A stretch of 43,208 nt of DNA from positions 1-43,208 of the forward strand of contig JAPLJH010000068.1 of NCBI GenBank assembly GCA_026388695.1, written 5' to 3'. The position numbers and the translations under genes are program-made. The notes under the pieces were generated by a model, which made no database searches, was not told the DNA's origin, and was given only the letters and a program-made list of their open reading frames with translations. The stretch's first letter is position 1, and every line of letters starts with the position of its first letter. The DNA is from Deltaproteobacteria bacterium (lineage in GTDB: Bacteria; Desulfobacterota; Desulfobulbia; Desulfobulbales; Desulfurivibrionaceae). Positions 1-43,208 of the stretch are shown one piece after another.

Positions 1-197
1 GGTAAGAGCCCACCGCTTGCGTGGCGACACGCAAGGCACGGCAAACCCCTCCTGGAGCAAAACCAAATAGGGAAGCGTTTGAGGGCGGCCCGCCCGAAGC
101 TTCCGGGTAGGTTGCAAGAGATGCCGGGCAACCGGCATCCATAGAGAAATGATCATGGCCCCTGCAAAGGGGTACAGAATCCGGCTTATAGCCCACT
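1..197 (+). ncRNA. rnpB: RNase P RNA, class A, 3' part (5' end outside window)
   Basis: This is the catalytic RNA of ribonuclease P, which matures tRNA 5' ends. The conserved 3'-half landmarks appear in order: GGTAAGAGCCCACCG at 1-15, GGCACGGCAAACCCC around 35-49, GGAGCAAAACCAAATAGGG at 54-72, GGGTAGGTTGCAAGAG at 106-121, AGAGAAATGATCATGGC near 143-159, and ACAGAATCCGGCTTATAG near 174-191. The last pairs with the missing 5' end to close P1. Only the 5' half, upstream of the window, is absent. A run of seven T follows at 201-207. The exact 3' end is set by analogy with known rnpB genes. Confidence 0.95.
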
Positions 198-200
198 CCC

Positions 201-207
201 TTTTTTT
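201..207 (+). terminator. T-run after rnpB
   Basis: Seven consecutive T follow the closing P1 strand of RNase P RNA, so this is the likely 3' end of the rnpB transcript. It lies only 9 bp before the ispDF start codon. Confidence 0.4.
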
Positions 208-216
208 ATCTCTCAC

Positions 217-1398
217 ATGCAGACAGCAACAGCGATCATTGCCGCAGGCGGCGCAGGCCTGCGCATGGGAACCACCACCCCCAAGCAGTTCACTGAACTG
301 CTTGGCGTTCCCATCCTGATCCACACCATCCGCGCCTTTCGTCAGGTTCCCGCCATCGGCGCCATCATCGTGGTGGCCCCGGCAGAATACCGGGAGCTGA
401 CCGGCGCCCTTTTGTCCCAGCACCAACTTGATGACCACTGCACGGTGGTGAGCGGCGGCAAGCTCCGCCAGGATTCGGTGCGCATCGGCCTGGCCCAGGT
501 GGCAGGGGATTGCCCCCTGGTGGCAGTACACGACGGCGCCCGACCTCTCATCACCCCCCAAGACATCCAACGTTGCCTTGATGCTGCGGCAATGCATGGC
601 GCCGCGATCATGGCTGTGCCGGTGAAGGATACCCTCAAGGCAGTGGGCGCGGACACCGTCATCCGTCATACCGTGGAACGGGAAGGCCTCTGGCAGGCGC
701 AGACCCCGCAGGTTGTCCGCACCGACCTGCTGAAAGAGGCCTTTGCCAAGGCTGACCAAGACGGCTTTATCGGCACCGACGAGGCTTCAATCCTCGAACA
801 TGGCGGTTGGCCGGTCGTGGTGGTGGAAGGCTCGGAAACCAATCTCAAGATCACCCGCCCGGATGATCTGCTCATGGCAGAGGCCATACTCATGCAGAAA
901 CAATCACCCCTCCAGATGCGCATCGGCCATGGCTTTGACGCCCACCGCTTGGTCACGGGTAGGCCGCTGGTCCTGGGCGGCATGGAAATCCCCCACGAAC
1001 TGGGCTTGCTGGGCCACTCGGATGCCGACGTCCTTACCCATGCCCTGTGCGACGCCATCCTGGGCGCCATCGGTGCCGGCGACATCGGCCGCCACTTCCC
1101 GGACAGTGATCCGCAGTACAAGGGCATCTCCAGCATCAAGCTGCTTGCGCATGTGGTTGAGCTGGCGGCGGCAAAACAGTTCCGCCTAGCCAACGCCGAC
1201 ATCACCGTGGTGGCGGAACGGCCCAAACTTGCCCCGCATTTTCCGGCCATGCAAACGATTCTTGCCGAGGCCTGCAAAGTGGAACTCAATGCCATCAACC
1301 TCAAGGCCAGCACCACGGAAAAAATGGGCTACACCGGTCGCGAGGAGGGGATCAGCACCCACGCCGTGGTTCTGATGGCGAGTCAAACGCGCCTTTAA
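217..1398 (+). CDS. ispDF: Bifunctional IspD/IspF (MEP isoprenoid pathway)
   Basis: This 393-aa fusion carries two steps of the methylerythritol-phosphate pathway. Residues 1 to about 228 are IspD (2-C-methyl-D-erythritol 4-phosphate cytidylyltransferase), with the nucleotide-binding start [13 protein letters not shown] (residues 7-18) and the AVHDGARPL segment near 103-111. Residues 234-393 are IspF (MEcPP synthase), beginning [10 protein letters not shown] with metal ligands D241 and H243, then [12 protein letters not shown] around 266-277. Both domains look complete. Such fusions are common in Desulfobacterota, alpha- and epsilonproteobacteria. The ATG at 217 is the only start that keeps the IspD N-terminus, yet it has no Shine-Dalgarno sequence and follows the rnpB T-run by 9 bp. 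The gene ends convergently with thpR, the stop codons overlapping. Confidence 0.95.
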
Positions 1399-1937
1399 GC
1401 TCCCTCCAACGGGTAACTCGCCTCGATGGTGTGGACGGCGCCCTTGGAGGTCAGTTGGCTGGAATAGAGGTGAAACTCGGAGACCGGGAACACTTCCGTG
1501 GCAAAAAGGCCGTTGCCCGCCAAGAAGCGGCTCAGCCGGGCAAGTGGGGTCTCGTGCAGCCTGGCCAGGGTAATGTGTGGGGAATACTTCCGGCCCTCCG
1601 GGTCAAGCCCCATACCGACCAAAGCGTTGTCAATCTTCTTGCGCAAGGCGCAGACCTCCTCCACCGGCGCAATCCCGGCCCAGAGCACCTTGGGCGTCTT
1701 TCTGGGCGGGAAAACCCCCAGCCCCTTCACCTGGACAGCAAAGCCCCCCGTCATAATGAAACCAAGGCCCTCCTTGATATCCCGAAAGACCCCACCGTCC
1801 ACCTCGCCGATAAAGCGCAGAGTCAGGTGCATCTGTTCCGGTTGCACCCATCTGGCCCCAGGCACTCCATAGCAAAGACTCTGCAACTGGGCCGCGATAT
1901 CCGGTGGCAGATCAATGGCGACAAACAATCGGTACAT
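1395..1937 (-). CDS. thpR: RNA 2',3'-cyclic phosphodiesterase (2H family)
   Basis: This 180-aa protein belongs to the 2H phosphoesterase superfamily (LigT/ThpR), which opens 2',3'-cyclic phosphates and can ligate tRNA halves through 2'-5' bonds in vitro. Both HxTx catalytic motifs are present: HLTL in [12 protein letters not shown] (about residue 37) and HITL in SPHITLARL (about residue 120). Length and the FVAIDLP start fit the family. The ATG at 1937 follows a GGGGGAGAA ribosome binding site. It is transcribed away from the aro cluster and converges on ispDF with a 4-bp overlap. The physiological RNA target cannot be told from the sequence. Confidence 0.9.
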
Positions 1938-1982
1938 GCTTCTCCCCCAAGGCCCAAGACAAGCCCGCCCTGCTCATGCCTG

Positions 1983-2011
1983 TTGACAAGCGATCCGCGA
2001 TGGAATAGTTT
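1983..2011 (+). promoter_or_regulatory. Sigma-70-type promoter for aroD-aroE-aroA
   Basis: TTGACA at 1983-1988, a 17-bp spacer and TAGTTT at 2006-2011 form a near-consensus promoter in the thpR/aroD divergent gap. AT-rich leader DNA follows, then the aroD ribosome binding site GGAG at 2073-2076. Confidence 0.6.
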
Positions 2012-2082
2012 TGCTTTTCATAATTATGCGTTTATTATTCGTAATTTTATAGTTTTTTCAGCCTTTTCCCTCGGAGTAACCC

Positions 2083-2793
2083 ATGCTGAATGTTGCCACC
2101 AGTACCGCCCGTCGCCTCTGTGTCTCCATCGCTGGGGCCACTCCGGCCGAAGCGCTTGCCTTAGCCAAAGAGTCCGAACCGGTTACCGATGTCATCGAAA
2201 TCCGTCTGGACGGCATGACACCCCCGGACATCTCCCTTTTTCTCAGTGGCCTCAGCAAACCCCTGGTGTTCACCAACCGGCCCACCTGGGAAGGCGGCAA
2301 CTGCGCGGACGAAGAAATAGAGCGCATCGCCCTGCTCAAAAAGGCTGCCGAATCCGGGGCGGCCTATGTTGATATTGAACTCAAGACCGACCCCACCCTG
2401 GCCACCGAACTCATTGGCGCAGCCCGGGCGAACAACTGCCAGACCATTGTCTCCTGGCACGACTTCAAATGCACTGCCTCCAAGCAGGCCCTGACCGAGA
2501 TCTTCCAAGGCCAATGCCGGAGCGGCGCCGACATCGGCAAGATCGTCACCACGGCCCGTTGCTTTCAGGACGTCTTTCGGGTTCTTGCCCTGCAAGAACA
2601 GGCAGCCGAAATGGGCTTTCCCCTCATCGCCTTCTGCATGGGTCCGCTCGGCATGATCAGCCGGGTGGCCACCACCGATCTGGGCGGATACATGACCTAC
2701 GCCGCCCCGGACAATGGCCCTGCCACCGCGCCCGGCCAGCTTTCCGTCTCAGCCCTGCGCCGCATCTTCACGGAACTTGGCCATGGGGATTAA
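2083..2793 (+). CDS. aroD: 3-dehydroquinate dehydratase, type I
   Basis: AroD (236 aa) dehydrates 3-dehydroquinate to 3-dehydroshikimate in the shikimate pathway through a Schiff-base lysine. Visible family features are CVSIAG near the N-terminus, EIRLDG at 39-44, the catalytic histidine in IVSWHDF (H126), the Schiff-base lysine in IGKIVTTA (K153), and the C-terminal segment GPLGMISR followed by an APGQLSV-type lid. Length is normal for type I enzymes. The ATG at 2083 has GGAG 6 bp upstream. Its last 11 bp overlap aroE in another frame, so the two are probably translationally coupled. Confidence 0.95.
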   Translation: MLNVATSTARRLCVSIAGATPAEALALAKESEPVTDVIEIRLDGMTPPDISLFLSGLSKPLVFTNRPTWEGGNCADEEIERIALLKKAAESGAAYVDIELKTDPTLATELIGAARANNCQTIVSWHDFKCTASKQALTEIFQGQCRSGADIGKIVTTARCFQDVFRVLALQEQAAEMGFPLIAFCMGPLGMISRVATTDLGGYMTYAAPDNGPATAPGQLSVSALRRIFTELGHGD

Positions 2794-3604
2794 CGGCACC
2801 ACCGAGCTCTACGGCATCATGGGCAACCCGGTTGCCCACAGCCTGAGTCCGGCCATGCACAATGCCGCTTTTGCCGCCTTAGGCCTGAACAAGGCCTATC
2901 TCCCCTTTGCCGTGCAGGATGTCAGCCAAGCCATGCGCGGCCTGCGCGCCCTTGGCATCAAGGGAGTGAGTGTCACCATCCCCCACAAGCAGGCGGTGAT
3001 GGAGCATCTCGATTCCATCGATCCGGTTGCCAAAAAAATCGGCGCGGTAAACACCTTGGTCATCGACAACGGCGCCATCCACGGTACCAACACCGACTGG
3101 CTCGGGGCCAACAGGGCCTTGAGCGAAAAAATCAGCATCAAAGGCGCTTCGGCTCTGCTCCTCGGGGCTGGCGGCTCGGCGCGGGCCATCGGCTTTGGTC
3201 TGCTTGAGGCCGGAGCCTCGCTCACCATTGCCAGCCGGACCCCGGAAAAGGGCCAGGCCCTGGCCGGGCTGCTCGGTTGTCCCTGGCTGCCCCTAGCCGA
3301 GGCCGGTACCGCCAAAGCCGATATTTTGGTGAACGCCACCTCCATGGGCATGGGCTCACAACAGGATCTGCTGCCCATTGCCAGTCAAGCCCTAGCCAAG
3401 TTCAAAGTGGTCATGGACATCGTCTATGCCCCCCTGGCAACCCGCTTGTTGCAGGAGGCTGAGAAGGCGGGCTGCCAAACCATCAACGGCCTTGCCATGT
3501 TGCTCTATCAAGGCGCGGCCCAGTTTGAACTCTGGACCGGCCAGCAGGCCCCGGTGGAAGTGATGCACCAGAGCCTGCTCACCAGCCTAGGCTACAACCC
3601 CTAA
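2783..3604 (+). CDS. aroE: Shikimate dehydrogenase (NADP+)
   Basis: AroE (273 aa from the ATG at 2783) reduces 3-dehydroshikimate to shikimate. The N-terminal substrate domain begins ELYGIMGNPVAHSLSPAMHN, with the shikimate-binding SLSP at residues 20-23, the catalytic lysine in TIPHKQAV and the N/D pair in GTNTDWLGA. The NADP-binding glycine loop is LLGAGGSARAIGFGL, and the QGAAQFELWTG tail is typical. A longer reading frame starting at 2714 would add 23 residues unlike any AroE and lies wholly inside aroD, so the internal ATG is preferred. It overlaps the aroD end by 11 bp and is followed after 12 bp by aroA. Confidence 0.95.
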   Translation: MGINGTTELYGIMGNPVAHSLSPAMHNAAFAALGLNKAYLPFAVQDVSQAMRGLRALGIKGVSVTIPHKQAVMEHLDSIDPVAKKIGAVNTLVIDNGAIHGTNTDWLGANRALSEKISIKGASALLLGAGGSARAIGFGLLEAGASLTIASRTPEKGQALAGLLGCPWLPLAEAGTAKADILVNATSMGMGSQQDLLPIASQALAKFKVVMDIVYAPLATRLLQEAEKAGCQTINGLAMLLYQGAAQFELWTGQQAPVEVMHQSLLTSLGYNP

Positions 3605-3616
3605 AGATTGCAGACC

Positions 3617-4891
3617 ATGAAAGAAATCCGCCCCCTTGCCACCACCGACACCACCCTCACCGTACCCGGCTCCAAAAGCCTGACCCAGCGGGCTCTCATT
3701 GCCGCGGCCCTGGCTAACGGGGAAAGCACCCTGCAATACCCCCTGGCCAGCGAGGACACAGAATACACCTCCCATGCCCTGGCGGCCATGGGCATCACCG
3801 TCGAACCCGGACAGGAGCAATGGCGGGTGCAAGGCAAGGGCGGGAGCATCGCCACCCCGGACAAAGAGATATTTTTGGGCAACAACGGCACGGCCACCCG
3901 CTTTCTCACCTCGGTGGCGGCGCTGGGCCACGGCCCTTTCACCATCAACGGCGACCCACGCATGCACGAGCGGCCGATCAAGCCCCTGATGGAGGCCCTT
4001 GCTGGCTGGGGGGTCGAGATCCGCAGCGTCCACTCCACGGGCTGCCCGCCGGTTGCCATCGCAGCCGCTGGCATCAAGGGCGGCAAAACTTTGCTGCCCG
4101 AAGGCAAGAGCAGCCAGTATCTCTCCTCCCTATTGCTGGTCGCGCCCTATGCCGCACAACCTGCCGAACTCTTGGTGGCGGGGGAGGTGTTATCCAAACC
4201 CTATGTCACCATGACCCTGGCCGTGATGCGAGATTTTGGCATTGAGGTAACGGCCAATAGCGAACTCAACCACTTTATTATCCCCCAGGGCTGCTACCAG
4301 GCGAGAAACTATGCGGTGGAAGGCGATGCCTCCAGCGCCTCCTATTTTTGGGCCGCCGCAGCGGTGACCGGAGGCAGGGTGACGGTGGCCAACGTGCCGT
4401 CACCATCGTTACAAGGAGATGCCGTGTTGGTGGATATCCTGGCCCGAATGGGCTGCGCGGTGCAGCGTTCTGCGGCAGGCATCACCGTGACCGGCACCAA
4501 GGAACTGCGCGGGGTGGAAGTGGACATGGGCGACTGCCCCGACGTGGTCCCGACCCTGGCCGTGGTTGCCAGTTTCGCCAAGGGGAGGACGGTGATCAAG
4601 AACATCGCCCATCTGCGGATCAAGGAATGCGACCGCCTGCATGTCATGGTCACGGAGCTGGCCAAACTGGGGATACGGGCAGAGGAACAGCCGGACGCCA
4701 TGATCATCGAAGGCAGCGAGAAAAACAGCCCCCTGCATGGTGCCGAGATTGACACCTACAACGACCACCGCATCGCCATGAGCTTTGCCGTGGCCGGGCT
4801 GGTGGTGCCGGGCGTCCGGATTCGGGGGGAAGGGTGCGTGGTCAAATCCTTCCCAGATTTTTGGGAACGGTTCGACCTTCTCTACCGATAG
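3617..4891 (+). CDS. aroA: 5-enolpyruvylshikimate-3-phosphate synthase
   Basis: AroA (424 aa) joins PEP to shikimate-3-phosphate. Recognisable blocks are LTVPGSKSLTQRALIAAAL (residues 14-32), GNNGTATRFL, the EGDASSASYF phosphate region, LRIKECDRL and YNDHRIAMSFAVAGL with the active-site D/H/R. Length is normal. An in-frame TTG at 3608 would add three residues (reading MQT); the ATG at 3617 gives the better family start (MKEIRPL). It is the last gene of the aroD-aroE-aroA set and ends 6 bp from the convergent GGDEF-EAL gene, with no obvious terminator between. Confidence 0.95.
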   Translation: MKEIRPLATTDTTLTVPGSKSLTQRALIAAALANGESTLQYPLASEDTEYTSHALAAMGITVEPGQEQWRVQGKGGSIATPDKEIFLGNNGTATRFLTSVAALGHGPFTINGDPRMHERPIKPLMEALAGWGVEIRSVHSTGCPPVAIAAAGIKGGKTLLPEGKSSQYLSSLLLVAPYAAQPAELLVAGEVLSKPYVTMTLAVMRDFGIEVTANSELNHFIIPQGCYQARNYAVEGDASSASYFWAAAAVTGGRVTVANVPSPSLQGDAVLVDILARMGCAVQRSAAGITVTGTKELRGVEVDMGDCPDVVPTLAVVASFAKGRTVIKNIAHLRIKECDRLHVMVTELAKLGIRAEEQPDAMIIEGSEKNSPLHGAEIDTYNDHRIAMSFAVAGLVVPGVRIRGEGCVVKSFPDFWERFDLLYR

Positions 4892-4897
4892 AGCCTA

Positions 4898-7800
4898 TTA
4901 AGCGCAGGTCGCTTCGTCCTCCACCCTGACGGCAAAAGGCAACGGCTGCTGCGGGCTGTTGTCGTAGGCTGCGAGATCAAGCTGTGTCCCACAATCGAGC
5001 ATCTCCAGCAACACCTCTTTGGCCACCGGCTTGCTGAACAGAAATCCCTGCATCTCATCGCAGCCGTGGCGGCGAAGAAAATGCAACTGCTCCCCGGTTT
5101 CCACCCCCTCGGCCACCACCCGCATATTCAGGCTCTTGGCCATGGCGATGATGGCCGTGACAATGGCCACGTTATCGCCGTGCCCAACGATATCCCGAAC
5201 AAATCTCCGATCTATCTTCAATTCGCCGATGGGCAGTTGTTTTAGATAATAGAGGGAAGAATAACCGGTCCCGAAATCGTCAATAGAAATCTCCGCCCCC
5301 ATCCCCCTCAGTGCGCCGAGCAGGACAATGGCCTTCTGCTCGTTTTCCATAACCGACCCCTCGGTAATCTCAAAGATCAATCTCTCCGGCCCAATTCCGG
5401 CGGCAGCCAAAGTCGCCCTGATCTTGCCCAGCAAGTCCTCCTGCCGAAACTGGCGGGGGGAAAGATTCACCGACATCTTGATCCCATAGCCTTGCCCAAG
5501 GATTTCCCCGAGATCGGCACAGGCCTGCGCAAGCACCCAATCACCGATCTCCACAATAAGCCCGGTATCTTCGGCCATGGGAATAAAATCGGCCGGATTG
5601 ATTATCTCGCCATCCCCACGCCGCCAGCGGACAAGGGCCTCCACCCCCACAATCGTACCGGTGACCAGGTCCACCTTGGGCTGGTAGTGAAGAAAAAACT
5701 CCCCACGATCCAAGGCCTTGCGCAGACTGTTTTCCACGGCCAGCCATTCGGTGACCCGCTTGTTCATGGCCGGGGTGAAAACCCGATAGGTGTTCTTGCC
5801 GCTTTCCTTGGCGCGGTACATGGCGGTATCCGCATTCTTGATCAGGGTATCCTGATCCTGCCCGTCCTCCGGGTAAAAGGCGATGCCCAGACTGACGGTC
5901 AGATAGAAATCCTCTCCCTGGAGACTGACCACTGGAGCTAAGCCCTCGATAATTCTCTTCGCGGCCAACAGCACATCCTCCTCCTGCTCCACCCCCTCAA
6001 ACAAAACGATAAATTCATCGCCGCCATAACGGGCCACGCTGTCAATCTCCCGCAGACAATGAACAAGCCGAGCCGCAACCTCCTTGAGCAACAGATCGCC
6101 CACCGTGTGCCCCAGGCTATCGTTGATCCGCTTGAAGTTGTCCAGGTCGAGAAACAAAATCGCAACCTTGTTTTCATCCCGCCGGGCATGGGCCATGGCC
6201 ACGCCGAGCCGATCATGAAACAACACCCGATTGGGCAGGCCGGTCAGGGCGTCATGGTGGGCCTGATACCGCAACTGTTCTTCGTGCAGCTTGATTTCGG
6301 TCATATCATGGAACACGCCGACATAATTCACGGTATTTCCCTGCGCATCCCGGATGGAGGTGATGGTCAGCCACTCGGGATAGATCTCCCCGTCCTTGCG
6401 CCGGTTCCAGATCTCCCCCTGCCACTGCCCCTTTTCCACCAGGGCGCGCCACATCTCGGCAAAAAATTCGTCCTCATGCCGATCCGACTTGAGAATCCTG
6501 GGATTTTGCCCCATCACTTCCTCTTCCCCGTAGCCGGTGATGTCCGAGAATGCCGGGTTTATCCGCTGAATAACGCCCTCGGCGTCGGTGATCACAATGC
6601 CTTCGATGCTGTTTTCAAAGACATTATCCGACAACACCAGCTGCTGGGTGGTCTGCTTCGCTTCGGTGATGTCCTGTGTAATACCCGTGAGATGGACGGC
6701 TCGGCCATGCTCGTCCCGCTTGACCTCGGCCTCCGTGTGGATATAACGCTCCGCGCCATCCGGCCGAACTATGCGGAAATCCAGATTCCCGGCAGAATCT
6801 CCTGCCAGTAGCGCTTGCAGCCAGGCCTGCACCAGGGCCTGATCCTCCGGATGAACATAATGAAAAAACCCCTCATAGCTGTAAATTCTGCTTTCCTTGG
6901 CCACCCCGAAGATGCGATAGGTCTGTTCGGAACAGACAAGATTGTTCTTGTCGACATCCCAATCCCAGTACCCAAGCCTGGCGATCTTCTGGGCCTTGGT
7001 CAAGCTTCTCTCGCTACGCCGCAGGTTGTCTTCGATGCGCCCTCGCTCAAGAATTTCCTGATTGAGATCCTCATTGGTTTTGGCCAAATCCACCGTCCGC
7101 TCGACAATGATCTCCTCAAGATTATTCCGGTATTTCTCCAGTTCCGTGAAGTTCTTGCGAAGTTCGGCCTTGGAAGAAGACAGGGACCAGTTGGCTTCGC
7201 GTAATTCCCGGTGCATGACCGCAAAGGTGAAATGCAACACCAGAAAGGCGACAAGCCCAACGAAAAGGGTCAAGACGATGCTTATGCCGACAAAGGCTTT
7301 GAATTCCGCAACAAACTGAGTCACTTCAATGGCCAGGGCAACCCAGCCCGCAGGATCGCCCTTGAAATCCGGCAAAGCCAAGCTGGTGTCAAAGACATAC
7401 CAGCGCCCTTGAATCTGCAGCGGGACAAGCTTTTCGGTAGGAAAAAGAAATTTCTCCGGCAGGTGACGGAAAACATTATCGCAGCACGCCATCAGAACCT
7501 GATTACCCACTTCCTGCGCCGCAGCCGCATGATACCCCGCACGCTTCTCCTTGTGCCAGATAGCCTGGTCAAACAGCAGGGCCATCTGTCCGCCATGCTC
7601 CCCCCCCACGTGCTCCACAAGCTGTTCCGCCTTGAAGCCGAATTCAACGGCTCCGACATAGGCTTCCCCGACAAAAACAGGCTGGCTGATCCGGTAAAAA
7701 AAACCCGCAGGACCCAGCTCATAACCGGACAGCAATTTATGTCGGCGATTTACCTCTACAACTATGGGCCGCATGGAAAGATCGTCGCCATTTTGCTCGG

Positions 7801-8173
7801 GCTGATGCACCCGCAGGAAAGAGCGATTATCCGGGGTGTAAAAATGGAAATACACAAAAGCGGGGTTTTCTTTCTGCAAGGACTCATACAGGGGAAGACA
7901 CTGAGCCAGCAGTGCGGCCCGATCGCCTTTTGCAAAGGACGCAACCACCTGGGGCCGAGTGTTGACAAGGCTTTGCAGCCTAACGCTGTAACTGGCGAAG
8001 GTCTGGCTGGCGGTCAGGTCAAAAAGCGCATGCACATGGTGTTGCTCAACGACAAGCCTTTGTTCAAAATCATGATGGCGGGTTTTGATCCCCCAAAATA
8101 AAAACACTCCGGCCAGGCAGAGAATCGTCCCCAGCACGGTCAAGGTGGCTTTCCATTGTCTCAGAGAAGGCAT
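4898..8173 (-). CDS. Membrane sensor diguanylate cyclase/phosphodiesterase (PAS-PAS-GGDEF-EAL)
   Basis: This 1091-aa protein makes and/or breaks cyclic di-GMP. It has a membrane segment at about 10-28, a periplasmic double-CACHE-like sensor (about 35-285, with a FVYFHFYTPDNRSFLRVHQP block), a second membrane segment (about 294-318), and a coiled coil (about 330-390). Two PAS domains (about 395-505 and 515-630) and GGDEF (about 640-800) follow, then EAL (about 808-1070). The cyclase motif RYGGDEF is intact (GGDEF at 717-721). An inhibitory I-site RxxD (R708-D711) sits exactly five residues before it. The EAL domain keeps VGVEALVRW (E845), LSPRQF, FEITE, DDFGTGYSS, KIDR and AEGVET. Both activities are therefore plausible, with the sensor setting the balance. 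It lies 51 bp downstream of pgi on the same strand. The ligand is unknown. Confidence 0.9.
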   Translation of the reverse strand: MPSLRQWKATLTVLGTILCLAGVFLFWGIKTRHHDFEQRLVVEQHHVHALFDLTASQTFASYSVRLQSLVNTRPQVVASFAKGDRAALLAQCLPLYESLQKENPAFVYFHFYTPDNRSFLRVHQPEQNGDDLSMRPIVVEVNRRHKLLSGYELGPAGFFYRISQPVFVGEAYVGAVEFGFKAEQLVEHVGGEHGGQMALLFDQAIWHKEKRAGYHAAAAQEVGNQVLMACCDNVFRHLPEKFLFPTEKLVPLQIQGRWYVFDTSLALPDFKGDPAGWVALAIEVTQFVAEFKAFVGISIVLTLFVGLVAFLVLHFTFAVMHRELREANWSLSSSKAELRKNFTELEKYRNNLEEIIVERTVDLAKTNEDLNQEILERGRIEDNLRRSERSLTKAQKIARLGYWDWDVDKNNLVCSEQTYRIFGVAKESRIYSYEGFFHYVHPEDQALVQAWLQALLAGDSAGNLDFRIVRPDGAERYIHTEAEVKRDEHGRAVHLTGITQDITEAKQTTQQLVLSDNVFENSIEGIVITDAEGVIQRINPAFSDITGYGEEEVMGQNPRILKSDRHEDEFFAEMWRALVEKGQWQGEIWNRRKDGEIYPEWLTITSIRDAQGNTVNYVGVFHDMTEIKLHEEQLRYQAHHDALTGLPNRVLFHDRLGVAMAHARRDENKVAILFLDLDNFKRINDSLGHTVGDLLLKEVAARLVHCLREIDSVARYGGDEFIVLFEGVEQEEDVLLAAKRIIEGLAPVVSLQGEDFYLTVSLGIAFYPEDGQDQDTLIKNADTAMYRAKESGKNTYRVFTPAMNKRVTEWLAVENSLRKALDRGEFFLHYQPKVDLVTGTIVGVEALVRWRRGDGEIINPADFIPMAEDTGLIVEIGDWVLAQACADLGEILGQGYGIKMSVNLSPRQFRQEDLLGKIRATLAAAGIGPERLIFEITEGSVMENEQKAIVLLGALRGMGAEISIDDFGTGYSSLYYLKQLPIGELKIDRRFVRDIVGHGDNVAIVTAIIAMAKSLNMRVVAEGVETGEQLHFLRRHGCDEMQGFLFSKPVAKEVLLEMLDCGTQLDLAAYDNSPQQPLPFAVRVEDEATCA

Positions 8174-8224
8174 ATTATTGTTCTCTCAATAACAGATAGA
8201 CAAAGGCTCTTGTCATCGCAACCG

Positions 8225-9889
8225 TCACTTGCCAAGCATCCCGGCAGCGGCAAGTAGCGCCCAGCCAGAGCCGTCAGATGCTTCGCCGCTGTAGCCAGGG
8301 TCCTGACGGATCCCGGCATAATGAGCCAGCAGACGGGTTGCCAATTTTTTCCCCAGTTGCACGCCTTCCTGATCAAAGGAATTGATGTTCCAGATAAATC
8401 CCTGGAACACCACCTTGGCCTCATACAGGGCAAGCAAAGCGCCCATGGTGTAAGGCGTCAGCCGGTCGGCCAGGAGCACTGAACTGGGGCGGTTTCCGGC
8501 AAAACGCCGGTTGGGATTTTCGTGGGGCTGGCCGGTGGCCAGGGCAAGGGCCTGGGCCAGGAGGTTTGCCACCAGCTTTTCTTGGGAGGTGGTCTGCTCG
8601 ATGAGCATATCACGGCCACGCTGGCTGTTGCGAAAGCCGATGAATTCGGCGGGAACGATATCGGTTCCCTGGTGGATCAACTGATAAAAGGCGTGCTGGC
8701 CATTGGTGCCCGGCTCACCCCAGATGATGGGGCCACTTTTCCAGGCAAGGGGTTTGCCCTGCCTGGTCACGGATTTACCGTTGCTCTCCATGTCGCATTG
8801 CTGGAGATGGGCGGGAAAACGGACCAGGGCCTGGCTGTATGGCAGGATGGCCAGGGTTTCGCAGCCAAGGAAATTATGATTCCAGATGCCCAGCAGGGCC
8901 AGGAGCAAGGCAGGGTTGCGGCGGATATCCGGCTCTTCCGCAGCCAGGTCCATGGCATTGGCTCCCCGGAGAATCTCCAAGAGATACGGGTATCCCAGGC
9001 CAAAACCGAGCATCACCCCACCGACCATGGAGGTGGCGCTGTAACGCCCGCCGATGGAATCGTACATGTAAAAAGAGCGGAGATACCGGGCAGGATTATC
9101 CATGGGCGAGCCCTTACCGGTAACGGCCAGAAAATGCCGGCTTGGCTCAAGCCCGGCCTCGGCAAAGGCCTTGCGCACCAACTCCTCGTTGGTCATGGTT
9201 TCGAGGGTGGAGCCGCTTTTCGAAACCACATTGACCAGAGTTTTGGCAAGATCAAGCCCGCTCAGGATAGCGGCGGCGTCATCGGGGTCCACGTTGCTGA
9301 TGAAATGTACCCTTCGCCCCGGGATTTTATAGGCGACCAGGGCCAGATACACGGCCCGGGGGCCGAGGTCGGAGCCGCCGATGCCAATCTGGACCAGGTC
9401 GGTGAACGGCTCGCCTGCCGCATTGACAATGACCCCCGCTTCAAGGTCTGCCAGAAAACCGGCCAGCTTTTCCAGCTCGGTCTTGGCCTGGGCCGAGGCC
9501 TCAGGCGCCAGACTGGCTGGGGCAAAGATATCGCGGCAGGCGGTGTGCAGCACCTGCCGCTCCTCGCTGGCATGGCCCTCGATCCGGTTCAGCACCGCGC
9601 CCTTTTTCATCAGCAGGAACTGGGCCACGGCCCCGCTCTCCTCGGCAAGCTTTTGCAGGGCCGCAAGCACCGCCTCATCTACCCGCTGGGTGGAATACAA
9701 CAGATCAAACCCGGCGGCCTGGGTCCGGTAGCTACGGATTCTTGCCGGAGAAAGGGCGCCGGACGCTGTCAGGTCATAGGGCGTACGCGCAAGCTCCCCG
9801 AGTTCTGCCCATGCTGACATCATATTGAAATCACAAGAAAAACAAGAAGAGGCATCGCCTTGATCCCCGACTCCGGCTGGCTGTCCCAT
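8225..9889 (-). CDS. pgi: Glucose-6-phosphate isomerase
   Basis: Pgi (up to 554 aa) interconverts glucose-6-phosphate and fructose-6-phosphate. Family blocks include QIGIGGSDLGPRAVYLAL, FISNVDPDD, VVSKSGSTLETMTNEE (sugar-phosphate binding), GGRYSATSMVGGVMLGFGLG, GEPGTNGQHAFYQLIHQGT and NSFDQEGVQLGKKLA with the catalytic lysine region. Two starts compete. The ATG at 9889 has a GGGGA motif 7 bp upstream. Internal ATGs at 9823/9820 would drop a 22-residue Cys- and Gly-containing leader that looks unlike the family, but they lack a clear ribosome binding site. The outer start is listed. The gene probably forms an operon with the downstream c-di-GMP gene. Confidence 0.93.
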   Translation of the reverse strand: MGQPAGVGDQGDASSCFSCDFNMMSAWAELGELARTPYDLTASGALSPARIRSYRTQAAGFDLLYSTQRVDEAVLAALQKLAEESGAVAQFLLMKKGAVLNRIEGHASEERQVLHTACRDIFAPASLAPEASAQAKTELEKLAGFLADLEAGVIVNAAGEPFTDLVQIGIGGSDLGPRAVYLALVAYKIPGRRVHFISNVDPDDAAAILSGLDLAKTLVNVVSKSGSTLETMTNEELVRKAFAEAGLEPSRHFLAVTGKGSPMDNPARYLRSFYMYDSIGGRYSATSMVGGVMLGFGLGYPYLLEILRGANAMDLAAEEPDIRRNPALLLALLGIWNHNFLGCETLAILPYSQALVRFPAHLQQCDMESNGKSVTRQGKPLAWKSGPIIWGEPGTNGQHAFYQLIHQGTDIVPAEFIGFRNSQRGRDMLIEQTTSQEKLVANLLAQALALATGQPHENPNRRFAGNRPSSVLLADRLTPYTMGALLALYEAKVVFQGFIWNINSFDQEGVQLGKKLATRLLAHYAGIRQDPGYSGEASDGSGWALLAAAGMLGK

Positions 9890-10180
9890 AAGAAAATCCC
9901 CGTTCCCTTCATAATTTCATGGAGATAAGAAAAAAAATGTTAAAAAATAAGATGTTATCTGCTACATAATAAAGTTAATTACTTTTTACTAGATACACGT
10001 AACCCTCTTGCGAGTGTATCTTATCACAACCGGGCCATATCATTGCATAAGACTTACACGACAGCATATTTTTTTTCCTGCAGAGCAGCTGACGAAAAAT
10101 CACTCCTTTCGCCAGCCCGAGAGCGCACAATATTCACTTTTCCTTTTTCACACTAATCTCCAGGGAGCACGACCCACGCC
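9890..10180. other. Gene-free divergent region with inverted repeat 9991-10021
   Basis: This 290-bp AT-rich gap separates pgi (minus) from the J-domain gene (plus). AGATACAC at 9991-9998 is repeated inverted as GTGTATCT at 10014-10021, with 15 bp between the 8-bp arms: a candidate operator or leader hairpin. A weak promoter-like pair, TTGCAT about 17 bp before ATATTT, lies around 10043-10071. No open frame here looks like a protein. Confidence 0.4.
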
Positions 10181-11062
10181 ATGGAAACAGTTGCCGCTGA
10201 AAAGGAACTCTTCCGCTCCTGCGAGATCATTTTTGGACCGGAACTCACCATCTCCCGAGAATTTCTCGACTATCTCCAGCTCTCCGGCATCAAAAGCGCC
10301 TACCGCAAACGGGCCATGGAAACCCACCCGGACCGGGCCGCCTTGGAAAATGCCCGCGTGCAACGGCAGCACCACGAATTATTCCACTCGGTGCAGGAAG
10401 CCTACGAAAAACTGATCACCTTCCTTGACGCCAAGGAAAAAGGCTACTGCCTGCCCCTCCCGGCGCGGCCGCGAACCCAGCCCCCCCGCCCGGCTCCGCC
10501 CAAGCCCCACCGGACCCAGCAGGCAAGGCCGAACCAAGACCCAGCCAGACCCCGCCCGCAACCCAAGCCCGGCGGCACCCACACAACCGCCGATTTCAGG
10601 AGCACCGCAAGCCAGCCCTCTGTTTTCTGGGATACAGAAAGCCTCTACCAGGGGCAAGTGCCGAACCGCCGCCTGTTGCTTGGCCATTTCCTCTACTATT
10701 CCGGTCTGATCAACTGGCGAACCATCATCCAGGCCCTGATCTGGCAACGCACCGAACGCCCGCGCCTGGGAGAAATCGGCCAGCGTTTTGGCCTGCTCAA
10801 CGATGCGGATGTGGTGCAGATTCTCCGCAACCGCCCGAGCTTGCAACCCTTTGGCCAGACCGCCATGGATCTCGGCCTGCTGTCCCAACCCCAACTTCAG
10901 ATGCTCGTAGCCCATCAAAAACGGCTGCAGAAAAAATTCGGCGAATTCTTTCTGGAAAAACGGATACTCGAACCCAACGAATTGCGCGCCCTGCTCCAGC
11001 AATATCAAGAGCACAACGCCAGCATCTCCGGCCAGGCGTACGGATCAGCTTTCCAACGTTGA
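10181..11062 (+). CDS. J-domain protein with GspE-N/MshEN-like C-terminal repeats
   Basis: This 293-aa protein opens with a DnaJ-like domain (about 25-90): GIKSAYRKRAMETHPDRA carries the HPD signature at residues 49-51 that stimulates Hsp70 ATPase. A Pro/Arg-rich linker (about 95-140, many PPRP/QPRP-type runs) follows. The C-terminal part (about 155-285) has repeated helical units such as RPRLGEIGQRFGLLNDADVVQIL, FGQTAMDLGLLSQPQLQMLV and KKFGEFFLEKRILEPNELRALL. They resemble the LGxxLxxxGLIxxxxL repeats of type II secretion ATPase N-domains (MshEN/GspE-N), an identification by pattern only. It is probably a co-chaperone dedicated to an unknown assembly. It is followed after 57 bp by the M48 peptidase gene. 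Confidence 0.7.
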   Translation: METVAAEKELFRSCEIIFGPELTISREFLDYLQLSGIKSAYRKRAMETHPDRAALENARVQRQHHELFHSVQEAYEKLITFLDAKEKGYCLPLPARPRTQPPRPAPPKPHRTQQARPNQDPARPRPQPKPGGTHTTADFRSTASQPSVFWDTESLYQGQVPNRRLLLGHFLYYSGLINWRTIIQALIWQRTERPRLGEIGQRFGLLNDADVVQILRNRPSLQPFGQTAMDLGLLSQPQLQMLVAHQKRLQKKFGEFFLEKRILEPNELRALLQQYQEHNASISGQAYGSAFQR

Positions 11063-11119
11063 GACCATTGCCCCTGTCATTCCGACGCAATAGCGCCAGG
11101 CCCAGAACAACCGACCCCC

Positions 11120-12967
11120 ATGTACAATAATCTCCTCTATCTCCTGGTCGTCATCCTGATTCTTACCACCGGAGGCATTCCGGAACAGCCACAAATCCCA
11201 TGGTCTATGGCCCTGGTACTCTTTTGCGGCAAGATCGTTTTGTTCAATCAGCTGGCCCGTTATTTTTTCCGGCGCAATCCCGACAACACCGCGGCCCGCT
11301 ATTTTTCCGTGGAACAACGGCTTTCCATCCTGGCCATCATTTTTCTGGCCGTGGACATCTTTCTGCTGGAGGGCCGCTATTACCTGAGCCGCCTGCCCCT
11401 TGCCGACAAGCTTCCGGTTCTTGCCCCTCTGGCGGGGATTTTTCTTTTTTTCGGCTACCTCTGCCTCATCTGGCTGGCGGCCCGCCCCAGCTATCAAAGC
11501 ATCTTCGCCAGGACCCTTACAGCCCGTTCGTTTGTTGCCGCAAACATCAAGATCAATCTTGCCATCCTGCTGCCCTGGCTCATTATCTCCGTCTTTTTCG
11601 ACCTTCTCCAGCTTGTTCCCTTTCCCCGACTCAAAGACTTTCTCGCCTCACCCTGGGGCGAACCCATCCTGGTGCTGTTCTCGTTTTTTGGCCTGATCTT
11701 TTTTCTGCCCCTGGCCATTGTCCGCCTCTGGGGCTGCACCCCGCTCCCGCCAGGCCCGACCCGACAACGCCTTGAAGACTTCTGTCACAGCCAGCGCCTG
11801 CGGTTTGCCGACATCCTGCTCTGGCCGCTTTTTGAGGGCCGGATGCTCACCGCCGGAGTCATGGGCCTCAGCCGCCGCTTCCGCTACATTCTTGTTACCC
11901 CTGCCCTGCTCGAAGCCACGACCCCGGAAGAAATCGAAGCGGTCTTGGCCCATGAACTGGGACATGTCAAACGCTACCATCTCCAACTCTACCTCTTCAT
12001 CTTTCTCGGCTTTGGCCTGCTGACCCAGGTGAGCGGCGCTCCGCTGCTCCTGCTCCTGCTCAGCTCGGACCTTTTTTACCAGCTGATCACCCTGAGCGGA
12101 AAATCTCCGGACACCATCCTTGCCCTGGCCAGCGCCTCCATTCTTTTCGTCCTGATGTTGGGCTATTTTCGTTTTATCTTTGGTTTTTTCATGCGCAACT
12201 TTGAGCGGCAGGCGGACCTGTATGCCCTGAGCGCCATGGGGCACGCCTCCCCCCTGATCCGGGTTTTTGAAAAGATCGCCCTGCTCAGCGGCAATATCCG
12301 GGATCTGCCCAGCTGGCACCATTTTGGCCTGGGCCAGCGCATCGACTTCCTGCGCCGGTGCGAAGAAAAACCACACCGAATTCCCCGCCATCACCGCAAG
12401 GTCCACTTGGCCCTGGCCCTCTACACTCTTGTGATGCTCACCGGCGCCCTTGCTGCCTGGCGCCTTCCCCCAGACCTTCTCGGGGAAGCACCAAAAGCCA
12501 GATTCGCCGAAGCACTCATCCGGCAAAAGATTCGGGAACAACCGGACAACGGCCTCTGGTTCCAACTCCTGGGCGATCTGCACTACAGCCGCAACCAGGA
12601 AGAGGCCGCCCGTGATTCCTATGAGCAGGCATTACGCCTGGCCCCAGCCAACACGGAAGCCCTGAACAACCTGGCCTGGCTTTTGCTCACCGCTCAGGAA
12701 CCAGGGCTGCGCAACCCGAAAAAAGCCCTGACCCTCGCCCAGAAAGCGGCGGCGGAAACGAGAATCCCGCATGTGCTCGACACCCTGGCCACGGCGTACT
12801 GGGCAAACGATAACCGCAAAGAGGCTCTCGCCGTCGAAGAGAAAGCCCTTACCCAGGCAGGAACGCACCAGGACTTTTACCGCGGCCAGATGGAAAAATT
12901 CCGCACCACCCAATACTCGTCCGCCACCCGCTTCCCGGAAGCAGGGCAGAGCGCCGACACTCCTTGA
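11120..12967 (+). CDS. Membrane M48-family zinc metallopeptidase with C-terminal TPRs
   Basis: This 615-aa protein is an integral-membrane peptidase. Several hydrophobic segments occupy about residues 5-205. The zinc site HELGH is at 278-282 in EIEAVLAHELGHVKRYH, and the third-ligand glutamate is in FERQADLYAL (E362) after two more membrane segments (about 295-360). A further membrane helix lies near 430-450. Tetratricopeptide-like repeats follow (about 465-590, e.g. LWFQLLGDLHYSRNQEEAAR and ALNNLAWLLL). M48 peptidases such as HtpX act in membrane-protein quality control, and fusion to TPRs is seen in envelope proteases (BepA-like). The ATG at 11120 has no clear ribosome binding site. cobO starts 7 bp after its stop. 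Confidence 0.85.
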   Translation: MYNNLLYLLVVILILTTGGIPEQPQIPWSMALVLFCGKIVLFNQLARYFFRRNPDNTAARYFSVEQRLSILAIIFLAVDIFLLEGRYYLSRLPLADKLPVLAPLAGIFLFFGYLCLIWLAARPSYQSIFARTLTARSFVAANIKINLAILLPWLIISVFFDLLQLVPFPRLKDFLASPWGEPILVLFSFFGLIFFLPLAIVRLWGCTPLPPGPTRQRLEDFCHSQRLRFADILLWPLFEGRMLTAGVMGLSRRFRYILVTPALLEATTPEEIEAVLAHELGHVKRYHLQLYLFIFLGFGLLTQVSGAPLLLLLLSSDLFYQLITLSGKSPDTILALASASILFVLMLGYFRFIFGFFMRNFERQADLYALSAMGHASPLIRVFEKIALLSGNIRDLPSWHHFGLGQRIDFLRRCEEKPHRIPRHHRKVHLALALYTLVMLTGALAAWRLPPDLLGEAPKARFAEALIRQKIREQPDNGLWFQLLGDLHYSRNQEEAARDSYEQALRLAPANTEALNNLAWLLLTAQEPGLRNPKKALTLAQKAAAETRIPHVLDTLATAYWANDNRKEALAVEEKALTQAGTHQDFYRGQMEKFRTTQYSSATRFPEAGQSADTP

Positions 12968-12974
12968 GGAAATA

Positions 12975-13499
12975 ATGGCGACACAGGGCTTGGTTATCAT
13001 CAACACGGGGCACGGCAAGGGGAAAACCACGGCGGCGTTCGGGCAGGCGTTGCGGGCGGCAGGCCAGGGCATGAAGGTCTGCATCATTCAGTTCATCAAG
13101 GGGCAGGGCAAAACCGGCGAGGCATTGGCATTTGCTGCTGCCTTTCCCGAACAGGTTGAGCTGCATCTTGCCGGGACCGGCTTTACCTGGCAACAGGACA
13201 TGGAGACCGTGAAAGCAGCGGCCCTGGCTGGCTGGCAACTCGCCGGGGAAAAGATCTTAAGCGACGCCTACGACCTGATCGTGCTCGACGAGCTCACCTA
13301 CCTGATCGGCTTCGGCATTGTTTCGGAAGAGGAGATCCTCGACCTGTTTCGCCAGCGGCCCCAACGCTTGCATCTGGTGATCACCGGCCGCGACGCCAGC
13401 TCGGGGCTCATCGAATATGCGGATTTGGTCACCGAGATGCACGCCCTAAAACATCCCTACCAAAAAGGGATCAAGGCACAGAAGGGTATTGAGTTCTGA
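12975..13499 (+). CDS. cobO: Cob(I)yrinic acid a,c-diamide adenosyltransferase (CobA/CobO/BtuR type)
   Basis: This 174-aa ATP:corrinoid adenosyltransferase attaches the 5'-deoxyadenosyl group to cobalt in cobalamin synthesis or salvage. The P-loop is NTGHGKGKTTAAFG (about residues 10-23). CIIQFIKG, DLIVLDELTYLIGFG (Walker B-like) and LVITGRDA complete the family signature. Frames extending upstream to 12771 only overlap the peptidase gene. The ATG at 12975 has GAGGA 4 bp upstream and gives the expected N-terminus. It ends 12 bp before the convergent flavodoxin-like gene. Confidence 0.93.
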   Translation: MATQGLVIINTGHGKGKTTAAFGQALRAAGQGMKVCIIQFIKGQGKTGEALAFAAAFPEQVELHLAGTGFTWQQDMETVKAAALAGWQLAGEKILSDAYDLIVLDELTYLIGFGIVSEEEILDLFRQRPQRLHLVITGRDASSGLIEYADLVTEMHALKHPYQKGIKAQKGIEF

Positions 13500-13511
13500 G
13501 AAGCGGGCGGG

Positions 13512-14210
13512 TCATGCGCTGCCCTGCCCTGGCCCGGCGACAAACGAAAGATCTGCCAGAGAGCTCCCGCGCTTCAAGGCCTGGCCGATGGCCTGGCCAC
13601 AGGTGAAGGCCTGATCCTGCTGCTCCCGGCTATGTCCATAGCGCGGATAATGCCGACCAAGCCATCTACCCCGTTCCGGCACCCGACCGGCAAGCTTCAG
13701 AAATACCCCGATGGTCCGCCAGGGCTCCTTGCTGGGATGAGCAAAGATCATCCTGCCCACCACCATGGCTCCGCACCGCGCAAGCTGCCAGCGCAGGCTC
13801 AGCCAGTGCATCCGCCAATAGCCCCGGCAGGAAATCAGGGGAAGAACCTGCTGCCCGGCAAAAAGCCTTACCCCATCCCGATCAAGCAGGGAGAGAACCG
13901 GACCGCTGGGGTTATAAGACCAAGTTGGTCCAGCCAGCACAATGAGATCATAGTGTTCCCCGCAAATGGGCGACAGCGGCTGGATGGGCATCCGTGTGCG
14001 CAAAAAGGTGACAAACATCAGAAACAGGGTGGCAGGCACCGTGCCGATGGGAAAATGACGGGGCACCAGAGGCTGAAGCCGCTCGCAGGCCAGCTGCACC
14101 CCCTGCGCCTCAAGACCTGCGCCGAGCCGATGCACAAGGCCGCTGGTCTGGGCGCTGAGCGAGTAATAGAGGATGAGAACTTTCTTCGGTTGAGAATCTG
14201 CGGGCTGCAT
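13512..14210 (-). CDS. Flavodoxin-fold protein, function unknown
   Basis: This 232-aa protein has a flavodoxin-like start: strand VLILYYSLSAQTSGLVHRL supplies an FMN-phosphate loop, and YDLIVLAGPTWSYNPSGPV matches the second flavin loop. Beyond about residue 125 it carries Arg/Trp-rich sequence (RGYWRMHWLSLRWQLARCG) not found in simple flavodoxins, and a hydrophobic stretch near 60-70. It is divergent from the protoporphyrinogen oxidase gene. Because HemG-type protoporphyrinogen oxidases are also flavodoxin-fold proteins, a link to haem synthesis is conceivable, but this is inference from position only. It could equally be a general NAD(P)H/quinone-type flavoprotein. Confidence 0.6.
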   Translation of the reverse strand: MQPADSQPKKVLILYYSLSAQTSGLVHRLGAGLEAQGVQLACERLQPLVPRHFPIGTVPATLFLMFVTFLRTRMPIQPLSPICGEHYDLIVLAGPTWSYNPSGPVLSLLDRDGVRLFAGQQVLPLISCRGYWRMHWLSLRWQLARCGAMVVGRMIFAHPSKEPWRTIGVFLKLAGRVPERGRWLGRHYPRYGHSREQQDQAFTCGQAIGQALKRGSSLADLSFVAGPGQGSA

Positions 14211-14406
14211 TGTTTTTTCACGACACCATTAGGGAAAAGGCAGGGGACTCTTTCGCCCCCAGGCCTTGCTATTGTTCTTTTTTCATTATCGAGTAAAATC
14301 CCTTATACCATATATAGCAATAACCCTGAAGGGAGAAACCCGCCCCGCAAGGCAATTGTCAAAAACTACCTCCGCCGATTCCTTTAACCCCCCGGATGCG
14401 CGATCC

Positions 14407-15771
14407 ATGCCAGAAACACACGAAATAATCATTGTCGGCGCAGGCCTTTCCGGTTTGAGCGCCGCCCATTTCCTGCACGCAAGCGCACCGGACCTGGACA
14501 TCCTCATTCTGGAACAGGATAGCCGCCCTGGCGGCGCGGTGCGCTCTTTTCAGGAACAGGGCTTTCTGGCCGAATGGGGACCCCACGGATTTTTGGACAA
14601 CAACGAGGCCAGCCGCGCCCTGCTCAGGCAAACCGGCCTGGACCGCGTTGCCCAAAAAGCCCCCCTGGGCAACTTTGTCCGCTATGTCTGCCATGCAGGA
14701 AGGCTGGTGCAGCTGCCGCAGAGTCCACCCGCCCTGCTCGCGACCCCGCTGTTATCCCCCCTGGGGAAATTGCGGCTGCTGGGCGATCTTTTCAAAAAAC
14801 CCAGGGCTGAAGAACAAAGCGTCGGGCAGTGGGCCGCATACCGATTTGGCCATGAAATCCTGCCCCTGGTGGATGCCGCAATCACCGGCACCTTTGCCGG
14901 TGATTATGAACGCCTCAGTATCGATGCCGTAATGCCGGGGGTACGCGCCCTGGAAAAGGAAGCGGGTTCGGTGCTCAAAGGACTGCTCAAGAAAAAAAAG
15001 GGGGCGGGCGCGGGGATGCTGCCTGCCATGACCAGCTTCCCCCAAGGCATGGAACAGCTCATCACCACCCTGGCCACCGGACCGAATATTCTCTACCAGA
15101 ACCCGGTGCGGGCAATCAGCCGCACAAACGACACCTGGGAGATACACACCGAGACCACAATCTACCGGGCCGCCACCGTCATTGTCGCCCTGCCCATCAA
15201 CCACACCCTGGAACTACTGGCCGCCCATGCCCCACCTCTGACCGCCATCCCCACGGCACGCATCGCCACCGTGGCCCTGGGTTTCACGGACAAGGCCCAG
15301 GTGCCCTTTGGCTTCGGCTATCTGGCCCCGGAGCGGGAAAAGCGCTTTGCCATGGGCGCGCTTTTTTCCACCCATATGTTTCCCGGCCGCGCCCCCCAAG
15401 GCACGGTGCTGATGGAGGCCCTGGTCGGAGGCCGCCGCCACCCGGAACGGCTGGAGCTGTCCGACGAGGAGCTGATCAACCGCATCTATGATGATCTTAA
15501 GAAATTGATCCACCTACCCGAGCCCCCAAGTTTCAGCAGGGTGCTGCGCGGCGACGGCGGCATCCCCCAACTGGAAATGGGTTACCCCGCGCTGCTGACC
15601 TGGAAGGATTCCGTGGAACAGGGACTGGACGGTTTGCATATCTGCGGCTTTGGCTGGGAAGGCATTGGCATGAACGACATGATGAAGACGGCCAAGACAG
15701 TGGCCGACCGGATACTGCACCAGGTGGGCGGAACGAGGCAAATGCCCGAGGTCAGGCCAGTCTATTTTTAG
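14407..15771 (+). CDS. hemY: Protoporphyrinogen oxidase, HemY-type flavoprotein
   Basis: The protein (454 aa from ATG 14407) oxidises protoporphyrinogen IX or, in some relatives, coproporphyrinogen III. The FAD-binding motif IIIVGAGLSGLSAAHFL is at about residues 7-23, followed by LEQDSRPGGAVRSF, AEWGPHGFLDNN and the C-terminal FAD segment GLHICGFGWEGIGMNDMM. The family's LVDAAITGTFAGDYERLS block is present. A frame from 14266 would add 47 residues without family similarity, so the ATG directly before the Rossmann fold was chosen. HemY normally uses O2, but homologues in anaerobes may use other acceptors. The gene is known as hemY or hemG depending on the naming scheme. Confidence 0.85.
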   Translation: MPETHEIIIVGAGLSGLSAAHFLHASAPDLDILILEQDSRPGGAVRSFQEQGFLAEWGPHGFLDNNEASRALLRQTGLDRVAQKAPLGNFVRYVCHAGRLVQLPQSPPALLATPLLSPLGKLRLLGDLFKKPRAEEQSVGQWAAYRFGHEILPLVDAAITGTFAGDYERLSIDAVMPGVRALEKEAGSVLKGLLKKKKGAGAGMLPAMTSFPQGMEQLITTLATGPNILYQNPVRAISRTNDTWEIHTETTIYRAATVIVALPINHTLELLAAHAPPLTAIPTARIATVALGFTDKAQVPFGFGYLAPEREKRFAMGALFSTHMFPGRAPQGTVLMEALVGGRRHPERLELSDEELINRIYDDLKKLIHLPEPPSFSRVLRGDGGIPQLEMGYPALLTWKDSVEQGLDGLHICGFGWEGIGMNDMMKTAKTVADRILHQVGGTRQMPEVRPVYF

Positions 15772-15826
15772 GAGCCGTTATGAAATAGCCCCTTGCTGTT
15801 TCGTTACGGCTCTTTATGCCGTTTTT
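15772..15826 (+). terminator. Overlapping hairpins after hemY
   Basis: GAGCCGT (15772-15778) pairs with ACGGCTC (15806-15812), with an inner GAAA/TTTC pairing. Alternatively ACGGC (15806-15810) pairs with GCCGT (15818-15822), followed by a T-run at 15822-15826. The two hairpins share one arm and exclude each other. The second has the form of an intrinsic terminator for hemY. Confidence 0.5.
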
Positions 15827-15897
15827 GCCAATCAGGATAACGAATTTATTCAGCACAACGGCTTAGGCGCCGCAGCAGTATCAACGGCGAAGAAATA
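15814..15897 (-). pseudogene. Degenerate copy of the tail of the zinc-ribbon gene
   Basis: Read on the minus strand in one frame, this stretch gives YFFAVDTAAAPKPLC, a stop, INSLS, a stop, LAKTA, a stop. The intact gene next door ends with STARAAQPAFKP (residues about 48-59) and later CLVKTA and a stop. Similarity is clearest in the DNA: the block ACGGCATAA with a following GCCGT hairpin arm occurs in both, and GCGCCTAAGCCG matches GCGTTTAAGCCG. It looks like a decayed tandem duplicate of the 3' end, but the similarity is short and judged by eye. Confidence 0.35.
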
Positions 15898-15919
15898 AAC
15901 TTTGCGCTCGTACGGCGTC

Positions 15920-16159
15920 TTATGCCGTTTTGACCAGACAGACAACGTCATCACTTTGCTCCAACAGCGATAGCGACGACGGCTTAAACGCGGGTTGTGC
16001 TGCTCGCGCGGTTGACCAGGTAAGGGAAAACTGGGCCATGGTTTTGTCGAAGCATTCCGGACAGAAACCATGGGACACCCGAACCTCGGACTCGATCATC
16101 TCCTCGAGCCAGTCCCCTTTACTCTTTACCCTGCGACACACGCAACAGATCGTACGCAT
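15920..16159 (-). CDS. Small zinc-ribbon protein (CxxC...CPxC), 79 aa
   Basis: This short protein begins MRTICCVCRRVKSKGDWLEE and continues to SHGFCPECFDK. The pairs C5-C8 and FCPEC form a CxxC-x24-CxxC zinc-ribbon. The pattern IC-x2-C-(K/R)-x-(I/V)-(K/R) ... W ... (F/V)SHG-(I/F)-CP-x-C is familiar as a terminal module of many bacterial sensor kinases and GAF/PAS signalling proteins; here it stands alone. The ATG at 16159 has a strong AGGGGGGAAAT ribosome binding site, which makes the short form far more likely than a 185-aa frame running back into dnaA. It lies 55 bp downstream of dnaA, probably co-transcribed. Function unknown. Confidence 0.7.
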   Translation of the reverse strand: MRTICCVCRRVKSKGDWLEEMIESEVRVSHGFCPECFDKTMAQFSLTWSTARAAQPAFKPSSLSLLEQSDDVVCLVKTA

Positions 16160-16214
16160 ATTTCCCCCCTGTGCATATCCCAGAAACCGCCCCCGCGGAA
16201 TCTGACAGCCATCC

Positions 16215-17555
16215 TCACCCCTGATTTTCCAAACGTTCCACCAGATGCTCCACCTGCCCCCGAATACTGCCGCTACGGACAATGGCTTCGGTAATGACCC
16301 GGATGGAATGCACCACGGTTGAATGATCCCGGTTAAACGCCTTGCCGATCTCAGACAGGGCTTCCTCGGTGAGTTTCCTGGCCAGATACATGGAAACCTG
16401 CCTGGGAAAGGCGATGGTTTTTTTCCTGCCCTTTGACTGCAGATCTTCGATGGAGACATTGAACTGACCGGCCACAAAGTTACGGATCAGCACCGCAGAC
16501 AACTCCTGCCGCTGCCCGATGATCGTAGCGACAATCTCCTTGACCATATCCATATCCGGCGCGGTCTTATGCAGGGAGGCCTTGGCCTTGAGGCCGATGA
16601 TGGCGCTTTCCACCCGCCGGATATCGCCCTGGATTCGGTCGGCCAGAAATTCGACGATCTCCCCGGAAAGGGCCAGCTTGTTGTTGCGGGCCTTGCGCTC
16701 GATGATCAGACAACGGGTCCGCCGGTCCGGAGGATTGATGGTGGTAACCAACCCGGAGGAAAGCCGGGAGCGCACGCCGTCATCCATATCAGGGATATTG
16801 CGCGGAGAAACAGCCCCGGTGAAGATCACCCTTTTTCCGCAATCCATCAGGACATCAAGGGCCTCTGCCAACTCGGCCTGGGTTTTGGTCCGACCGGCCA
16901 GGGACTGCACATCCTCCATCAGCAGCACATCGCACTGATGATGATATTTTTCCTTGAACTGGTCCATGGTGTTGTTCTTGATGCTGCGCACCATTTCGGA
17001 GGTGAGCTGCTGGGAGGTCACATAATGCAGCCGGGTTCCGGGGGAATGGCTGGTGATATGGTGGGCCACCGCATGGGTCAGGTGGCTCTTGCCCAGGCCC
17101 GTGCCCGCTTCGATGAACAGACAGGGACTCAGGGTGGAATCACCGTTGGCCATGGCCTCACAGGCCGAATAGGCCAGAGCATTGGACTCGCCAACCATGA
17201 ACTCGGGAAAGGTATAGCGCGGATGCAGGGTCCGCACCGTGGAACGCACCACCGGCATGCTGGGCAGGCGGAGCTGGCTCTGCTTCTTTTCCGGTTCCGG
17301 CAAAAGCGGCTGCGCCTTCCTGGTCTCGCCCACCGAAAGCCGCACCGCCTCGCCGGTAAAACCAACGTCCTGCAAGGCGTTCTGAATATCGGTCAGATAG
17401 TTATTCCTAACCCAGGAACAGAAATACGGGTCCGGCCCAGCCAGTTCAACGCGCTGCGCATCGTCATGCACACATTGCAAGGGTTCGATCCACAGCTTGA
17501 AATCACTGTCAGAAAATTTCTGCGCCAAAACACTCTTAACTCGCTGCCAAAGCAT
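16215..17555 (-). CDS. dnaA: Chromosomal replication initiator DnaA (divergent form)
   Basis: DnaA (446 aa) binds and melts the replication origin. Domain I lies at about 1-75, the AAA+ core at about 112-330 and the DNA-binding domain IV at about 350-440. It keeps FMVGESNALAYSA, Walker A AGTGLGKSH (150-158), the arginine-finger segment GVRSRLSSGLV (260-270) and RQVSMYLARKLT. Three deviations stand out. Walker A reads A-G-T-G-L-G-K-S rather than the usual GGVGLGKT. Walker B is LLMEDVQ instead of LLIDDIQ. The domain IV signature is AFNRDHSTVVHS, one residue shorter than the usual AFGGRDHTTVxHA. The start at 17555 follows AGGGGAAA. Neither dnaN nor gyrB is adjacent. It could be the main initiator or a DnaA paralogue. 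Confidence 0.88.
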   Translation of the reverse strand: MLWQRVKSVLAQKFSDSDFKLWIEPLQCVHDDAQRVELAGPDPYFCSWVRNNYLTDIQNALQDVGFTGEAVRLSVGETRKAQPLLPEPEKKQSQLRLPSMPVVRSTVRTLHPRYTFPEFMVGESNALAYSACEAMANGDSTLSPCLFIEAGTGLGKSHLTHAVAHHITSHSPGTRLHYVTSQQLTSEMVRSIKNNTMDQFKEKYHHQCDVLLMEDVQSLAGRTKTQAELAEALDVLMDCGKRVIFTGAVSPRNIPDMDDGVRSRLSSGLVTTINPPDRRTRCLIIERKARNNKLALSGEIVEFLADRIQGDIRRVESAIIGLKAKASLHKTAPDMDMVKEIVATIIGQRQELSAVLIRNFVAGQFNVSIEDLQSKGRKKTIAFPRQVSMYLARKLTEEALSEIGKAFNRDHSTVVHSIRVITEAIVRSGSIRGQVEHLVERLENQG

Positions 17556-17973
17556 CTTTTTCCCCTGGTTCAGTCACGAAAAAACAACCGATTAAAGCGA
17601 ATTGAGACCGATAAGATAATTTCTGCCCGTTTTTTTAAAGGAAAAGCATAACCCTGTCAAAACCGGTCTCGACGAATTTACCCCCCGCTGCCGCCCGAGT
17701 TTTCAACAGCCCACAACCCCAGGAAAACGGGCGAAAATATCCTGAGAACCCGCTAAAAACTGGATATTTCGCCACTTTTACAACCCGCCCCAAAAAGCGC
17801 AAAATTCCATGCGGTTACACCCGAATGGCGAGAACAAAATATCATTTCATTAACCACTAAACATTAGACTTTTCTCATCATAGCTCCAATATACTCCTAT
17901 TAACTCATTTTATCTTCTTTGCAACTCCGGCCATTTTTTTTATTTTCGGCATGCCCCTGTTCTGTCGGATTTT
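17556..17973. other. dnaA upstream region with long imperfect inverted repeat
   Basis: About 420 bp without a gene separate dnaA from the CydA-like operon. GGCGAAAATATCC (17730-17742) is repeated inverted as GGATATTTCGCC (17762-17773) with one bulged A and 19 bp between. It could be an operator controlling dnaA or an origin element. The stretch from about 17,820 to 17,920 is AT-rich. I find no match to the DnaA box TTATCCACA or close variants, so the region is not called oriC. Confidence 0.45.
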
Positions 17974-18002
17974 TTTCCCATAAATCCTTTTCGTGCTATA
18001 CT
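17974..18002 (+). promoter_or_regulatory. Extended -10 promoter for the CydA-like operon
   Basis: TGCTATACT at 17994-18002 is an extended -10 element (TGnTATACT). The -35 hexamer 17 bp upstream (TTTCCC, 17974-17979) is weak, as is usual with extended -10 promoters. AAGGAG at 18020-18025 serves the first gene. Confidence 0.5.
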
Positions 18003-18034
18003 GAAGAAACTTTTATCCCTAAGGAGACCCTGTC

Positions 18035-19105
18035 ATGGACCCCGCCCAACTTATCCCCTCGCCCGACACCATTCCGGCACCATGGGGCTTTTTCGAGCTT
18101 CTCCTTATCCTGACCTTTTTCACCCACCTTGTTTTCATGAACGCCATGCTGGGCAGCGCCATGATCGCCCTGATCAGGGAGATGCGGACCCCGGCCGCCG
18201 ACCCGCCGCCCTGCCTGGATATTGCCAGCAAATTGCCATACACCATCGCCTTTGCCGTGAACTTCGGGGTAGCGCCCCTTCTTTTTCTCCAGGTGCTCTA
18301 CGGACACTTCATCTATACCAGCTCCATCCTCATGGGGGCGTACTGGCTCTCCATCATCGGCCTGCTCATTCTCGCCTATTACAGCGCCTATCTCTATAAG
18401 ATGGCTGGGAATCTGCCCGCCACCACCCGAAAACGGGCCCTGACCACAAGCCTCCTGCTCCTGCTAGCAATCGCCTTTTTCTTTGTCAACAATATAACCC
18501 TGATGCAGAACCCGCAGATCTGGAGCGCCTATTTCCACCGCCCGGACGGCACCTTCTTGAACCTTGCCGACCCGACCCTCCTCCCCCGCTATCTGCATTT
18601 TGTCGTAGCCTCCGTGGCGGTCGGCGGCATTTTTCTGGCAATCCTCGCCTTTTTTCAACTAAAAAACGGTGCGCCTGGGGCTGCAAAACGCCTGAGCTTA
18701 GGGATGAAATGGTTCACCTACGCCACGGTGGTTGAAATCGGCACCGGCATCCCCTTTCTTTTTTCCCTGCCCAAAAACGTACACCAGATGTTTATCGGCA
18801 GCGCCCCCTTGCACACCGCTCTTTTCCTCGCCGCCCTGGTCGCGACTTGTTGCAGCATCTACTACGGCATAAAAGAACGGGTCTGGCCCACCACCGTCGC
18901 CCTGGCCGCAACCATCCTCTTCATGGTGCTGGTGCGGGATTTGGCCAGACAGGCCTATCTGGCCAAATACTTCCATCCCTCCGACCTACAGGTCGTGCCG
19001 CAGTGGTCACCGATGTTTCTCTTCCTGGCAATCCTGGTGATCGGAGTTGCGATTATCATATATATGCTCAAACTCGCGGCCCGGGTCCCTGAGGAGGTAC
19101 GCTGA
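18035..19105 (+). CDS. CydA-like integral membrane protein (no cytochrome c domain)
   Basis: This 356-aa, roughly eight-helix membrane protein resembles cytochrome bd oxidase subunit I. By hand alignment to E. coli CydA, FFTHLVFMNAMLG (H31) matches the region of His19, NNITLMQNPQIW (152-163) matches ANGWMQNP, and RYLHFVVASVAVGG (H188) matches KFVHTVASGYVTG carrying His186, the haem b558 ligand. The region equivalent to the Glu99/Glu107 segment (about 100-115) has no acidic residue. It is translated from an ATG with AAGGAG 9 bp upstream and its stop overlaps the next start (TGATG). It is probably one half of a heteromeric haem-b quinol or cytochrome oxidoreductase with the next protein. No CydB gene is present. 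Family assignment comes from pattern, not a search. Confidence 0.6.
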   Translation: MDPAQLIPSPDTIPAPWGFFELLLILTFFTHLVFMNAMLGSAMIALIREMRTPAADPPPCLDIASKLPYTIAFAVNFGVAPLLFLQVLYGHFIYTSSILMGAYWLSIIGLLILAYYSAYLYKMAGNLPATTRKRALTTSLLLLLAIAFFFVNNITLMQNPQIWSAYFHRPDGTFLNLADPTLLPRYLHFVVASVAVGGIFLAILAFFQLKNGAPGAAKRLSLGMKWFTYATVVEIGTGIPFLFSLPKNVHQMFIGSAPLHTALFLAALVATCCSIYYGIKERVWPTTVALAATILFMVLVRDLARQAYLAKYFHPSDLQVVPQWSPMFLFLAILVIGVAIIIYMLKLAARVPEEVR

Positions 19106-21756
19106 TGAATTATCCCGTCTGGCAGTTGGATTTTTCCGGCGGCGGCCTGCTCATCGCCCTTATCGCCGTCCTGCATGTGTACATTTCCCATTTTGCCATT
19201 GGCGGCGGGCTCTTTCTTGTCCTCACCGAGATGAAGGGTTACCGGGAAGGCTCACAGGCCATCTTGGACTACACCCGAAAGCACACCAGGTTCTTCCTGC
19301 TCCTCACCTTGGTGCTGGGCGCCATGACCGGGGTGGGCATCTGGTTCACCATCGCTCTCATCGCCCCGGCCGCCACCTCCATCCTTATTCACAATTTTGT
19401 CTTCGCCTGGGCCATCGAATGGGTCTTTTTTCTCGCGGAGATCGTGTCCATCCTCATCTACTATCAAACCTTCGGCCGCATGGAGCGGCGCAGCCACCTT
19501 ATCATCGGCTGGCTCTATTTCATCTTTGCCTGGCTCTCCCTTTTTGCCATCAACGGGATACTCGGCTTCATGCTCACCCCTGGCGAGTGGCTTCGAACTC
19601 ACAACTTCTGGGACGGCATCTTCAACCCCACCTTCTGGCCAGCCCTTTTCTTCCGCACCTTCCTATGCCTGATGCTGGCTGGGCTGTATGGCTTCCTGAC
19701 CTCCACTCGGATCAAGGAAGAAGCCTTTCGCCTGCGCATGGTCCGCTACTGCGCCACCTGGCTCCTGGCCCCCTTCCTGCTGTTCCTGACTTCGGCCTGG
19801 TGGTATATCCAGGCTCTGCCCGAGCCGCAAAGGGCCTGGATTGCAAACTTCAGCCCGGCGCTGGCCCCATTTCTCACCGTCTTTTTCTGGGCCTCGCCGC
19901 TTCTTTTCCTCGGCGGCCTTATCATGGTGATCCGCCTACCGCAGACAGCCACGCGCACGCTGGCCGTGGTTCTTCTCCTTCTGGGCATCACCTACATGGG
20001 TTCTTTTGAATACATCCGGGAAGGCAGCCGTCGGCCCTTTACCCTGTACGGTCACATCTACGCCAATTCCGTCCTGGCAAAAGATCTCGATACGGTCCAA
20101 GCCCAGGGCATCCTGGCCTCGGCCAAATGGGTCAGCAAGGAGATCACCGAGAAAAAACGGCTGGTGGTTGGCCGACAGCTCTTCAATATAATGTGCTCCC
20201 CCTGCCATTCCGTGGGCGGCCCCATGCGGGATATCAAAAAGATGAGCGCCAAATACGAATCGGTCTATGCCATGGAGGCCGAGATAAACGGCCAGGGCAA
20301 GCTGATCCGCTGCATGCCGCCCTTCCCCGGCAACGGCCAGGAACGCCATGCCCTGGCTTCCTTTATTGTTGAGGGGCTGCGCGGCAGAAAAGAAGCGACA
20401 GCTGCTGCTCCGGCGCTCAACGCCCCGCCGCTTGCCCCCCTGCCCTTTGACCCGGCGCAGAGCGGCTACGTCCTCCTTGCCTGGAACAATCTTGGCATGC
20501 ACAGCATAAGCGATGCGGACGGCTCGTTCAGCCTCATGCCCCCGGCAAACGATCTCTTCGCCCAGCTCATCAAACGCGGACCAACCCCGGAGATCATCAC
20601 CGAGGGCGTGGAGCTTGTTTTCCAGGTTGAGCCTGGCTTTGAAAAACCAGCCAGGCAAGTAGATTTCTGGAAGCAGGTTCCTGCTCTGTTCGGCAGAATC
20701 CTGCCTGAAAATGTCGGCCTTTCCGGTCAGGGCCTTTCCGGCCCCATGCAGCTCCAGGGAAATGGCAAAGCCTTTGTTGCAAAAAACGTCCCGGTGGTGC
20801 CCTATCCCGCCCAGGGGGGCTATCAACCCTACCCGAGCTTTACCATCGAGGCCAGGGACAAGGCCACCAATACCATTCTTGCCACCACCCGCATGGTTGC
20901 CCCGGTTGCAACCGAGATGGGCTGCAAGACCTGCCATGGCGGCACCTGGCGCAAGGGCCAAGCGGGAATCTCAGACACCACGGCACAAGACATCCTGCAC
21001 ATGCATGACCGCTTCAACAAGACCAGCCTGGCGGCCCAAGCCAAAGCGGGCAAGCCTGTCCTCTGCCAGAGCTGCCACCCGGACCCAATGCTGAACGCCC
21101 CCGGCAAACCAGGACTACTCAACCTTTCCGCCTCCATCCACGGCTTCCATGCCAACTTCCTAGGTGGCCGAGGCGCCGAGGCCTGCGCCCTTTGCCACCC
21201 CAGCAACCCGCAGGGCGCCACCCGTTTCCTCCGCGGCGTCCACCACGAGGCTGGGCTTGACTGCACCAACTGCCACGGCGCCTTGGAAGACCACGCCCTA
21301 GCCCTGCTTTTGGCCGAAAAAAATGCCGGGAAACCCGGGGCGGCCCGGCTGATGCAGCACCTCAAACCACGCCTGGCGGCAGGCCTTGCCGGGATACAGC
21401 CCCGCACCCCCTGGGTACAGCAACCGGATTGTCTTACCTGCCATGTAAATTTTGCTCCGCCCGAGGTCGACAGCGCCTTTAACACTTGGACCACCGGGGC
21501 CGACGCCCTATACCGCAACCGGCACGATGATTCGGGCAGCATCCATTGCGCTGCCTGCCACAACAGCCCCCATGCCGAGTATCCTGCCAACAACCCCTAC
21601 GAAAAGGAGCGGGACAACTTCGGGCCCCGACAGTATCAGGGCAATCCCTACCCGCTGGGCGCCAACCGCAACTGCAAGGTCTGCCATACCATTGATATGA
21701 AGACCGACCTACACCACCCCAACTCCCTGGGCATGATGCGCAACACCCGGGAGTAA
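19105..21756 (+). CDS. CydA-like membrane domain fused to cytochrome c and multihaem c domain (8 CxxCH)
   Basis: In this 883-aa fusion, residues 1-320 form about eight membrane helices resembling CydA. LHVYISHFAIGGGLF (H24/H29) sits in the His19 region, AIEWVFFLAE gives E105 and E112 in the Glu99/Glu107 region, and EGSRRPF (306-312) resembles the EYGRQPW motif. The His186 equivalent is replaced by Arg (FFRTFLCLM, R184). Residues about 350-430 are a class I cytochrome c with CSPCH (364-368) and a likely Met ligand in CMPPFPG (404). Seven further CxxCH motifs lie at 607-611, 654-658, 694-698, 720-724, 776-780, 815-819 and 857-861. The C-terminus must be periplasmic for haem attachment. GAGGAGG precedes the start, which overlaps the upstream stop. 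Similar c-haem members of the bd superfamily are known, but substrate and direction here are unclear. Confidence 0.7.
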   Translation: MNYPVWQLDFSGGGLLIALIAVLHVYISHFAIGGGLFLVLTEMKGYREGSQAILDYTRKHTRFFLLLTLVLGAMTGVGIWFTIALIAPAATSILIHNFVFAWAIEWVFFLAEIVSILIYYQTFGRMERRSHLIIGWLYFIFAWLSLFAINGILGFMLTPGEWLRTHNFWDGIFNPTFWPALFFRTFLCLMLAGLYGFLTSTRIKEEAFRLRMVRYCATWLLAPFLLFLTSAWWYIQALPEPQRAWIANFSPALAPFLTVFFWASPLLFLGGLIMVIRLPQTATRTLAVVLLLLGITYMGSFEYIREGSRRPFTLYGHIYANSVLAKDLDTVQAQGILASAKWVSKEITEKKRLVVGRQLFNIMCSPCHSVGGPMRDIKKMSAKYESVYAMEAEINGQGKLIRCMPPFPGNGQERHALASFIVEGLRGRKEATAAAPALNAPPLAPLPFDPAQSGYVLLAWNNLGMHSISDADGSFSLMPPANDLFAQLIKRGPTPEIITEGVELVFQVEPGFEKPARQVDFWKQVPALFGRILPENVGLSGQGLSGPMQLQGNGKAFVAKNVPVVPYPAQGGYQPYPSFTIEARDKATNTILATTRMVAPVATEMGCKTCHGGTWRKGQAGISDTTAQDILHMHDRFNKTSLAAQAKAGKPVLCQSCHPDPMLNAPGKPGLLNLSASIHGFHANFLGGRGAEACALCHPSNPQGATRFLRGVHHEAGLDCTNCHGALEDHALALLLAEKNAGKPGAARLMQHLKPRLAAGLAGIQPRTPWVQQPDCLTCHVNFAPPEVDSAFNTWTTGADALYRNRHDDSGSIHCAACHNSPHAEYPANNPYEKERDNFGPRQYQGNPYPLGANRNCKVCHTIDMKTDLHHPNSLGMMRNTRE

Positions 21757-21780
21757 CAAGAACCGTTTTCCCGATTTTCC

Positions 21781-21829
21781 CGGCGCCCCACCCCCACTTC
21801 CATTATAAGGGAGTGTGGGTGGGGCGCCG
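21781..21829. terminator. Long GC-rich hairpin after the multihaem gene
   Basis: The arms 21781-21800 and 21810-21829 pair with 13 perfect outer base pairs (CGGCGCCCCACCC with GGGTGGGGCGCCG), then four more after one mismatch, around a loop of about 9 nt. There is no T-run, so it may end transcription with Rho, protect the mRNA 3' end, or be a REP-like element. Confidence 0.5.
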
Positions 21830-21967
21830 CCATTCTGATCGCATTGCTCGGCATCACCTCCCCGTGCCCAAGGCCGAAAGGCCCAACCCAGTCTTGTCCC
21901 GCACAACGCACCACCCAGGCCCAAAAGTTTGGGTTGTTTAATTTTATTCTAGTACCTAAAAAAGATA

Positions 21968-21996
21968 TTGACTTCTTAATCATGGCTTTTTATTAT
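21968..21996 (+). promoter_or_regulatory. Sigma-70-type promoter of feoAB
   Basis: TTGACT (21968-21973), a 17-bp spacer and TATTAT (21991-21996) form a near-consensus promoter upstream of feoA. The overlapping sequence GATATTGA...TTAATCATG only loosely resembles a Fur box, so iron control is likely from gene function but not shown by a clear site. Confidence 0.6.
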
Positions 21997-22043
21997 TGCA
22001 CCTCATCATCAGCAATCGCCCCACCGCACCCTGGAGAACACGC

Positions 22044-22295
22044 ATGCCAACAGTTCCACTCCGCAAAATGCAGAAAGACCAGTCAGGCACCATTACCGCG
22101 GTCAAGGTAGGCGGTGAGCTTGGCCGACGCATCCGGGACATGGGCATTGTCCCCGGCACCCGCATCACCATCATGGGTCGGGCTCCCCTCTTCGATCCGG
22201 TGGCAATCAGGATCATGGGCGGCACCCTGACCCTGCGCAACAGCGAAGCAGATTATATCGAAGTGGAAATCGCCAGCCCCGAGGAGAAGCTGTAA
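22044..22295 (+). CDS. feoA: Ferrous iron transport protein A (SH3-like)
   Basis: FeoA (83 aa) is the small cytosolic SH3-fold partner of FeoB. The core is typical: SGTITAVKVGGELGRRIRDM, GIVPGTRITIMGRAPLFDPV and IRIMGGTLTLRNSEADYIEV. The ATG at 22044 (MPTVPL) has GGAG about 8 bp upstream; the frame could start earlier at 21996, but that would fall on the promoter. The stop overlaps the feoB start (TAATG), so the pair is translationally coupled. Confidence 0.92.
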   Translation: MPTVPLRKMQKDQSGTITAVKVGGELGRRIRDMGIVPGTRITIMGRAPLFDPVAIRIMGGTLTLRNSEADYIEVEIASPEEKL

Positions 22296-24475
22296 TGTCA
22301 CCCCTTACCATCGCCCTGGCCGGCAACCCCAACGCGGGCAAGACCACCCTGTTCAACACCCTAACCGGCGCCCGTCAGCATGTGGGCAACTACCCCGGCG
22401 TCACGGTGGAGAAAAAGGCAGGGGCCTACACCTTTGCCACCGGCGAGGAAGCCACGATCATCGACCTGCCCGGCACCTACTCCCTTACCGCCTATTCGGT
22501 GGAAGAGGTGGTGGCCCGCGACTATCTGGTGCAGGAAAAACCCGACGTGGTCATCAATATCACCGACGCCTCCAACCTGGAACGTAATCTCTATCTTTCC
22601 ACCCAGTTTCTTGAGCTTGGCGTGCCCATGGTCATTGCCCTCAACATGATCGATGTGGCCCAGGATCGCGGGATCAGCCTTGACGCCCAAAGGCTCTCCG
22701 GCCTGCTCAAGGTGCCGGTTATCCCCATCATCGCCCGCTCCGGCAAAGGCACCCCCGAGCTGATGGCCGCAGCCCTGGATCTGGCCCAGAAAAATGCCCC
22801 CTGGGATCCCCTGTATATCTCCTACGGAGAAGACGTTGACCTCGCCTTGCAGGCCATGGCGCAACGGATCAACACCGCCGGATTCATGACAAACAGCTAT
22901 GCCCCGCGCTGGCTGGCGCTCAAATATCTGGAGGGCGACAGCCAGATCCGAGAAAAAGGCCGCAGAGCCGACCCGGTGGTTGACGGGGAACTTCAGGAGA
23001 TCGTGACCAAGGTCGGCGAGCATTTGCTCAAGACCATGGAAACCTATCCCGAGGCTATCATTGCCGACCACCGCTACGGCTATATCAAATCCGTGCTCCG
23101 CCAGGAGGTGATCACCCATAAATTCGACATCGACCGGCTCCATGCCTCCGACCGGATCGACAAGGTCCTGACCAACCGATTTATGGGACCGCTCATCATG
23201 CTGGCCGTGCTGCTGGGGCTCTACAAATTCACCTTCACCTACAGCCAGTTGCCCGTCGCCTGGTTTGCGGTATTTTTCGACTGGCTGAGCGGCAACCTTA
23301 GCACCCTGCTGCCGGACGGCCACCTGAAATCCATGCTCATCTCCGGGGTCATCCACGGGATGGGCGGGGTGCTTGGCTTTGTGCCACTGATCATGTTCAT
23401 GTTTTTCGGCATCGCCATCCTGGAAGACTCCGGCTACCTAGCCAGAGTCGCCTTCATGATGGACCGGGTCTTCCGCATCTTCGGGCTGCACGGCAGTTCG
23501 GTCATGGCCTACATCGTTTCCGGCGGCATTGCCGGAGGCTGTGCCGTGCCCGGCGTTATGGCCGCACGCACGCTGCGCTCCCCCCGCGAACGGCTGGCCA
23601 CCCTGCTCACCGTCTCCTTCATGAACTGCGGGGCCAAGCTGCCGGTACTCGCCCTGCTCACCGCCACCTTCTTTTCCCGCAGCCAGGCCCAGCTCATGTT
23701 CCTCCTGACACTGCTGGCCTGGGGTGTGGCGCTCACCGCCGCCAAAATCCTGCGGCTCACCGTATTGCGCGGCGAATCCACCCCCTTTGTCATGGAGCTG
23801 CCGCCCTACCGCTTCCCCACCTTCCAGGGTCTGCTCATCCATACCTGGGAAAGAACCTGGCAGTACATCAAAAAAGCGGGCACCACCATCCTGGCCATCT
23901 CCATCCTGATCTGGGCCATGATGACCTTTCCCGGTCTGCCGCACTCGGAAGAAGAGAACTTCGCCCGACAACGCCAGGAGGTGACTGCCTCTTTCACCCA
24001 GACAACAGAGGCCCTGCACCTCAAGGAAAAGCTGGCCGCCATCGATACCGCCCAGGCAGGCAGCGCCCTGCGCCACTCGATTGCCGGAAAAATCGGCACA
24101 ACCATGGAAACAGTGAGCTGGCTGCCCGGCTTTGACTGGCGGACCAACATCGCCCTGGTCGGTGGTTTTGCAGCCAAGGAGGTCATCGTCACCACCCTGG
24201 GCACGGCCTATTCTCTGGGCGATACCGACCCAAAAAACAACGCCTCCCTTTCCGAAACCCTGGCCAAGGATCCGCACTGGAACCCGGTAGTGGCCCTGGC
24301 CCTCATCGTCTTTGTCATGTTTTACGCACCCTGCTTTGTCACGGTGGTGTGCATCTCCAAGGAGTCCGGCTCTTGGAAATGGGGGCTTTTCTCCATCTGT
24401 TTCAACACCGCCTTCGCCTTTTCGCTGGCCACCCTGGTTTATCAGGGCGGCCAGCTACTGGGACTTGCCGGATAA
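22295..24475 (+). CDS. feoB: Ferrous iron transporter B
   Basis: FeoB (726 aa) is the inner-membrane Fe(II) permease with an N-terminal GTPase. G1 is GNPNAGKTTLFN (10-21), the switch I region has GNYPGVTVEKK, G3 is DLPGTYSL (57-64) and G4 is NMID (about 116). The membrane part has the two Gate segments, including SGGIAGGCAVPGVMAAR and SFMNCGAKLPVLALL with conserved cysteines, and ends with GFAAKEVIVTTLG and FYAPCFVTVVCI. Length is slightly below E. coli FeoB (773 aa). It lies between feoA and the small Cys-rich gene. Confidence 0.95.
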   Translation: MSPLTIALAGNPNAGKTTLFNTLTGARQHVGNYPGVTVEKKAGAYTFATGEEATIIDLPGTYSLTAYSVEEVVARDYLVQEKPDVVINITDASNLERNLYLSTQFLELGVPMVIALNMIDVAQDRGISLDAQRLSGLLKVPVIPIIARSGKGTPELMAAALDLAQKNAPWDPLYISYGEDVDLALQAMAQRINTAGFMTNSYAPRWLALKYLEGDSQIREKGRRADPVVDGELQEIVTKVGEHLLKTMETYPEAIIADHRYGYIKSVLRQEVITHKFDIDRLHASDRIDKVLTNRFMGPLIMLAVLLGLYKFTFTYSQLPVAWFAVFFDWLSGNLSTLLPDGHLKSMLISGVIHGMGGVLGFVPLIMFMFFGIAILEDSGYLARVAFMMDRVFRIFGLHGSSVMAYIVSGGIAGGCAVPGVMAARTLRSPRERLATLLTVSFMNCGAKLPVLALLTATFFSRSQAQLMFLLTLLAWGVALTAAKILRLTVLRGESTPFVMELPPYRFPTFQGLLIHTWERTWQYIKKAGTTILAISILIWAMMTFPGLPHSEEENFARQRQEVTASFTQTTEALHLKEKLAAIDTAQAGSALRHSIAGKIGTTMETVSWLPGFDWRTNIALVGGFAAKEVIVTTLGTAYSLGDTDPKNNASLSETLAKDPHWNPVVALALIVFVMFYAPCFVTVVCISKESGSWKWGLFSICFNTAFAFSLATLVYQGGQLLGLAG

Positions 24476-24504
24476 AAATTCAAGCGAAACCAAGGAGGTC
24501 CGCC

Positions 24505-24684
24505 ATGTGGCAGAACATCATCATCATTTTTATCATCGTGGCCTGCATGTTTTTCATCGGCCGTCGCATCCGCCGTCAGCTCAGCGGAAGCAAAACAGGC
24601 TGCGGCTGCTCATGCAGCGGCTGCGATGATAAATCCGCAAAAACAGAGAATTGCGAGACAAAAACCACACGCACCTTGCATTAA
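24505..24684 (+). CDS. FeoB-associated Cys-rich membrane protein
   Basis: This 59-aa protein has one N-terminal membrane helix (NIIIIFIIVACMFFIGRRIRRQ) and a Cys-rich tail GCGCSCSGCDD. Small proteins of this pattern directly after feoB form a known family (FeoB-associated Cys-rich membrane protein) that may act in place of FeoC. AAGGAGG precedes the ATG at 24505, and the gap to feoB is 29 bp, so it belongs to the feo operon. Whether the cysteines bind Fe(II) or an Fe-S cluster is unknown. Confidence 0.8.
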   Translation: MWQNIIIIFIIVACMFFIGRRIRRQLSGSKTGCGCSCSGCDDKSAKTENCETKTTRTLH

Positions 24685-24748
24685 TCCAACAAATGGTCTA
24701 TATCGGCTATACCTATCCCAATCTATAGTCGAAAAGGCCAGTTTCCCC

Positions 24749-25639
24749 ATGGATATTCATCGTCTTGAGGTCTTTTGCAAGGTCGTTGAGCTGAAGAGCT
24801 TTACCAAGGCCGCAGAGGCCAGTTTTCTTTCCCAGCCCACGGTGAGCGAACATATCCGCAGCCTGGAAGAAATCCTCGGGGAACGGCTGATAGACCGCCT
24901 GGGCCGCGAAGCCCTGCCCACCCAGGCCGGACAGATTCTTTACAAATACGCCAAAAAAATCATCCGCCTTCGCCAGGAAACCATGCAGGCCATGGCCAGT
25001 TACCGGGGCACCCTGGCCGGCCATCTCTCCCTCGGGGCCAGCACCATCCCTGGCGCCTATGTTTTGCCGCAACGGATTGGCGCCTTCAAAAAACTCCACC
25101 CCGCCATCCAGATTACTCTTTCCATCGGCAACTCACGGACGGTGGCGGACGGAGTCCTGGCCGGCGACACCGAATTCGGCGTAATCGGCGCCCACTGGAG
25201 CGACCCGGCCCTGGAGTGGATCGAGATCCTTGACGACGAACTGGTCCTGGCCGTATATCCCAGTCATCCTTTTGCCAAGGAAAAGGCAGTGGCGCCCGCC
25301 CGCTTGCTCGACGAGCCAATGATCATCCGAGAACGAGACTCCGGCACCCGCCGGGTTGTGACCCAGCTGCTTGAGAAACACCTGGATCTCGCTCGGCTAC
25401 AGATCGTCGCCGAGATGGGCAGCACGGAAGCGGTCCGCCAGTCCATTAAGGCAGAGGTCGGCATCGCCATCCTCTCCCGCCGGGCCGTGGCCGAGGATAT
25501 CGAGCGCGGCTCCCTGGCGGCAGTCCCTTTGGCTGATATCCGTCTCTCGCGCCCGTTTTATTTGATCACCCGGAAAAATCGGCAACCTGCTCCCATCTGC
25601 AGCACCTTTCTCGATTTTTTACAGCAGACACCGGCCTGA
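24749..25639 (+). CDS. LysR-family transcriptional regulator
   Basis: This 296-aa regulator has the LysR winged-helix start MDIHRLEVFCKVVELKSFTK and SQPTVSEHIRSLEE (recognition helix about 30-45), followed by a periplasmic-binding-fold effector domain (about 90-290). The N-terminal text and the LSLGASTIPGAYVLPQRI segment resemble the group annotated as selenium-metabolism-associated LysR regulators in Desulfobacterota, but no selenium gene is in the window, so this is tentative. The ATG at 24749 gives the standard family start. The upstream gap of 64 bp contains CTATA (24698-24702) and TATAG (24724-24728), a possible inverted repeat. Confidence 0.88.
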   Translation: MDIHRLEVFCKVVELKSFTKAAEASFLSQPTVSEHIRSLEEILGERLIDRLGREALPTQAGQILYKYAKKIIRLRQETMQAMASYRGTLAGHLSLGASTIPGAYVLPQRIGAFKKLHPAIQITLSIGNSRTVADGVLAGDTEFGVIGAHWSDPALEWIEILDDELVLAVYPSHPFAKEKAVAPARLLDEPMIIRERDSGTRRVVTQLLEKHLDLARLQIVAEMGSTEAVRQSIKAEVGIAILSRRAVAEDIERGSLAAVPLADIRLSRPFYLITRKNRQPAPICSTFLDFLQQTPA

Positions 25640-25660
25640 TTGAAGCACGCCCCGCCACCT

Positions 25661-25674
25661 TTGACTTAGATCAA
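25661..25674 (+). promoter_or_regulatory. FNR/CRP-family binding site
   Basis: TTGACTTAGATCAA matches the FNR-type consensus TTGAT-N4-ATCAA at nine of ten fixed positions. It lies between the LysR gene and the siroheme reductase gene. With a -10 at TAATGT (25697-25702) the site would be centred near -41, a class II activator position. GATAAT at 25708-25713 is an alternative -10. It suggests anaerobic or redox control of the downstream gene. Confidence 0.6.
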
Positions 25675-25731
25675 GGCGCCCCACGCCCTTCCGCGCTAAT
25701 GTTGGCAGATAATCATACTGTGAGGTGAAGC

Positions 25732-26535
25732 ATGGAGTGGGACAAGGATGCGGAACAGGCGGTGGCGAAGGTGCCTTTTTTCGTCCGCAAGCGCGTAAAA
25801 AAAAGGGTAGAGACCGAGGCGCAGCAGGCAGGAGCCACCAGGGTAACGATGACCCATGTTACGGCCTGTAAGCAACAATACCTGCACCATCAGGAGGACG
25901 AGGTGCAAGGCTTTACCGTGGAGTCCTGTTTCGGACAGAGCGGCTGCCCCAATCGCATCGACACCGGGAAGAATCTGAGCCCACACCTTGAGGCCCTGCT
26001 GCGCACACACAAGCTCAAGGAATTCATGCAAAGCCGAGTGCCCGGCCCGCTCAAGCTACACCATGAGTTCAGAATAACCCTGGCTGACTGCCCCAACGGT
26101 TGCTCCCGGCCCCAAATTGTCGATATCGGCCTGATCAGCGCTTCTCTCCCCACGCTAAGCGATGCCCCCTGTTCGGAATGCGGGGCCTGCCTTGCCGCTT
26201 GTAAAGAGGAGGCCATCACCCTTAATGCCGGCCCCGGACCGCAGTTCGACTGGCAACGCTGCCTGGCCTGCGGCCAATGCGCCAGGGCCTGCCCAACCGG
26301 GACCATTGCCCAAGACCTCTCCGGCTACCGCATCCTGCTTGGCGGTAAGCTGGGCCGCCACCCGCGGCTTGGTCAAGAGCTTTCCGGGATATTCTCCGCA
26401 GAGACCACCCTGACCATCATCGACACTTGCCTTACTCATTTCAAGGCACAAAACAAAGAGGGAGAACGGTTTGGCGAGTTGCTCAACCGTACCGGCCTAG
26501 CCTTTCTCGCCCCATACACCCTCAAGACCACCTGA
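25732..26535 (+). CDS. Small siroheme sulfite-reductase-like protein with PCP_red and 2x[4Fe-4S]
   Basis: This 267-aa protein has three parts. Residues 1-45 (MEWDKDAEQAVAKVPFFVRK...VE-x-A...G-x-x-x-(V/I)T) match the PCP_red domain pattern seen in protochlorophyllide-reductase-type and some sulfite-reductase proteins. The siroheme/[4Fe-4S] motif follows as C66-x5-C72 (SCFGQSGCPNRIDT) and C120-x3-C124 (ADCPNGCSRPQIVDIG). Two ferredoxin motifs come last: C147/150/153/157 and C177/180/183/187. This is the layout of single-subunit low-molecular-weight or AsrC-like sulfite reductases, so electron transfer to sulfite or nitrite is likely. No partner subunit (AsrA/B, DsrB) is adjacent. GAGGTG lies 4 bp before the ATG, and an FNR-type site lies about 60 bp upstream. 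Confidence 0.8.
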   Translation: MEWDKDAEQAVAKVPFFVRKRVKKRVETEAQQAGATRVTMTHVTACKQQYLHHQEDEVQGFTVESCFGQSGCPNRIDTGKNLSPHLEALLRTHKLKEFMQSRVPGPLKLHHEFRITLADCPNGCSRPQIVDIGLISASLPTLSDAPCSECGACLAACKEEAITLNAGPGPQFDWQRCLACGQCARACPTGTIAQDLSGYRILLGGKLGRHPRLGQELSGIFSAETTLTIIDTCLTHFKAQNKEGERFGELLNRTGLAFLAPYTLKTT

Positions 26536-26552
26536 ATATCTGCAAAAAAATT

Positions 26553-26580
26553 CAACAAGGTGCCCCGTATAAACTTGTTG
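26553..26580. terminator. Hairpin between reductase gene and tRNA
   Basis: CAACAAG (26553-26559) pairs with CTTGTTG (26574-26580), loop 14 nt. On the plus strand it follows A7 and has no T-run. On the minus strand it would be followed by a T-run, so it would work best as a terminator for leftward transcription. Confidence 0.4.
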
Positions 26581-26606
26581 CCGAACAGGACAATGTGCGT
26601 TATAAA
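26578..26606 (+). promoter_or_regulatory. Promoter of tRNA-Arg
   Basis: TTGCCG (26578-26583), a 17-bp spacer and TATAAA (26601-26606) lie 15 bp before the tRNA 5' end, a good arrangement for a stand-alone tRNA gene. Confidence 0.55.
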
Positions 26607-26621
26607 TCCCATCTCATTTAT

Positions 26622-26698
26622 GCGCCCGTAGCTCAGCTGGATAGAGTGTCGGACTACGAATCCGCAGGTCGCACGTTCGAATCGTGCCGGGCGCACCA
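26622..26698 (+). tRNA. tRNA-Arg (anticodon ACG)
   Basis: This 77-nt tRNA has acceptor stem GCGCCCG pairing with CGGGCGC, D-arm TAGCTCAGCTGGATAGAG, anticodon loop CTACGAA (anticodon ACG, read as ICG for CGN codons), T-loop GTTCGAATC and an encoded CCA end at 26696-26698. It stands alone, with its own promoter and an intrinsic terminator. Confidence 0.95.
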
Positions 26699-26707
26699 TG
26701 CAATACC

Positions 26708-26742
26708 AAGGGTTTAGGGGATTTCCTCTAAACCCTTTTTTT
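26708..26742 (+). terminator. Intrinsic terminator of tRNA-Arg
   Basis: AAGGGTTTAGGGG pairs with CCTCTAAACCCTT around a short ATTT loop, followed by a run of seven to eight T. It lies 10 bp after the CCA end. Confidence 0.85.
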
Positions 26743-27239
26743 CGTTGTCCGGTCGCCCTCCTGTCCTCGCTTGAGATTCCTTGTTCAAACTGGGGTTTTT
26801 CTATCCTGATTTTCGTTAGCCCACCAAGGCAACTAAATCCACCATGTTTCAGGGAACATAGTGAAATTTTGCCCCTGTCAGATACGCACTCCACTTATCT
26901 TCTTGTTCAAATTTCCGGGGCCACTTCTGAGTGCCCGTCGCCAAAGATCTACGACATGGTGTAAACCCTCACCAAAACAGCCATAGGGTCCATCGTCAAA
27001 AAAACTTGACTAGGTTTTTTGCCTTGGCCCGATCAACCCCACACAACAACATAGCCGCCCACCCTTAGGAGGAAGCGGCTATTCGCGAGACGTATACCAT
27101 TTTTTCACAATGGAGAAAGATCTGGGGATAGTTGGAGGCCTCATGAAATTCTTTGATTTTTTCCAATTTTGTTCTATTTCTGCATGAACAATTTAACCTC
27201 TACTTTTTCTGACAAATTTTATCCAGACAAGGACTGTTC
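26743..27239. other. Gene-free, AT-richer stretch after the tRNA
   Basis: About 500 bp hold no convincing protein. Visible structures are a perfect 8-bp inverted repeat ATAGCCGC (27051-27058) / GCGGCTAT (27075-27082) and a weak A7C/GT6 hairpin (26998-27020). Base composition differs from the neighbouring genes. It may be a leftover of an element once inserted beside the tRNA, but I find no tRNA 3'-end duplicate or integrase. AAGGA near 27230 serves the next gene. Confidence 0.4.
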
Positions 27240-28034
27240 ATGACCTGTATCATAGATTTTCATACCCACGCCTTCCCGGATCTGGTGGCGGCCCAAGCCA
27301 TTCCTGCACTGGAAGAGGCGGGGAAGGTCACGGCCTGTCTTGATGGCCGCATCGAATCACTGCTTGTCAGCATGAACGAAGCAGGCATCGAAAAAAGCGT
27401 CCTCTGTTCCATCGCCACCCGACCCGAACAGTTTACCTCGATTCTCTCTTGGTCTGAGTCCATCCGTTCCGAGCGTATCATCCCCTTTCCCTCATTTCAC
27501 CCCGATGCACCCGAGGCCCTGGAGCAAATCAGCGCTATCAAGAAGGCAGGGTTTTCGGGGATCAAGATGCATCCCTATTACCAGAAATTCGTGCTGGACG
27601 AAGAGCGGATGTGGCCGCTCTATGAAAGGATCACGGCCGAAGGTCTGATTCTGGTGATGCACACCGGCTTTGATATTGGTTTTCCTAGGGAGAGGATCGC
27701 TGACCCGCTAAAGATCGTGACCGTGGTGGATCGAGTGCCGGAGCTAAAATTTGTCGCCACACATTTTGGGGCTTGGGATTTATGGGACGAGGTGGATGAT
27801 ATGCTAATCGGCAGGCCATTGTATTTGGACCTTTCCTACGCCCTGCACCTGCTACCCAAGGCCAAAGCTAAGGCCATGGCTCTGGCGCATCCAGAGGGAT
27901 ATCTTCTTTTCGGCACCGATTCACCATGGGCTCGGCAACGGGAGGTGATGGCGCAGTTGTCGGAACTTGGGCTTGATGTGAGGTTGGAAACAAAAATTCT
28001 GGGGGAGAATGCGGCTCGGCTGTTGTCCTCGTAA
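27240..28034 (+). CDS. Amidohydrolase-family metal-dependent hydrolase
   Basis: This 264-aa TIM-barrel protein is of the amidohydrolase-2 type. Metal-site residues are in DFHTHAF (HxH, residues 6-12), GIKMHPYY, LVMHTGFD, VATHFGAWD and LFGTDSPW (catalytic Asp). Members hydrolyse or decarboxylate small cyclic or aromatic acids, but the substrate here cannot be told. It follows the gene-free stretch, with AAGGA 7 bp before the ATG, and ends 6 bp from the convergent MFS gene. Its position facing the aromatic/branched amino-acid operon may be coincidental. Confidence 0.85.
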   Translation: MTCIIDFHTHAFPDLVAAQAIPALEEAGKVTACLDGRIESLLVSMNEAGIEKSVLCSIATRPEQFTSILSWSESIRSERIIPFPSFHPDAPEALEQISAIKKAGFSGIKMHPYYQKFVLDEERMWPLYERITAEGLILVMHTGFDIGFPRERIADPLKIVTVVDRVPELKFVATHFGAWDLWDEVDDMLIGRPLYLDLSYALHLLPKAKAKAMALAHPEGYLLFGTDSPWARQREVMAQLSELGLDVRLETKILGENAARLLSS

Positions 28035-28040
28035 GAATAA

Positions 28041-29276
28041 CTACCTAACCGTAGCCCGCAGGCTCAGGGCAAGAATAACGCCTGCGGCGGTGAAGCAGGC
28101 TGCCATGAAAAAGCTGCTACCAAAACCGAGGCTTTTTTCGGCCAGCAGCCCGGCCACTGTGGGCCCTGCGATCTGGCCCAGGGCGAAGATGAAGGTGATA
28201 AGGCCAAAGATGCGGGCCGCCTTTTGCGGACCGGCGTAATCACCGGCCAGGGCTGCCATGATGGAAGGGATGGACCAGGCCACCACCCCGAAACAGCCGA
28301 TGGACAGGTAGAGAAACGGGGTGGCCAGCGGGGTTGAAACCAAAAGGTAGGCAGCGGTCTGGATGGCAAAGACCATGGCCAGCGTGTATTTTCGGCCGAT
28401 TCGATCGGAAAGGCTGCCAAAGACCGGGCCAGAAAGTAGACTCAACCCACCTACCAAAGACCAGAAACTGCCGGCCTCCGCTTCGGAAAAGCCGTGTTCC
28501 TGGATGAGGGATGTGACGATGAAGGTTGTGTAAATCACATAGGTGTAACCAAACAGGAAGTACAGCCCGCCCAATTGGGCGATATCCCGCAAGCGGATGC
28601 TGGTCTCGGCCCCAGTCAGCCAGACCCCCTCATCGTATTCATTTTCGCCCAGGGGGCGCAGATTTTTTTCCTGTGGGCTGTTTCGCAACATCGCCAGGCA
28701 CAGCCCCGCCACCAGCAGAATGATCCCGCCCAGGACCTGCCAACTCAAGCGCCAGCCTTCAACACCACCTAGATGGTTCAAAAACGGCACCAGCCTGCCA
28801 CAAAGCAGGATGGCAAACCCGCTGCCAATGACGACAAAACCAGTAGCTCGGCCCCTGTGGCTTTTGGCGAACCACTGGGAAATCAAGCCCATCATAGGCA
28901 CGTTGGCCGCACCGCTGCCCATACCCGTGATGGTGTAGCACAGAAGGATCATGAAAAAGGAGCTGCTGCGGCCGATTAGAATCATGGTGATGCCGATAAA
29001 GGCCAAGGCCATAACGATGAGGCGCCGGTAGCCGAACCGATCAACCATGGCCCCACAGAACAGGACCGCCATCAGGTAGCCCGCGAAGTTCGCCGTACCG
29101 ATCAGCCCCATCTGGCTGTAAGAAAGATTGAGCGACTGACCCATGGCCGGCAGGATCATGCCAAGAGCGAAGCGGCCTAGGCCGAGACAGGCGAAGATGC
29201 AGCAAGTACCGGTCCAAACGATGTGCCAGCCGTAATGGATAGCTTTACGCTCCGCCGCAATGTTCTTAGGATACAT
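28041..29276 (-). CDS. MFS transporter
   Basis: This 411-aa, 12-helix major facilitator has GLGRFALGMILPAMG near the first helix, the loop 2-3 motif GAMVDRFGYRRL and its C-half counterpart GSLSDRIGRKYT, with a central loop at about 195-225. The start resembles the YbfB/YjiJ-like MFS group, whose substrates are mostly unknown. The ATG at 29276 lies right at the end of a TerC-like relic, with AAGGCG 7 bp upstream. It is downstream of the aminotransferase on the same strand, so it may export or import an intermediate of that pathway. Confidence 0.85.
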   Translation of the reverse strand: MYPKNIAAERKAIHYGWHIVWTGTCCIFACLGLGRFALGMILPAMGQSLNLSYSQMGLIGTANFAGYLMAVLFCGAMVDRFGYRRLIVMALAFIGITMILIGRSSSFFMILLCYTITGMGSGAANVPMMGLISQWFAKSHRGRATGFVVIGSGFAILLCGRLVPFLNHLGGVEGWRLSWQVLGGIILLVAGLCLAMLRNSPQEKNLRPLGENEYDEGVWLTGAETSIRLRDIAQLGGLYFLFGYTYVIYTTFIVTSLIQEHGFSEAEAGSFWSLVGGLSLLSGPVFGSLSDRIGRKYTLAMVFAIQTAAYLLVSTPLATPFLYLSIGCFGVVAWSIPSIMAALAGDYAGPQKAARIFGLITFIFALGQIAGPTVAGLLAEKSLGFGSSFFMAACFTAAGVILALSLRATVR

Positions 29277-29477
29277 GTTCAGCGCCTTCTGTCTTGGCTT
29301 CCAACGTTTGGCGGATCCCCTTCACAGCTTTAACGAGCAGGAACAGGCCCCCGGATATCAGGACAGGTCCCGAACAGAAAAATCAAGGAGGACGCGGGTA
29401 GTGAGGGTGGCCAGTATGCCGATTCGTGTCACCAAGGCGAGTAGCGCCAGTGCGTCTCCCATTTGCAAAACCTCGGA
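29277..29477 (-). pseudogene. Frameshifted TerC-like membrane protein fragment
   Basis: In the gap between the aminotransferase and MFS genes, the minus strand encodes EVLQMGDALALLALVTRIGI continuing to LLDFSVRDLS, then a stop. One frame over it continues ISGGLFLLVKAVKGIRQTLE to the MFS start. Joined, this follows the TerC-family pattern (ALALLxRIxLL ... FSxRDLxLxxGGLFLLxKA...EIHxxLE). A single lost base near 29,364-29,366 would explain the break. Both the N-terminal helix and the C-terminal half of TerC are missing. A short 34-aa product with a GAGGT ribosome binding site could still be made. Confidence 0.5.
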
Positions 29478-29489
29478 ATGATGTGTTGG

Positions 29490-30668
29490 TTATGTCAGAT
29501 TCTTGGCCGCAGCCAATGCCTTTTTGAACCCTTCGGCGGAGCGGGTGATCACCGCATCCTCCACGCAGAAGGCGAGCCGGAAATAGCCCGGCATGCCGAA
29601 GCCCCGGCCCGGCACGCCCAGAATCTTCTGCTCTGCCAGCAGCCCGACAAACTGCGCGTCATCGGCTATGGGCGACTTTGGGAACATATAAAAGGCCCCT
29701 TTGGGCGGAATAAATTCATAGCCGGCCTCGTTCAGTACCTTGCAGAACAATTCGCGGCGGCGTCCATAGATGGAGCAATCCACCGTGATCCCCTGAAGCT
29801 CTGCCACCACCCGTTGCATCAGGGCCGGGGCATTGACAAAACCCAGGATCCGGTTGGCCAGGGTCATGGCCCCGAGGAGCTGGGCTTTGCCTTCGATCTC
29901 CGGATGTACGGCGATGTAGCCGATGCGTTCGCCCGGCAGGGAAAGATCCTTGGAATATGAAGAAACGATAAGGCTGTTGCGGTACGCCTTGAAGATACTG
30001 GGTACGGTGTGGCCGTCGTAGACGATTTTCCGGTAGGGCTCGTCGCTGATCAGGTAGATAGTTTGTCCAGCCTTGGCCAGGATTGCTCCGAGGTCGGCAA
30101 GCTCCGTGGCCGAATAGATCTGGCCGGTGGGATTGTTGGGGCTGTTGATGATGAGCGCCTTGGTCTTCGGGGTGATGGCCGCTTCGATGGCGGCCAGGTC
30201 AAGGCTGAAGTCAGGGGCGGTATTGACGATCTTTGTGACCCCGCCGTGGTTGTCCACATAGAAGTTGTATTCGACAAAGAAGGGGGCGAGGATGATCACC
30301 TCGTCGCCCGGATCGAGCAGGGATTTCATGGTCACGTTGATGGCCCCGGCTGCGCCCACGGTCATGAGAATATCGTCCTGACCTACGGCCATACCCTGTT
30401 CGCTCCCGATCTGTTTTGCCACCGCTTCCCGGACAAAGGGATAGCCGTTGTTGGCCATGTAGCCGTGTGCCCCGGTGGTTTCCGCAGCAGTGATCTTGCG
30501 CACCGCTTCCTGATACTGGGCTGGCGGCGGTAGGTCCGGATTGCCGAGGCTGAAGTCGCAGACGTGGTCTGCGCCGTACTGGGCTTTGAGTCGGGCGCCT
30601 TCTTCAAACATCTTGCGGATCCAGGAAGAGCGTTCCGCGAAGGCGATCATTTTTTGTGAGATAGCCAT
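29490..30668 (-). CDS. PLP-dependent aminotransferase, class I
   Basis: This 392-aa fold-type I aminotransferase has the substrate-region start DFSLGNPDLPPP, MTVGAAGAINV, NSPNNPTGQIYS, the PLP-stacking region YLISDEPYRKIVYDG, the Schiff-base lysine in VSSYSKDLSLPGERIGY and FRLAFCVED near the end. It probably converts an aromatic or branched amino acid into the 2-oxoacid used by the IorAB enzyme encoded upstream in the same operon. AAGGAT lies before the ATG at 30668, and paaK is 45 bp upstream. Exact amino-acid preference cannot be read from the sequence. Confidence 0.9.
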   Translation of the reverse strand: MAISQKMIAFAERSSWIRKMFEEGARLKAQYGADHVCDFSLGNPDLPPPAQYQEAVRKITAAETTGAHGYMANNGYPFVREAVAKQIGSEQGMAVGQDDILMTVGAAGAINVTMKSLLDPGDEVIILAPFFVEYNFYVDNHGGVTKIVNTAPDFSLDLAAIEAAITPKTKALIINSPNNPTGQIYSATELADLGAILAKAGQTIYLISDEPYRKIVYDGHTVPSIFKAYRNSLIVSSYSKDLSLPGERIGYIAVHPEIEGKAQLLGAMTLANRILGFVNAPALMQRVVAELQGITVDCSIYGRRRELFCKVLNEAGYEFIPPKGAFYMFPKSPIADDAQFVGLLAEQKILGVPGRGFGMPGYFRLAFCVEDAVITRSAEGFKKALAAAKNLT

Positions 30669-30713
30669 GGTGGTATCCTTTTTAATTGTTAGGGGAATTT
30701 TGAGTCCTGCCGT

Positions 30714-32012
30714 CTACAGGCGTCGTTTGTCGATTACTCGTTTCGCTTTGCCTTCGCTGCGTTCCAGGGTTTTTTCTTCCACCAGTTTGACCTCCACGCC
30801 GATGCCCAGTTCCGAAGCAAGCTGGCGTTTGATGGTTTCGATCATCTCCCGCTGTTTTTTCATTTCGTCGAAAAAAATCGACTCCACCACTTCCACGAGA
30901 ACGGTGATCTTGTCAAGCCTTCCCTCTCGCTCCACCACAATCTGGTAATGGGGCTTGGTTCCCTCGATCTCAAAAAGGATATGTTCGATTTGTGAGGGGT
31001 AGACGTTGACCCCCTTGACGATCAGCATGTCATCGGTGCGGCCCATTACCCGCTCCATCCTGCGCAGGGTGCGGCCGCAGGGGCAAGGCTCCTCAATGAT
31101 CCGGGTCAGGTCGCGGGTGCGGTAGCGGATGACCGGAAATGCTTCCTTGGTCAGGGTGGTGATCACCAGTTCGCCGATTTCTCCGGGCTTCACCGGTTCA
31201 AGGGTTTCGGGGTTGATGACCTCGTAGAGAAAATGGTCTTCGTTGAGATGCAGACCGTTGCATTCCTGGCATTCGCCTGCCACCCCTGGCCCCATGATCT
31301 CGGAGAGGCCGTAGTTGTCGGTGGCGATGATGCCCAGCTTGTTCTGGATCTCATGGCGCATGGCCTCGGACCAGGGCTCGCCGCCGAACAGCCCGTATTT
31401 GAGGGAAAGCGAGCTGGTGTTGATGCCCATTTCTTCCATGGTGTCGGCCAGCACCAAGGCATAACTCGGGGTGCAGATCAGAGCGGTGGTGCGAAAATCC
31501 TGCATGATCTGGATTTGTCGCTTGGTGTTGCCGCTGGAGATAGGGATCACCGAGGCGCCCACTCGTTCGGCCCCGTAATGCAGGCCGAAGCCGCCGGTGA
31601 ACAGACCGTAGCCAAAAGCGATTTGGACTACGTCGTCGTTGGTGACCCCGGCACCGGTGAGCACCCGGGCCGTCAGCTCCGACCAGGTTTTGATGTCGTT
31701 TCTGGTGTAACCCACCACCGTGGCCTGGCCGGTGGTGCCGGAGGAGGAATGGACCCGAACCACATCCCGAAGCGGCACGGCGAACAGGCCATAGGGGTAG
31801 TTGTCCCGAAGGTCCTGCTTGGTGGTGAAGGGCAGTTTTGCAAGCTCGGAAAGCGCACGGAAGCCGTCCGGGTCCACCTTCAGCTCCTTGAACTTCTGGC
31901 GATAGAAAGGCACATGGGTTGCCACCCGGTAGAGGGTGGACTGGAGCCGCTCCAACTGGAGCTGTTCAAGATTCTCGCGGGAAATGCATTCTTTTTCCTG
32001 ATCCCAGTACAT
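30714..32012 (-). CDS. paaK: Phenylacetate-CoA ligase family (operon copy 2)
   Basis: This 432-aa AMP-forming acid-CoA ligase has the nucleotide loop [15 protein letters not shown] (89-103), [38 protein letters not shown], a CPCGRT zinc-like turn and the hinge [20 protein letters not shown]. The C-terminal [13 protein letters not shown] holds the catalytic lysine region. PaaK activates phenylacetate or another aryl acid to its CoA thioester. Codon layout and sequence are very close to the second copy at 37185-38486. AGGAGG lies 6 bp before the ATG, and the livF stop is 10 bp upstream. Confidence 0.9.
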
Positions 32013-32021
32013 AACCGCCTC

Positions 32022-32747
32022 CTAGTTTTCTTTTACATCCCGACCCAGATAGGCCCGCTGCACGTCCCGATTGGTCAGCAGGTCTTCCGAAGATCCTTCG
32101 AGAATGATCTTGCCGGTTTCCAGCACATAGCCGCGGTCCGCCACCCTGAGGGCGGCTTTGGCGTTTTGCTCGATGAGCAGCACGGTGTTTCCCGCCTCGC
32201 GCAGCCGGGTGATGATCTGGAAGATATTTTTGACAATGAGCGGCGCCAGCCCGGTGGAAGGTTCGTCCAGCATGAGCAGGGCCGGTTTGGCCATGAGCGC
32301 CCTCCCCATGGCCAGCATCTGCTGTTCGCCGCCAGAAAGGGTGCCGGCCAGCTGGTGGCGCCGTTCGCGCAGAACCGGGAAGAGATCGTAAATGTATTCA
32401 ATCCCTTCCTGCAACTGTCTCTTGCCTTGGCGGTGCTGGACATAGGCGCCGAGGACCAGGTTCTCGCGTACGTTCATGGTGGCGAAGACCTGGCGGCCTT
32501 CCGGCACCAGGGAACAGCCGCGGAAAACGATTCCCTCGGGTTTGAGACGCTCAAGATTATCTCCTTTGAGCAGGATCTCCCCGGCGGTGGCCCGGATCAG
32601 GCCGGTGATCGCGGCCAGCAGGGTGGTTTTGCCCGCGCCGTTAGCGCCGATCAGGGTGACGATTTCGCCGGGGTTGACGTGCAGAGAGATGCGCTTCAGA
32701 ACCCGTATTTTGCCGTAGCCTGCTTCCAGGTTTTTAATCTTCAGCAT
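32022..32747 (-). CDS. livF: Branched-chain-type amino-acid ABC transporter ATPase LivF
   Basis: This 241-aa ATPase has Walker A GANGAGKTT (34-42), the signature LSGGEQQMLAMGRAL, Walker B LLMLDEPSTGLAP and the LivF-type end LLTNRDVQRAYLG. The ATG at 32747 (MLKIKNLEAGYGK) has GGAGAAG upstream; a longer frame to 32849 overlaps livG by more than 100 bp and was rejected. It overlaps the livG end by 14 bp. It powers uptake with LivG at the cytoplasmic face. Confidence 0.93.
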   Translation of the reverse strand: MLKIKNLEAGYGKIRVLKRISLHVNPGEIVTLIGANGAGKTTLLAAITGLIRATAGEILLKGDNLERLKPEGIVFRGCSLVPEGRQVFATMNVRENLVLGAYVQHRQGKRQLQEGIEYIYDLFPVLRERRHQLAGTLSGGEQQMLAMGRALMAKPALLMLDEPSTGLAPLIVKNIFQIITRLREAGNTVLLIEQNAKAALRVADRGYVLETGKIILEGSSEDLLTNRDVQRAYLGRDVKEN

Positions 32748-33501
32748 CGTCTTCTCCGAGGTAGATCCGAATGACCTCTTTATTATGCTGGATTTCTGAG
32801 GGTGTTCCTTCCGCGATTTTTTCGCCAAAGGAGAGCACCACGATCTCATGAGAGATATCCATGACCAGGGACATATCGTGCTCTACGAGTAAAACGGTGA
32901 TGCCTTGCGCGTTGATCTTGGTGATCAAGCGGGCGACCTCGGCGGTTTCGTAAATGTTGAGTCCGGCCGCCGGTTCGTCCAGCAGGAGCAGCTCGGGCTC
33001 CATGGCCAGGGCTCGGGCTAATTCCACCGCCCGTTGCTGACCGAATGCGAGACTGGTGGCCTCAACCTCGGCCAGATCGGCGATATCGAGCAGTCCGAGC
33101 AACTCTAGGCATTTTTCCCGGATGGCTTTTTCTTCCTTCCGGGTCCAGAGCAGGGAGAGCATCCCGGAGAGAAATCCGGCCCGGCTCCGGCAGTGACGCC
33201 CGACCATTACGTTTTCAAGGGCAGTCATGCCAGGGTAGAGCTTGATATTTTGGTAGGTGCGGGCCACGCCCTGTCGGGCGATGCGGTAGGGCGCCAAGCC
33301 GTGGATGGGCTGGCCCTTGAAATGGATGACGCCGGAGCTTGGCGGCAAGGTGCCGGTGATCAGGTTGAAGAGTGTGGTCTTGCCCGCGCCGTTGGGGCCG
33401 ATCACCGCCTTGATCATGCCCGGGCGTACGGAGAAACTCACGTCGCTCACTGCCTGTAAGCCACCGAAGCGGCGGTATAGGTTTTTGATATCAAGGAGCA
33501 T
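32734..33501 (-). CDS. livG: Branched-chain-type amino-acid ABC transporter ATPase LivG
   Basis: This 255-aa ATPase has Walker A GPNGAGKTT (35-43), the LivG-specific RIARQGVARTYQNIKLYPGMT, the signature LAFGQQRAVELARAL, Walker B LLLLDEPAAGL and the switch HDMSLVMDISHEI. The start overlaps the livM stop (TGATG at 33501). A GTG three bases upstream is an alternative start. Confidence 0.93.
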   Translation of the reverse strand: MLLDIKNLYRRFGGLQAVSDVSFSVRPGMIKAVIGPNGAGKTTLFNLITGTLPPSSGVIHFKGQPIHGLAPYRIARQGVARTYQNIKLYPGMTALENVMVGRHCRSRAGFLSGMLSLLWTRKEEKAIREKCLELLGLLDIADLAEVEATSLAFGQQRAVELARALAMEPELLLLDEPAAGLNIYETAEVARLITKINAQGITVLLVEHDMSLVMDISHEIVVLSFGEKIAEGTPSEIQHNKEVIRIYLGEDDAED

Positions 33502-34556
33502 CACTCACCCCGCCTGAATATGCGCTTGAATGTCGCTGACAAGGAAATGCCGAGAAGGCCCTGTGGGGCAAAGAGCATGATTACGATGAGGATACCCCCG
33601 AACACCGCATCGTCGTAGGAGCCGAACATACCCCGAAGGGACATGATGTTCAAGACCGCCCCCATGACCAAGGCGCCCCATAGATTTGCCATGCCGCCGA
33701 TGGCGACAATGGCCACATAGCGCACCGACTTCATTATTCCGGCCTCGGAAGGACCGATACCGCCATTATAGTGGGTGAGAAATATTCCAGCGATTGAGGC
33801 CAGCACCGCGCTGATCACAAAGGTGTTCAGCTTGTAGCGGGCGGTATCGACGCCCATGGCGTTGGTGGCACCCTCGGCCCCGTGGATGGCGCGCAGCGCC
33901 CGGCCGACCCTGGAGTGGATCAGATTAACGAGCAGCCACATGACAAGGGCCACCATGCCCCAGGCAAGATAATAGTTGCTGACCCTGGAGTTGAAATCGC
34001 CGCTTACCGCAAGGCCCGGCAGGAGAGGGAATCCGGGTACCCCGGAGATACCGTCCGCCTCTCCGAAGAGGGGAAAAGCCAGTGCCAGCCGATAGACGAT
34101 GATGCCGAACCCTAGGGTGGCCATGGCCAGATAATGCCCCTTGAGCTTGAGCACCGGAATGCCGATGGCGTAGGCCACGATAATGGTGGCCAGGATGGCG
34201 AAACCGCAGGCAGCCCAAGGCTGCATCTGGAGTGAGGCCACTCCGAGCATGTCTTGGCCCTGCACCAGCAGACCCAACTTATCGCAGAGGCCGAGCAGGA
34301 GGGTTTCCTTGAGGGGCATGAGGTCTTTTGTGGTGAGCATGGCGGAGAGATAACCGCCGATGGCGAAGAACCCGGCATGACCTAGGGAGATTTGCCCGGC
34401 ATAGCCCATGAGCAGGCAGAGTCCGACGATCACCAGCGAGTAATAACCGGTCATGGTGAGCGGAGTCAGGTAAAAGGCGGTGTCTGTCCAGCGGGTAAGG
34501 AGCTGGACAACAATGACGGCCAGGATAAGCAGGATCAAGGGCAGGTGGCGTTTCAT
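33501..34556 (-). CDS. livM: Branched-chain-type amino-acid ABC transporter permease LivM
   Basis: This 351-aa permease has about nine to ten helices, with MGYAGQISLGHAGFFAIGGYLSAML near the N-terminus, the permease loop RVGRALRAIHGAEGATNAMGVD and the typical VAIGGMANLWGALVMGAVL segment. The ATG at 34556 (MKRHLPLIL) was chosen; a longer frame to 35279 is only the shadow of livH. A 2-bp gap separates it from livH. Confidence 0.92.
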   Translation of the reverse strand: MKRHLPLILLILAVIVVQLLTRWTDTAFYLTPLTMTGYYSLVIVGLCLLMGYAGQISLGHAGFFAIGGYLSAMLTTKDLMPLKETLLLGLCDKLGLLVQGQDMLGVASLQMQPWAACGFAILATIIVAYAIGIPVLKLKGHYLAMATLGFGIIVYRLALAFPLFGEADGISGVPGFPLLPGLAVSGDFNSRVSNYYLAWGMVALVMWLLVNLIHSRVGRALRAIHGAEGATNAMGVDTARYKLNTFVISAVLASIAGIFLTHYNGGIGPSEAGIMKSVRYVAIVAIGGMANLWGALVMGAVLNIMSLRGMFGSYDDAVFGGILIVIMLFAPQGLLGISLSATFKRIFRRGE

Positions 34557-34558
34557 GA

Positions 34559-35449
34559 CTAGAATTCCTTCAGGTCCGCAGCATCTTTGTTGCCAAACAG
34601 GCCATGGGGCCGAAGAAAAAGGATGGCCAGCAGGAGACTGATGGAGATGGCGTCCTGAAAGGCCAGCGGCACCACGCTGACGCTGAAGGATTCGATGATC
34701 CCGAGCAGGAGTCCGGCGGCAACCGCAGCCATGCTGCTGCCCAGCCCTCCGAGGATGGCCACGGTAAAGCCCTTGATCGCAAGGCCCGTGCCGACGTCGT
34801 ACTGGGTGTAGGTGATGGGACTCATCACGCAGCCGGCCAGGGCGCCGATTCCGGCGGAAAGCATGAAGGAAAGGGTAACCATGTTTTTGGTGCTGATGCC
34901 GCACAGGGTGGCGGCCACCCGGTTTGAGGCGCAGGCCTGCATTTTTTTGCCCTGGAGGGTGTATTTGAAAAACAGGCTTAAGCCGAGAACCATGACGGTG
35001 CAGACCCCGATCACCCAGAGAACCTGGGGGGAAACCCGCGCTCCCAGCACCGGGACCGTGGTGATCTCGTTGCCGACAAAATAGGGCAGGGAACGCACCC
35101 CCTCGCCCCAGACGTGGAGGGCGGCCTCGCGGATCAGGATGGAGATGCCGATGGTGATGATGATCATCCGCAACACCGAGGGGCGATCCAGCCAGCGGAT
35201 GAAAAGAATCTCCACCAGAGCGCCGATGAGCATCACCAGGATTACGGCCGCACCGATGGCCAGAGGCAGCGGCAGCCATTGGTACAGGGAGATAGAAATC
35301 ATCCCGCCCAGCATCACGAACTCGCCCTGGGCGAAATTGATGATGCCGGTGGTGTTGTAAATGATATTGAAGCCGATACCCACGATGGCGTAGATGATGC
35401 CGTAGGTGATGCCGGCCAGCAGGTATTGGCTGAAAAGTTCCAGGGTCAT
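34559..35449 (-). CDS. livH: Branched-chain-type amino-acid ABC transporter permease LivH
   Basis: This 296-aa permease has YGIIYAIVGIGFNIIYNTTGIINFAQGEFVMLGG at its start (the LivH signature spans residues about 15-48), MRIIIxTIG-like helices, and GFTVAILGGLGSSMAAVAAG before a GLFGNKDAADLKEF tail. The ATG at 35449 (MTLELFSQYL) fits LivH family starts; upstream in-frame ATGs would read through a hairpin. It forms the channel with LivM. Confidence 0.9.
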   Translation of the reverse strand: MTLELFSQYLLAGITYGIIYAIVGIGFNIIYNTTGIINFAQGEFVMLGGMISISLYQWLPLPLAIGAAVILVMLIGALVEILFIRWLDRPSVLRMIIITIGISILIREAALHVWGEGVRSLPYFVGNEITTVPVLGARVSPQVLWVIGVCTVMVLGLSLFFKYTLQGKKMQACASNRVAATLCGISTKNMVTLSFMLSAGIGALAGCVMSPITYTQYDVGTGLAIKGFTVAILGGLGSSMAAVAAGLLLGIIESFSVSVVPLAFQDAISISLLLAILFLRPHGLFGNKDAADLKEF

Positions 35450-35462
35450 TGGTCTACACATG

Positions 35463-35498
35463 TCAACGCCGTCGAGCCTGGGCGGCCGACGGCGTTGA
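35463..35498. terminator. Perfect intercistronic hairpin between livK and livH
   Basis: TCAACGCCGTCG (35463-35474) pairs exactly with CGACGGCGTTGA (35487-35498), a 12-bp stem with a 12-nt loop. For the leftward operon it follows the livK stop and lacks a U-tract, so it more likely protects livK mRNA and lowers readthrough. This pattern is common after genes for abundant binding proteins. Confidence 0.7.
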
Positions 35499-35522
35499 TT
35501 TTTGAATGTTGGTAAGCGTTGC

Positions 35523-36668
35523 TTACTTTTTGTACTCGACGAAGTCACCGCCCTTGACGGTGAGCATGGTCACCGAATCGAGGCCAAGACCATTGTGGTC
35601 GGTGGGCGAAAAGTTGAATACCCCGGCGGTGCCGACGAAGCCCTTCATGTTTTCGATGGCATCGCGCACCTTCTCCCGATTGGGACCGACCTGTTCGATG
35701 CCGCGGCAGAGAATCTTGAAGGCATCGTAGGCATGGCCGCCAAAGGTGCTGACCTCTTCCTTAAATTTCGTCTCGTAGTTTTTGGTGTAGCTGGTCAGCA
35801 CTGCTTTTTGCGGATTTTTGTCCGCCAGTTTGTCGGCGATGAGGAGGCGACCGGCTGGAAAGATAACCCCTTCTGCAGCAGCGCCCGCTGCCTGGACATA
35901 TTTGATGTTGCCGAAGCCGTGACTTTGGTAAATAGGCACGTTCCAGCCAGCTTGACGGATGTTCTTGAGCACGATAGCCTGGGCCGGTTCCACGGACCAG
36001 TTGATTACCGCCTGAATCTCTTTGTTGGCGGCCAGCTTGGCCACGATGGCGGAAAGGTCGGTGGCTTTGCTGTCATAGACTTCGGCGGCCAGAATATGGA
36101 TGCCTGCCTCTTGGGCCTGTTTCTCGATCTGGCCCTTGCCTGCTTGGCCGAATCCGGTGTTGCTGGCTAGTACCGCAATCTTGCTGATCTTGCTAGCTTT
36201 CATATTTTCAAAGATCGCGTGGACCACATGGCTGTCTTTCTGTGGGGTCTTGAATACATATTTGGCTACGGGCTCTACGATTTGCTCGGCTGCGGCGCAG
36301 GAAAGGAGGAGGGTCTTGGCATCCTCGCAAATCTGCTTGATCTTGAGGGTTTCGCCGCTGGTGGAGGGGCCAATGATGGCGAAGACCTTTTCTTCTTCGA
36401 TGAGCTGCTTGGCAAAGGAGATGGCCTTTTCCGGATTGCCGCCGGAATCTTTGATGACCAGTTCGATTTTGTTGCCATTAACGCCGCCCTTGGCATTAAG
36501 TTCTTCGGCCAGCATTTCCAGGGTCCGAGCCTCGGGCGCGCCCAGGAATGAAGCCGGCCCGGTGACCGCCAGGATGGCGCCAACCTTGATTGTTTCGGCG
36601 CAGGCCATGGAGACCGACAGGGCCAGAGAGGCTGCGAGCATGATGACAGTTGCAAATGATCGTTTCAC
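35523..36668 (-). CDS. livK: Periplasmic substrate-binding protein (Liv type)
   Basis: This 381-aa type I periplasmic binding protein has a signal peptide KRSFATVIMLAASLALSV ending ACA before ETIKVGAILAVTGP. Family segments include LAEELNAKGGVNGNKIELV, AIIGPSTSGET, YQSHGFGN and FGGHAYDAFKIL. The start is a GTG at 36668 with GAGGAG 6 bp upstream; the frame extends to 36764 but would put 32 residues before the signal peptide. The ligand (aromatic or branched amino acid) is inferred from operon context only. Confidence 0.9.
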   Translation of the reverse strand: MKRSFATVIMLAASLALSVSMACAETIKVGAILAVTGPASFLGAPEARTLEMLAEELNAKGGVNGNKIELVIKDSGGNPEKAISFAKQLIEEEKVFAIIGPSTSGETLKIKQICEDAKTLLLSCAAAEQIVEPVAKYVFKTPQKDSHVVHAIFENMKASKISKIAVLASNTGFGQAGKGQIEKQAQEAGIHILAAEVYDSKATDLSAIVAKLAANKEIQAVINWSVEPAQAIVLKNIRQAGWNVPIYQSHGFGNIKYVQAAGAAAEGVIFPAGRLLIADKLADKNPQKAVLTSYTKNYETKFKEEVSTFGGHAYDAFKILCRGIEQVGPNREKVRDAIENMKGFVGTAGVFNFSPTDHNGLGLDSVTMLTVKGGDFVEYKK

Positions 36669-36738
36669 CTTTTTCTCCTCATCAAAATGTATTGTGGATT
36701 TTCCCAACAGACGCGCTATGCGGCATCTGACCGTTTCC

Positions 36739-37170
36739 TTACAGAGCGTGGACCTCGTCATCACTCAACAAACGGCAGCCCGCTTTTTCGAATACTGCCA
36801 CCGCCGCATCCTGGTCATCAAAACGGAACAAAAGCATGCCGGATTCACCGCTCTTCTTGGTGAAGGCGTACATGTATTCTACGTTGAGTCCGGCCTTACA
36901 AACCACTTGTAGGATACAGTCCAGAGCGCCGGGCTTGTCCGGCACCTCCACGACCAGCACCTCGGTAATGCCCACGGTAAAGCCGTTTTCCTTCAGAACC
37001 TGCTGGGCCTTGACAGTGTCGTTCACCACCAAGCGGAGGATGCCGAAATCAGCAGTATCCGCTAGAGACAGAGCCCGGATGTTGATGGCGTTTTCAGCTA
37101 AAGAGTGGCTGATATCGGCCAGTCGGCCAGACTTGTTTTCCAAAAAGATCGCAATCTGTTTTACCTTCAT
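36739..37170 (-). CDS. Tandem ACT-domain protein
   Basis: This 143-aa protein is made of two ACT domains (about 1-68 and 69-143): MKVKQIAIFLENKSGRLADI and TEVLVVEVPDKPGALDCILQ each carry the N/D-K-(S/P)-G-x-(L)-x-x-(I) ligand loop. Such two-ACT proteins are regularly found beside phenylacetate-CoA ligase and IorAB genes in anaerobic bacteria and archaea. They probably sense an amino acid for allosteric control of the ligase, but the mechanism is unproved. It lies 14 bp downstream of paaK copy 1. Confidence 0.88.
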   Translation of the reverse strand: MKVKQIAIFLENKSGRLADISHSLAENAINIRALSLADTADFGILRLVVNDTVKAQQVLKENGFTVGITEVLVVEVPDKPGALDCILQVVCKAGLNVEYMYAFTKKSGESGMLLFRFDDQDAAVAVFEKAGCRLLSDDEVHAL

Positions 37171-37184
37171 GCCGTGGTCCCCTC

Positions 37185-38486
37185 TCAGATTTTACGGTTG
37201 TCGATGACGCGTTTTGCCTTGCCTTCACTGCGCTGGATGGTCTTAGGCTCTACCAGTTTGATGGTGCAGGAGATGCCCAACAGATCCTTAATCTCATGTT
37301 GCAGTTTCTTGCTGAGTTTTTCCAGGGATTTGACCTCGTCGGAAAAAATTTCATCGCTCACCTCCACCTGAACCTCGATTTTGTCCAAGGAGCCTTCCCG
37401 TTCCACCACGATTTGATAGTGCGGCTCCACCCCTTCCACGCCCATAATCACCTCTTCTATTTGGGAGGGGAAGACGTTGACCCCGCGGATAATCAGCATG
37501 TCATCGGTGCGCCCGGTGATTTTGGGTATCCGGAAAAAAGTGCGGCCGCAGGTGCAGACGTCGGGGATCAGACGGGAGATGTCCTTGGTCCGGTAGCGGA
37601 TAACAGGGAAAGCCTCTTTGGTGAGAGTGGTGAAGACCAGTTCGCCCGCTTCGCCCAACGCCAGGGGAGCAAAGGTGTCTGGATCGACGATCTCGGGCAG
37701 GAAATGATCCTCCATGATGTGCAAGCCCTTTTGTTCCTCGATGCATTCCGCAGCAACCCCGGGGCCCATGACCTCGGAGAGTCCGTAGATATCGATGGCT
37801 TTGATCTTGAGCCGGGCCTCGATCTCTTCGCGCATGGCTTCGCTCCAGGGCTCTGCCCCGAAAACCCCCACCCGCAGCTTGAGGGTGGCCGGATCGATGC
37901 CCTGGTCGGCCATGGCGTCGGCGATGTTCAGGGCGTAGGAGGGGGTGGAGAGCAAAACGGTGGAGCCGAAATCCTGCATGACCTGGATCTGGCGTCTGGT
38001 ATTGCCCCCGGAGATGGGGATGACTGCGGCGCCCAGGTTTTCCGCGCCGTAATGGGCGCCAAGGCCTCCGGTGAATAAGCCGTAGCCGTAAGCGTTATGC
38101 ACGATGTCGCCGCTGTGCACACCGGCGGCGGATAAGGTGCGGGTCATCAACTCGGCCCACATCTCAATATCGCGCTTGGTATAGCCCACCACCGTGGGTT
38201 TGCCCGTGGTGCCGGAGGATGCATGGATGCGGACCACCTCTTCCATGGGCACGGTGAACAGCCCGAAGGGATAGTTCTTGCGCAGGTCTTCTTTGGTGGT
38301 GAAGGGCAGCAGCCGGATATCGGCCAGGGTCTGGATATCACCCGGCGTGACTCCGGCGTTTTCCATCTTTTTACGGTAATAAGGAACCGTGGCGTGGACC
38401 CGCGCCACCTGGGCCTTGAGCCGTTTCAGTTGCAGGGCCTCCAGGGCTTCGCGCGGCAGGGTTTCGTATTCCTCGTTCCAGATCAT
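37185..38486 (-). CDS. paaK: Phenylacetate-CoA ligase family (operon copy 1)
   Basis: This 433-aa AMP-forming ligase parallels the copy at 30714-32012: [15 protein letters not shown] (89-103), [37 protein letters not shown], a CTCGRT turn, [20 protein letters not shown] and [13 protein letters not shown] at the end. The two differ in substrate-pocket residues, so they may handle different aryl acids (for example phenylacetate and indole- or hydroxyphenylacetate). AAAGGAAA precedes the ATG. It sits between iorB and the ACT gene. Confidence 0.9.
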
Positions 38487-38521
38487 GTTCGTTTCCTTTA
38501 ACTTCGTTTCTCTATCTAGGT

Positions 38522-39106
38522 TTACTGACCCGCCTTGCGTCCCTCATGGAAAGCCTTCAGGTTGACTTCAAGAATCTTGGTGGGCAAGCGTTTTTTGATT
38601 ACCTCAAGCCAGGTTGCTTCGTCCACCGGCAGATAGCGGGAGAGCACCCCCACCAGCGCCACGTTCACCGCCTTGAGGTTGCCGACCTTGCGGGCGATGG
38701 CGAATGCGTCCATCGGGACAAGGACGATGCCTTGTTGGGTGATGGCATCCAAGCACTGGTCCGGATAGGGTATTTTGCCGGTCGCCACAATGGGCGGAGC
38801 GATCTTCTGGGTGTTGACGATCACGGTGCTTTTTTTGTTAAGGAAGGGCAGATAACGCACCGCTTCCATCATCTCGAAGGCCAGCATGATATCAACTGTG
38901 CCCGGTTCGATGAGTGGGGAATACACCTTTCCCCGGCCAAACCGCAGATGCGCCTCCACCGAACCGCCGCGCTGGGCCATGCCGTGAACTTCGCTTTTTT
39001 TGGCATCGAAGCCTGCGGCCAGAAGGGCATGGGCGGTGAGTTCGCTGGCCAGTAGGATGCCCTGACCTCCAACGCCGCAGAAATGGATATTTCCTTGCTC
39101 TTTCAT
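38522..39106 (-). CDS. iorB: Indolepyruvate:ferredoxin oxidoreductase, beta subunit
   Basis: IorB (194 aa) is the gamma-domain-like subunit of the 2-oxoacid oxidoreductase: [20 protein letters not shown] (about 7-26), [19 protein letters not shown] and the QKIAPP segment. The ATG at 39106 overlaps the iorA stop (TAATG), so the two subunits are translationally coupled. It works with IorA to decarboxylate arylpyruvates to arylacetyl-CoA, reducing ferredoxin. Confidence 0.93.
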
Positions 39107-40923
39107 TATTTTGCCTCCCCGGCGCTGATCGCTTCGAATTTGCACAGCGACAGGCACTGACCGCACCCGATGCAGGTGGCCTCGTTAATCAGGACATAGC
39201 CTTTCTGTTTTTCTTTTTTGCCCAAGGCTTTTGCCTCTTCCGGCAAGAGCGGAACCCAATTGATGGACGGACAGCCGAGGCGCAGGCACATCCCGCAGCC
39301 GGTGCAGTTTTTGATGATGCTCCGGAAGGGAGATTTGGGCCGTTTCTTTTCTTCGGGTGTCAAGACGCAGGGGAAACGGGTAATGACCACCGAGGGCTCG
39401 GGACGTTCGATCTCTTCCTTGAGCACCGCATAGGTTCCTTCGATATCATGGGGATCGACGGTGCGTACATATTTTACCCCGACGGCGCGGCAAAGCGCGG
39501 GAAAATCGATGGAATTGGCGGGTTCGCCCATGATGGTGGAGCCGGAGGCCGGGTTGGGTTGTTGGCCGGTCATGGCGGTGATCCGGTTGTCGAGGATGAT
39601 CACCGTGGAATAGCTCTTGTTGTACACCGTGTTGATCAGGCTGTTGAGGCCAGAATGGATAAAGGTCGAGTCGCCGATCACGGCAACAACCTTGCCCAAA
39701 CCCTCGTCTCCCAATGCCTTTGCCATGCCGTGGGCCATGCCGATGCTGGCACCCATGCAGACGCAGGCGTCCATGGCCGAAAGTGGCGGCAAGGCGCCCA
39801 AGGTGTAGCAACCGATATCGCCGGAAACAAAGACCTTGAGCCGGTTCAAATTGTAGAACAGGCCGCGATGCGGGCAGCCAGGGCACATGTTGGGCGGCCG
39901 TGGCGGCAGATCAACCGGCGCAAAGGTGGCACTGCCGGTATCGCCGGTGATTGCCTTGCGGACGACGGAGGGAGAAAGTTCGCCGATGGCCGGAATCTTC
40001 TCCTTGCCGATGCAGTCGATGCCCATGGCTTTAACCCGCATCTCGATGAACGGGTCGAGGTCCTCAACGATATAGAGGGTTTCCACCTGGCCGGCGAAAT
40101 CGCGGATCATTTTTTCCGGCAAGGGGTTGATCATGCCCAGCTTCAAGAAAGAGGCATTAGGAAAGGCTTCTTTGGCGTAGAGGTAACTGGTGCCAGCCGC
40201 GATGATGCCCATGGTGCGGTCACCCATTTCGACGCGGTTTTCCGTCCAGGTCTCGGCAAAATCTGCCAGTTTTTGCTGGCGCGCGGCAATAGCGACCCTC
40301 CGCCCTCTGGCGTGGGCCGGCAGCATGACCATTTGGGCGGGGTTGCGCACAAGTCCCGGCGTGACGCTGGAGGTCTGGACCTCACCCGGGCTGACCACGC
40401 CCTTGACATGGGCGACCCTGGTGCAGCTTCGAAGCAGGACCGGGGTATCGAATTGCTCGCTGATCTGGTAGCCAAGTTTTAAAAATTCCTTGGCCTCGGC
40501 CGGGTCGGCCGGTTCCAGCATGGGCAGCTTGGCGGCGTAGGCGTAATTGCGGCTGTCCTGCTCGTTTTGGGAACTGTACATGGAAGGATCGTCCGCCACC
40601 ACAATGACCAGACCGCCGCGTACCCCGGTGTAGGAGGCGGTGAAAAGTGGGTCGGCCGCCACGTTGAGGCCCACGTGTTTCATGGTGGACAAGGCCCGAA
40701 CCCCGGCAAAGGAGGCGCCGATAGCAACCTCAAGGGCCACCTTTTCATTGGGGGCCCACTCGGTGTAAATCTCCTTGTAGTTGACCACGTTTTCCAGGAT
40801 TTCGGTGGAGGGCGTGCCGGCGTAACCGGAGGCGACCCGGACGGATGCCTCATGCGCACCAAGGGCCAAAGCCTCGTTGCCGGAAAACCAAAGTTTTTCT
40901 GCATCAGGTTTTTTGGGGGTCAC
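39106..40923 (-). CDS. iorA: Indolepyruvate:ferredoxin oxidoreductase, alpha subunit
   Basis: IorA (605 aa) is the TPP- and Fe-S-containing subunit. It has SGNEALALGAHEASVRVASG with GTPSTEI at the N-terminus, the CPGCPHRGLF cysteines, the TPP-binding GDST...N region (AVIGDSTFIHSGLNSLINTV), DNRITAMTGQQPNPASG, and a C-terminal ferredoxin domain with CTGCGMCLRLGC and CIGCGQCLSLC. The start is a GTG at 40923 with GAGGAG 6 bp before it. It is the first gene of the long leftward operon. It oxidises 2-oxoacids made from aromatic amino acids. Relatives that accept branched oxoacids exist, so the substrate range is inferred. Confidence 0.95.
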   Translation of the reverse strand: MTPKKPDAEKLWFSGNEALALGAHEASVRVASGYAGTPSTEILENVVNYKEIYTEWAPNEKVALEVAIGASFAGVRALSTMKHVGLNVAADPLFTASYTGVRGGLVIVVADDPSMYSSQNEQDSRNYAYAAKLPMLEPADPAEAKEFLKLGYQISEQFDTPVLLRSCTRVAHVKGVVSPGEVQTSSVTPGLVRNPAQMVMLPAHARGRRVAIAARQQKLADFAETWTENRVEMGDRTMGIIAAGTSYLYAKEAFPNASFLKLGMINPLPEKMIRDFAGQVETLYIVEDLDPFIEMRVKAMGIDCIGKEKIPAIGELSPSVVRKAITGDTGSATFAPVDLPPRPPNMCPGCPHRGLFYNLNRLKVFVSGDIGCYTLGALPPLSAMDACVCMGASIGMAHGMAKALGDEGLGKVVAVIGDSTFIHSGLNSLINTVYNKSYSTVIILDNRITAMTGQQPNPASGSTIMGEPANSIDFPALCRAVGVKYVRTVDPHDIEGTYAVLKEEIERPEPSVVITRFPCVLTPEEKKRPKSPFRSIIKNCTGCGMCLRLGCPSINWVPLLPEEAKALGKKEKQKGYVLINEATCIGCGQCLSLCKFEAISAGEAK

Positions 40924-40958
40924 ACTCTACTCCTCAATCCTAAAATGGGTTGTGCAAA

Positions 40959-40970
40959 TATCAGCTGATA
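40959..40970. promoter_or_regulatory. 12-bp perfect palindrome in the iorA leader
   Basis: TATCAGCTGATA is an exact palindrome 36 bp upstream of the iorA start and about 25 bp downstream of the predicted transcription start. It is a candidate repressor operator; I do not recognise the regulator. Confidence 0.4.
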
Positions 40971-41001
40971 GTTCAAGGCTTGTTTTTTGGATAACAGGGG
41001 C

Positions 41002-41030
41002 TTTTTACCACGGATTCCCTCCTCCTTCAA
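41002..41030 (-). promoter_or_regulatory. Candidate promoter of the iorA operon
   Basis: Read leftward, TTGAAG (41030-41025), a 17-bp spacer and TAAAAA (41007-41002) form a fair sigma-70-type promoter about 80 bp before the GTG start of iorA. Confidence 0.4.
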
Positions 41031-41078
41031 CGGTGTTGAGGAATCGTGTCGGGCCAATGGCTTGCGGCTGTTTGTCTG

Positions 41079-41110
41079 AAAAAAAATGGGGCAGCAAAAA
41101 ACGCTGCCCC
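41079..41110 (-). terminator. Intrinsic terminator of the porin gene
   Basis: Read leftward, GGGGCAGC (41110-41103) pairs with GCTGCCCC (41095-41088) around a GTTTTTT loop, followed by A and eight T. It lies 27 bp after the porin stop and insulates the ior operon. Confidence 0.85.
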
Positions 41111-41136
41111 CGGTGTAACCTGTTCAGCCTTTTCGA

Positions 41137-42648
41137 CTAGAACTTGTACTCAGCCTCCCAGTACGCCTCGGTGGCGTTGTTTTTCGGGGTGCTGTTGAAT
41201 GCATCGCCAGGCGCGAGCAGAGCGCCATAGATCGAGAAGCTCAGGTTCTTGGTGTACTGATATTTGATGTTGGTCTGGTAGTAATCGCCAAAATCATCGC
41301 TCACCCCAGGATTGGTCTGATCAAAGGTGAGTTTGGAATAGGAAAGATCGATCGAGAGCTTGTCAAGGGGTTTGGCGCCAATACCAATGGTTACGATCTG
41401 GATGTTCGAGTAAGCCGCCTCAGCGGTATCCGTACCGAAAGCGTTGTAGCTGTAAACGTTGCTCAGCTTGTTGGCTGTTCCAAGATTCAGATATTTCCAT
41501 GCCAGCAGGTCACCCCACTGCGGCCAGCCGCCGTAGAACACATCCCACTGCTCGCTTTTGTCGGTGGTGCTGCTCTTGTTGCCGCTCATGAAGGCATAGC
41601 CAAGGTAGGGGCGGGGCTGCCAGTCCAGATTTTTGAAGGTGTAACCAGCGTTGAGCTTGGTGCCCCATGCATCCTGTTTCAGAACTGCACCGGTGCCGTT
41701 TGCCATGCCCGCGTCACCCCTCTGGATTGCGCCTTCCAAGGAGTAGTCGATGCCGTTGGCCAGCTTGTCGGAGAGGCGCAGCCCGTACATCCAGATGTTT
41801 TTCTTGATCGCTTCGTCGTTCCGGTTCAGGGCATAAATTTCTTGCTGCATGCCGGTGATCGGACATTTCTTGTTGGTCAGGTAGAAACCGGACAGGGTCT
41901 GGTCGTCACCGGAGTTTCCGTTCGCGTTGTTGTACATGGTTTTTTCTTTGCTTTTCAGATACAGCCCGTCCAGCATGAGCTGGTCGGTGAGGTTCCAGCG
42001 CAGTTTGACGCCATCGAAATAGATGGAGGTGGAGGCATACTGGGACTGACCGTCAAGGATCACGAAGCCAGAACCATAGATGACGTCTTGACGGCCAAAG
42101 GTGCCCTCCACGGGGAGACCAAACATGCTTTTTACATTAATATTGGCATTATCGAGAAAGACCTTGTTGCTCTTGTTGTCCAGGGAGTCAGAAACACCTT
42201 CGCCCCAAGTCTGGTCGGTGAATTTAATGCGGGCGGTGACATCATCGGTGGCCTTGAAGTCGGCCCAGATGCTGCCCTTGGTCCGGAAGAGATCGGCATT
42301 ATCGCTATCGACGTTGTTGTTGAAATCCCAAACGTTCTGGAGGTTATAGCCACGGAAGGTGACCTGGCCGCCCAAGGAAACCTTCTTGGTCCACTCGGCC
42401 ATGTCAACGCCCTTTTTCACGGCGTCGCTAGTGCTGGCAACTTCCTTGCCCATCTCGGCATTCTTGGTTTTGAGAGCGGTGATTTCGTCTTTCATCACCT
42501 GCATCTGGGCGGTAAAAGCCTTACTCATGTCGGTCATCTGCTTTTCGAGATCAGCCACCCGGTCGTTGCTGTTACCTGCTCCGGCCAAGGCCAGGGTAGG
42601 AAGACAGATCAGAGTTGCCAGGGCCACGGTTGAAATCTTCTTGATCAT
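41137..42648 (-). CDS. Outer-membrane beta-barrel porin-like protein
   Basis: This 503-aa protein starts with a signal peptide MIKKISTVALATLICLPTLA ending LAGAG. A short coiled coil follows (about 28-65, DRVADLEKQMTDMSK and ITALKTKNAEMGKEV). The rest is a long beta-rich region with alternating hydrophobic/aromatic strands (VSLGGQVTFRGYNLQNVWDF, LGYAFMSGNKSS, IDLSYSKLTF) and a C-terminal aromatic residue (EAEYKF), the usual outer-membrane insertion signal. The coiled-coil-plus-barrel pattern resembles Desulfobacterota porins annotated DUF3373, but this is by impression. The ATG at 42648 has GGAGGAG 4 bp upstream; one 12 bp further up is less likely. The substrate is unknown; position suggests amino or aromatic acids. 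Confidence 0.75.
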   Translation of the reverse strand: MIKKISTVALATLICLPTLALAGAGNSNDRVADLEKQMTDMSKAFTAQMQVMKDEITALKTKNAEMGKEVASTSDAVKKGVDMAEWTKKVSLGGQVTFRGYNLQNVWDFNNNVDSDNADLFRTKGSIWADFKATDDVTARIKFTDQTWGEGVSDSLDNKSNKVFLDNANINVKSMFGLPVEGTFGRQDVIYGSGFVILDGQSQYASTSIYFDGVKLRWNLTDQLMLDGLYLKSKEKTMYNNANGNSGDDQTLSGFYLTNKKCPITGMQQEIYALNRNDEAIKKNIWMYGLRLSDKLANGIDYSLEGAIQRGDAGMANGTGAVLKQDAWGTKLNAGYTFKNLDWQPRPYLGYAFMSGNKSSTTDKSEQWDVFYGGWPQWGDLLAWKYLNLGTANKLSNVYSYNAFGTDTAEAAYSNIQIVTIGIGAKPLDKLSIDLSYSKLTFDQTNPGVSDDFGDYYQTNIKYQYTKNLSFSIYGALLAPGDAFNSTPKNNATEAYWEAEYKF

Positions 42649-42695
42649 TTTCTCCTCCATTTTCTTCCAGGAAAGTGAATAGTTGACAAAAAAAC

Positions 42696-42709
42696 TGAGT
42701 GAGCATTCA
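42696..42709. promoter_or_regulatory. TetR-type palindrome upstream of the porin
   Basis: TGAGTGAGCATTCA fits the symmetric pattern TGAxTGxxCAxTCA used by many TetR-family repressors. It lies 47 bp before the porin start, just downstream of the predicted transcription start. No TetR gene is in the window. Confidence 0.35.
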
Positions 42710-42725
42710 TTTTAACGAGAAAATT

Positions 42726-42754
42726 TTCTTACCATGAGAAAAAATAATTTGCAA
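42726..42754 (-). promoter_or_regulatory. Candidate porin promoter
   Basis: Read leftward, TTGCAA (42754-42749), a 17-bp spacer and TAAGAA (42731-42726) give a moderate sigma-70-type promoter about 80 bp before the porin ATG. Confidence 0.35.
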
Positions 42755-43068
42755 AGAGTAAACACCACCGACTTGAAATCGACTGACATAATTTTCGAAC
42801 TGAAAGGTGAGATGTTCGAGTCAATACGTATCAAAGCAGTCATTAAGATAGGGGGCAGATTTCCTTGGACACGGTCTGTCAACTAAGATATTTTCTCTGT
42901 GAGTTTTAGTGGCATTCTCCTTGGTTTTGTTTTTTGCCACACTGCGAATTGTACAACAAAAATTCAATTAAGACTTGTTATTTCAATATGTTATCAGTAT
43001 AAAGTCTTTTGGTTGTGGTTTTGCAAGAGATTGATATAGTTTTGGAACTATCAACACTTAATAAATTA
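42755..43068. other. AT-rich gene-free region with several inverted repeats
   Basis: No gene is evident. Inverted repeats include TCGAAC/GTTCGA (42795-42800 and 42814-42819), GTGGCA/TGCCAC (42909-42914 and 42935-42940) and ATAGTT/AACTAT (43036-43041 and 43046-43051). Composition is clearly AT-richer than the core genes, consistent with DNA next to an insertion sequence. Confidence 0.4.
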
Positions 43069-43208
43069 GGGTCATGACTAGAACAGCACTTTAAAAAGTG
43101 TGCTAACATCTAGTTATGACAATGAAAAACAGGTACGCAAAACGTTCAAAAATTTCAGAGCCCAAATTTCGGCAACTTGTAAGGCTTTTTGCGCTCAATC
43201 TGGAAGCC
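43069..43208 (+). mobile_element. Left end of an IS1595-type insertion sequence (truncated by window)
   Basis: GGGTCATGACTAG at 43069-43081 probably marks the IS end. TCATGACTAG (43072-43081) recurs inverted, with one mismatch, as CTAGTTATGA (43110-43119), with a nested AGCAC/GTGCT hairpin between. The transposase begins just inside. The exact boundary and target duplication cannot be fixed without the right end. Confidence 0.55.
43116..43208 (+). CDS. IS1595-family transposase, N-terminal fragment (continues beyond window)
   Basis: From the ATG at 43116 (or 43122) the frame reads MTMKNRYAKRSKISEPKF, then RQLVRLFALNLEA to the window edge. The opening KNRYxxRSKISExKFRxLxxxFALxL is characteristic of IS1595-family transposases with an N-terminal helix-turn-helix. 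Only the first 31 residues are visible, so catalytic residues and integrity are unknown. Confidence 0.65.
   Translation, partial: MTMKNRYAKRSKISEPKFRQLVRLFALNLEA

What the first reader, a model, noticed from the sequence alone, without database searches (positions are those of the whole stretch)
18035..21756. CydA-like protein pair with haem-ligand positions split between subunits and an octahaem c fusion
Both proteins resemble cytochrome bd subunit I and no CydB is present. By hand alignment, the 356-aa protein keeps the His186-like residue (H188) and LMQNP but lacks the Glu99/Glu107 acids. The 883-aa protein keeps both acids (E105, E112) and an EGSRRPF motif but has Arg (R184) at the His186 place. 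The two may complement each other as a heterodimer. The larger one adds one class I cytochrome c and seven further CxxCH motifs, which could feed or take electrons in the periplasm. Cytochrome-c-containing branches of the bd superfamily are known, but this split and multihaem fusion deserve a direct look.
Basis: partly seen in the sequence, partly recalled or inferred. Interest (0 to 1): 0.8.

Follow-up and report, generated by a model that had tools for sequence, protein, structure and literature searches.

The report
Paired bd-type oxidase with octahaem tail
Two overlapping genes in an uncultured sulfur-cycling bacterium encode what looks like an oxygen-consuming membrane enzyme built from two sister proteins, one carrying a built-in chain of eight haems that would feed it electrons from outside the inner membrane.

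Summary
Both proteins are cytochrome bd subunit I-like; the 883-aa one adds a class I cytochrome c and seven more CxxCH motifs. Profile alignment confirms H24, E105 and E112 in the 883-aa protein and H188 in the 356-aa one. The H186 place in the 883-aa protein holds F183; the invariant R184 is one residue further. The genes are a strict pair: in a 198-genome phylum sample, 36 of 36 genomes with a clear large subunit also have the small one, even when unlinked. Within its family the eight-haem fusion looks ancestral (quick tree). In some genomes the pair, or the small gene alone, ends a cluster with flavodiiron protein and often cydAB or trihaem c genes. Best reading: a heterodimeric, cytochrome-c-fed bd-superfamily O2 reductase whose catalytic subunit carries its own haem wire. 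'Complementing one haem site' is not supported. Two-CydA oxidases (CydAA', OR-N/OR-C) are known, so this is a new variant of a known kind. Activity, electron direction and haem content are untested.

The parts
18021..18026 (+). Shine-Dalgarno-like AAGGAG before the first gene
   Evidence: sequence printed; assignment by eye
18035..19105 (+). 356-aa CydA-like subunit (here called A'), nine long helices in the model, no CxxCH
18125..18127 (+). A' H31, aligned with CydA H19; 62 of 62 and 24 of 24
18596..18598 (+). A' H188, aligned with CydA H186; 62 of 62 and 24 of 24
18923..18949 (+). A' M297..R301-D302..R305 near the end of helix 8; M297 and R301 invariant; register against CydA E445/R448 uncertain (hhalign pairs D302/R305 with B E302/R305, by eye it could be E306/R309)
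19103..19107 (+). TGATG: stop of A' overlaps start of B by one base
19105..21756 (+). 883-aa fusion (here called B): CydA-like membrane domain + class I cytochrome c + heptahaem domain
19174..19176 (+). B H24, aligned with CydA H19
19417..19440 (+). B E105 and E112, aligned with CydA E99 and E107
19651..19656 (+). B F183 (at the CydA H186 place) and the invariant R184 beside it
20008..20037 (+). B E302..R305-E306-GS-R309-RP motif, likely equivalent of CydA E445/R448
   Evidence: (2.8 bits)
20152..20379 (+). class I cytochrome c domain; C364, C367, H368, M404 invariant
   Evidence: in the wider set C364, H368 and M404 were checked
20452..21756 (+). periplasmic heptahaem domain (CxxCH at residues 607, 654, 694, 720, 776, 815, 857), with an almost invariant extra His available for each haem

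Best explanation
The pair is a heterodimeric oxygen reductase of the cytochrome bd superfamily. Both subunits have the CydA fold. The 883-aa subunit (B) holds the dihaem O2-reducing site (H24, E105, E112, E306, R309) but has lost the quinol side (no long Q-loop, no His at the b558 place). Electrons would come from periplasmic low-potential cytochromes (for example the trihaem c7-type protein in related clusters), pass along the heptahaem domain to the class I c haem and then to the dihaem site. The 356-aa subunit (A') replaces CydB and probably carries its own b-type haem(s) through H31, H188 and M297. The job would be removal of O2 (possibly NO) at oxic-anoxic interfaces by an anaerobe. Shown: homology, conserved residues, fusion, strict pairing, gene context. 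Inferred: topology from model and charges, complex formation, haem content, O2 activity, direction of electron flow.
For: Pfam, HMMER, hhalign and Foldseek placement. Dihaem-site-type residues 54/54 and 24/24. H186 place is F183 (F in 53 of 54; F, L, M, V, Y, T or A in the wider 24, never H), while 20 of 20 canonical CydA keep H186, M393 and Q-loop K252. About 16 residues between helices 6 and 7 instead of a Q-loop. Pairing 36 of 36 in a 198-genome phylum sample; the one A' without B lies at a contig start. A' upstream of B on the same strand in 71 of 80 loci; two of the nine misses are contig edges, the other seven are the basal-most rows of the tree, and 5 of 5 of those searched whole have A' elsewhere. 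O2-defence context: FMN reductase, flavodiiron protein and HEAT protein before A'B in 6 of 80 loci, with trihaem c in five and cydA and/or cydB in four of the six; a like cluster before a lone A' in Desulfonema magnum and in G214. Extra His for a bis-His wire: H634, H679, H682, H713, H823 in 54/54, H730 in 51, H870 and H871 in 53. The free heptahaem gene of L140 starts with a signal-like sequence (by eye).
Against: No biochemical data. In 74 of 80 loci no flavodiiron gene was recognised within the fetched flank. The window's own locus has no O2-defence neighbour that I recognised; it lies between dnaA and feoB (by eye). Of four unlinked A' loci fetched, L172 has only the FMN reductase and L173 none (its contig ends about 230 bases upstream of A'). 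Direct hhalign of B residues 1-440 with the canonical CydA set is weak (probability 9%, E 0.003) and does not align E306 with E445; of A' with CydA weaker still (E 0.04). The A' haem assignment rests on conservation only. No donor identified.
Confidence: 0.63

Rival explanations
1. Reverse direction: a menaquinol dehydrogenase that takes electrons from the membrane at A' and exports them through b haems and the octahaem wire to periplasmic or extracellular acceptors, working like CbcL/ImcH/CbcBA of Geobacter (recalled).
For: Multihaem fusions to membrane cytochromes are typical of such conduits (recalled). A' has conserved polar residues in its helices (N76, Q86, Y94, Y115, Y119 each 62 of 62). 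Hosts are mostly anaerobic lineages (titles).
Against: CydA-type acids and an E..R motif are invariant in B. In the wider set N76, Y94, Y115 and Y119 vary, Q86 is kept in 23 of 24. No Q-loop, no His at the b558 place in B. Where a recognisable context recurs it is O2 defence; 8 of 80 loci have another ORF with two or more CxxCH besides the heptahaem gene of L140, six of these being the trihaem c.
Confidence: 0.18
2. Composite site: one haem held jointly by H188 of the 356-aa protein and the acids of the 883-aa protein.
For: H186-type His only in one protein, E99/E107-type acids only in the other.
Against: B alone keeps H19-, E99-, E107-type residues and the E445/R448-like motif; A' keeps its own H19-type His; both are whole CydA-like folds, and in E. 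coli bd the haems lie in CydA (PMC13189123, passage). Not tested by a complex model.
Confidence: 0.05
3. Nitric oxide rather than O2 is the main physiological substrate (NO detoxification).
For: Flavodiiron proteins beside the pair in some genomes can reduce NO or O2 (recalled); bd-type oxidases bind NO (recalled).
Against: cydA/cydB in the same clusters and rubrerythrin within the flank of 5 of 80 loci fit O2 at least as well. No denitrification gene was looked for.
Confidence: 0.1

Closest known systems
OR-N / OR-C type CydAA' oxidases of the bd superfamily (Nitrospira, Nitrospinota; Murali, Gennis and Hemp 2021, cited in PMC10839748 and PMC12342949)
   Same: Two CydA paralogues and no CydB; OR-N predicted to take electrons from cytochrome c, not quinol (passages)
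   Different: Here the catalytic subunit has a class I c plus a heptahaem domain fused to it. Whether it falls in OR-C or OR-N could not be tested (profiles and paper not held)
CydA homologue (CydAh) of cable bacteria (PMC13047784; also PMC10030654, PMC12093952)
   Same: CydA-like protein with a periplasmic cytochrome c domain, proposed among other candidates for O2 reduction; only CydA homologues found instead of a complete bd oxidase (passages)
   Different: Only a 'cytochrome c domain' is mentioned in the passages seen; a heptahaem tail and an A' partner are not. No cable-bacterium sequence was compared here
Canonical cytochrome bd quinol oxidase CydAB (qOR)
   Same: CydA fold; H19, E99, E107 equivalents and an E445/R448-like motif in B
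   Different: No Q-loop, no His at the b558 place in B, CydA-like A' instead of CydB, fused c haems
Multihaem quinol:cytochrome modules CbcL/ImcH/CbcBA of Geobacter (recalled)
   Same: Membrane cytochrome joined to multihaem c
   Different: Different membrane module as recalled; the membrane part of B matches only PF01654 in Pfam

Membership tests
Cytochrome bd superfamily (CydA fold) | Sequence match of the catalytic subunit to the CydA profile (PF01654) | tested here: met
   883-aa protein E 1.5e-9, above cut-off
Cytochrome bd superfamily (CydA fold) | Sequence match of the 356-aa protein to the CydA profile (PF01654) | tested here: not met
   No match for the protein or for any of 62 homologues at E<=0.1; one relative, G020, at 19 bits, below cut-off
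Cytochrome bd superfamily (CydA fold) | CydA-like fold | tested here: met
   883-aa model: all 9 PDB hits at E<=1e-3 are CydA-type chains (7oy2_C by its length); 356-aa model: both hits at E<=1e-3, and ranks 1-19, are bd subunits A or B
Cytochrome bd superfamily (CydA fold) | Dihaem-site residues H19, E99, E107 in the catalytic subunit | tested here: met
   883-aa family, 54/54 and 24/24. In the 356-aa family only the H19-type His; acids absent
Cytochrome bd superfamily (CydA fold) | Dihaem-site residues E445, R448 in the catalytic subunit | tested here: inconclusive
   E306/R309 invariant and in a like motif, but aligned only by a 2.8-bit HMMER stretch; hhalign leaves that part out of register
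Canonical qOR quinol oxidase (CydAB) | Q-loop and haem b558 ligands H186/M393 in the catalytic subunit | tested here: not met
   F183 at the H186 place, no His in 54 or in 24; helices 6 (206-237) and 7 (254-277) joined by about 16 residues. The M393 place was not located. Control: 20 of 20 canonical CydA keep H186, M393, K252
Canonical qOR quinol oxidase (CydAB) | CydB partner | tested here: not met
   A' aligns better to the B family (E 2e-8) and CydA (E 0.04) than to CydB (E 0.39); 21 CydB have no His conserved in 20 or more, A' has two invariant
CydAA' / OR-N / OR-C oxidases | Two CydA paralogues, no CydB in the unit | tested here: met
CydAA' / OR-N / OR-C oxidases | Position in the OR-C or OR-N clade of the published tree | not testable with these tools
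   Murali et al. 2021 not held; no reference sequences or profiles at hand
CydAA' / OR-N / OR-C oxidases | O2 reductase activity | not testable with these tools
   needs biochemistry

The most novel reading that the evidence does not exclude
A distinct branch of the bd superfamily in which O2 chemistry and a second conserved haem site are divided between two strictly paired CydA paralogues, and electrons enter from the periplasm through a built-in octahaem wire. This would be an outward-fed terminal oxidase tying the periplasmic (perhaps extracellular) cytochrome pool of sulfate-reducing and sulfur-oxidising anaerobes straight to O2, and would bear on how cable-bacteria relatives reduce O2 without a complete oxidase.
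Probability: 0.4. Interest if true: 0.72.

Novelty: new variant of a known kind. Interest (0 to 1): 0.55.

Why it matters
How anaerobes of the sulfur cycle remove or use O2 is an open, practical question; for several cable bacteria no complete known oxidase was found (PMC10030654 passages), though others have Cox or CydAB and a truncated haemoglobin is another candidate. An oxidase fed from the periplasm by its own haem wire would let cells discharge periplasmic electrons to O2 without going through quinol, and offers a concrete enzyme to express and assay. The fixed division of haem-type residues between two paralogues (A': H31, H188, M297; B: H24, E105, E112, E306) makes the role of the second subunit in CydAA'-type enzymes testable by mutation.

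Tried and rejected
Single-sequence Pfam, NCBIfam and PDB sequence searches do not recognise the 356-aa protein, nor does its family profile find a bd chain in the PDB (six weak sulfotransferase matches only); homology came from profile-profile alignment, A'-profile hits on B proteins and fold search. CydB as the identity of the 356-aa protein: rejected. Chance or misassembled fusion: rejected; in the B cluster of 79 ORFs from 78 of 80 loci, 66 have exactly 8 CxxCH. One-haem forms look derived: the h8/h1 label needs 3 changes against 7.8 in shuffles, and 4 when cut-off and two-haem rows are included (quick tree with 26 poorly supported forks of 82, rooted on two distant paralogues that themselves have one haem). 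Heptahaem domain against PDB sequences: no match at E<=0.01. My label 'NnrU' for the 206-aa downstream protein was dropped: no Pfam family. Haem distances could not be measured (no coordinates), no heterodimer was folded, and the second structural aligner was not available. COX1 was not found in the window's genome, which is 87% complete. Rows set aside in counts: paralogue or partial matches in G001, G032, G041, G057 (tally 36 of 58 becomes 32), paralogue in G001 and a 42-aa contig-edge match in G039 (34 becomes 32), four matches at E about 1e-4 in G175, G191, G197, G226 (40 becomes 36). The wider residue set of 24 pairs includes L049, which is also in alignments A1 and A2, and four paralogue loci; L058 (G032) was put in but fell below the threshold; of the 27 phylum-sample genomes with the two lower-scoring layouts, 13 were fetched, by choice.
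Full report
What is there. Two genes, 18035-19105 (356 aa, A') and 19105-21756 (883 aa, B), overlap by one base. B is a CydA-like membrane domain (PF01654, E 1.5e-9), a class I cytochrome c (C364-C367-H368, M404) and a heptahaem domain; 8 CxxCH in all. A' has no significant Pfam match, and none of 62 homologues matches a bd family at E<=0.1, yet its family profile aligns with the B family at hhalign probability 95%, E 2e-8, against E 0.04 for CydA and 0.39 for CydB; the A' profile also picks up three B proteins. AlphaFold2 models (pLDDT 86.9 and 84.6) match bd oxidase subunits in the PDB: for B all nine hits at E<=1e-3 are CydA-type chains, for A' both are bd subunits.

Residues. E. coli CydA numbering and haem roles are recalled; as a control, H19, E99, E107, H186, M393, E445, R448 are kept in 20 of 20 canonical CydA (19 from fetched loci plus E. 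coli), and 21 CydB have no His kept in 20 or more. E306/R309 resemble E445/R448 but are aligned only by a 2.8-bit stretch. H24, E105, E112, R184, E306 and R309 are each 54 of 54 among eight-haem relatives and 24 of 24 in a wider set. In A', H31 (H19), H188 (H186), M297 and R301 are 62 of 62 and 24 of 24; position 302 is D or E in 60 of 62 but in 14 of 24 of the wider set, and R305 is Q in 7 of 24.

Topology. The eight long helices of the B model, with the positively charged loops on one side, put its C-terminus in the periplasm; A' has nine (charges counted by script, sides by inference). In Desulfuromonas sp. BM522 (L140) the heptahaem part is a separate gene next to a 446-aa B and begins with a signal-like stretch (by eye). 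Each of the seven haems can be given an extra, almost invariant His, as in electron-transfer wires.

Family and pairing. In 58 relatives both genes occur in the same 32 genomes (counted in 86 after the rows named in Tried and rejected were set aside). In 198 genomes of the phylum B occurs in 36 (four weak matches set aside) and A' in 37, shared 36; the odd one has A' at a contig start. Of 80 fetched relatives (best 80 of 556 confirmed among 589 candidates, a capped list) 71 have A' upstream on the same strand, 69 of them within 600 bases; of the nine others two are contig edges and seven are the basal-most rows of the tree. Five of those seven were searched whole and all five have A' elsewhere, for example Desulfonema magnum with B near 762 kb and A' near 5.77 Mb. 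G214, a single-contig genome, is also unlinked. Three layouts were seen: A'-B with eight haems (some with one), B(one haem)-A', and B-A' with two CxxCH on A'. The eight-haem state covers 67 of 85 tree rows and the basal branches; the split form sits beside a fused one (quick tree).

Context. In 6 of 80 loci A'B follows FMN reductase, flavodiiron protein and HEAT protein genes on the same strand, with trihaem c in five of the six and cydA and/or cydB in four (one member of each family checked by Pfam). In Desulfonema magnum (trihaem c, FMN reductase, flavodiiron, HEAT) and G214 (cydA, cydB, FMN reductase, flavodiiron, HEAT) the lone A' closes such a cluster; in L172 only the FMN reductase was recognised and L173 ends too soon to tell. 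Rubrerythrin lies within the flank of 5 of 80. The window's own locus (between dnaA and feoB, by eye) lacks these neighbours; its genome has cydAB on another contig and no COX1 was found.

Reading. A periplasm-fed, heterodimeric bd-superfamily O2 reductase is best supported; the main rival is a quinol dehydrogenase running outward. Two-CydA, cytochrome-c-type bd enzymes are in print as OR-N CydAA' (passages of PMC10839748, PMC12342949), OR-C is named beside it (passage of PMC13189123), and a cable-bacterial CydA homologue with a periplasmic cytochrome c domain is in print (passage of PMC13047784). I saw no paper on the eight-haem fusion or the A' partner in the listings of searches or in the passages read; the founding paper by Murali and others could not be read, so it may already show such fusions. 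After checking, the confidence in the best reading was lowered slightly (0.65 to 0.63) because E306/R309 rests on weaker alignment than first written.

Noticed in passing
L055, L056, L057 (same genus or family), L054; L157-L159 in the wider set: A paralogous pair in reversed order: B-like protein (about 455 aa, one CxxCH) followed by an A'-like protein carrying two CxxCH of its own.
   Followed up: partly
L171 (Desulfonema magnum) 7147-13997; L174 7179-14545; L079, L128: Recurring cluster of cydA-cydB, trihaem c, FMN reductase, flavodiiron protein, HEAT protein and A'(-B), not every member in every locus; a small 115-aa ORF lies between the flavodiiron and HEAT genes in L171 and L174. Looks like an O2-defence island.
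   Followed up: partly
L080 11190-11810 and 12 other loci: A 206-aa membrane-like protein directly or soon downstream of B in 13 of 80 loci; the member scanned has no Pfam match.
   Followed up: no
L049 2589-4118: B with a second class I-like CxxCH domain instead of the heptahaem domain, and A' downstream of B.
   Followed up: no
L075 8809-10398: A separate 529-aa open frame with eight CxxCH about 5 kb downstream of the pair.
   Followed up: no
window 22295-24475: feoB-like ferrous iron transporter gene downstream of the pair in the window; like ORFs lie downstream in 7 of 80 relatives' loci (named by sequence appearance).
   Followed up: no
883-aa protein R184 (window 19654-19656): An Arg kept in all 54 and all 24 sequences checked, beside the place where CydA has the b558 ligand; its role is unknown.
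   Followed up: partly
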